Below the pieces are notes generated by a model. It had not been told where the DNA came from, did no database searches, and was given only the letters and a program-made list of their open reading frames with translations. A stretch of DNA of 34,861 nt, taken from positions 1 to 34,861 of the IMG/VR virus record IMGVR_UViG_3300042294_003323; one strand, 5' to 3'. Below, one piece after another: positions 1 through 34,861 of this stretch. The position numbers and the translations under genes are program-made. This DNA comes from a virus. Every line of letters starts with the position of its first letter. Positions within the stretch are counted from its first letter, which is position 1.

Positions 1-31
1 GCTAAAAAAGGTTGCTGAGTTTGTTTGTTTG
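1..31. repeat. Terminal direct repeat, left copy (circular contig overlap)
   Basis: These 31 bases are identical to the last 31 bases of the window (34831-34861). An exact overlap of this size at contig ends is the usual sign of a circular or circularly permuted molecule assembled as linear. The VRR-NUC stop codon lies inside the right copy and the TTG-start ORF begins inside the left copy, so the junction reads continuously. Confidence 0.9.
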
Positions 32-206
32 CCTGCTGGTCGCTGGGTTGCTGTTGACAATCGAAACGGGCTTTGCCACATTTAAGCCTCGACGTCTCCG
101 CGAGGTGTCTAAATGCACTCGCGACCCGCTCCGACTCTCATGCTGTTCGCAGCAATGCTTTCCATTCTCTGCGTGGGTTGTACCCCGGAGGATGCTGCAG
201 GGTTAA
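12..206 (+). CDS. Possible small membrane protein (TTG start)
   Basis: This 64-residue frame starts with TTG just after an AAAAAAGG stretch that could serve as a ribosome-binding site. It opens with a hydrophobic segment (about residues 2-17), followed by a basic region. It fills the space between the VRR-NUC stop and the next ATG at 113, but its last 94 bases overlap the well-supported gene at 113 in another frame. The Cys- and Arg-rich C-terminal half looks like a shadow translation. If real, it would be a small inner-membrane protein of the putative lysis block. No family recognised. Confidence 0.25.
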   Translation: MLSLFVCLLVAGLLLTIETGFATFKPRRLREVSKCTRDPLRLSCCSQQCFPFSAWVVPRRMLQG

Positions 207-517
207 AAATTGACTTCAGTCAATTGAACTGGCAGACCGGTGTGATCATCGCTCTTGCCTTGCTCGTCAATCCCGGAAAGATCGTCAGCGGTTTGACGGA
301 TCAACTTGGAAAGATTCCAGCCGTCGAAAAAATTCTCCGCATACTGGGAGTGATATCGTCGAAAGACACGAGCCCGGGAACACTCACCCAGGCTGAAACA
401 CTTGAGCTGTTGGTCGGCATCGTCAACAGATTGCCACCGTCTCCGATCAGAGACAAGATTGCCGCGTTCCTCAGCGAGGTCGCAACGCAGCCGGAGGTGA
501 AGCCAGATGCCAAATGA
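113..517 (+). CDS. Small secreted or lipoprotein-like membrane protein
   Basis: 134 residues. The N-terminus has a basic start, a hydrophobic core and Cys at residue 23 in the context LCVGC, which resembles a lipoprotein signal, although Cys at -3 is unusual. A second hydrophobic stretch lies around residues 43-55, and the C-terminus is helical and charged. The start is supported by GAGGTG six bases upstream of ATG. It overlaps the next gene by 11 bases. Its place just upstream of a peptidase and the terminase matches the lysis cassette position in lambda, so an envelope role such as outer spanin or holin is possible. No family assigned. Confidence 0.7.
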   Translation: MHSRPAPTLMLFAAMLSILCVGCTPEDAAGLKIDFSQLNWQTGVIIALALLVNPGKIVSGLTDQLGKIPAVEKILRILGVISSKDTSPGTLTQAETLELLVGIVNRLPPSPIRDKIAAFLSEVATQPEVKPDAK

Positions 518-875
518 GAAGCAATCCGGGAGCCTGCTCCCGATTATCCTGATCATCGGTGCGATCTGGTTTTTTACTCAGCAAGGTTCAGCGCCAAAAC
601 CAGTACAGCCTGATCCGATCAAGCCGACGCCAGACCTGATCAGCGTCAAGCCATCGGCGGAACAGGCGTGGGAGGCGTTCGCCGTAGCCGTCGAATCAAA
701 GATGCTCGGCGGAACCATGCAGCAGCACACGGACCACCTGCTCAAGATTGCAGACACTCTCAAAGATGCCGGCACGCTCACGGACATCTCCCGCGTCGAT
801 GAATGGCGAGCCAAAAGAATCGACATTACCGACGCCAATCGGGCCGAGATAGCGAAGAAACTGAGGGGCAAATGA
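507..875 (+). CDS. N-terminally anchored membrane protein, possibly spanin-like
   Basis: 122 residues. A short polar start is followed by one transmembrane helix (about residues 10-25), a Pro-rich linker (about 29-50) and a soluble alpha-helical domain rich in Glu, Lys and Asp. The shape is one membrane anchor with a large outside domain, as in inner-membrane spanins, but no family is recognised. The stop codon overlaps the ATG of the peptidase gene (ATGA, 872-875), so the two are translationally coupled. A role in lysis or virion assembly is inference from position. Confidence 0.72.
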   Translation: MPNEKQSGSLLPIILIIGAIWFFTQQGSAPKPVQPDPIKPTPDLISVKPSAEQAWEAFAVAVESKMLGGTMQQHTDHLLKIADTLKDAGTLTDISRVDEWRAKRIDITDANRAEIAKKLRGK

Positions 876-1849
876 GCGAGGAATACTTTGCCTCTGGCTG
901 TTTGCTGGATCCGGGCCAGCGAGACGCCGCAGTCGTGGACCTGATCGCCGCTGGCCGTCAGCCCATCTGCGCGGACAATGCCAGCATCAAAGGAACCTGG
1001 CAACGACTCAAGGCTCGCGGTGTTCAAGCAGTCCTGATGCCGCATCTCATGTTCAAATACTTTCCCGGACGCCGTAACGATTTTCAGCGAGCCAGCAGAC
1101 CGCCACGATCCGACGACGATCACGGGACGTGCGTTTCTCGCGGAACGTATCGCGCGTGCATGTTGAGCATGTTGCGACAGATCGACGAAAAACAAATCGT
1201 CGGCAAACCTGTCGTTCTCTCATACGAATTTGTTTACGGCTACGGACGAACCGTGATCGGCCGCAGCCAGCTCGGCAACGGCGGCGGAATGTTCGGCAGC
1301 ATGGCGGCGAAAACCGTGAGCCTGTTGGGAATCCCAGCGCGGGCGAAATACCCTAGCGCAGATCTGAGCGAGGATAACCCATTCGGCCAGCCGGCTCTGG
1401 CTCGCAAGTGGGGAACGGATCGTAAAGGACCGCCGCAGGATGTTATCGACGCCGCCAAGGGACACACGTTCGACGCTCACCTCGCCAATACTTCGGAGGA
1501 AGCCGCCGACGCTTTGGCTGCTGGCTTTGCCGCTGCGTTCTCCCGATCATGGGCGACGACTGGCCGACGAGACCAGAACGGAATGGTGAAGCCAACGCCG
1601 TCGGCACACTGTGAAACTCTCTGCGGAATCTTTCAAGCTCACAATGGTGAAGACGGATACCTCCACTGGCAGAGCTGGGGAGATAACACGCCCGGCGGCC
1701 CGAACGTATTAAAGCTCCGCGACGGTTCAACATACGAACTTCCAATCGGATGCTCCGGCGTTTATCGGTCAGACATGGACAAGGCTTTCCGAAGTGGAGA
1801 CGCCGAGTCTTGGCACTTCGAACTCAGAGAGGGGAGCCAGTGGCGATGA
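872..1849 (+). CDS. Papain-like cysteine peptidase, candidate endolysin or virion lysin
   Basis: 325 residues. Motifs fit a papain-type (clan CA) cysteine peptidase: GTC at Cys87 in a Gly-Thr-Cys-Val-Ser context, a His at residue 226 followed by Cys, and a WQSWG motif (about 246-250) resembling the N-S-W-G loop of papains, with Gln where Asn is usual. The ATG at 872 is chosen over the upstream frame because GAGGGG precedes it and it overlaps the previous stop (ATGA). It probably cleaves cell-wall or surface peptide bonds at lysis or entry. The substrate is unknown, and a transglutaminase-like or CHAP-like fold is an alternative. Confidence 0.7.
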   Translation: MSEEYFASGCLLDPGQRDAAVVDLIAAGRQPICADNASIKGTWQRLKARGVQAVLMPHLMFKYFPGRRNDFQRASRPPRSDDDHGTCVSRGTYRACMLSMLRQIDEKQIVGKPVVLSYEFVYGYGRTVIGRSQLGNGGGMFGSMAAKTVSLLGIPARAKYPSADLSEDNPFGQPALARKWGTDRKGPPQDVIDAAKGHTFDAHLANTSEEAADALAAGFAAAFSRSWATTGRRDQNGMVKPTPSAHCETLCGIFQAHNGEDGYLHWQSWGDNTPGGPNVLKLRDGSTYELPIGCSGVYRSDMDKAFRSGDAESWHFELREGSQWR

Positions 1850-2874
1850 ACATCCTCGCACTGATCTTGATTATCGACGCCGGTATTCTGGCGTCGATGG
1901 ATGGTCCGGATCTCCCGGACGCATTCAGGCGACCTGAGACCTCCGTGGTCGTTGAGCCAGAAACACTGCCAAGACAGGTTCCGGCCACGGAGGAACCTAC
2001 GCCATTGATTCACTGGGAGACCTCGGCGGCGGCCAGTGGACTCGTAAAGGCGACAGCAAAAATCACTGATCGTTGGCTAGTTTCTGAGGACTGGTGCGCA
2101 AACTGCCCCGCCGCAAAAGCTCGGTTCAAAGCATCCGGCGGAAAAGATGAAAACATCATAACGATCGCTGAGGCATTGGAACTTCACGGAAAACAAATTC
2201 GTGGAGTCCCTCACGAGTACAGCGTCCAGACAGAACGCGAAATCCTGCAACCTCCATCGTATCGCGAAGCCGAGAAAATGGAGGTCGAACTCGACGGCAG
2301 GAACAAGCCGACGAAGTCGGCAATTCTCAACCATCTTCGAAACGGCAAACCACATCAGGGAAAACACTGGCAGGCGTGGTATCTTGAATCGTGGGACGCA
2401 GAGCAACTTTACGCACTGCATGACGACGACCATTTCGACCGAGTCCCGACGTTTGAGAATGATACCGTCAGCGCTATTGTGTCGAATGCTGTGGCCTCGC
2501 CGGAGGTCGTTGCTGGAATCCTCGCCGCACACCTTTTGCGACGTGGACACGTCACGGAGGATCAGGCTGTTCTCGGCCTGTTCGAAATCGACGTCGACGC
2601 TCCGGACAGCGCGCGGAAGTGGGCCGCGGACTTGCTGAAAAATCAAAGCGTTGAGTTTCCGTCTGTCGGTGTGTCAGCATCATGGAAGGGAAGTGATCGC
2701 CAGATCTCAGTCACCCCGGGCCGACTTCAGATAAAGCCCGGGGCGACTGTTTCCGTCAAAAAATTCGGTGTGTTACTCTCGACGACACTCCGAGGCGTTT
2801 CATTTGCTGACGATCTTTCATGGGCGACGCTGGAACTTGACGGAGCCCCAGACCTCACCGTGAGGTTCCAATGA
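1846..2874 (+). CDS. Membrane-anchored or secreted thioredoxin-like protein
   Basis: 342 residues. The N-terminal hydrophobic helix (about residues 2-16) looks like a signal peptide or anchor, followed by a Pro-rich linker. A WCANC motif (Trp83, Cys84, Cys87) and a downstream GVP segment, which could supply the cis-proline, suggest a thioredoxin fold. The rest contains an alpha-helical middle and a beta-rich C-terminus of unknown type. The start overlaps the peptidase stop (ATGA). A disulfide role in the envelope is suggested by the redox motif and by the Cys-rich tail protein encoded later, but this is inference. CxxC could instead bind metal. Confidence 0.65.
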   Translation: MNILALILIIDAGILASMDGPDLPDAFRRPETSVVVEPETLPRQVPATEEPTPLIHWETSAAASGLVKATAKITDRWLVSEDWCANCPAAKARFKASGGKDENIITIAEALELHGKQIRGVPHEYSVQTEREILQPPSYREAEKMEVELDGRNKPTKSAILNHLRNGKPHQGKHWQAWYLESWDAEQLYALHDDDHFDRVPTFENDTVSAIVSNAVASPEVVAGILAAHLLRRGHVTEDQAVLGLFEIDVDAPDSARKWAADLLKNQSVEFPSVGVSASWKGSDRQISVTPGRLQIKPGATVSVKKFGVLLSTTLRGVSFADDLSWATLELDGAPDLTVRFQ

Positions 2875-3176
2875 CCACCGAAACAGATTACGAGTCCGCC
2901 GCCATGGCTCGGTTCATGTCGGACGGTGTTATGCTGGCCGATGGGATCGATCCAGCAAACGAAAGAAAATCGAACCGCCGAGAAAAAACGATCAAGTCGG
3001 CGAGCAAATCATTTTATCGAGTGATGAACTCGGAGAACCCGCCAAAATCTCGCGAGGAAGCGGCACGCCGAGCACTTGGATTTCTGGGCCTGTTCTTTGC
3101 GTCGATGTTTCCGCAGTATTCTCTGGCAATCAAGGTAGCCTTTTTTCTGTGGGACGTATTCCACCAGGGGAAATGA
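2871..3176 (+). CDS. Small protein with hydrophobic C-terminus
   Basis: 101 residues. A charged N-terminal half is followed by a hydrophobic C-terminal region (about residues 68-98) that could form one or two membrane helices. The ATG overlaps the preceding stop (ATGA) and the stop lies two bases before the terminase small subunit. A tail-anchored membrane protein or a holin-like protein fits the position, but no family is recognised. Confidence 0.65.
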   Translation: MTTETDYESAAMARFMSDGVMLADGIDPANERKSNRREKTIKSASKSFYRVMNSENPPKSREEAARRALGFLGLFFASMFPQYSLAIKVAFFLWDVFHQGK

Positions 3177-3177
3177 C

Positions 3178-3609
3178 ATGGACCTCGGCGACGAGTGCCC
3201 CCCGTGGGTAGCCGAGGAAGGGCGCGAGATTTGGCAAGACACGTTACTCGAACTGAAAAGTCGCGACATGCTGGGCCGAGCCAGCCGCGTTCAGGTCGCC
3301 ACGTATTGCCAAACGTGGGCACAATACGCCGCCGCAACGGCAGCACTGACAAAAGACGGCGAACTCAATATGTCCGTCAACAAGTACGACAAAGAAGGGA
3401 ACGTGATCGGAGAGGAATTGAGTCCATGGTACAAGGTCCAGCAAGACGCCGAGGCGAAACTGAGACGGTACTGGAGCGACTGGAGACTACTCCCGAAGGA
3501 CGTGAGGATCGTACCAGATGATGGCCATCGACGAGGGGCAGCTCGATTGCTGGAGTCACTACAGCGAGCAGGAAAGGCAGACGCTGCTGGATCTGCTCGC
3601 GCGAGCTGA
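3178..3609 (+). CDS. Terminase small subunit, P27-family-like
   Basis: 143 residues. The order of features matches P27-type small terminases: an N-terminal Pro-Pro-Trp segment, a helix-rich DNA-binding region around residues 20-55, the TKDGE...DKEGN linker, the SPWYK helix and a C-terminal LLPKDVR segment. The protein recognises the packaging site and recruits the large subunit. Its last 92 bases overlap the start of the large-subunit gene in another frame, which is long for such an overlap but common in phages. Confidence 0.78.
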   Translation: MDLGDECPPWVAEEGREIWQDTLLELKSRDMLGRASRVQVATYCQTWAQYAAATAALTKDGELNMSVNKYDKEGNVIGEELSPWYKVQQDAEAKLRRYWSDWRLLPKDVRIVPDDGHRRGAARLLESLQRAGKADAAGSARAS

Positions 3610-5770
3610 TTACGATCCCGACCGCGTTGAGCAGGTCGCCACAGACGCCGAACTCGAACTACTCAGGCGATCGAATCAGGAAACGCAGCACGCCCCGGAA
3701 CACGATCACGAAGCGAACCTTTCCGCCTACGAGCGACACAAGGCCGACGCTGCGAAACGATCACGAGCCAAGTCAAAGGCCGGCCGCGATATCGGCCCGA
3801 TTCCTCCGGTGACGGATCCGGAGAAACGCAAGGCGTGCGAGGCGAGCCTACAGACGTTTCTCGAGACGGTGTTTCCTCATGCGTTTCGGCTGGGCTGGTG
3901 TGACGATCACCTCATACTCATTAGCGAACTGCAAAAGGTGATTGAGTCCGGAGGGTTTCGAGCAATCGGAATGCCGCGAGGAACTGGCAAAAGCACTATC
4001 GTTATGCGGGCAATGTTGTGGGCAGTCTGTCGAAGGCTCCACAGTTACGCGATCTTGACGGCTGCAAACTCTGGCAAGGCCGAAAAACTGCTGAGAGACC
4101 TCAGCGTCGAACTGACCCACAACGAAATTCTGCTCCAGCTTTTTCCCGAGGTCGCGTTTCCATTCGTTGCACTAGAGGGAGTCGCTAACCGAGCGCGTGG
4201 CCAACTGTTCCGAGGCGAATCGACGAACATCGCGACCAACAATAAAACGCTCTGCTTTGCCACGTTGAAGGGATACCCCGGGACCGGTGCAATTATTGGC
4301 GCGGCGGGATTGCTCGAGGCAGTCCGCGGAGCCCTTCACACCCTCCCAGACGGCCGCGTGATTCGCCCGTCGATGCTGCTTTGCGACGACTTCCAGACGC
4401 GCGAGTCTGCCATGTCGCCGCTTCAATGCCACAACCGCAACGAGGTTATACAGAACGACCTCGTCGGAATGGCTGGACCGGATTCCGCGTTCTGTGCTCT
4501 CGTGACGTGTACGGTCATTAGGAAGGACGACGCCGCCGACAGACTGCTGACCCCCGACCTCCACCCAGACTGGTGCGGACTGCGCCGGAAGTTCCTGCGA
4601 TCGATGCCGAACGAGGAAGCCATGAGGCTCTGGAGCCAGTACGCCGAAATTCGAGCCAACAGCCTGCGAACTCACGGCGACATCAGAGACGCGACGAAAT
4701 ACTACGTGGCCAACCGTGCCGCGATGGACTCCGGAGCCGAGGCGAGCTGGGAGGCACGTTTCGCCGCCGACCGTGGCGAGGTGTCTGCGATCCAGCACGC
4801 CATGGAATGGTACTACCGCAGCCGCTCGGGATTTTTCAGCGAACTGCAGAACGAGCCAGAGGACGACAGCAAATCAGGCCGGACGTGGTTGTCCGCCTCC
4901 GACCTCGCCACAGATCGCAACATTCAGTGCGCCCGCGGTGTGATCCCTCGAGGCTATACGCATCTCGTGGCAGACTGCGACGTCCAGGGCTCTTTGCTGT
5001 ATTACACGGTCGCAGCATTCAAGCAGGACGGTTCGGGCCATGTGATTCGATACGGTACCTGGCCGGAGCAGGAAGACCCATATTTCACGCTCAGAGAGGC
5101 TCGCAAGACTCTGAACAGGAAATACCCCAGACGCGGAGACATGGCCGCACTCTCTCAAGGGATCACGGATCTTGCCGACTGGCTGTTCGAACAGGAATGG
5201 AAAACCGAGGACGGCGACGATATGCCGCTGCTCGCCGCTGCTTTCGATGCTCGCTGGCAGACGACGCTGGTCCGTGAGGCTCTCCGCAGATCCCAGCACG
5301 CGAAACGCCTGCTCGCCTACTTCGGGCAATCCTACCGAGCCGCAGACAAGCCGATTCAGGAAAGAAAATTCGACGCCGGCTCCCGTGTCGGTTTGGGCTG
5401 GGTGATGCCGAAACGGAAAACGGTCTCCGACGTCAAGACGCTGACAGTCGACGTGAACTTTTGGAAAACGAATCTCCACGATCAGCTCGCCATCAGGATC
5501 GGACACCCGGGAGCCGTGACGCTCTACGACGGAAAACATCGAATGTACGCCGAGCATTTAACGGCGGAGTTCGCCACTCAGACGGAAGGCAGAGGCCGGA
5601 CTGTGATGGAATGGCGACTCAGGCCCGGGGCTGAGAATCACTGGCTCGACACAACGACAGGCTGTCTCGTTCTCGGCTCCGTGATGGGCTGCAACGTCCC
5701 TGAGATCTCGGACGCTGTCGAACGGAAACGCAAACGCAAACCCCGCAGAAAGACGGAACTCAAAACATGA
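3518..5770 (+). CDS. Terminase large subunit (ATPase and nuclease)
   Basis: 750 residues. The motor cuts concatemeric DNA and drives it into the prohead using ATP. The Walker A motif GMPRGTGKST is at about residues 151-160, and the Walker B-like SMLLCDD at about 285-291. The VADCDVQ segment near residue 487 resembles the first acidic motif of lambda GpA-type nucleases. The protein has a long charged N-terminus and a Lys/Arg-rich C-terminal tail. Two adjacent ATGs at 3518 and 3521 follow GAGGA at a usual distance; the first is given. The length is slightly above lambda gpA (641). Confidence 0.93.
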   Translation: MMAIDEGQLDCWSHYSEQERQTLLDLLARADYDPDRVEQVATDAELELLRRSNQETQHAPEHDHEANLSAYERHKADAAKRSRAKSKAGRDIGPIPPVTDPEKRKACEASLQTFLETVFPHAFRLGWCDDHLILISELQKVIESGGFRAIGMPRGTGKSTIVMRAMLWAVCRRLHSYAILTAANSGKAEKLLRDLSVELTHNEILLQLFPEVAFPFVALEGVANRARGQLFRGESTNIATNNKTLCFATLKGYPGTGAIIGAAGLLEAVRGALHTLPDGRVIRPSMLLCDDFQTRESAMSPLQCHNRNEVIQNDLVGMAGPDSAFCALVTCTVIRKDDAADRLLTPDLHPDWCGLRRKFLRSMPNEEAMRLWSQYAEIRANSLRTHGDIRDATKYYVANRAAMDSGAEASWEARFAADRGEVSAIQHAMEWYYRSRSGFFSELQNEPEDDSKSGRTWLSASDLATDRNIQCARGVIPRGYTHLVADCDVQGSLLYYTVAAFKQDGSGHVIRYGTWPEQEDPYFTLREARKTLNRKYPRRGDMAALSQGITDLADWLFEQEWKTEDGDDMPLLAAAFDARWQTTLVREALRRSQHAKRLLAYFGQSYRAADKPIQERKFDAGSRVGLGWVMPKRKTVSDVKTLTVDVNFWKTNLHDQLAIRIGHPGAVTLYDGKHRMYAEHLTAEFATQTEGRGRTVMEWRLRPGAENHWLDTTTGCLVLGSVMGCNVPEISDAVERKRKRKPRRKTELKT

Positions 5771-6054
5771 GCACACAGGCGAAACCAAAGAAGACAGGCC
5801 GACCACAGGGAGCAGCGACCGCTGACAGAGATCTCGTCGACGTTCCGGCCAGCCGTTGTGCTCGCTGTGGATGCACTGACCGAGCAACATACAACGATTG
5901 CAAACGAATTCCGGGGCAGGGACATGACCCCAGCGGCAAGCCATATACGGCGGTCATTTTGAGGCCGACAAAATGCCTGAACCCAAAATGCGGACAGCAT
6001 CGCGTCGATAGAACATGGGAATATGTCGCCAATGAAACAGGCGAAACCAATTAA
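5767..6054 (+). CDS. Small zinc-ribbon protein
   Basis: 95 residues. Four-cysteine zinc ribbon: CARC near residue 31 with a following Cys, and CLNPKC near residue 70. The N-terminus is Lys/Arg-rich. The ATG overlaps the terminase stop (ATGA). Similar zinc-ribbon proteins occur next to terminase and portal genes in planctomycete and environmental phages. A DNA-binding role in packaging is plausible but not shown. Confidence 0.75.
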   Translation: MSTQAKPKKTGRPQGAATADRDLVDVPASRCARCGCTDRATYNDCKRIPGQGHDPSGKPYTAVILRPTKCLNPKCGQHRVDRTWEYVANETGETN

Positions 6055-6095
6055 CGCGATTCAGTTTCGCCTCGGCATCCCGCAACCTGCAACAT

Positions 6096-6296
6096 ATGGC
6101 AACGGAAACGACGCTCGACAAGATCAATCGACTTCGCGCACTGCTGGAAAGCGGTGTCACGTCGTCGTCAGTCGACGGGGAAACCACCTCGTTCGATCTT
6201 GCTTCAGTGCGTCGTGAACTGATCAGGCTGGAGCGAGAGTACGGCACCAGAGCGAAGCGCAGCCGCGTTATCACCCCAATGATGGGGAGACGCTGA
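6096..6296 (+). CDS. Head-tail joining protein gpW-like
   Basis: 66 residues, the size of lambda gpW (68). It has the same plan: an N-terminal helix with Leu-Asp-Lys-Ile, a short beta segment around VDGETTSF, and a second helix SVRRELIRLEREYG. gpW binds the portal after packaging and prepares the head for tail attachment. The last base of its stop codon is the first base of the portal ATG (TGATG), exactly the W-B order of lambda. No strong ribosome-binding site is seen before this ATG. Confidence 0.82.
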   Translation: MATETTLDKINRLRALLESGVTSSSVDGETTSFDLASVRRELIRLEREYGTRAKRSRVITPMMGRR

Positions 6297-7786
6297 TGAG
6301 CACCGTTAACGCACCTACAGGCGACCAGACATATCAAGCGCTGAACCCGAAGAACCGCCGCAGGGCATCGACCCGCCGCGTCGTTCTCGAGGATCGCCTC
6401 TTGACTGATCGCCGCAGAGAGGCTCTGTCGGCTAACGCTCTCGACGTTTGGCGGAATATGGGCCTGATGGCCTGGGCGATTCGCAGAACTCTCGACTATT
6501 GTTGCCTCTGGGACTTCCAGCCCAGAACGAAAGACCGTGGACTCAATGACGCTTTGAAACAATTGATGGCGCGGGACACGGAACCCGAGGCAATCGACTA
6601 TTACGGCCGAATGGACTGGGACGATATGCGTCGAGTCGCCGAGGCTCAGAAGTTACTGTCCGGCGATTGTTTTTTTGTGAAGATGGCCGATGGTACTCTT
6701 CAGATGATTGAGGGTTCCTACTGCAATAGCCCGACCACCGCACGAAACAAGGCCGAGACATGGGTCAACGGTGCAAAGCTCAAGAATGGCCGCGTCGTCG
6801 CGTGGAATTTCTCGCAGGAGGATCCCATCACCGGCCAGCGTTCGGACAAGTCGGTTCGTCAGTCGTCCGTGTGGCAACACTGCCAATTCGAAGGGCGACC
6901 GAACCAGATACGGCCGCAGTCTCCGATAGTCGCCGCAATCAATGAATTTCGCGACCTCGACGAAACGTTCGACCATATGCGGGCAAAGGTCAAACTCGAC
7001 CAGCTTTTCGGAATTGCCTTCACACGAGCGGCAGACGCCGAGGGATTCGACGAGGACGATCCAGCAGCGTCGGACGTTCAGGAGGGCTCCGCCCGCGTCG
7101 TGGACTTTGGAGACGGCCCAGCCGTTTTTGATCTCGACGAAGGCGAGGGGGTCACACCGGTACAGAGTCAGAACCCAGCATCATCAACGCAGGAATTTTT
7201 GAAACTGTGCGCTCAGGTTGCTCTGAAGTCGCTTGATCTGCCATACAACTTTTTTGACGAGGCCCACACCAATTTTTTCGGAAGTCGTGCCGCGTGGTTG
7301 CTGTTCGAGCGGGCTTGTTATGCTCGCCGCAAAACGCAGGACCGACTCCATCGGAAAATGACGGTCTCCCGTTTCTGGCGATGGGCGTTGCCTGTCGACA
7401 TGGGCGGAACCGGGGAAATAACACTCCCAAACTCAATGCAGATTCAGGACGTCCCTTTCCGCTGGGTTCCTCGAGGCGTCGCGTGGTGGAAACCACAGGA
7501 AGAACTCGACACGGCTCTCAGATCGGTCGCCGCCGGCCTCAAATCAATGCAGGACGTTTGCGACGAGCACGGTTTCGGAGACTATCTGGACAACGTCCGC
7601 GAGATCCACGGCGAACGTGAGGAACTTGCGAGCCTCGGTTATGTCCAGAAGTGGAGCCAACAGGCGATGGTATACCTCGCCGACATTGACGACATGAGCG
7701 AACAACCGGCGACGGGTGGCGAGTCGCAACCCTATTCCGAAGACGAGCCGGAGGTTCCGGTCGATCCAGCCCCAGACGAAAGTTAA
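6296..7786 (+). CDS. Portal protein, lambda family (gpB-like)
   Basis: 496 residues, close to lambda gpB (533). The dodecameric portal forms the DNA channel at one capsid vertex. Supporting features are the position after gpW, the N-terminal helix region (residues 38-60), the AEAQKLLSGDCFFVKM segment typical of the portal wing, and the DLPYNFF...NFFGSRAAWL segment that corresponds to the conserved clip/stem region. An acidic, Pro-rich tail ends the protein. Confidence 0.9.
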   Translation: MSTVNAPTGDQTYQALNPKNRRRASTRRVVLEDRLLTDRRREALSANALDVWRNMGLMAWAIRRTLDYCCLWDFQPRTKDRGLNDALKQLMARDTEPEAIDYYGRMDWDDMRRVAEAQKLLSGDCFFVKMADGTLQMIEGSYCNSPTTARNKAETWVNGAKLKNGRVVAWNFSQEDPITGQRSDKSVRQSSVWQHCQFEGRPNQIRPQSPIVAAINEFRDLDETFDHMRAKVKLDQLFGIAFTRAADAEGFDEDDPAASDVQEGSARVVDFGDGPAVFDLDEGEGVTPVQSQNPASSTQEFLKLCAQVALKSLDLPYNFFDEAHTNFFGSRAAWLLFERACYARRKTQDRLHRKMTVSRFWRWALPVDMGGTGEITLPNSMQIQDVPFRWVPRGVAWWKPQEELDTALRSVAAGLKSMQDVCDEHGFGDYLDNVREIHGEREELASLGYVQKWSQQAMVYLADIDDMSEQPATGGESQPYSEDEPEVPVDPAPDES

Positions 7787-7798
7787 GGAACTCGAATC

Positions 7799-8104
7799 AT
7801 GACTAACATGCTCGATCTGATCGAAGCAATTCAAAACATTAGCCCGGCGATTTCGCAGGCCGCCGTTGTCGCCGCACTGACCGACAATTCCGGCGGAGCC
7901 TCCGCGGACGGCACGATCGGAGCCGTCACAACGTTTACGCCGAGCGTCGCGTGGAATGGCTCGTCGGTTTATCCCAGCGCCGCAGACGCAACCGCTATTG
8001 CCGCTGCAATCACTGCACTGATGGCCGCAGTCAAGGAACTGTCGACAAAACAAAACGCTGTGATAGCATCGCTGAAGGCTGCCGGAGTGATGGCCAGCTC
8101 ATAA
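7799..8104 (+). CDS. Small Ala-rich head protein (unassigned)
   Basis: 101 residues. An N-terminal helix (MLDLIEAIQ) is followed by a Ser/Thr/Gly-rich middle and a C-terminal helix ending in a KAAGVM motif. Proteins of this size and composition between portal and capsid genes may be head fibre or decoration proteins, but the sequence does not identify it as lambda gpD. AAGGAA lies eight to ten bases before the ATG. Confidence 0.65.
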   Translation: MTNMLDLIEAIQNISPAISQAAVVAALTDNSGGASADGTIGAVTTFTPSVAWNGSSVYPSAADATAIAAAITALMAAVKELSTKQNAVIASLKAAGVMASS

Positions 8105-8156
8105 CGGCCGCAGATCATTTATCGCGTTCAGTTTTTCGAATCACCGGAAGCAAGTC

Positions 8157-9269
8157 ATGCCAGCAATTACAACCGCACCGAAAAACGGCCTCTTTCGAAC
8201 TCAAACGACCAACGCACCCCCGGTGCGAGTCGACCGAGCCGCTCGAGTCGTTTTCGGCTGTGCTCTCATGCAGGCTGGAGATTTGAATCCGGGCGATTCG
8301 AGAAACTGGACCGTTACGCCGGAAACGCTGTTTCAGGCGCACGAACTCGGCAGCCGTGGAAACAACGGGCTCAAGGCGCGATTCACTCACCCGAATATGT
8401 CGTCGGACGGAATGGGTTCATACCTAGGCCGCTGGAAAAATCTCAGAATTGACGGTGACACTTTAAGAGCCGATCTGCACATCGCCGACGCCGCCTTCAC
8501 TTCACCGCAGGGGGATCTGGGAACGTATGTCATGGAAATGGCAGACAGCGAACCGGATATGTTCGGTGTCAGTTTGGCCACCGAACTCGACATGGAAAGC
8601 CTCGCTCAATTCGAGCAGGAACGTGACATCAGCGGCGACGGCTCGGCTCGCTGGGAAATGAAATTCACAGCAGTGCGGGCCGGAGACGTCGTCGACGAGC
8701 CAGCCGCAACCCGCGGCGGAATGTTCGACTTGTTAACGGTCGATCAACGAAACCTGCCAGCTCAGGCTACTGCGCTGCTTCAAACATACTTTGGCGATGC
8801 GGAACCTGCCGTGGTCCGTTCCCGTATCGACGGATTTCTGGACCGCTATTTCAGCAACAAAGGGGCAACCATGCCGGAACAAACGACCTCGCCAGTCGAG
8901 GAAACAACGCCAACCACTGAGACGCCAACCGAGCAACCGACGACGCCTACCCCGACGACCACAGAACCGCCGGCCAACGAGTTCGGCAGCGTCGATCTCG
9001 GAGAGTATATGAGCACGTTCGGTGATGCCGACGGCGCTCGAATGTTCCGCGATCGGGTTCCGTTTCAAACGGCACTCGTTCAGCATCTCGCGAAACTCCG
9101 CGGCACCATTCAGGATCTTTCCGCAGAGAACGCTCAGATCAAGGCACGTTCCGCAGAACTGGCAAAAACGATGCACGGAGAGACCGAGCCGGTAAACGTC
9201 GGCCAGGGCGAGAAAAAGAAGTCACTGTCCGAGGCTTTCCGCCGGGGATCAAACCCGAAACAACGCTGA
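8157..9269 (+). CDS. Prohead protease fused to scaffold domain
   Basis: 370 residues. The N-terminal ~200 residues look like a prohead serine protease of the assemblin type: FTHP with His78 and GVSL with Ser139 are the probable catalytic pair, between them the YLGRW...LRADLHI core. A Pro/Thr-rich linker (about 240-275) leads to a charged coiled-coil C-terminus that should act as scaffold. The layout matches lambda C-Nu3. The protease processes capsid components and itself during maturation. Confidence 0.85.
   Translation: MPAITTAPKNGLFRTQTTNAPPVRVDRAARVVFGCALMQAGDLNPGDSRNWTVTPETLFQAHELGSRGNNGLKARFTHPNMSSDGMGSYLGRWKNLRIDGDTLRADLHIADAAFTSPQGDLGTYVMEMADSEPDMFGVSLATELDMESLAQFEQERDISGDGSARWEMKFTAVRAGDVVDEPAATRGGMFDLLTVDQRNLPAQATALLQTYFGDAEPAVVRSRIDGFLDRYFSNKGATMPEQTTSPVEETTPTTETPTEQPTTPTPTTTEPPANEFGSVDLGEYMSTFGDADGARMFRDRVPFQTALVQHLAKLRGTIQDLSAENAQIKARSAELAKTMHGETEPVNVGQGEKKKSLSEAFRRGSNPKQR
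8871..9269 (+). CDS. Nested scaffold protein (internal in-frame start, Nu3-like)
   Basis: An ATG at 8871 lies in frame inside the protease gene, preceded by AAAGGGG at a good distance. It would give a 132-residue protein made only of the Pro/Thr linker and the helical C-terminal domain. Lambda Nu3 is made in the same way from the 3' end of gene C. Separate translation would supply many scaffold copies per protease. It is a prediction from the RBS and family precedent. Confidence 0.6.
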   Translation: MPEQTTSPVEETTPTTETPTEQPTTPTPTTTEPPANEFGSVDLGEYMSTFGDADGARMFRDRVPFQTALVQHLAKLRGTIQDLSAENAQIKARSAELAKTMHGETEPVNVGQGEKKKSLSEAFRRGSNPKQR

Positions 9270-9311
9270 GCCGCCAGAACCGCGGCAACGAATCACCTTT
9301 GTCTCCGTGAT

Positions 9312-9350
9312 GGGAGACCCGGATAAGGACGACGGTCCCCGGGTTCTCCC
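9312..9350 (+). promoter_or_regulatory. Strong hairpin between scaffold and capsid genes
   Basis: GGGAGACCCGG (9312-9322) pairs with CCGGGTTCTCCC (9339-9350) with one bulged base. A T-run (9361-9365) follows about ten bases later. It lies in the 140-base gap before the capsid ATG. It could be a partial terminator, an mRNA-stabilising 3' or 5' structure, or a processing site that sets capsid level. Confidence 0.6.
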
Positions 9351-9409
9351 TCAACGAGAGTTTTTGTTTGACGAAATCCATCACGGGGGATCGAAAAGGA
9401 ATCCTCCAA

Positions 9410-10378
9410 ATGGCTGATACTCTGACGACGCTGGCCGAGCTGGTGCTGTTCAACAGCGCCGACGTGAATCCAGCCGAAATGACCAACATTCTAAACGGTG
9501 CTCCGGTGCTGTCGGCATTGCACGCGATGCCATCCAGCAACGGCACACTGCACAAGTACAACATCGAAACCGGCGCACCGGTCGTCGGGTTCCGTGCTGT
9601 GAACGACGGAGCCGATTACACGGCCGGCAGCAGCACTCAGACCAGCGTCACGCTGAAATACCTCGACGCCAAGGTGATCGAGGACGCCGCAGAATGCGGA
9701 GCCTACAAGGGCGGGGCCGAGGCGTGGATGGACCACCGCACTAGCCGCGTTCTGCGTCAGGCGTTGTACGTCTACGAAAAACAGGTCTGGTATGGGACCG
9801 TTCACGGTAGCTCGGACGGATTCGCAGGTTTGGCGAATGATGCCAACTACAACGGCAGCGGCGACGCTCTCGTCGTTGATGCTGGCGGCACGACCGCCGG
9901 AACTGGTTCCTCAGTCTGGTTGCTGTGCTCGACTCCAGACGACGCCGCGTTCGCTCTTGTTGGTGCTGGTGATCCAGCGATTAATGGCGGGAACAATATC
10001 AACTTCACAATCAGCGAAACGTTTCGCTCGATGGTTCTCGGAGCCAACTCCAAGAGCATGACGGCACTTTGCCGCGATGCTGGGGCGCATTTGGGCATTC
10101 AAGTCGGCAGCAAATACGCTTGCGTGCGAATTGCCAACCTGACAGCAGACAGCGGCAAGGGTCTGACTGACGCACTGTTGGAGGATGCAATGGCCTTGTT
10201 CCCGTCGTCAATGCAGCCGACTGTGATCGCCATGAGCCGCCGCAGCCGAAAGCAGCTCCGCAAGAGCCGAACGACCTACAGCCCGACCGGTATGCCAGCA
10301 CCGAACCCGATCGAGTTCGACGGTGTTCCGATTTTCGTAACGGACAGCATCATCGACACCGAGACGCTGTTGGCGTAG
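9410..10378 (+). CDS. Major capsid protein
   Basis: 322 residues, following the protease/scaffold gene, in the position of lambda E. Pattern support: a hydrophilic N-terminal helix, the TGAPVVGFRAVN...SVTLKYLDAKV beta region, the long helix ALYVYEKQVWYGT, and the C-terminal EFDGVPIFVTDSIIDTE segment typical of HK97-like capsid proteins (P-domain end). ATG 9410 is preferred over an upstream TTG because AAAAGGAA precedes it. Confidence 0.85.
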   Translation: MADTLTTLAELVLFNSADVNPAEMTNILNGAPVLSALHAMPSSNGTLHKYNIETGAPVVGFRAVNDGADYTAGSSTQTSVTLKYLDAKVIEDAAECGAYKGGAEAWMDHRTSRVLRQALYVYEKQVWYGTVHGSSDGFAGLANDANYNGSGDALVVDAGGTTAGTGSSVWLLCSTPDDAAFALVGAGDPAINGGNNINFTISETFRSMVLGANSKSMTALCRDAGAHLGIQVGSKYACVRIANLTADSGKGLTDALLEDAMALFPSSMQPTVIAMSRRSRKQLRKSRTTYSPTGMPAPNPIEFDGVPIFVTDSIIDTETLLA

Positions 10379-10479
10379 TCCTTTCCTCAGGGTTGCTCAC
10401 TCGCTCGGCTGCAGAGCCTTCACTGTATCCGAGTCGAGTGGGCAATTTTGACACATCGCGAAAACAATGGCGTTCCGAC

Positions 10480-10851
10480 ATGGTTTCACCCGTTCAAGCA
10501 GCAATGCAAGCGACACACGCGGCCACTCGCCGCGTCCGTGGTGAATCCGTGACATACACACGCGGAGCGACAACCGCGACCGTGACGGCGACCAGAGGCA
10601 GCAGCCGCTGGACGTCCGAAGCAGTCGAGGGCTCCGTCAATGTCGATGAGCGTTCCGAGGACTGGCTGATTCTTGCCACCGATTTGACGGAGGCCGGAAT
10701 CACTGGCGGACCGACGCGAGGCGACACAATCACCGATGAAAACGACGTCGTTTTTCGTGCTATGCCGCCCGGATCAACGGAGCAGGTCTGGCGATGGCAC
10801 GACAGAGGCCGAACCGTTTACAGAATCTTCAGCAAGGAACGGAACTCATGA
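10480..10851 (+). CDS. Head-tail connector / head completion protein
   Basis: 123 residues. A helical N-terminus leads to a beta-barrel-like domain with a TRGDTI turn (residues 80-85) and a terminal WRWHDRGRTVYRIFSK strand pair, as in head-closure or gpFII-type joining proteins. The position directly after the capsid gene agrees. The stop overlaps the next ATG (ATGA). The start is uncertain because no clear Shine-Dalgarno lies upstream of ATG 10480; an in-frame upstream start at 10393 would add 29 unlikely residues. Confidence 0.65.
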   Translation: MVSPVQAAMQATHAATRRVRGESVTYTRGATTATVTATRGSSRWTSEAVEGSVNVDERSEDWLILATDLTEAGITGGPTRGDTITDENDVVFRAMPPGSTEQVWRWHDRGRTVYRIFSKERNS

Positions 10852-11162
10852 GTTCTGGTATTCAGGAAGCAGCAACGAAAGGACTCGTCGACTGGGCAAA
10901 AGGCCAACCATTTACCAACGTCCTGCTCACGGCAATTTTCTGTGCGGGTTGTTGGTTTGTGTACTTCGCTCTCAATGTGGCAATCCCACAGCATATAAAA
11001 ACGTTGAACGATTCAGCGGAGCGAATACACACCTCCCACAGGGAGGAACGTACCGAGACGGTCAAAATGTACGACAAGTGGAACAGTCAGATTTTCGAAC
11101 TGAAACGAGAGGCACAACAGGCGACTAGAGCACAGGCACCTGTCGCAAGTGTGGAACAGTAA
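10848..11162 (+). CDS. Single-pass membrane protein with helical tail
   Basis: 104 residues. One hydrophobic helix (about 23-45, with two Cys and aromatic residues) and a long charged C-terminal helix. AGGAACGG precedes the ATG, which overlaps the previous stop (ATGA). A membrane protein in the head-tail joining block is unusual. It could be a holin or another lysis protein placed inside the structural operon. No family recognised. Confidence 0.65.
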   Translation: MSSGIQEAATKGLVDWAKGQPFTNVLLTAIFCAGCWFVYFALNVAIPQHIKTLNDSAERIHTSHREERTETVKMYDKWNSQIFELKREAQQATRAQAPVASVEQ

Positions 11163-11165
11163 CAT

Positions 11166-11636
11166 ATGGCACTCAGCGCACATCAGGAACTTGCAGACGT
11201 CCTCCGTGGCCTCATCGCCGCGTGGGGCTCGCTGCCGTCCGGATTCAGCGTTGAACGAGTTTATAGCGTCGACCGATACGTCGGCGGCTGGACTGATGAA
11301 GCTCCTGGGCGAATTTGCGTCCTCGTGTCATCGATCACGCCAGAGCGCACCGGACGCAATACAGATCAAGACGACGTGACTGTCTCCGTCGTCTGGCTGC
11401 AGAAACTGACAGACATCACAACGATCACTGAGACAGACACGGCCGACACTAACGCCGACACACTCCGAAAGTTCCTAAGATCAAAGCAGCGGGCGACGCT
11501 CCCAGTATTCGGTCGGACAGCCAGCCGCGTCGCCACTGGTGTTCCGACACCATACGCCGCCGACATGATCCGCAACAATGAGATTTTTTGTTGTGTCATT
11601 CAAACGACCTACAGACTGTTCGCGGAGGTCGCGTGA
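11166..11636 (+). CDS. Tail terminator-like protein (gpU position)
   Basis: 156 residues. An N-terminal helix with Glu-Leu-Ala-Asp-Val-Leu, a beta strand around GRICVLVSS, a second VTVSVVWLQK strand and a TYRLFAEVA C-terminal strand give the alpha/beta pattern of tail terminator proteins. It caps the tail tube and connects it to the head. Its stop and the next start share one base (TGATG). Confidence 0.6.
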   Translation: MALSAHQELADVLRGLIAAWGSLPSGFSVERVYSVDRYVGGWTDEAPGRICVLVSSITPERTGRNTDQDDVTVSVVWLQKLTDITTITETDTADTNADTLRKFLRSKQRATLPVFGRTASRVATGVPTPYAADMIRNNEIFCCVIQTTYRLFAEVA

Positions 11637-12181
11637 TGGCATTCCAACCGTTCAAAGTGCAGCTTTCGAGATTCCTCGACAGACCGCTCGCGAAGCAACT
11701 CGGAAAGACTCGCCGCAGATACCTGACAAGAGTCGGCGGTGCGATTCGCAAGACGGCTAAACGACTGTTGAAACCAGCGAAGGAAATGAGCCTCTCGGAA
11801 ATGACTCCAGAGGCACGCGCCCAGTATTGGTATGAGGTTTCACGCTGGCGGAAGGGACTTCGCAAGTCGGAGCCAATGCTGCCGGACCGCGTCGCACCCC
11901 GAGGAAGGCCGCCGCTACTTCACACACATTTGATCAAACGCGATGCCAGAGGAAAAACAGTCTTCAACAAAACCGGCAAGGTCAAGACGTTTAACCCTCT
12001 CAAGGATCTGATTCTGTTCTCTCTCGACGATGCTGGAACCTCCGTTGTGATCGGCCCGAGCCAGTTTCATAGCGGCAACCTGCAACGACTCGAAAAAAAT
12101 AACCCATTCATGGAACCGGCGTTTGCCGCGATCGAGCCTCAATTTCCTCAATTCCTCGCCGCCGCAAGTGGCAACAACTAA
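11636..12181 (+). CDS. Tail completion protein, HK97 gp10 / gpZ-like
   Basis: 181 residues, basic. The N-terminal helix, the GRPPLLHT loop, the DLILFSLDDAGTSVVIGPS strand pair and the LEKNNPFMEPAFAAI helix at the end match the HK97 gp10/minor tail (Z) pattern. It joins tail tube to head connector. GGAGG lies about eight bases before the ATG at 11636, so the longer upstream frame is not used. Confidence 0.65.
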   Translation: MAFQPFKVQLSRFLDRPLAKQLGKTRRRYLTRVGGAIRKTAKRLLKPAKEMSLSEMTPEARAQYWYEVSRWRKGLRKSEPMLPDRVAPRGRPPLLHTHLIKRDARGKTVFNKTGKVKTFNPLKDLILFSLDDAGTSVVIGPSQFHSGNLQRLEKNNPFMEPAFAAIEPQFPQFLAAASGNN

Positions 12182-12193
12182 GGACAAAGAAAC

Positions 12194-12658
12194 ATGGTAG
12201 CCGCAACGCCCGGGGCCGTTTATGGCGATGACGCGAAACTTTACTACTCCGCAACACTTGGCGGAGCCGGATCACTGACCGTCATTGATTGCGTAATTGA
12301 TGACACGATCAACCGCGAACGACGATCAAGCGAAGTCGTTTACCGCGGAGCCGACGAGGTTATGGAGCACGTCGGCAAGTGCAAAACGACCATCAGCGGG
12401 AACTTGATGACGCTGGTCGGGACGCCTGGCGTCGCGTATTTGGTTCTAAAAGCCGCGTTTCAGGCAAAAACGACGCTTCACTGGGCCGCCTCTACCGGTG
12501 ACATCACTGAGGTCGGCGCACAAGTCACACGCTTTGAGGGCAAGATCAAGAGTTGGACGGAGTCACGTCCGGACAATGGGAACGTTCAGGTGGCGTTCGA
12601 AATCGTCAAAACGCCGGACAGCAGTTACGCGACGACTCTGGCTGTTACCGCTTCCTAA
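12194..12658 (+). CDS. Major tail tube protein
   Basis: 154 residues, beta-rich. A DCVIDDTINRERRSSEVVYRG segment is followed by VGKCKTTISGNLMTL and a C-terminal VQVAFEIVKTPDSS strand pair, the pattern of gpV-type tube proteins. The protein stacks in hexameric rings around the tape measure. A terminator hairpin follows directly, as often seen after highly expressed tube genes. Confidence 0.72.
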   Translation: MVAATPGAVYGDDAKLYYSATLGGAGSLTVIDCVIDDTINRERRSSEVVYRGADEVMEHVGKCKTTISGNLMTLVGTPGVAYLVLKAAFQAKTTLHWAASTGDITEVGAQVTRFEGKIKSWTESRPDNGNVQVAFEIVKTPDSSYATTLAVTAS

Positions 12659-12677
12659 CGGTCGCCGCACAATCACA

Positions 12678-12712
12678 GCCGCGGTGTGAATGCCGCGGCG
12701 TTTTCTGTTTTT
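12678..12712 (+). terminator. Rho-independent terminator after tail tube gene
   Basis: GCCGCGG (12678-12684), an 8-base loop and CCGCGGC (12693-12699) are followed at once by GTTTTCTGTTTTT. This is a classic intrinsic terminator. Since tail genes continue on the same strand, it probably attenuates rather than ends the operon. Confidence 0.8.
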
Positions 12713-12729
12713 CAATGAGGGAACGAGAC

Positions 12730-12876
12730 ATGCCAGAACTTGGCGAAATCAACGAGGTCGAGGTCATCAAGGCGGACGGTTCGAAAACCACCGTGAAACT
12801 GAAAACGATCGGCATTAAGCGAGAGCCGAAACCGCCAGAGCCGCAGGAACCTATTACGCCGGCCGAACCAGAATAG
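12730..12876 (+). CDS. Small tail-region protein
   Basis: 48 residues, charged, with a beta-like N-terminus and a Pro/Glu-rich tail. ATG 12730 is chosen because GAGGGA lies seven bases upstream; a further ATG at 12715 is in frame but lacks a site. The position between tube and chaperone genes suggests a tail assembly role. No family recognised. Confidence 0.55.
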   Translation: MPELGEINEVEVIKADGSKTTVKLKTIGIKREPKPPEPQEPITPAEPE

Positions 12877-12918
12877 ACCGGCCGACGAACAACGCAACCA
12901 CGAACCTGAGGGCAAACA

Positions 12919-13470
12919 ATGCACGCGACATGGACAGACAATACGGGGCATCCGCACCCGTTGAAGATAGACGGAGCAACCGCGAAACGCCTGCTCCGGG
13001 AATGCGATATTAACCTGCTGACCTGTTTGGTCGACACGGGGCACATTCAAAAGATCATACAGCGACTGGCAGACGAGCCAGAGGTACTCATGGCAGCGTG
13101 TGCCTGTTGTGAAGGAATCGACCCTAAGGCGCAAGATCACTATTTCAGCCTCTGGGACGGCGACGCATTTCAGACCGCATCGGTGGCACTGTTGGAAGCG
13201 ATCGCTGATTTTTTCCCGGTCCGGCCTCGTCAGATCCTGACGACATTGATCAGCAAGATGATCGAGGCCGCGGAAATGGTCAGCGGCAAAGCACTGACGG
13301 CGGTAATGAAGCAACTGGAGGAAACGGACTTTTCTTCGGTCGTCGACAGATCGCAGACCCGTGGAGGTGGTGGAACTGGATCTGCGGAGTCGTCGGCAAC
13401 GGGGCAGAAACGCTCACCCTCCGGGAACTTCTATGGCGGTGGGAAGGAATCACGTATCACGAATTCATGA
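12919..13470 (+). CDS. Tail assembly chaperone (G-like)
   Basis: 183 residues. The position before the tape measure and the helical core (about 20-140) fit a lambda gpG-like chaperone that holds the tape measure during tail assembly. After about residue 140 the translation turns into a low-complexity Gly/Ser tail, and coding character moves to the -1 frame. The stop codon overlaps an ATG in that frame (ATGA at 13467). Confidence 0.7.
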   Translation: MHATWTDNTGHPHPLKIDGATAKRLLRECDINLLTCLVDTGHIQKIIQRLADEPEVLMAACACCEGIDPKAQDHYFSLWDGDAFQTASVALLEAIADFFPVRPRQILTTLISKMIEAAEMVSGKALTAVMKQLEETDFSSVVDRSQTRGGGGTGSAESSATGQKRSPSGNFYGGGKESRITNS

Positions 13471-13682
13471 TCGCCGGCCATATCGTCGCCGCGGTTTACA
13501 ACGTGAACCGAACGAAGGACACGCAAAAGGTCTGGAGCTGGATCGACTCGCACCCGAGTCATCAGAAACAGAAACGACACGGAGCCAGTGGAAAACAGGT
13601 TATCGCAGCGGTCGCCGCGATGGGCTCCGGAGAATGGGAGTTTGCTCCCGGGTACGACTGGTCCGTGATTATGGGAACTTGA
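13467..13682 (+). CDS. Downstream part of tail chaperone (GT), probably made by -1 frameshift
   Basis: The -1 frame relative to the G gene is open from 13209 to 13682. Its clearly protein-like section starts upstream of the ATG at 13467, around 13368, with WNWICG and TLTLRELLW, and continues through NVNRTKD to the end. This resembles the TLREL...N.NR pattern of lambda T-like domains, so the start is most likely reached by ribosomal frameshifting from G. The coordinates give the part after the only in-frame ATG. Translation from that ATG by coupling is the alternative. Confidence 0.6.
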   Translation: MIAGHIVAAVYNVNRTKDTQKVWSWIDSHPSHQKQKRHGASGKQVIAAVAAMGSGEWEFAPGYDWSVIMGT

Positions 13683-13683
13683 A

Positions 13684-15414
13684 ATGTCCAGCGGTGGAAT
13701 CGAAGCGGCAAAAGCGTTTGTGCGAGTCTATTGGGAAGACTCCGCCATCCGCCGAGGCATTGAAAGCACAAAAGCGATGCTCGAGTCCACGGCCGCCAAT
13801 ATCGCCTCGATCGGGGCTGGAATGGCTGGAGCTGGGGCAACGATTCTGGCACCGCTGACAGCCGCCGTGTTTCAGTTTGCGGGAGCTGGGGCAGCAATCG
13901 ACGACATGAGTCAGAGAACCGGAGCCAGTGCAGAGGCACTCAGTCAGCTTGCATACGCCGCCGGCCAGTCTGGAACCGACATCGGCACGGTCGAAAAAAG
14001 TATTCGAAAGCTCGGCAAGACCGTGACAGAAGCCGCTGACGGAAGTCAGGGAGCCGCCGCCGCTCTTGCCGCGATCGGTCTGAGTGCTGCCGAGCTGTCG
14101 ACGATGACACCGGAGCAACAACTGCAGGCCGTCGCCGATGGACTCGCAAAGATCCCCGATCCCGGTGAGAAAGCCGCGCGAGCGATGGACGTCCTCGGCA
14201 AATCAGGGGCCGACATGCTGCCTCTGATGAACGGCGGAGCTGAGGGAATCCGGGAACTCATGAACGAGGCCGACGCGCTCGGTCTCACTCTATCAGGCGA
14301 TCAAGCAGCGTCCGCCGCCGCGTTTGATGATATGTGGGATAAACTCAAAAACACGTTCGGAGCCGTGTCCATGCAAATCGGGGCCGCGCTGGCTCCGGCA
14401 ATCACTGACCTGATGGGCCGCGTTGTTCCCGTCGTCGCCCAGGTCGTTCAGTGGATCCGCGAAAACGGAGGACTCATCAAGGGCGTCGCCATGCTGGGCG
14501 TGGGGCTGGTTGTCGCTGGCGCTGCATTGACTACATTCGCCGGACTGCTCACTGGTATCGCGTTTGTTCTCGGAGCAATCACGAGTCCTCTGGGAATTAT
14601 GATCGGACTCATCGCCGGTCTGGGCGTTGCGGTGATTCAGTATTTCGGCGGAGCGACGAACGCTCTCAACATGCTGAAGGATGCCTTTCCGGGACTGCTG
14701 GCACCGATTCAGGAAGTCGGCGGGGCAATGATGAAGTTCCTTAACGCTGGCGAATACCAGAAAGCCGCGGAGGTTCTCTGGCTCGGCCTCAAACTGGCGT
14801 GGATCACCGGAATAGACGCACTCAATCAAGAATGGTTGATCTGGAAACACGCATTCCAAGACGTTTTCGATTCGGCAGCTAACTACGTCGTGAAGAAATG
14901 GGCCAAACTGCAGAACACACTGGCAAAGGGTATCGTCAGTGTGATGGCGTTTTTCGATTCTTCAATTAACGTCGATGACGTGAACGCTGAACTCGAGGCC
15001 ATGCTACAGCAGCAACTGGCAACGACAGACACGGCCGCAGCGGAACGACAAAAGGAACGGGATGCCGAATTCGCCTCCAATGTCGGCAAGGTCAATGCCG
15101 ATTTGATCGCCGCCCGCGAGGCTCTGGCGGCGTCCGTGTCTGAGGCAGCCGCACTCGAGCCAGCCGTTCCAGAGGCCGTCACAGCGGCACAGCAGGCACT
15201 GACGACTCAGCTCGATGACGTTTCCGTGAACGTCGCCGCGGCTACAAAAACACCGATGAACCAACCGCAGGACATCAGAAGCGTCGGCGGGGCCGCTCAA
15301 CTGACGAACCTGATCAACAGGACCGGCGAGGTGTCCCGGCGTCAACTCGACGCACTGCTGGAGATCGCACGAAACACAGCGGGCGGATTCAGCCCGGAGG
15401 TGGTGAATATCTGA
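13684..15414 (+). CDS. Tail tape measure protein
   Basis: 576 residues, the longest gene of the tail block. Ala/Gly-rich helical repeats fill the N-terminal half, a hydrophobic region with several membrane-like segments spans about residues 263-320, and a coiled-coil with many Ala/Glu lies about 430-500. At about 0.15 nm per residue it would set a tail near 86 nm. The protein fills the tube and helps DNA entry through the membrane. Its stop shares a base with the next ATG. Confidence 0.85.
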   Translation: MSSGGIEAAKAFVRVYWEDSAIRRGIESTKAMLESTAANIASIGAGMAGAGATILAPLTAAVFQFAGAGAAIDDMSQRTGASAEALSQLAYAAGQSGTDIGTVEKSIRKLGKTVTEAADGSQGAAAALAAIGLSAAELSTMTPEQQLQAVADGLAKIPDPGEKAARAMDVLGKSGADMLPLMNGGAEGIRELMNEADALGLTLSGDQAASAAAFDDMWDKLKNTFGAVSMQIGAALAPAITDLMGRVVPVVAQVVQWIRENGGLIKGVAMLGVGLVVAGAALTTFAGLLTGIAFVLGAITSPLGIMIGLIAGLGVAVIQYFGGATNALNMLKDAFPGLLAPIQEVGGAMMKFLNAGEYQKAAEVLWLGLKLAWITGIDALNQEWLIWKHAFQDVFDSAANYVVKKWAKLQNTLAKGIVSVMAFFDSSINVDDVNAELEAMLQQQLATTDTAAAERQKERDAEFASNVGKVNADLIAAREALAASVSEAAALEPAVPEAVTAAQQALTTQLDDVSVNVAAATKTPMNQPQDIRSVGGAAQLTNLINRTGEVSRRQLDALLEIARNTAGGFSPEVVNI

Positions 15415-16595
15415 TGGCTGTTTCATGGGTCAAAGAACTGAGACGATACGACTGGCAGGAGGACGCCGAGGGCAACGAGACGGCGGTCATAGAATATGAG
15501 ATTTTCGTCGATGATTACACGACGACGATCAGCAGTATTCTCGCGCACGCCAGCGTACCGGATCGTCGCTCCGCTCATCCAGAAAACTCGAACGCCTTGT
15601 GCGTCAGTCGATCACTCAAAGGAGCCAGCGACTTCGACGATCTCATGATTCTTACGGCGACGTTTTCGACGAAACCGATCAGCCAGCAGGACAATAACGA
15701 CCCTTTGAACATGCTAGTCAAGGGGGGAATGCGATCAGCTTGGAAAGAGGTTCCCGCGTATTACGACGCCTTCGGATATCCTCTCGTCAATGGTGCCGGC
15801 GATCTTTACGAGGGGCTAGTCAAAAAACAGCGATTGCGACAAATCAACGTGACGGCCAATTATGCAGCGATTCCGAATTATCTGTTCGATCTCGCCGAAA
15901 CGCTCAACAATGCCGCCGTGACGATACACGGCAAAACCTATCCGGCTGGAACGTGTCTGTTGACCAATGTCAACATGCCGGACGAGCCGACGACATCAAA
16001 AGACGGTGTCTCATACTGGCCGATAACTTACGACGTCGAGGTCAATCCCGCCGGCTATTTCATCATTCTGCCCGACAAGGGAATGCACGAACTCGTTTAT
16101 CAGACCAGAGCCAGCGTCACAGCACCGAACAACAAATTCGCGGACGTATCGAAGGCAACATACGACGCGGAAGGCACGGCGAATCTAAAGCAAGTCATAA
16201 AACGCCGGATTCAAACGAGTGAACAGCAGGACACGGCAGAACCCTTGTGGCTCGATCAGAACGGACAAGCGACGCGGGTAATATCGTTGACGAATACGCC
16301 GTTGACGTCCGGAGCGATGACGGCCGGCAGCGCTACGCTGACGGTAGCCAGTGGACTCGTCGAGGCGACGCACAAAGGCTGTCTGGTCATTGTCCCGGGG
16401 GCCGGTCCGTTCGGCAGAAAATTGGAGGCAACAATTACGGCGGTCGCGAGTGGTACATCGTGTACCTTGAGCCGCGCAGCACTGACGACAGTGTCCGGCA
16501 AATCGGTCTACATTCCGGGGGCACGGTTTCGCCAGTTTACGCTCGATGATCTCGCCGACTGGTCGTCTGTGCCACTCCCGGACAATGAGCCATGA
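15414..16595 (+). CDS. Tail tip protein (unassigned, distal-tail position)
   Basis: 393 residues, mostly beta. It follows the tape measure, where distal tail or baseplate hub proteins are normally encoded. The C-terminal part has alternating hydrophobic strands (TAGSATLTVASG, CLVIVPGAG, KLEATITAV) that look like an immunoglobulin-like or jelly-roll domain. No family motif recognised. Overlaps with both neighbours (TGATG and ATGA) tie it to the tail operon. Confidence 0.7.
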   Translation: MAVSWVKELRRYDWQEDAEGNETAVIEYEIFVDDYTTTISSILAHASVPDRRSAHPENSNALCVSRSLKGASDFDDLMILTATFSTKPISQQDNNDPLNMLVKGGMRSAWKEVPAYYDAFGYPLVNGAGDLYEGLVKKQRLRQINVTANYAAIPNYLFDLAETLNNAAVTIHGKTYPAGTCLLTNVNMPDEPTTSKDGVSYWPITYDVEVNPAGYFIILPDKGMHELVYQTRASVTAPNNKFADVSKATYDAEGTANLKQVIKRRIQTSEQQDTAEPLWLDQNGQATRVISLTNTPLTSGAMTAGSATLTVASGLVEATHKGCLVIVPGAGPFGRKLEATITAVASGTSCTLSRAALTTVSGKSVYIPGARFRQFTLDDLADWSSVPLPDNEP

Positions 16596-17242
16596 GCAAA
16601 CGTTACACGCCAAACCTCACAATCACGGACGCCAGACGCCTGCGATCTGTACTCGATGCCGCAGACGTTTCGACGTCTGGGGCGTTGGAGTCCAGCATTT
16701 CGCAAAATGGTGGCGCTGTTGTCGTCGAGATCAGGGAAGACATAGCCGCCGATGACCTCGATCAACATTACGTTTCCTTGATGCGACTAAACGGTGGGGA
16801 GTTCGTCGATACTCTGCAAACCGTTCCCGTTCGGAACGTTTCGCGCGTAGGGATAACGGCGTCCGAGGAATTTCCCGTCCGTGTCATCGCGAAACACGTT
16901 AGCAATCTCGGGCTGTGCATCGACATCCAGTTTGTTGGAAGTGAACTCATTCAGTTTCAGCCCACTGACGTTTGCGAGGGTATTGGCCTTACTTGTGATT
17001 GTGTCACGGCAACAGTTCTCACGGCGTCCTGCGGTTCATCGGTTGAACCTGGCGACGTCGTTCAGGTCTGGGACCAGTCACGCGGCTGGTTTCAAATGCC
17101 AGAGGCGTTGTTGTTCGCGTCGGTCGGCTGGGCTCATAAGGTCAAAGTCACCGAGGCAGACCAATACGATCTGCCGTTCGACGTCGGTCCGTGTCGCTAT
17201 GTCGTCATTTCAATGGACTGCATCGAGCAGGAGCCAGCCTGA
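16592..17242 (+). CDS. Tail protein with C-terminal cysteines (unassigned)
   Basis: 216 residues. The N-terminal half is beta/alpha with no motif. The second half carries about eight cysteines, including CEGIGLTCDC and TASCGSS. It is coupled at both ends to tail genes and immediately precedes the very Cys-rich protein, so the two may form one disulfide- or metal-stabilised tail structure. This link is inference. Confidence 0.65.
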   Translation: MSKRYTPNLTITDARRLRSVLDAADVSTSGALESSISQNGGAVVVEIREDIAADDLDQHYVSLMRLNGGEFVDTLQTVPVRNVSRVGITASEEFPVRVIAKHVSNLGLCIDIQFVGSELIQFQPTDVCEGIGLTCDCVTATVLTASCGSSVEPGDVVQVWDQSRGWFQMPEALLFASVGWAHKVKVTEADQYDLPFDVGPCRYVVISMDCIEQEPA

Positions 17243-18984
17243 TGGCGTTCGACGTCTTCGGCCATGGCCCGCAATATCTGCCGTATGTCAATCCGCAGTA
17301 TTATTCAAACGGGCCGGATAGGAAGAAAGGCCCGTCAAAATGTCGCGGCGTTGTTGGCGGATGTTACGACGGAGCACCAGAACCACACGACCACTCATGT
17401 TGCTGCGATCCATGCCGACACGTCTACGTCGATGTTTGCGGCTCTGGGCATTGTTGCCGGTGCATTCCGAAGGCAATTTGTGCGGTGTTTACTCCGGACA
17501 CCGTCACAGCACAATGCAAGGCGAAGTCATGGACGATGACGCCCTCAACAGCGGATGGAAGATCTTCCTACACCTTTTCACCGAATGGCGATCAAATCAC
17601 ACTGAGCGTCGGTGCAGAAACTGCGGAGGAAGGATACGTTGGCGAATGCACATGGAAACTGTTTTCTGCCGCACTGAGCATCAATGAAAGTAGACTAATC
17701 GACCACAGCGGCGCGGTTCATTGTCAAGCACCGCCGGACTTCACAATTGAGGGGTTCAATTACGTTCGGTACGACAGCGAGGGCACGCCGTCAGATTGTT
17801 ACGGCACAATAACGTTTACCGAAAAGACATTTGCGAAAGTGCCGTTCGTTTATCGCTGGCAGGGGCAGGAAGAGTTTGCGGCGGTGACGTGCGGCAGTTG
17901 TTCACAGATCTGTCAGGTTCTCTGCGTTCGTCGTGGCAACGAATACGAATCAGATTACACGCGAGTGGATTTCCTCTGGGACACGGACACAGAACGCTGG
18001 AACGCGAACGACACCAGCGGGCACTACATCACGCTCCATGAGGAATACGGAAACTGTTACCTCAAACTAGACAGCATCAGCCCTACGACACTTCAGGGCG
18101 ACTTGGTTCTCATTGATACTGCAGCTTGCTCGATCGGAATGGATTTGACTGTCGTCGATGAGGTCGGCGATTACATCAAAATAAGCTGCAATCCCTGTTC
18201 CTGCTGGCGGTATTTGTGCGGGGCGTTTCGTTGTGCCTGTCGTGAACTCTGCGGCGTTGGAGTGTTGGCGGGCGAACTTGTTGAGCCGTTTACGCTGAAT
18301 TGGGACACCGACGCTCTGCGATGGGGTGACGACACTTTTTCAGTCACACCGACGCGCGGCGAGAATGGCGAGTGCATGGTGTCAGTCACCGGCTTTGAAG
18401 ATCCTGTCGAGGTTACAGAAACGAACGACGGATCATTCGGTTTTGCGATTTCTCAAAGCACCGCCGATTCCTTGTCCGAAGGCTCCGCGACTTACTACTA
18501 CTTCCGCTGCAAAAATTGTGACGTTGATTGTGCGAGCGGGACGTGTCTGTCTGAATGCGAAGACGTACCGTCAGTTCTCTACGCAGAACTGAGTGCGGCA
18601 CCGTGGACGGAAATGCTCGGCTGCAATCCTGCCGAACTCTGTTTTGAAACGATCACGTTCCCGCTGGTGCAGGTGTTTGTCTCAACGATCGACAATCCGG
18701 CTGGCGAATGGCGGTGGATCGGGAGTGCGATCATTTCCTGCAAAAATTGTATCGGAGCAACGCGCAAGAATTATCTGGTCAGTGTTGATATCGGATGCGA
18801 TGGCGCTGGAACGTTTAGTGTGTACCATCCAGACGCATCCGCCCAGTGCAGTCAGAATCTCAGTTTTACTCTGCCTTGCGACGGTTCGGCTCCGTGGGAT
18901 TTCACTTTCGGACCTTACACCGATTGCGATGGCCTCAATGGTTGCTGCGATGAGGGCGGGTTCATTTTGGGAATCACGGAATGA
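17242..18984 (+). CDS. Large cysteine-rich modular tail protein
   Basis: 580 residues with about 44 cysteines. Cys-rich knots (CCCDPC, CGSCSQIC, CNPCSC, CKNCDVDC, CKNC) alternate with beta-rich modules. Two modules share a WDTD...RW motif, so internal duplication is likely. There is no signal peptide, as expected for a virion part. ATG 17242 shares a base with the previous stop. The stop overlaps the glycosyltransferase start (ATGA). The role may be adhesin or tail tip; Cys may form disulfides or bind metal or Fe-S. No family recognised. Confidence 0.75.
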   Translation: MAFDVFGHGPQYLPYVNPQYYSNGPDRKKGPSKCRGVVGGCYDGAPEPHDHSCCCDPCRHVYVDVCGSGHCCRCIPKAICAVFTPDTVTAQCKAKSWTMTPSTADGRSSYTFSPNGDQITLSVGAETAEEGYVGECTWKLFSAALSINESRLIDHSGAVHCQAPPDFTIEGFNYVRYDSEGTPSDCYGTITFTEKTFAKVPFVYRWQGQEEFAAVTCGSCSQICQVLCVRRGNEYESDYTRVDFLWDTDTERWNANDTSGHYITLHEEYGNCYLKLDSISPTTLQGDLVLIDTAACSIGMDLTVVDEVGDYIKISCNPCSCWRYLCGAFRCACRELCGVGVLAGELVEPFTLNWDTDALRWGDDTFSVTPTRGENGECMVSVTGFEDPVEVTETNDGSFGFAISQSTADSLSEGSATYYYFRCKNCDVDCASGTCLSECEDVPSVLYAELSAAPWTEMLGCNPAELCFETITFPLVQVFVSTIDNPAGEWRWIGSAIISCKNCIGATRKNYLVSVDIGCDGAGTFSVYHPDASAQCSQNLSFTLPCDGSAPWDFTFGPYTDCDGLNGCCDEGGFILGITE

Positions 18985-20960
18985 GTTGTGACCAATTTCC
19001 GGCGGGATCCAGAAAACACCAGATCTGCACCGGTCAGGCGGATTTGCCACTGGAAAAAATCAACGCCTACCGAGCGAAATGGGGGCTCGATCCGCTCTCT
19101 GAGTCGAAGTCGCCGGGAACCGTTCGTGTCATCGTGCATCAGGGGCAGGCACCATTGCAGGTGCGCAGGGTTGAGCATTCCAGACGGCTGCCGTGTAAGT
19201 GCTCCGTAAAGACGCCGGCACAGGGGCCGGGAACGGAGTTAATCGAACTGCTGAAGGGCTGGAAAGTTCCGCCATGCCAGCAGTGCAAGGATCTTGCAGC
19301 CAGAATGAATGTATTGGGGGTTTCAGGCTGCCGTGAGCGAATCTCCGAAATTGTTGAAGACATATTTCCTCGTGCGAAGGAATGGCTCGCAGCGAATAAG
19401 CCGTGGGCTCACGCGATGCTGCCGGAGATTGTCGAGGACGCTGGCATCCGGTTAAAACTCCGTCACGACGTTGGAAGGGCGATCGACGCCGCCGACGCAA
19501 AACAGTTACGGCGTTCCGCCCAATACGTGAGCCACGGTTACAAGGCCTCGCCGGCGACGTTTGTTGATGCTGCGGAACCGATGTTTCGCATTAGGACGGC
19601 CGTCCGCACATCGTTCCGCGAAGTCAGAACGCTGGAGAAAACAATTGCCTCATTGCAGGCAGCAGGCTTCGAAACGCCGACAGTTTACGCTGAGAAAAAC
19701 GCAGTCGATGTTCCGGGTGCAATTCAATGGACGGAGCAGCTCGGGGCGTTCCGGTCATTCGTGCGAATGGCTCAGCACATCGTGGAAGGTTACGCGGGCT
19801 GGCTTTTGCTCTGCGAAGATGACGTCCAACTAAAAAACGGGGCGGCGGATTATCTGCGGACGCTCAATATCATGCCGGATCAGGTCGTGAGCCTATACGT
19901 TTCAGCAAAGCAGGACGGGTTGCTCGCCGGCGATGGGCTCAGTGAGATCATCGGAGACATGCACGGTTCGCTGGCGTATTTGATCCACTCGTCGACGTTG
20001 CAACAGGTTCTGAACTCACGGACGTTTCGTGAATGGACGTCGGACCAAAGAGTGGACAGGGCATTTTGTAAAGCCGTCGCCGAGGTAGACGCAAAGCTAC
20101 TTTGCCCACGTCCTGCACTGGCTCAACATATTGGCCTGACATCAACGCTGGTTGCTGGTCGTCGGCTGGACGCGGCCAGAACGTCGCACAATTTCAGCCC
20201 AGATCGACACAAGTCGGGACTCGTTACGCTCATCACCCCGACCGGCGACCGGCCAGAAGCGTTCGCAATGTGCGAGCGATGGATAAGCCAGCAACGATAC
20301 ACGGGGCCGATTCAGTGGATTGTGGTCGACGATGGACACGTCCCGACAGAGGTTAACCAGGCCCATATCGTTCTGCGGCCTGAGCCGATCCACGGACACA
20401 GCCTTTGCCGTAATCTGCGAACGGCACTCCCGCACATTCGAGGCCAGCACGTTCTGATCATCGAGGATGACGACTATTACGGGCCGGATTACGTTTCTGT
20501 CATGGTCGGAAGACTGCAGCACGCGGATCTCGTCGGAGAGTTCGGGGCGAAATACTACTACATTCGCGAGAAACGCTGGCGGCACAACACGAACGAAAAG
20601 CACGCCAGCCTATGCCGTACCGGCTTCAATCGCACGGTCCTGCCGACGTTGGAAAAGTGCATCACTGGAACAGATCACCCGAGCGTCGATTTGCGACTAT
20701 GGCAGCGATGGGACGGTTCCGCGCTGTACTGGAACGACCAGTCGGGAACGTCTCGAATGTGCGTCGGTATCAAGGGCGTCAGCGGTCGGCAGTCCTACGG
20801 ATGGAAGCCGTCGAAGAATGCTCAGCTCGACGACGGAAGCAAACTGACACAATGGCTCGGCGCGGATGCGGTGAACTACTCAGCAGGTGGCACCAGCTTA
20901 ACAACGGTTCCGGGCTCGCCAATATCGCCTGGAACGTCGAACACAGCCCAGCGCGGCTGA
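18981..20960 (+). CDS. Tandem glycosyltransferase protein with N-terminal Cys domain
   Basis: 659 residues in three parts. Residues about 70-140 hold a Cys domain (CKC, GPGTEL, CQQC, GCRER) known from phage and microbial proteins of this kind. Residues about 200-390 are a first glycosyltransferase-like domain with LLLCEDD near 276-281, resembling GT25. Residues about 411-600 are a GT2-like GT-A domain: VTLITPTGDRP at the start, VVDDG near 448-452 and a DxD-type EDDD at 495-498. Such enzymes move sugars from nucleotide sugars to an acceptor. The acceptor is unknown; the coupled Cys-rich tail protein is the obvious candidate. Confidence 0.8.
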   Translation: MSCDQFPAGSRKHQICTGQADLPLEKINAYRAKWGLDPLSESKSPGTVRVIVHQGQAPLQVRRVEHSRRLPCKCSVKTPAQGPGTELIELLKGWKVPPCQQCKDLAARMNVLGVSGCRERISEIVEDIFPRAKEWLAANKPWAHAMLPEIVEDAGIRLKLRHDVGRAIDAADAKQLRRSAQYVSHGYKASPATFVDAAEPMFRIRTAVRTSFREVRTLEKTIASLQAAGFETPTVYAEKNAVDVPGAIQWTEQLGAFRSFVRMAQHIVEGYAGWLLLCEDDVQLKNGAADYLRTLNIMPDQVVSLYVSAKQDGLLAGDGLSEIIGDMHGSLAYLIHSSTLQQVLNSRTFREWTSDQRVDRAFCKAVAEVDAKLLCPRPALAQHIGLTSTLVAGRRLDAARTSHNFSPDRHKSGLVTLITPTGDRPEAFAMCERWISQQRYTGPIQWIVVDDGHVPTEVNQAHIVLRPEPIHGHSLCRNLRTALPHIRGQHVLIIEDDDYYGPDYVSVMVGRLQHADLVGEFGAKYYYIREKRWRHNTNEKHASLCRTGFNRTVLPTLEKCITGTDHPSVDLRLWQRWDGSALYWNDQSGTSRMCVGIKGVSGRQSYGWKPSKNAQLDDGSKLTQWLGADAVNYSAGGTSLTTVPGSPISPGTSNTAQRG

Positions 20961-21151
20961 TAACTGACGACGGTGTATGGCTTTTTGTAACGCTCGTTCG
21001 CGACAGGCTCATCGTCGTCACTGTCGACGACACGCTCGACGACACACTCGACCAGTCGATCACCCTGTTTTGCCTCGTGAATTGAAAAAGCGACGAACAG
21101 CATCACGGACAGGCAAGCGAGGTAAACAAAGAAACGATCTGCAATATTCAT
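20876..21151 (-). CDS. Small membrane-anchored protein on the opposite strand (moron-like)
   Basis: 91 residues. An N-terminal transmembrane or signal helix (about 7-22) is followed by a soluble beta-rich domain. The mRNA has GGAGG eight to twelve bases before ATG, one of the best sites in the window. It runs against the late operon, and its 3' end overlaps the end of the glycosyltransferase gene. A gene reversed inside a late operon often is expressed from the prophage. Function unknown; an envelope or superinfection role is speculation. Confidence 0.65.
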   Translation of the reverse strand: MNIADRFFVYLACLSVMLFVAFSIHEAKQGDRLVECVVERVVDSDDDEPVANERYKKPYTVVSYQPRWAVFDVPGDIGEPGTVVKLVPPAE

Positions 21152-21351
21152 TCTGACGGCCTCCAGAAATCCACGATTTCAAAATCCATGTCCGAAGTCA
21201 AGTATAAACCGCGAAAATGGGTTTCCGCATTTCAGGCATATACTGCTGTCTGATGTTTGAACGCGGGCGATATCATCGCAGTTACGAATGAAACGAGGGC
21301 AAAAGTAAACGCGGATCGTTGATCCGCTGTTGGTAAGAAATCGAGGAAAAC
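21152..21351. promoter_or_regulatory. Divergent intergenic region with hairpin
   Basis: These 200 bases separate the reverse gene from the fibre block and are the largest gap in the rightward operon. They are AT-richer than the genes and contain TATACT-like sequences in both directions, so divergent promoters are likely. At 21312-21328 lies a perfect hairpin, GCGGATC-GTT-GATCCGC, part of an element that recurs at 29034. Confidence 0.45.
21300..21333. repeat. Intergenic hairpin element, copy 1
   Basis: CAAAAGTAAACGCGGAT is followed by a 7-bp perfect stem and CTGTTGG. The first 17 bases are identical to those at 29034. Shorter relatives lie at 27245, 26121, 28571 and 24781. It is found only between genes. 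Confidence 0.6.
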
Positions 21352-21786
21352 ATGAGTCCACAGGAACTGAAGGCACTGATCGAATCTGACCCAGAAGCCA
21401 AACGACTGGCGTCAACGGGGGCTGCGGATCTCTGTGCGGCTCGGTGTCGCGATATTGCACCGAAAGTGACTCGTCAGACGATGATTAGCGAGCTTTCGAT
21501 TCTCAACGTATATCCAAATCCAGCAGACGCGGAAACGGTTTTACAGACGATCGAAGAGGTGGCGAAAGCCAATCCTGTCGTCAATCGCGTGCTGAAATGG
21601 CTCCAGCCAGGAGCACCGGGAATTGATATCGGTGACGCTCGTGTTCGTGGCTTGCTGGTTGCTCCAGTGCAATCCGGCGGCGTTGGGTTGAGTCAAGAAT
21701 TAGCCAGGCCTTTGCTGGCGGCTGCTGAAGTAGCTCCGGAAATCTCCGGGGCCGATGTTTCGACCGCATGGCCTTTTGGAGTGTGA
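21352..21786 (+). CDS. Tail or fibre-region protein (unassigned)
   Basis: 144 residues, mostly helical and Ala/Leu-rich. The segment RVLKWLQPGAPGIDIGDARVRGLL, split by a turn, and the C-terminal GADVSTAWPFG resemble small proteins found beside tail fibre genes in many phages, where they may be connectors. AATCGAGGAAAAC before ATG gives a good ribosome-binding site. It is the first gene after the internal intergenic region. Confidence 0.65.
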   Translation: MSPQELKALIESDPEAKRLASTGAADLCAARCRDIAPKVTRQTMISELSILNVYPNPADAETVLQTIEEVAKANPVVNRVLKWLQPGAPGIDIGDARVRGLLVAPVQSGGVGLSQELARPLLAAAEVAPEISGADVSTAWPFGV

Positions 21787-21790
21787 TGCC

Positions 21791-22207
21791 GTGGATAACG
21801 CAGAACTGTTATTGATCAAGGCTGAACTAACAAACGATCCTCAAAATCTTGGGCTGACGACAGCACCGGAAGACGACGAAGCGAACGCGAATCTGCTGAA
21901 TGAGATCCGCGAGGATATTCAAGTCTATCGGGCTTCTGTTGCTTCCGACGAGATTGTTGTTTCCCCTTCAGAGTGGGCCGCATTGTCACCGGCTCAGCAG
22001 TCGTGGTGGAACAACCAGACGCTTGATGGCACTGTCAAACCTGCGGTCATTGTCAGTGGATTTTATGAACTGTTCGGCAGCAACACAGCGGCACGAGCGT
22101 CTTTTGATGCGGTATCCACTGAGCCAGCATCTCGGGCGCGTCAACTGCTCGACCGGTATGTGACGCTGACACCATCGGACATTGCAAACGCACGGACGGC
22201 GACATGA
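21791..22207 (+). CDS. Small tail-region protein, GTG start (unassigned)
   Basis: 138 residues. The N-terminus NAELLLIKAELTNDP and the C-terminus LLDRYVTLTPSDIANART resemble short helical tail proteins seen next to fibre genes. GTG 21791 is chosen because TTGGAG lies ten bases upstream; the frame is open further upstream but would overlap the previous gene. The stop overlaps the following ATG (ATGA). Confidence 0.6.
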   Translation: MDNAELLLIKAELTNDPQNLGLTTAPEDDEANANLLNEIREDIQVYRASVASDEIVVSPSEWAALSPAQQSWWNNQTLDGTVKPAVIVSGFYELFGSNTAARASFDAVSTEPASRARQLLDRYVTLTPSDIANARTAT

Positions 22208-22920
22208 TAACGGACTCCGAACTGCTGCAACTGAGGAAAGAAATTTATCTGGCCTTGGTTGCAAAGTCGGGGGTCAGAGAGTGGGACGAGCCAGAGGTCA
22301 ATCAGACGATCTGGATTGCTGCACTGGATGCAGCAGATGGGCTTTTAGGAATTGACTCAGAACCCTCAGAAGGGGGCGGATCAGTGGCATTACCCGACGC
22401 ATTTAAAATCCAAGAAGGCACGGCAAAGACGCTTCGAAGCAGCGGCGGAAGTGCTGCCATAACGCTGGCATCATTGGCAAACAGCAACGGAACATCAACC
22501 GGTGGGCGGCAATCGGCTTCGCTGGATATGGGAGCAAATTGGGCTCAGCGATGGCGTTTGGAATGCAATTTTGAACTTGCTGCAACTCCGACAGCCGGAA
22601 ACGCAATTGACCTTCACGCTTCTTGGAACTCAGCAACAGGAGCGGGTGACGCAAATACTAGCGGAAGTGATGCAGCGTATTCAGGCTACAGCAGCAACCT
22701 GAACGCTGCTTTGAATCAATTGGAGTTTCTTGGCTCGCATATTTGCACGAGCCAAGTCACATCAACAGTTCAGCGGTCGCTTGTCGGTGTCATATTTCCG
22801 AAGGGGCGATGGCTCAACTTGGTAGTGGTAAATCGCAGTGGTGCAGCATTTCATTCGAGTGACGCGAACTGCGTGATTACGCTCACACCGCTTGAAGATA
22901 CGATTGTCGAGGACGTGTAA
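22204..22920 (+). CDS. Tail fibre-like structural protein (unassigned)
   Basis: 238 residues. A helical N-terminus (about 1-50) is followed by a Gly/Ser-rich beta region (60-235), the usual plan of an attachment helix plus beta-sandwich. It is coupled to genes on both sides (ATGA and TAATG). Role in host binding is inferred from position before the lectin-like protein. No family motif recognised. Confidence 0.6.
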   Translation: MITDSELLQLRKEIYLALVAKSGVREWDEPEVNQTIWIAALDAADGLLGIDSEPSEGGGSVALPDAFKIQEGTAKTLRSSGGSAAITLASLANSNGTSTGGRQSASLDMGANWAQRWRLECNFELAATPTAGNAIDLHASWNSATGAGDANTSGSDAAYSGYSSNLNAALNQLEFLGSHICTSQVTSTVQRSLVGVIFPKGRWLNLVVVNRSGAAFHSSDANCVITLTPLEDTIVEDV

Positions 22921-23729
22921 TGATTTTGCCGGGATCATACGCGAACGGATTCGCACCACGCGACGGAAGCCCGCTGTTTCCGGAGTTGTGGCGTGGTTGC
23001 GTTGGCGCTTGGGCACAATGTCTTGGGCCGACAGGTTTGACGCTTCGAGACTGGTCGGCATCAAAGGTTCATGGTGTACTGACTAACGGAACGACGTGGC
23101 AAGCGTCTCAGGGCCGATATGCTGGTTCGTTTGACGGTAGTGACGGTTCGGTTGTTTGTGCATATTCACCAGCACACGAAACGCAGTCTGGTGCTGGTTG
23201 GATGGTATCGGCGTGGACTTACACCACCTTGGCACCATCAATCGGAACTGCAATTTGCCGAGGCGATTTAACGAGCATTCCTCAGCAGCGTGATTACCTT
23301 TTACGGTCGTTATCTGGAGATTGGGGAATCCAAAACGCTGCTGGCGGATCCTTTAATACAATATCGACGGCAGGGGCTTTAGTGCTAAATCGTTGGCAAC
23401 ACGTCGCTGCTTATTGTTTCGTGTCTGGTTCTGCAGGTTTGATTGTAGATGGCAGGCTAGTTGCAACTGGTACGCTTCTTACGACATTAACGGCATCTAC
23501 TCAGAGGTTTGTCACAATAGGTGCGGCAGCGAATGGCGGTAACGGATACAGCTTTTTTTGGCCCGGACTTCTCGATGACGTGCGAGTTTATTCGATTGTG
23601 AATCCGAGCATTCTTTATCGGCTGGCATCACGACGCGGCATTGCCTACGAGCTTGCTCCACGTCGCAGGTCTGCTTTGGTTGCTGGGTTCAATCGTCGTC
23701 GTCGTTTGCTGGTAGGAGCAGGATCATAA
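22920..23729 (+). CDS. Concanavalin A-like (LamG) tail protein
   Basis: 269 residues. The sequence has a LamG/concanavalin A-like plan: a GRYAGSFDGSDG opening strand, WMVSAWTYTT, a LNRWQHVAAY strand, SAGLIVDGRLVATGTL and the closing WPGLLDDVRVYS. Such domains bind sugars or surface glycans, which suits receptor binding. A basic C-terminal tail (RRRSAL, NRRRRLL) is unusual. Third codon positions are visibly richer in A and T than in the head genes. Confidence 0.75.
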   Translation: MILPGSYANGFAPRDGSPLFPELWRGCVGAWAQCLGPTGLTLRDWSASKVHGVLTNGTTWQASQGRYAGSFDGSDGSVVCAYSPAHETQSGAGWMVSAWTYTTLAPSIGTAICRGDLTSIPQQRDYLLRSLSGDWGIQNAAGGSFNTISTAGALVLNRWQHVAAYCFVSGSAGLIVDGRLVATGTLLTTLTASTQRFVTIGAAANGGNGYSFFWPGLLDDVRVYSIVNPSILYRLASRRGIAYELAPRRRSALVAGFNRRRRLLVGAGS

Positions 23730-24772
23730 TGTGGGCTAAGCAATCTACAGCAGCGACGTTCATCGTTGGGCCGATTCTCGATTCAGCCGGGGCTGAGTTC
23801 ACGACTGCGGTCATTGGGGATCTGTCGATCAGTAAAAACGGAGGCACACTCACCGCACTGGCAGCAGCGGCGACGTTGACGCATATCGCAAATGGGCAGT
23901 ACACGCTGGTGCTGACAAACGGCAATCTTGACACCCTTGGACGGCTGCAGATTACTTGTAATCGACCCACGTACCAAATGCCGCCGGTAGGCTTGACCGT
24001 TGTTCCTGCAATGGTCTTTGATTCGATGGTTTTGGGCACAGACGTTTTGCAATCGGATGTCACTCAGTTCGGTGGCACAAACGGAACCTTTACAGATGGA
24101 AAACCAGCAGCGGTACTGGACTCCGCTGCTCTCCGATCGGCTCTGGGAATGTCCGCTGCCGATTTGGATTCTCAGCTCGACGCGATACTGGCCGCCGCAA
24201 CGGCCGCTGCCGGAACCGGGGCGCGTACCGTTACAATCACTGTCAACGATGGTACTACCGTCCTACAAAACGCAGTCGTTCGATTCACCGAGGGCGGAAA
24301 CACCTATCGAGCACTCACCAATTCTAGCGGAGTCGCGACGTTTAATCTCGACGACGCGACATACACCGTTGCCATCAGCAAAGTGGGCTACTTTTACGCT
24401 GGGACGACGATGATCGTCAACGGTGTTGAAACTGCGACCTATTCGATGACCGCCATCAACGTGACGCCGGGAACTGGCGACCTCACGACCGGATATCTGA
24501 CCTGTCTCGACGAGGAAGGCGTCGCCGAGGAAGGTGTTTCGGTGCGTTGTCAGGTGGTGCAGGTTCCAGCCTCTGGAACGGGTTTCGCCTATGATTCGGC
24601 CGTCCAGCTCGCGACGTCAGACGCCGACGGGCTTGTCGAATTTCCGATGGTCAAGGGGGCCAGATATCTCGTCTGGCGTGGATCGATCAAGCCGCCGCAG
24701 GGAATAACTCCTGTGCTGATCTCGGCCTCCGCCGGATCGACTACCGCGCTGGGCTCGCTGATTGGCGACTAG
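23729..24772 (+). CDS. Tail fibre with carboxypeptidase-regulatory-like domain
   Basis: 347 residues. The N-terminal domain has alternating strands like phage fibre heads. Residues about 165-245 (TVTITVNDGTTVLQNAVVRF, SGVATFNL, YTVAISKVGY) match the Ig-like carboxypeptidase-regulatory or CNA-B fold. A further beta domain follows. It is the last gene of the rightward operon and lies directly in front of the convergent early genes. Probably part of the host-contact structure. Confidence 0.7.
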   Translation: MWAKQSTAATFIVGPILDSAGAEFTTAVIGDLSISKNGGTLTALAAAATLTHIANGQYTLVLTNGNLDTLGRLQITCNRPTYQMPPVGLTVVPAMVFDSMVLGTDVLQSDVTQFGGTNGTFTDGKPAAVLDSAALRSALGMSAADLDSQLDAILAAATAAAGTGARTVTITVNDGTTVLQNAVVRFTEGGNTYRALTNSSGVATFNLDDATYTVAISKVGYFYAGTTMIVNGVETATYSMTAINVTPGTGDLTTGYLTCLDEEGVAEEGVSVRCQVVQVPASGTGFAYDSAVQLATSDADGLVEFPMVKGARYLVWRGSIKPPQGITPVLISASAGSTTALGSLIGD

Positions 24773-24793
24773 GAACGGAGTTCCGAACCGCTG
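24773..24793. other. Convergent junction with small hairpin
   Basis: Between the fibre stop and the end of the first leftward gene lie 21 bases with a GGAAC-GGA-GTTCC hairpin (24774-24786) overlapping the gene end. No T-run follows on either strand, so it is a weak terminator at best. CCGCTGTT, found at other leftward gene ends, is also here. Confidence 0.35.
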
Positions 24794-25060
24794 TTATTGT
24801 TCCGCCTTTGTGATGGCACTGGCAACCATTGCCATCCTGCTTTCACTGTCGTCGATTCGCCCATGCTGCAAAACCATCTTGAGAGCCTCCAGCATTTCAG
24901 GAGCAGCCGCTATCAGTCGAGCGTTTGCAATGACATCAGGATCGGTTACGCCATAGACGATGCCGATCCTTGCGTCATCCGCGGCAATCTCTCGACCTCG
25001 ACCCTCCTTCAAGTCCTTTATCCCGCCGATTCTCCACGGCCCCCGTGTGTACTGTCCCAT
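24794..25060 (-). CDS. Small phage protein with GPW...LIAAAPEMLEAL motif
   Basis: 88 residues. It opens with Thr-Arg-Gly-Pro-Trp and has ANARLIAAAPEMLEAL near residues 45-60. This is a common small-protein family in phage early regions with no known function. A paralogue lies at 25674. GAGTTTTGAGGG precedes the ATG. It is the last gene of the leftward operon. Confidence 0.75.
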   Translation of the reverse strand: MGQYTRGPWRIGGIKDLKEGRGREIAADDARIGIVYGVTDPDVIANARLIAAAPEMLEALKMVLQHGRIDDSESRMAMVASAITKAEQ

Positions 25061-25087
25061 CCCTCAAAACTCCTGCAAAAGTGCCAA

Positions 25088-25115
25088 CAGAGGAACCACG
25101 ATCCGATGCTCATTG
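25088..25115. repeat. Intergenic repeat pair, copy A
   Basis: CAGAGGAACCACGATCCGAT plus GCTCATTG, overlapping the end of the leftward gene at 25110. A near copy lies at 25652-25679, differing by two single-base shifts. Both sit just after a leftward stop codon. Confidence 0.6.
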
Positions 25116-25445
25116 CTTATCAAACGATTCCCATGCGGCCCGCAGGTCTGCGGCTGCCTGCCTAATCTGATCTACGGTATGCACTACCCATCCGCCATCG
25201 TCTTTGTATTGCCGTTTCACGACTACGGTTGCCCCTTGCTTGTATGTGATTTCGATCGTCTCTGTTCTCTCAAACACTGCGGCAATGTCTTTGAGCGATA
25301 GATCCACCCCGAGAACAGTAACCGTCGACCCTGATCGATTAAGAATGCTCTCAACATCATCATACATTACAATCTCGCCCTCAGGATGCGGTCGCAGATA
25401 CGATCCAGCGTGCGTTGAGTGCAATTCATACCTTTTCAGTTCCAT
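25110..25445 (-). CDS. Hypothetical early protein
   Basis: 111 residues with an alternating beta/alpha pattern: VTVLGVDLSLKDIAAVF and IEITYKQGATVVVKRQY. No motif recognised. TAAGGTGTG precedes the ATG, and the gene starts nine bases after the 29-residue membrane peptide. Probably cotranscribed with its neighbours. Confidence 0.65.
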   Translation of the reverse strand: MELKRYELHSTHAGSYLRPHPEGEIVMYDDVESILNRSGSTVTVLGVDLSLKDIAAVFERTETIEITYKQGATVVVKRQYKDDGGWVVHTVDQIRQAAADLRAAWESFDKQ

Positions 25446-25453
25446 AACACACC

Positions 25454-25543
25454 TTACACATGATGCGGCATGTCGCCGTCACCATCGCCAAAAACAATCA
25501 AAATCACAACAATTGCCACACCGATTGCGAGCAGCGTTTTCAT
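25454..25543 (-). CDS. 29-residue membrane peptide
   Basis: A short frame, M-K-T-L-L-A then a hydrophobic helix (about 3-18), then GDGDGDMPHHV. One Lys before the helix and an acidic tail after it give a clear single-span topology. It fits neatly between two leftward genes and ends nine bases before the next ATG. The ribosome-binding site is weak (TGGA). Size makes the call uncertain. Confidence 0.5.
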   Translation of the reverse strand: MKTLLAIGVAIVVILIVFGDGDGDMPHHV

Positions 25544-25673
25544 AGCATCCACACAAAACCGCATCGGGGAGAGGCGGACACGTTCGCGACGTGCCTGCTA
25601 CTTTGGTGATCAATCCATTTCGATTACCGCGTCACCCGAGCGGCATGTGAGCAGAGGAACACGATACCGATGC
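25544..25673. other. Short noncoding gap in early operon
   Basis: 130 bases without a supported gene on either strand. The right end contains repeat copy B (25652-25679). Nothing else recognised. Confidence 0.4.
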
Positions 25674-25679
25674 TCATTG
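25652..25679. repeat. Intergenic repeat pair, copy B
   Basis: CAGAGGAACACGATACCGAT plus GCTCATTG, a near copy of 25088-25115. On the leftward strand the element begins at the stop codon of the gene at 25674. Duplication together with the neighbouring paralogous genes (24794 and 25674) is likely. Confidence 0.6.
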
Positions 25680-26090
25680 AAACCCGATGACTTCCGTCAT
25701 TACGCTCTTTGACTCTAACCGCTCGACTCGCTTGATGAGCTTGTCCATCGTGTCACGCTGCCGTGCGACTATCTCCAAAAACTCAAGCTCTCGGCCAGTC
25801 ATCTCCGCCTTATTTGCCACCAAGAGATCCGGCGAATCTCCTGTTGCCTTCGCGATTGCACGCTTTTGAAACCCAGCATCGGCTCCAAGATGCTCAATAA
25901 GCCTGACGGCATCAAGCAACGCTTCGAGAAGATCTGGAGCGGATGCGATCAGCTTTGCGTCGGCTTCTGCCTGTCGCGGTTCTTTATTGCGTCCCACAAT
26001 TCCCGTGTGGCAGATTTCGAGTCCGTGTTTGTCGCACTGCCGAACTGAAAAGACATCATTAACCCAAGGTCCGGGAGTAAACTGATTCAT
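25674..26090 (-). CDS. Small phage protein with GPW...LIASAPDLLEAL motif
   Basis: 138 residues. Starts MNQFTPGPW and carries DAKLIASAPDLLEALLDAV, the same family as the protein at 24794, with an added C-terminal coiled-coil (LEIVARQRDTMDKLIKRVERL). CAGGAG lies seven bases before ATG. Function unknown. Confidence 0.75.
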   Translation of the reverse strand: MNQFTPGPWVNDVFSVRQCDKHGLEICHTGIVGRNKEPRQAEADAKLIASAPDLLEALLDAVRLIEHLGADAGFQKRAIAKATGDSPDLLVANKAEMTGRELEFLEIVARQRDTMDKLIKRVERLESKSVMTEVIGFQ

Positions 26091-26142
26091 CGAAATCTCC
26101 TGTGTTTTTGAAATACCCCACCAACAGCGGAACGCTCAACCT

Positions 26143-26364
26143 CTAGTCTTTGATCACACTTTTCAGCCGCTCGATTGCTGACTCATGCACACCGGACATG
26201 ACGTGAGGCGGATCCAGCCAAATGATCTCACCATCAGCCGCGAGTTTTTCCAGTGCGTCAAGAACGGCCCTGCAGGCTGCCTCAAGATCGTCCGCCCGCT
26301 GTCGCTGTCGAAATGCTTCGTCCCACGCGACGCTTCCCTCTGGATATGGTCTAATTCTGTTCAT
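26143..26364 (-). CDS. Hypothetical early protein
   Basis: 73 residues, helical in the first two thirds (WDEAFRQRQRADDLEAACRAVLDALEKL) and a short C-terminal helix. ACGAGGAACATC before the ATG is a good site. No family recognised. Confidence 0.6.
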   Translation of the reverse strand: MNRIRPYPEGSVAWDEAFRQRQRADDLEAACRAVLDALEKLAADGEIIWLDPPHVMSGVHESAIERLKSVIKD

Positions 26365-26441
26365 GATGTTCCTCGTGTAATCTGTCGTGTAACGGCTTGT
26401 AAACGGCTTGTAATTTCAAGAGAGGTAGTGTGCTCCGCTCC

Positions 26442-26660
26442 TCAAAGATTCTTCAACTCATCACGCTCAGCTATAAGCGACTGCAACTGTGCCTGCATCA
26501 TTGAGATACTGTCGGTCAGTTTATTTGCAGCCTTCCATGCTGGCATCGCCTCTGGCAATACGGGCACCCCACCGTGGTAACAGTTGTGCTCGACACGAAA
26601 TCCGCAAACAGGGCAAGCCTTCACATGCACACTCAAATAATTGTCGTTTCTGCTGCTCAT
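26442..26660 (-). CDS. Small zinc-binding coiled-coil protein
   Basis: 72 residues from ATG 26660, which has GAGGAAAAC directly upstream; an in-frame ATG at 26678 lacks this. CPVCG and a later Cys and His (HNCYHGG) suggest a zinc site, followed by a helix KAANKLTDSISMMQAQLQSL. Function unknown. Confidence 0.6.
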   Translation of the reverse strand: MSSRNDNYLSVHVKACPVCGFRVEHNCYHGGVPVLPEAMPAWKAANKLTDSISMMQAQLQSLIAERDELKNL

Positions 26661-26704
26661 GTTTTCCTCAATTCTCATCGCCTAGCGGAGTGCAGATTCG
26701 ATCT

Positions 26705-26944
26705 TTATGCGGTCTCACTGCGATCCCGCTGAATCTCACTAATTGCAGCTTTCACAGCGTCTTCTGCGTTTGGCCCCTTGCAGTGTGTCATCGGCCAGCC
26801 TCCGCTTCGAAACCTGTAGCTGTGCTGGCCGCTTATATCCGGAGAATACATTTGCATTTGAGCAAAAAAGAACTCCAGTATATCAGCCGCTTCGTTGCAC
26901 GGTTCGAGTTCCATGTTTCGCAGTCGAGTGACAATTTCCGGCAT
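26705..26944 (-). CDS. Hypothetical early protein
   Basis: 79 residues. The opening EIVTRLRNMELEPCNEAADIL resembles the RLR...EAAD motif of many small phage proteins of unknown role. A CGGAG site lies eight bases before the ATG. Confidence 0.6.
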   Translation of the reverse strand: MPEIVTRLRNMELEPCNEAADILEFFFAQMQMYSPDISGQHSYRFRSGGWPMTHCKGPNAEDAVKAAISEIQRDRSETA

Positions 26945-26984
26945 TGCATGAACTCCGAAGACTATCGAACTACAAGTGCTCTGT

Positions 26985-27233
26985 TCATTTCATCTCTGAA
27001 ACAACCGCCTCAACGTCACCAGAATGGTACGTGCTTTTGTCCCTATCCAAGACGGTCACGTGATAGCCTTCGACCGTATCGTGATGCCCAGCGGAGTATC
27101 CTGCGTTGTAAACCTCGGTCATCATTTCAAGAGCAACCGAAGCAAACACTTCGCACTTTTCGCTCATGCCATGCCCAACACGGTCAGCCATTCGCTTTGC
27201 GATAACGTCTTTTGCACCCAAATCCAGCGGCAT
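26985..27233 (-). CDS. Hypothetical early protein
   Basis: 82 residues, mainly helical in the first half, with GYSAGHHDTVEGYHV in the middle. GGAGG lies eight bases before the ATG. No family recognised. Confidence 0.6.
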   Translation of the reverse strand: MPLDLGAKDVIAKRMADRVGHGMSEKCEVFASVALEMMTEVYNAGYSAGHHDTVEGYHVTVLDRDKSTYHSGDVEAVVSEMK

Positions 27234-27244
27234 TCCCGAACCTC

Positions 27245-27265
27245 CAAAATCAAACGCGGACCAAC
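27245..27265. repeat. Intergenic element related to the 21300/29034 hairpins
   Basis: CAAAATCAAACGCGGACCAA resembles the first half of the elements at 21300 and 29034 but lacks the second half of the stem. It lies between two leftward genes. Confidence 0.35.
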
Positions 27266-27274
27266 ATAGCTCTG

Positions 27275-27682
27275 TTACTTCCAGACGATGCCGTATCGCT
27301 CAAGAACCTTTTCAGCAGCCTGTTTTGTTTTTGCCGCCGCGTATTCAGCAATCACCCGTTCCTCGCTAAACCTTTCCAGCTTGACTCCAGTGTCTCCACC
27401 GGCCTTTTTGAATGCGGCTTCATCAGCCAGCAGAAACTCCCCGTTGCCGCTCCATGCTGATCGACCAAGACCGAACTTCCTTTCCAGCTCATCTCTGGCC
27501 TTACTCTCTGCCGCCTCTGCAGCGACCATCTGCTTCACCAGCTGCCGTGCCTTGGCCGCTTTCGAAGGATTCTTCTTCAACCAGTCCTCAATCAGCACTC
27601 TCGTGCTTTTGAGCCGGTCCTGATTCTTTGACGCTGCGGCTGCAGCCTTTATCACAATCCTCAAATCCTGTTCGACTTTCAT
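27275..27682 (-). CDS. Basic helical early protein
   Basis: 135 residues, rich in Lys, Ala and Glu, helical throughout (IVIKAAAAASKNQ, KAAKARQLVKQMVAAEAAESKARDEL across a turn). Likely coiled-coil or nucleic-acid binding. GAGGGGCG precedes the ATG. No family recognised. Confidence 0.65.
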   Translation of the reverse strand: MKVEQDLRIVIKAAAAASKNQDRLKSTRVLIEDWLKKNPSKAAKARQLVKQMVAAEAAESKARDELERKFGLGRSAWSGNGEFLLADEAAFKKAGGDTGVKLERFSEERVIAEYAAAKTKQAAEKVLERYGIVWK

Positions 27683-27755
27683 TTTTCACGCCCCTCAAAA
27701 GCCCAATGTTTTTAACGGTACCTACCAACAGAGAACACCACACACCGCTGTTGAT

Positions 27756-27856
27756 TGGTCAGGCTCGGATTCGAACCGAGGGTAAGTTCCGTAAACGAAA
27801 CCCGTGTTTCCGTCGTCTCCAGCGTCCGGACGCCTTTGACTCTACACCACCTGACC
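27756..27856 (-). tRNA. Unusual class-II tRNA-like gene, possibly tRNA-Ser(GGA)
   Basis: The 7-bp acceptor stem (GGTCAGG with CCTGACC, discriminator A) and the T arm (CTCGG-TTCGAAT-CCGAG) are perfect. A long variable arm forms a 6-bp stem with loop TTTA. CTGGAGA could be the anticodon loop with anticodon GGA (Ser), but the stem below it has mismatches, the D arm lacks the usual GG, and 101 nt is long. A Ser tRNA would normally have G as discriminator. It could be degenerate, or bear another role. Confidence 0.7.
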
Positions 27857-27884
27857 ATGCACTATCGAACATCGACATCCGCTG

Positions 27885-28100
27885 TTACTTCGACTCGTAT
27901 TGCGACCGTGCCTCTGCCATCCGCGCCGACAAGGCACAGATTGCTTCCGCATTATCGACAACCGCATTTCTGATCTCATTCCTGCTTGATTCATGCACGA
28001 GCTTGGAAACCAGTTCGCAGAATGCAGCGACCGCAAACACAATCAAAAACGCAGCAATTCCGCCTGCCGTGAACATGAACCCATTGATAAACTGCTGCAC
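27885..28100 (-). CDS. Small single-span membrane protein
   Basis: 71 residues from GTG 28100, preceded by TTTTTGGAGTAG. A hydrophobic helix spans about residues 7-30 (GFMFTAGGIAAFLIVFAVAAF) and the rest is a charged helix. A longer frame from 28157 exists, but its first 19 residues look noncoding. Function unknown. Confidence 0.6.
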   Translation of the reverse strand: MQQFINGFMFTAGGIAAFLIVFAVAAFCELVSKLVHESSRNEIRNAVVDNAEAICALSARMAEARSQYESK

Positions 28101-28180
28101 TGAACTACTCCAAAAAGACGATCGGAACGGAATTCCGCTCCTCACCCTACACGTCACACCCTTTGATCAACAACGCAGTA

Positions 28181-28534
28181 TTAGTCAAGTGTGGCGTACC
28201 AATAACGAAGTCCGAACAGTCTCGCATCTGATCGGGCCGACGAATAATTGAACCCAGTGCAACCATTCAGAACCTGCCGCTCCAACTGCTCATTCAACGC
28301 CTTCAACATCCTGTAACCGATCATGATTGCGTCATATCGTGGCCGCTTCCTGATCGCTCCAATCTTCTCCCAAACGCTGCCGATGTCGTCAGGTCCAAAC
28401 GAACAAAATCGCGACCACTCGGGAGACACCTCGTAACTGAGCCACTCCATTTCTCGCATCGACTTACGCAAGTCGCTGACGGAAAACGGGACAGTATTTG
28501 TGAATGACTTCAGCTCGTATGTTTCTTCCGACAC
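28181..28534 (-). CDS. Hypothetical early protein
   Basis: 117 residues from GTG 28534, with AAGGGG upstream. It starts SEETYELKSFTNTVPFSVSDLRKSM and ends with a Ser/Arg-rich segment. The frame is open upstream but would overlap the next gene. No family recognised. Confidence 0.6.
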   Translation of the reverse strand: MSEETYELKSFTNTVPFSVSDLRKSMREMEWLSYEVSPEWSRFCSFGPDDIGSVWEKIGAIRKRPRYDAIMIGYRMLKALNEQLERQVLNGCTGFNYSSARSDARLFGLRYWYATLD

Positions 28535-28581
28535 CCCACAAACCCCTTTGTTTTTGCGCCCACCGAATACAAGTTCCGCTG

Positions 28582-28782
28582 TTACTCTTTGACCAGTCGA
28601 TACGCCCACGAGGTCCACGTTGTCATGGCCACAATAGGCTTTGCGTTCGGCGAGCCCCAGCCGACCGGCTCCCACTGAACACCAGTCGGCAGGACGGCCA
28701 CGATTCGCCGCCGGCTGACCGGGCATCCTCGCCTCGACTTCCCTTCCCAAACCTGTCCGGCCGCTGGCTTAGTTACCGACAC
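28582..28782 (-). CDS. Small early protein with GQVW...RRRIV motif
   Basis: 66 residues from GTG 28782, preceded by CAGGAGG. PAAGQVWEG, RRRIVAVL, VQWEPVGWG and a closing WAYRLVKE match the layout of small beta-rich phage proteins seen in many early operons. It overlaps the end of the gene at 28769 by 14 bases. Role unknown. Confidence 0.65.
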   Translation of the reverse strand: MSVTKPAAGQVWEGKSRRGCPVSRRRIVAVLPTGVQWEPVGWGSPNAKPIVAMTTWTSWAYRLVKE

Positions 28783-29008
28783 TCGACACCTCCTGAATGT
28801 ATCCGAACACCTTTCGATCAGTTTTTGGATTCCACGGCCTCGCATCCACGCACCTGCGGCCTGACTCCCGCTTTCCGACCTCTTCAGCCTTCAGCACGTC
28901 GCTGGCCCGAATGTAGAGCGTCTGGACGATCCTGCGGCGATTGCCATCATGCCAGCAGTCGACTCGCCAAATGTTCCCGGTCGCTTCGAGTAGTTCTTTT
29001 GCGGTCAT
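28769..29008 (-). CDS. Hypothetical early protein
   Basis: 79 residues from ATG 29008, with TTGGGGATT upstream. A helical start (TAKELLEATGNIWRVDC) is followed by RRRIVQTLYIRASDVLKAEEV and a basic C-terminal half. No family recognised. Confidence 0.6.
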   Translation of the reverse strand: MTAKELLEATGNIWRVDCWHDGNRRRIVQTLYIRASDVLKAEEVGKRESGRRCVDARPWNPKTDRKVFGYIQEVSSVGN

Positions 29009-29033
29009 CGAAATCCCCAATGTTTTCCACACT

Positions 29034-29061
29034 CAAAAGTAAACGCGGATGCAATTTCCGC
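29034..29061. repeat. Intergenic hairpin element, copy 2
   Basis: CAAAAGTAAACGCGGAT is identical to 21300-21316, followed by TGCAAT and a pairing TCCGC. On the leftward transcript it lies directly after the stop codon of the DnaC-like gene. Confidence 0.6.
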
Positions 29062-29063
29062 TC

Positions 29064-29642
29064 TCAAACCTTGTACCGGACGTGATCCGCTTTGCGTCGA
29101 TCCTCCCCATCGCAGGCGAGCGGAGTTCCAGCCAGGAGACGACTGTAAATTCTCGCGTCCCGATAAACTTCCTCGCTGAGCGTTTCTGGGCTGTGGTTGC
29201 TCGTAATGACCGTCATTTTTGCTTTACGAATTTCCAAGATATCGAACAGCATGTGAAACATTCCCTCGCTCGGAGTTCTGAGGCCGAGGTCGTCCATCAC
29301 GAGAACATGCGTCGATTGAATCTTTTTCATTTCCTGAGCGTATTTGCCCTCGTTTCTCCCGGTCGACAGATCAAGCAGCAAAGTGTCGGCACGCCGCCAC
29401 AATGCACTGGTTCCGATTCTGAACAGCACGGCAGCGATACCGCTTTTCCCTATTCCCTTCGGCCCATAAATGTAGACCGGAAAACGCGGTGCCGTGATAT
29501 GCTTTCGAGTCTGCTCTGTAATCGCTTCAGCGACTCGTTCGGGATTATTCATCCCCTCCCATGTGCAATGCTCGTATCCGGGCGGCCCGAGGCGTTTATA
29601 GGCGATAGCCCGCACGCTATTTCCAGACGATTTTGGACTCAT
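29064..29642 (-). CDS. DnaC/IstB-like helicase loader ATPase
   Basis: 192 residues from ATG 29642. An AAA+ ATPase with Walker A GPKGIGKS (60-67), Walker B VLVMDDLG (113-120), sensor-I TSN (147-149) and the arginine finger in RIYSRLLAG (about 164-172). DnaC-type loaders place the hexameric replicative helicase onto DNA at the origin. The start overlaps the preceding replication gene by 26 bases. No phage helicase is present, so the host DnaB should be the partner. Confidence 0.85.
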   Translation of the reverse strand: MSPKSSGNSVRAIAYKRLGPPGYEHCTWEGMNNPERVAEAITEQTRKHITAPRFPVYIYGPKGIGKSGIAAVLFRIGTSALWRRADTLLLDLSTGRNEGKYAQEMKKIQSTHVLVMDDLGLRTPSEGMFHMLFDILEIRKAKMTVITSNHSPETLSEEVYRDARIYSRLLAGTPLACDGEDRRKADHVRYKV

Positions 29643-30600
29643 CGAATTTTTCCGGTTTGATTCGACCGGTTCCAGGGATCGCGTTTCCAGCTTTCGTGCC
29701 TCTTGAATCATTTTTCTTTTCCCATGTGATGATTGCGGCTCGCCAGTTTTCCAGTTTCAGGCCGTTTGATTGCTTCCACTTCTGTTTTTCGTAATGAGCG
29801 ATGAACGCCTCCGCGTCGACGTCGTTCTGTTTGCCCTGAGCGCGTCGTTCTTTGCAATACGCCTCGACTTCCTCAATTGTCGGCGGTACGAACTTAGTGG
29901 GCGGATCCAGTTTGTCGGCCAGCTTTCGCAGAGTCTTGGCCGCCGCCTTGCGTTGTTTGTCGTGCTCTAGTTTTGCGAGCACAGCCGTCACGAGTTCCTC
30001 AAGGCTCACCTCTGGCCATTGCTTTGGTTGTTCTGGAACTGGCGCTGGCTCGTCGATGATCTCCGGAGTGATCGCCGCAGGAGCTGGCCGCCGTGACTCT
30101 TGAGCCTTTGCCGTTTCCGGTCGGTGCTGAGTGTTCGTCTTTGGTTCCGCTGGTACAGCGTTTCCGTCGGCCTTTGCCTGAGTTTGTTTCTCAGCTTGGA
30201 CAACAGGTTGTCCAACCGGCTCGGCCGCTGGCTTCACTACCTCGACGCGGCCCGTCTTGCGTTCTTCTCGCGGGGTCTCTATGTCTTTCCGCTCTGCAAT
30301 CATTCGCAGAGCGTCGTTTACGCTTTTTGCATCTTTCAGAGTTTCGATTGCCGAAAAATGAGCTGAAACTGCCATATAGCGACTAGCAGTCTGCTGACTG
30401 TAGTTCCAGTTTTTTCCGAGCCACGCCAACCATTCACCGTGCGGAACGCTTTTCTTAGCTGCCTCAAGTGCATTTCCGGCAGCGACCGCACTAACCACAG
30501 CATTCCTCGCCTGTTTCTCGACTTGTTCCCCTGCCTCGTTTGCCATCTCCGCCAACGTCTCGAGAGGTATTCCATCGAGTTGTTTCAGTACATTTTTCAC
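29617..30600 (-). CDS. Replication initiation / replisome organiser protein with DUF3102 domain
   Basis: 327 residues from GTG 30600, preceded by AAAGGAG. Residues about 35-90 (AAKKSVPHGEWLAWL, NYSQQTASRYM) match DUF3102. A Pro/Ala/Gln-rich linker follows (about 120-200). The last ~80 residues (TIEEVEAYCKERRAQ, WKQSNGLKLENWRAAIITWE) match the C-terminal motif of phage replisome organisers that bind helicase loaders. The loader gene overlaps it. Gene order and domains make an origin-binding role likely. Confidence 0.75.
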   Translation of the reverse strand: MKNVLKQLDGIPLETLAEMANEAGEQVEKQARNAVVSAVAAGNALEAAKKSVPHGEWLAWLGKNWNYSQQTASRYMAVSAHFSAIETLKDAKSVNDALRMIAERKDIETPREERKTGRVEVVKPAAEPVGQPVVQAEKQTQAKADGNAVPAEPKTNTQHRPETAKAQESRRPAPAAITPEIIDEPAPVPEQPKQWPEVSLEELVTAVLAKLEHDKQRKAAAKTLRKLADKLDPPTKFVPPTIEEVEAYCKERRAQGKQNDVDAEAFIAHYEKQKWKQSNGLKLENWRAAIITWEKKNDSRGTKAGNAIPGTGRIKPEKFDESKIVWK

Positions 30601-30879
30601 GGCGTCTCCTTTCAAAAATCTCTAATGTCTTAATGCGCTTCACTGCTGCTTGAGGGTTCCGGAACTGTTGTGCCTTCGGCCATCCCTCGAACGGTTTTTG
30701 CCGCTGAGAGTTGGAAGAAGACACACGACTCGAGGCTATTTCGCCGCCGCCCGATAGGACCGTCGTGTTCTGTCCGCGATCTTTTTTAAGGTCGTCCCGC
30801 TCCAGCTTTCGCCGCCTTCACGACCCTTCCGCCCGTGGTGCCATCACCTCCACGTGCGGGTTTACCCGTCCCCGGGTAT
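30601..30879. other. Leader region before the replication genes
   Basis: About 280 bases without a convincing gene. A 77-residue GTG frame (30491-30724, leftward) spans its end but overlaps the replication gene by 110 bases. Two very short frames with Shine-Dalgarno sites (near 30848 and 30826) could be leader peptides. No iterons or AT-rich origin are obvious. A promoter for the replication genes probably lies here. Confidence 0.35.
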
Positions 30880-30908
30880 TTCAAATTACTCATCGTGAGT
30901 AATTTGAA
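30880..30908. promoter_or_regulatory. Perfect 13-bp dyad, likely operator or terminator stem
   Basis: TTCAAATTACTCA (30880-30892), three bases TCG, TGAGTAATTTGAA (30896-30908). The right arm ends one base before the stop codon of the zinc-ribbon gene. No T-run follows on the leftward strand. A symmetric AT-rich dyad suggests a homodimeric DNA-binding protein, possibly the HTH protein at 31770. Confidence 0.6.
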
Positions 30909-31181
30909 CTAATCCCTCCGCCGTCCGTTCTTCGACGCTGGAAAGTTCTGACACTTCGCACCGTCCAGCGTATGAGCATCGAAACCGCAACCGCTGCACA
31001 TATACCGACCCGATTGCTCGTGTCTGCCAACACGCCCGTCAGTGCATTTTGGGCATCTGATGATCCTTGCCGGCTGAGTTTGTTGCGCGATCGCAGCAGG
31101 ACTTCCGCAGCCGGTGCAGAAATCGTTCTGAGCAGGCCTAGGCCCGCCACAGTACCGGCAATTGATTGTTCCAGTCTTCAC
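30909..31181 (-). CDS. Double zinc-ribbon protein
   Basis: 90 residues from GTG 31181, with AAAGG upstream. It has two zinc ribbons: CRYCG...CTGCG near the start and CPKC...CSGCG in the middle. Such proteins usually bind nucleic acid or partner proteins. It overlaps the end of the HD gene by four bases, and its end touches the dyad at 30880. Confidence 0.7.
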   Translation of the reverse strand: MKTGTINCRYCGGPRPAQNDFCTGCGSPAAIAQQTQPARIIRCPKCTDGRVGRHEQSGRYMCSGCGFDAHTLDGAKCQNFPASKNGRRRD

Positions 31182-31768
31182 ACTGACGCCTTTCGTTGTT
31201 CGTCCTTCAGATCCTCCCAAAACCACAGCCAGCCGTTCTTGTCCTGATCGACTGTTTTCGCCCAGGCCAGTTTCTTCGCTACGAAACCACGAGTGGCCTC
31301 GACAGCCAACGCTGGGCACTCGCTGGAGAACTGTTTCAACGCGAAAACAGCTTGATCGAGTGAGGCCATGTGAAGGGTTTCGCACTCGATGCGGTTTGCC
31401 ATATGGTCGGCCGCTTCTACGAGTCGCCTGTCTTCATCGGTAAACGTCACGCGATAGCGAGGAAACAGAATTGCGTCGATCTCGTTCGTGATATTGTCCA
31501 GCTCGAAACCGAGCCGTTCTTTCACTGGCCGAGGAACGTCGCTTGCGTAACACTCGTGGGCGTCGTGCATCAATGCCAGCCGAGCCGCCGCCGTAGTTCG
31601 ATCTGGGGGCAGCAGTTTCATTACGACCATTGAGTGACACGCCACCGACATCGGAACCGGCGAGCGACCCTGAAACCGGATCAGCCTTGCCATCCACAAG
31701 GCGAGTTCCTCGACTGGTGCCGCGTAGTCGGCGGCATCCTTCAACCAGTCTTGTCTGCAATCGGTCAC
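31178..31768 (-). CDS. HD-domain phosphohydrolase (YfbR-like)
   Basis: 196 residues. His45, the HDAHE motif (His68-Asp69, His71-Glu72) followed by DVPRPVKERLG, and a later Asp in EAADHMANRIE match HD-superfamily 5'-nucleotidases like YfbR, which dephosphorylate deoxynucleoside monophosphates. In a phage it could adjust nucleotide pools or remove a signalling nucleotide. GAAGGAG precedes the GTG start. It follows the HTH gene with one base between stop and start. Confidence 0.8.
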   Translation of the reverse strand: MTDCRQDWLKDAADYAAPVEELALWMARLIRFQGRSPVPMSVACHSMVVMKLLPPDRTTAAARLALMHDAHECYASDVPRPVKERLGFELDNITNEIDAILFPRYRVTFTDEDRRLVEAADHMANRIECETLHMASLDQAVFALKQFSSECPALAVEATRGFVAKKLAWAKTVDQDKNGWLWFWEDLKDEQRKASV

Positions 31769-31769
31769 T

Positions 31770-32009
31770 CTAAACTCCTTCTATCGAATCCGTTTCATCC
31801 TCAAAGGCTTCCGTGATCTCTCCGGCCAGCCACTTGTGGACCTCTCCAGTGTTCACCATTCGAAACTCTGCGCCATAGTACGGCCGTTGAGTTCCTCCGA
31901 GTGGTTTCCAGTGCAGACGGCGGGCATCCGTGGCCGCCATCAGTCTCCGCACTGGAACGCCGAATCTTTCGGCCGCCGCAGTCATTGCGACCCAATCATC
32001 CGTGATCAT
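31770..32009 (-). CDS. Excisionase-like / HTH DNA-binding protein
   Basis: 79 residues. The N-terminal half (WVAMTAAAERFGVPVRRLMAA) matches MerR/excisionase-type helix-turn-helix starts, and a later GEVHKWLAGE could be the wing. Size and closeness to the integrase suggest the recombination directionality factor. The ATG overlaps the CsrA stop (ATGA), so both are made together. Confidence 0.6.
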   Translation of the reverse strand: MITDDWVAMTAAAERFGVPVRRLMAATDARRLHWKPLGGTQRPYYGAEFRMVNTGEVHKWLAGEITEAFEDETDSIEGV

Positions 32010-32191
32010 GCTTCAACCGTTGCGAGTTCATCCCGCAGAATGGATTTGTCCCGAGGTGCTGAAATCCGCACGCGAACGTATCCGCCGCGAACCTCGACCA
32101 CATGGACTTTGATGCAACCATCGATGGTGATCGATTCGCCCTTTTTACGCTTCAACGTAAGGCAACCGATTTCGCTTCCTGTTTTGCTCAC
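32006..32191 (-). CDS. csrA: CsrA homologue (RNA-binding translational regulator)
   Basis: 61 residues, the usual CsrA size. LTLKRKKGESITIDGCIKV, split by the GES turn, HVVEVRGGYVRVRISAPRD and SILRDEL match CsrA from end to end, with the conserved RNA-binding Arg at residue 53. CsrA dimers bind GGA motifs in mRNA leaders and block or stabilise translation. The GTG at 32191 is chosen because GGAGAG lies six bases upstream; an in-frame ATG at 32203 is the alternative. Phage copies could redirect host CsrA targets or control the phage's own early mRNA. Confidence 0.82.
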   Translation of the reverse strand: MSKTGSEIGCLTLKRKKGESITIDGCIKVHVVEVRGGYVRVRISAPRDKSILRDELATVEA

Positions 32192-32208
32192 TGGTCTCTC
32201 CATGACAA

Positions 32209-32278
32209 CCGTTTTCGAAAACGGCCAGCGGCGATGGTTTCGACGTCTCCGACAAAGCGGAACTCCATCGCCGCTGGC
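32209..32278 (-). promoter_or_regulatory. Structured leader of the csrA gene
   Basis: A 16-bp perfect palindrome CCGTTTTCGAAAACGG (32209-32224) and a 14-bp inverted repeat, GCCAGCGGCGATGG at 32224-32237 with its exact complement at 32265-32278. The 27-base loop contains a TCGGAGAC sequence on the transcript. The structure lies just upstream of the csrA ribosome-binding site. Confidence 0.65.
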
Positions 32279-32306
32279 TGGCTGTGGCCACAATGGCCGC
32301 GCCCCT

Positions 32307-32393
32307 TCATCCCTTGAATATGTTTGCCTCGATTGCTCCAGCCGCAAAGATGCCGACGAGCACGACACAGAACAAGGCGAGCAGCTCAGACAT
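32307..32393 (-). CDS. 28-residue membrane peptide
   Basis: M-S-E-L-L-A, then a hydrophobic helix to about residue 21, then a short tail (IEANIFKG). GAGGTG lies four bases before the ATG. It fills part of the gap between the integrase and csrA genes. Size makes it uncertain, but the site and topology are good. Confidence 0.5.
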   Translation of the reverse strand: MSELLALFCVVLVGIFAAGAIEANIFKG

Positions 32394-32423
32394 GAGCCAC
32401 CTCACAGCCTAGCCCGTTAGCCT

Positions 32424-33722
32424 CTACCAGATTGGCAGCGTTTCGAGATTTGCCACTATTGCACGAAGTGGGCGATACGCTTGGAGGTAATGCTCCCGAG
32501 TGATCGCCGACACTGCTCCGTCCGTTACTGAATGCTTCAGCAGATAGGAGGCCGCCGACTCGTCGACATGATCCGCCCACATTGAGGCGCACCCTTTGCG
32601 AAAGCTCGCCACCGACTTCTGGCCGAGGCTCAGTTTTATCACTGGCTTTCGCGCTGCAATTCGGCTCGAATCGTCCAGCCCAGCCCTCTCCAGAATACCA
32701 GTCCATTCGCGTGACCAGTACCGGCTGTTGGAGGCAAGCGGAAAAACTCGCTCCGAATCCAGCCCCCGAAACAGTTCGATCAGAGACCGCAAACGGGAGG
32801 GAATTGGAACCAGCAGCTTGACTGGTTTCGCGGCTCGCTGAGATTTCTTTTTTGTCTTGTGAACAAGATACCACAGCCAGCCGTGCGGATTGTGGAGGTC
32901 GTCGAGTTTTGGGCACTGCGTTTCGTCGACGATATCCGCCCACAGGAGACCGGCTTTGTCGTTCGTGCGAGCCGGGAACCAGTCCTGAGACCGAAACCCG
33001 AACACGAAGTGCGACAGCAGGACGCATTCCCAGAACTGTGCTGGCGAAACATTCCCGATTCGAGGCCACTGGCAGCCGTTCAACACATCCGGCCTCATCA
33101 GTTTCGCGAACTCGTCTAGCGTTACGGGCTCGCCCTGAAAATCCGAGTTGTCCGTGCTCGCCGGCCTCATCATGTTCACGTCGCCGCGACAAGGCGACTT
33201 TGGAACCTTTGCTATCAGTCCAGCCTCGGCCGACCACCTCAGGAGTTTCATGATCGCATTGAGTGCCTGACCGCAGGAAGCCGAGGAACAACCCTTGTCT
33301 TGCGTTCTCAGGTGCCTCGCATAGTCCCAAAGAATATCTTTCGTTTCCGTGATTTGCTGCAGCGGATGAGTTTTGCTGCGGTGCTCCAGCCACGCCTGGA
33401 ACTTCACAATTCTCTGAATGTCCGCCCTGACAGTCTTCAACTCGTTCTGAAGCAATTCCTTCGGCTCCAGATTGGTTCTGTAAAGCTCGACCAATGACAC
33501 AGGTTCCGAGCGCAGAGGCGAAACGACTGAGCTGGTCAGCGAGTCGCTGACAGTCACGACAGGTGCAATGTCCGGAGCTGATGAGGGAGTGAAAACGAAC
33601 TGAGCTGGAGCCACATTCATAGGCCCGATCCCCCTGGGCATTTCGAATTGAACGACCACCCGGATCTCTATTGGTCGTCTTTGTTTCCGCACTTCGGTTC
33701 GCTGTTCGATCGGTGCAATCAT
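32424..33722 (-). CDS. int: Tyrosine-family integrase
   Basis: 432 residues. A core-binding SAM-like domain lies about 75-170. Catalytic domain: Arg244 in GFRSQDW, a Lys-rich beta hairpin near 289-293, the second box ASFRKG with Arg375 but without the usual His, His397 in LLKHS, and Tyr412 in REHYLQAY. It should recombine the tRNA-derived attP at 34393 with the host tRNA gene. Changes in the second box resemble divergent planctomycete integrases. AAGGA lies nine bases before ATG. Confidence 0.85.
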   Translation of the reverse strand: MIAPIEQRTEVRKQRRPIEIRVVVQFEMPRGIGPMNVAPAQFVFTPSSAPDIAPVVTVSDSLTSSVVSPLRSEPVSLVELYRTNLEPKELLQNELKTVRADIQRIVKFQAWLEHRSKTHPLQQITETKDILWDYARHLRTQDKGCSSASCGQALNAIMKLLRWSAEAGLIAKVPKSPCRGDVNMMRPASTDNSDFQGEPVTLDEFAKLMRPDVLNGCQWPRIGNVSPAQFWECVLLSHFVFGFRSQDWFPARTNDKAGLLWADIVDETQCPKLDDLHNPHGWLWYLVHKTKKKSQRAAKPVKLLVPIPSRLRSLIELFRGLDSERVFPLASNSRYWSREWTGILERAGLDDSSRIAARKPVIKLSLGQKSVASFRKGCASMWADHVDESAASYLLKHSVTDGAVSAITREHYLQAYRPLRAIVANLETLPIW

Positions 33723-34076
33723 CGTGGTCAGTCCTTAGACGACCCTCCGTGATCTCGTTTGAGATACATACAGAAACGACACGGCCTTTTTTTTGCCCTG
33801 CCATTCTGTCAACACAAGCGTCAATCGAAACAGCACCCTCAGAGGCGGATATTCCCGCATTCTGAGGAATCTGAGTGTTGCTCTGCGTTGAGCAACCACA
33901 ACATTCCGTGAGGCGTTCCATAAACATTCCCTGCCGATGGTTTGGTGAGTCAAACGAGGTCGACGGGCTTGGGTGCAAAAAAAGCCCGCCGACCATTCCT
34001 GATCAGCGGGCTTTGGGGGTCCGTTTATCCCTCACCAACCAATTAGGACGGCGGGGAGAGTAATATCACAGATCTG
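33723..34076. other. Gap between integrase and repressor genes
   Basis: 354 bases. It holds the repressor terminator (33976-34014), operator O2 and a probable leftward promoter (34060-34085). A frame starting ATG 33926 with AGGGA upstream reads toward and across the integrase in another frame, without a stop until 32386; it is not called as a gene. Confidence 0.5.
33976..34014 (-). terminator. Intrinsic terminator of the repressor gene
   Basis: On the leftward strand AAAGCCCGC (34014-34006) pairs perfectly with GCGGGCTTT (33989-33981) across a 16-base loop, and the T-run (33983-33977) follows at once. It should end repressor transcription and would also stop a transcript from the leftward promoter near 34060. 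Confidence 0.8.
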
Positions 34077-34085
34077 CTATGTCAA
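34057..34085 (-). promoter_or_regulatory. Leftward promoter PL with operator O2
   Basis: Leftward TTGACA at 34085-34080 is a perfect -35. The -10 is weak (TACTCT at 17 bases, or TATTAC at 14). The dyad CAGATCTG (34069-34076) lies between them, so a bound repressor would block RNA polymerase. Transcripts would run to the integrase through the terminator at 33976. Confidence 0.45.
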
Positions 34086-34337
34086 CATCACTGATCTGTG
34101 ATTTTTAGATTTCTTCGGCGACTCACCAAAAATCAACTCTTTCACGTCTATTTGCAGCATTTCGGCTATTCGTTCGCATCGACTTAGCGTCACGTCCTCA
34201 CCGCCATTCAACAAACGACTGACGGCCGATTGCTTTGTTCCAAGTAGATCAGCGAGGTCGGATTGAGTTAATCCCCGCTCTTGGCGTATTCTTTCAAGGT
34301 TTTCGCAGAATCGATTCATGATGGAAGATGATGCCAT
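34077..34337 (-). CDS. XRE-family repressor
   Basis: 86 residues. The helix-turn-helix lies about residues 24-43 (LTQSDLADLLGTKQSAVSRLL), followed by a dimerisation helix ERIAEMLQIDVKELIFGE. GAGGGG lies six bases before the ATG. It should maintain lysogeny by binding the dyads at both sides of its own gene. There is no peptidase domain, so induction would not be by LexA-like self-cleavage. Confidence 0.82.
   Translation of the reverse strand: MASSSIMNRFCENLERIRQERGLTQSDLADLLGTKQSAVSRLLNGGEDVTLSRCERIAEMLQIDVKELIFGESPKKSKNHRSVMLT
34087..34102. promoter_or_regulatory. Operator O3
   Basis: ATCACTGATCTGTGAT, symmetric at seven of eight paired positions, inside the last codons of the repressor gene and two bases from the leftward -35. 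It closely matches O1 and O2. Confidence 0.6.
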
Positions 34338-34349
34338 GAGTCGCCCCTC

Positions 34350-34378
34350 TTGTCAATATTACAGATCTGTGATAAGGT
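34350..34378 (+). promoter_or_regulatory. Rightward promoter PR with operator O1
   Basis: TTGTCA at 34350-34355 (five of six -35 bases) and a weak -10 (TAAGGT at 17 bases, or GATAAG at 15). The dyad ATTACAGATCTGTGAT (34358-34373) fills the spacer. It points at the VRR-NUC gene and late operon and also overlaps the repressor's own upstream region. Confidence 0.5.
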
Positions 34379-34392
34379 CAGCACGTAACAAA

Positions 34393-34439
34393 TGGGGCCG
34401 CAGGGACTTGAACCCTGAACCAACGGATTATGAGTCCGC
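34393..34439 (-). other. attP core: 3' half of a CAU-anticodon tRNA gene
   Basis: On the leftward strand the sequence holds a complete anticodon arm (GCGGA-CTCATAA-TCCGT), a T arm (CAGGG-TTCAAGT-CCCTG), the acceptor 3' strand CGGCCCC and discriminator A, but no D arm or 5' acceptor strand nearby. This is the usual form of a phage attachment site: the tRNA 3' half restores the host gene after integration. The tRNA is Met or Ile2 (CAU). CCA is not encoded. Confidence 0.85.
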
Positions 34440-34457
34440 TCACACGAGGCTGGACGG

Positions 34458-34835
34458 ATGGAAAAGCTGAGCGAGGCGGCGTTTCAAAAACAGGTCATAG
34501 ATCTGGCTCACCTTCATCGCTGGCGAGTCGCTCATTTCAGGCCAGCTCGGACGACTGTCGCCGGCAGGGAGACCTGGCGGACTGCAGTGTCTGCCGATGG
34601 TGCTGGCTTCCCCGATCTAGTCCTCGCCAGAAACGGTGTCGTTCTGTTTCGCGAACTCAAGAGCGACAAAGGCAAAGCGTCGGCGGATCAACTCGCTTGG
34701 CTTCTGGCCGTCGGTGGTGAAATCTGGCGGCCGTCCGACTGGGAAAGAATCGCACGGGAAATTCGCGAACTCGGCGCACCCCCTCAAGGTACTTTCCGCC
34801 AACCTGCGTCTGCCCATACCACTGGGAACAGCTAA
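34458..34835 (+). CDS. VRR-NUC domain nuclease
   Basis: 125 residues. EAAFQKQVIDLAHLHRWRV, GFPDLVLARNGVVLFRELKSDKG and ADQLAWLLAVGGEIW match the VRR-NUC branch of PD-(D/E)xK nucleases. The metal-binding residues are Asp in FPDL, Glu and Lys in RELK. Stand-alone VRR-NUC proteins occur in many phages and probably resolve branched DNA during replication or packaging. It is the first gene of the rightward operon and starts 19 bases from attP. Confidence 0.85.
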   Translation: MEKLSEAAFQKQVIDLAHLHRWRVAHFRPARTTVAGRETWRTAVSADGAGFPDLVLARNGVVLFRELKSDKGKASADQLAWLLAVGGEIWRPSDWERIAREIRELGAPPQGTFRQPASAHTTGNS

Positions 34836-34861
34836 AAAAGGTTGCTGAGTTTGTTTGTTTG
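34831..34861. repeat. Terminal direct repeat, right copy (circular contig overlap)
   Basis: Exact copy of bases 1-31. Collapsing the two copies gives a circle of about 34,830 bp. A genuine packaged terminal repeat cannot be excluded from sequence alone, but 31 bp is short for that. Confidence 0.9.

Follow-up and report, generated by a model that had tools for sequence, protein, structure and literature searches.

Does a phage that carries its own csrA also repress it with the encoded protein, and which parts of the leader in front of the gene would take part? IMG/VR virus record IMGVR_UViG_3300042294_003323, analysed over its full length of 34,861 nt (hereafter the window), raises this question, since a csrA-like gene follows a structured leader and its Shine-Dalgarno (SD) sequence contains a CsrA-type ANGGA site. 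The initial annotation had read this arrangement as the architecture expected for autoregulation.

Genome context and the CsrA-family protein

The window carries a 31-nt exact direct repeat at its ends (1-31 and 34831-34861), and these ends are joined in UViG 3300043772_002678 (hereafter the relative), the only close relative found in IMG/VR by searches with CsrA, the integrase, the 79-aa protein and the leader pattern. Although recorded as 'linear', the window therefore very likely represents the whole of a circularly closed phage genome, about 34.8 kb in size with 34,830 unique bases. Its terminase and portal match PHROG head-and-packaging families, and a search of the window for a defence role gave no PADLOC match. 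Leftward from the probable attP, the genes are the Cro/C1 regulator, the integrase, the 28-aa ORF, csrA, the 79-aa gene and the YfbR-like phosphatase (Table 1). The attP-like tRNA-Met half matches, at 87.5%, part of a Planctomycetota prophage region (L118:77-124). The structure model of the integrase was uninformative (pLDDT 34). The best explanation is that the phage is temperate and that csrA lies in a leftward lysogeny or early segment, flanked by the integrase and a small gene for a putative DNA-binding protein.

Table 1 Features of the csrA segment and its surroundings in the window
Feature	Position	Strand	Basis or remark
YfbR-like deoxyribonucleotide 5'-phosphatase	31178..31768	-	PHROG 318, E 8.9e-19; SD AAGGAG
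Putative small winged-helix DNA-binding protein, 79 aa	31770..32009	-	91% identical in the relative
csrA, 61 aa, GTG start	32006..32191	-	PF02599; PHROG 9500 'CsrA-like regulator'
csrA leader, 115 nt, from the 28-aa ORF to csrA	32192..32306	-	
SD and ANGGA CsrA-type site, AUGGAGAG	32196..32203	-	Sequence; ACGGAGAG in the relative
Palindrome CCGTTTTCGAAAACGG, 16 bp	32209..32224	-	Sequence; not conserved in the relative
Hairpin, 14-bp arms 32278-32265 and 32237-32224, 27-nt loop	32224..32278	-	Stem conserved
GGA within the loop (CGGAG)	32248..32250	-	Predicted to pair with a UCC in the same loop
Hydrophobic ORF, 28 aa	32307..32393	-	Conserved in the relative (MSELLALFCVVLVGIFAAGAIEANIFKG)
Probable tyrosine recombinase (integrase)	32424..33722	-	Weak: phrog_1 E 0.0022; XerC E 0.00078, far under cut-off
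Cro/C1-type HTH regulator	34077..34337	-	PF01381, 51.1 bits
3' half of tRNA-Met(CAT), probable attP	34393..34440	-	Sequence; conserved in the relative

The csrA product scores 58.4 bits against PF02599 (E 6.7e-16; curated cut-off 27), and by this match the gene clearly encodes a phage CsrA-family protein that is predicted to bind RNA. When the protein is aligned with RsmE and CsrA structures, its residues 13, 15 and 53 (L, R and R) fall on L4, R6 and R44 of E. coli CsrA, which we take to be RNA-contact residues. The CsrA match proposed by the initial annotation, including the RNA-binding Arg, thus holds. The protein shares the fold family, the length and the conserved Leu and Arg of the RNA-binding surface with CsrA/RsmA proteins, but a 10-residue N-terminal extension precedes the CsrA fold and the usual MLxL start is absent. 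Since it stays below the cut-off of the NCBIfam csrA equivalog TIGR00202 (44.1 vs 70.1 bits), we call it a CsrA-family member and not an equivalog. CsrA of the relative is 89% identical across the alignment and 91% in the best segment. The relative has ACG in place of an in-frame ATG at 32203, and the GTG at 32191 was therefore taken as the start. In a CsrA tree of 55 columns, 32 of the 53 inner branches were open, so we make no claim of a single or multiple origin.

In both phages, the csrA stop and the start of the 79-aa gene overlap in an ATGA. The 79-aa protein has no Pfam, NCBIfam or PHROG match, and its AlphaFold2 model is weak, with the best PDB match at E 0.36. Identity as an excisionase (Xis) is not supported, with no HTH_17/Xis profile match even at E 10 and a model of low confidence. 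Synonymous sites of the 79-aa gene show unusual conservation, with differences from the relative at 3 of 37 fourfold sites, unlike those of int (90/181), csrA (11/28) and yfbR (36/79) around it; the count for the small ORF is 1/10. Recent exchange or a hidden signal may explain this.

Two further elements were observed nearer the attP. Palindromes of the CACAGATC type are repeated around TTGACA boxes at 34120-34060 and 34370-34340 (minus strand), flanking the HTH gene, and look like repressor operators. A conserved terminator-like hairpin, with a AAAGCCCGC stem and then a T-run, lies at 34015-33975 (minus strand) and at L003:4708-4739. Its position between the presumed operator-promoter and int suggests attenuation or antitermination of int.

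The Shine-Dalgarno site of csrA

Direct reading confirms the exact ANGGA that doubles as the SD of the GTG start: ATGGAGAG occupies 32203-32196, and 4 nt separate the SD from the GTG. In the relative, the upstream in-frame ATG is gone and the SD reads ACGGAGAG, so that AUGGA becomes ACGGA and the ANGGA is kept. Two more distant phage csrA genes, L034 and L035, have AUGGAGG and AAGGAGG at their SD. Within the phage, ANGGA is present at the SD of 8 of the 29 likely gene starts, including those of int and yfbR.

We compared the SD (positions -20 to -4) of 53 csrA genes, taken from genomes and prophages of Planctomycetota, with controls. The sample comprises 44 genes from five genomes, picked for having their csrA on one long contig, and 9 genes near terminases. 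Matches left out were L129 (match beginning at profile position 2), L118 (GTG one codon upstream of the match; SD ACAGGAGG, with GGA and without ANGGA), one same-score copy and one partial match in G374, three partial or interrupted matches in G506, and one match below the cut-off in G416. GGA is present at the SD of 50/53 csrA genes and of 52/159 unambiguous-start controls from the same five genomes (p 2.5e-16), and ANGGA at 34/53 and 16/159 (p 3.7e-14), respectively. Genes starting at their first ATG (n = 349) gave 127 with GGA and 39 with ANGGA, and rpmJ controls (n = 25, after 5 of 30 loci without a recognisable start motif were dropped) gave 11 and 4. groES was left out of the controls because its start codons are not fixed by a motif. 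Even among GGA-bearing genes, ANGGA is commoner in csrA (34/50 vs 16/52 controls, p 3e-4).

The contexts in csrA are AA in 23, AC in 6, AT in 5 and AG in 5. The enrichment over controls is strongest for AAGGA, which makes up most of the ANGGA excess among GGA-bearing genes. Since AAGGA is itself a strong SD and the csrA paralogues share ancestry, strong translation is a live alternative, and much of the GGA and ANGGA enrichment could arise simply from selection of a strong SD.

Autorepression at the SD is nevertheless likely, judged from the site and its recurrence. CsrA dimers would bind the ANGGA at the csrA SD, block the ribosome and repress their own translation. Because of the ATGA overlap with the csrA stop, the 79-aa gene would be down-regulated along with csrA through translational coupling. 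In E. coli, csrA autoregulation involves four CsrA sites, one of them on the SD, and autorepression via the SD site is established in the available portion of PMC7652899; for the phage csrA, in contrast, the evidence supports no site beyond that at the SD. The csrA genes show no enrichment of a second GGA at bridging distance (32/50 csrA vs 40/54 controls), and a scan of the phage for a CsrB-like sponge found no cluster of more than 5 ANGGA per 200 nt.

The leader hairpin and alternative readings

Both the 16-bp palindrome and the 14-bp hairpin with a GGA in its loop, described upstream of csrA by the initial annotation, are present there. Only two perfect stems in the window reach 11 bp (loop 3-40), the 14-bp stem being one of them, and five shuffles gave 2, 1, 0, 0 and 0. 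The leaders of the window and the relative both fold better than shuffles, with z-scores of -3.0 to -3.7 for the leader and -2.5 for the exact 115-nt leader. All 14 pairs of the stem are kept in the relative, with one compensatory double change from A-U to G-C and one change from C-G to U-G; for three random stem substitutions, the probability of keeping all pairs is 0.05-0.17. These are 3 substitutions in 28 bases, and since divergence is uneven along the segment, the low rate is only suggestive of constraint on the stem.

The hairpin is not supported as a second CsrA site: in both phages the loop GGA is predicted to form part of an inner helix, and GGA in a hairpin loop is not significantly enriched in the csrA leaders of the class (13/53 vs 21/157 controls, p 0.08). 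Across the sample, folding is slightly stronger in csrA leaders than in controls (median z -0.48, n = 53, vs -0.01, n = 80; p 0.011). The palindrome is missing in the relative, the sole close one, which rules it out as a conserved operator. The annotation had also held that conservation of the protein without its GGA and hairpin leader in relatives would count against autoregulation. The close relative retains the stem and the SD ANGGA but lacks the palindrome; in distant phage and prophage csrA genes, the SD GGA is mostly kept but the 14-bp hairpin is not seen. The autoregulatory architecture therefore stands in part: GGA at the SD is far commoner in csrA of the host group and its prophages than in controls, while the palindrome and the loop GGA lack such support.

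Searches for the leader as a known or wider motif were negative. Rfam gave no match at gathering over the whole window, and the sole hit of a permissive RNA-family scan of 32150-32440 was a miRNA match attributable to chance (E 0.45). The pattern GCGGCGATGG N15-42 CCATCGCCGC matched 33 viral stretches, but among their fetched loci tblastn found CsrA only in the known relative, and the others were taken as chance.

The upstream hairpin may support the SD site, but roles as a terminator, an attenuator or an element of int retroregulation are at least as likely. The locus could be explained as a whole by an intrinsic, tI-like terminator or attenuator of the integrase and small-ORF transcript, with csrA expressed by read-through or from its own promoter and the ANGGA serving merely as an SD. 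The integrase lies directly upstream of the leader on the same strand, in the relative CA and T6 follow the GC-rich 14-bp stem, and the prophage csrA genes L120, L121 and L122 start 30-50 nt past a GC-rich hairpin with a T-rich tail. However, only T4 follows the stem in the window, at 27 nt the loop is long for a terminator, terminator consensus scans called the hairpin in neither phage, and no csrA promoter was recognised in a scan; we regard this explanation as rather unlikely, though one to be taken seriously. In phage lambda, sib controls the decay of int mRNA from the 3' side (retroregulation), and the hairpin could be a similar processing site with csrA as a downstream passenger. A long duplex that is conserved and lies some 150 nt past the int stop, with int on the same strand, would suit such a role, but just 32 nt separate the end of the hairpin from csrA, and we consider it improbable.

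The leader could also be coding. A 40-aa ORF (32310-32188) overlaps the 28-aa ORF by ATGA and csrA by GTGA in the window and would couple translation along the operon, and a coupled upstream ORF is a known type of CsrA target, as for iraD in the portion of PMC7652899 available. In the relative, however, 1-nt indels break the 40-aa frame, which ends ahead of the SD, and the ORF has no family match. We therefore took the leader as non-coding and hold a coding role for very improbable. On the comparisons above, we lean with slightly better than even confidence towards the combined reading in which a temperate phage csrA is autorepressed at its SD ANGGA, the 79-aa gene is coupled to it, and the hairpin is a conserved element of the transcript.

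csrA in Planctomycetota and their prophages

Relatives of the phage terminase, sought by peptide patterns among GTDB species genomes, were found in two MAGs, one of Phycisphaerales and one of Clostridiales (39 and 36% identical). Phycisphaerales belong to Planctomycetota, and the phage probably infects members of this phylum. The phage CsrA was matched in 108 of the 294 genomes of the phylum of the Phycisphaerales MAG (E 0.001), the best matches having about 50-60% identity over about 50 aa. Within one Planctomycetota class, which we infer to be Planctomycetia, 99/297 genomes contain relatives of the phage terminase. Of those 99, all 36 genomes searched carry CsrA, with 1-15 matches each and 271 in total; the expansion of the family across these genomes is striking. 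Since such hosts carry 1-15 CsrA matches themselves, replacement of host CsrA control by the phage protein, which the initial annotation raised along with titration, looks less likely than an addition to it.

The gene recurs just upstream of prophage terminases in Planctomycetota. In 8 of the 36 genomes, csrA lies at most 16 kb upstream of the terminase on the same strand, with 0.65 expected (p 4e-7; the 16-kb limit was set after the distances were seen), and within 30 kb on either side and on any strand there are 11 with 4.8 expected (p 0.011). Among the neighbours of these csrA genes are a phage metallopeptidase and a PD-(D/E)XK nuclease (G468), along with a LexA-type DNA-binding domain (G506) and a weak Mu Gam-like match (G416); a Pfam match at E 0.01 was obtained for 8 of 20 scanned neighbours. 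Among eight virus records with related terminases, three carry CsrA, the close relative being one. In L116 and L123, csrA begins shortly past a tRNA-like sequence, that of L123 being called by ARAGORN, as if placed at an attachment site.

Phage csrA and csrA autoregulation are already known, so that this locus places a known type of gene in unusual surroundings and does not constitute a new type of system. The available part of one survey reports csrA in 30 of 2517 phage genomes, with hosts including Pseudomonas and Burkholderia, and that part has 0 occurrences of 'Planctomycet' (PMC7366521). The phage CsrA had no tblastn match at E 0.01 among 50,697 INPHARED records, and open-licence PMC gave no title on csrA in Planctomycetota or their phages. 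Knock-down of the csrA homologue PTXU04_00028, from another phage and host, leads to smaller plaques, according to the extract at hand of PMC11879866. The phage gene shares its mobile-element setting with RsmQ, a plasmid-borne CsrA/Rsm protein reported to regulate its host in the accessible text of PMC9928087.

The phage csrA and the ATGA-coupled 79-aa gene might form a switch read by the CsrA pool of the cell, in which host and phage CsrA both bind the leader and phages are one source of the Planctomycetota CsrA expansion. We consider this a long shot; if true, the integration and excision genes of the prophage would follow the metabolic state of the host. The role of phage csrA has barely been tested so far. 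The genomes searched suggest a group in which hosts and prophages repeatedly carry csrA, with nearly every SD holding GGA, and cross-talk between phage and host via one RNA-binding family thereby becomes directly testable.
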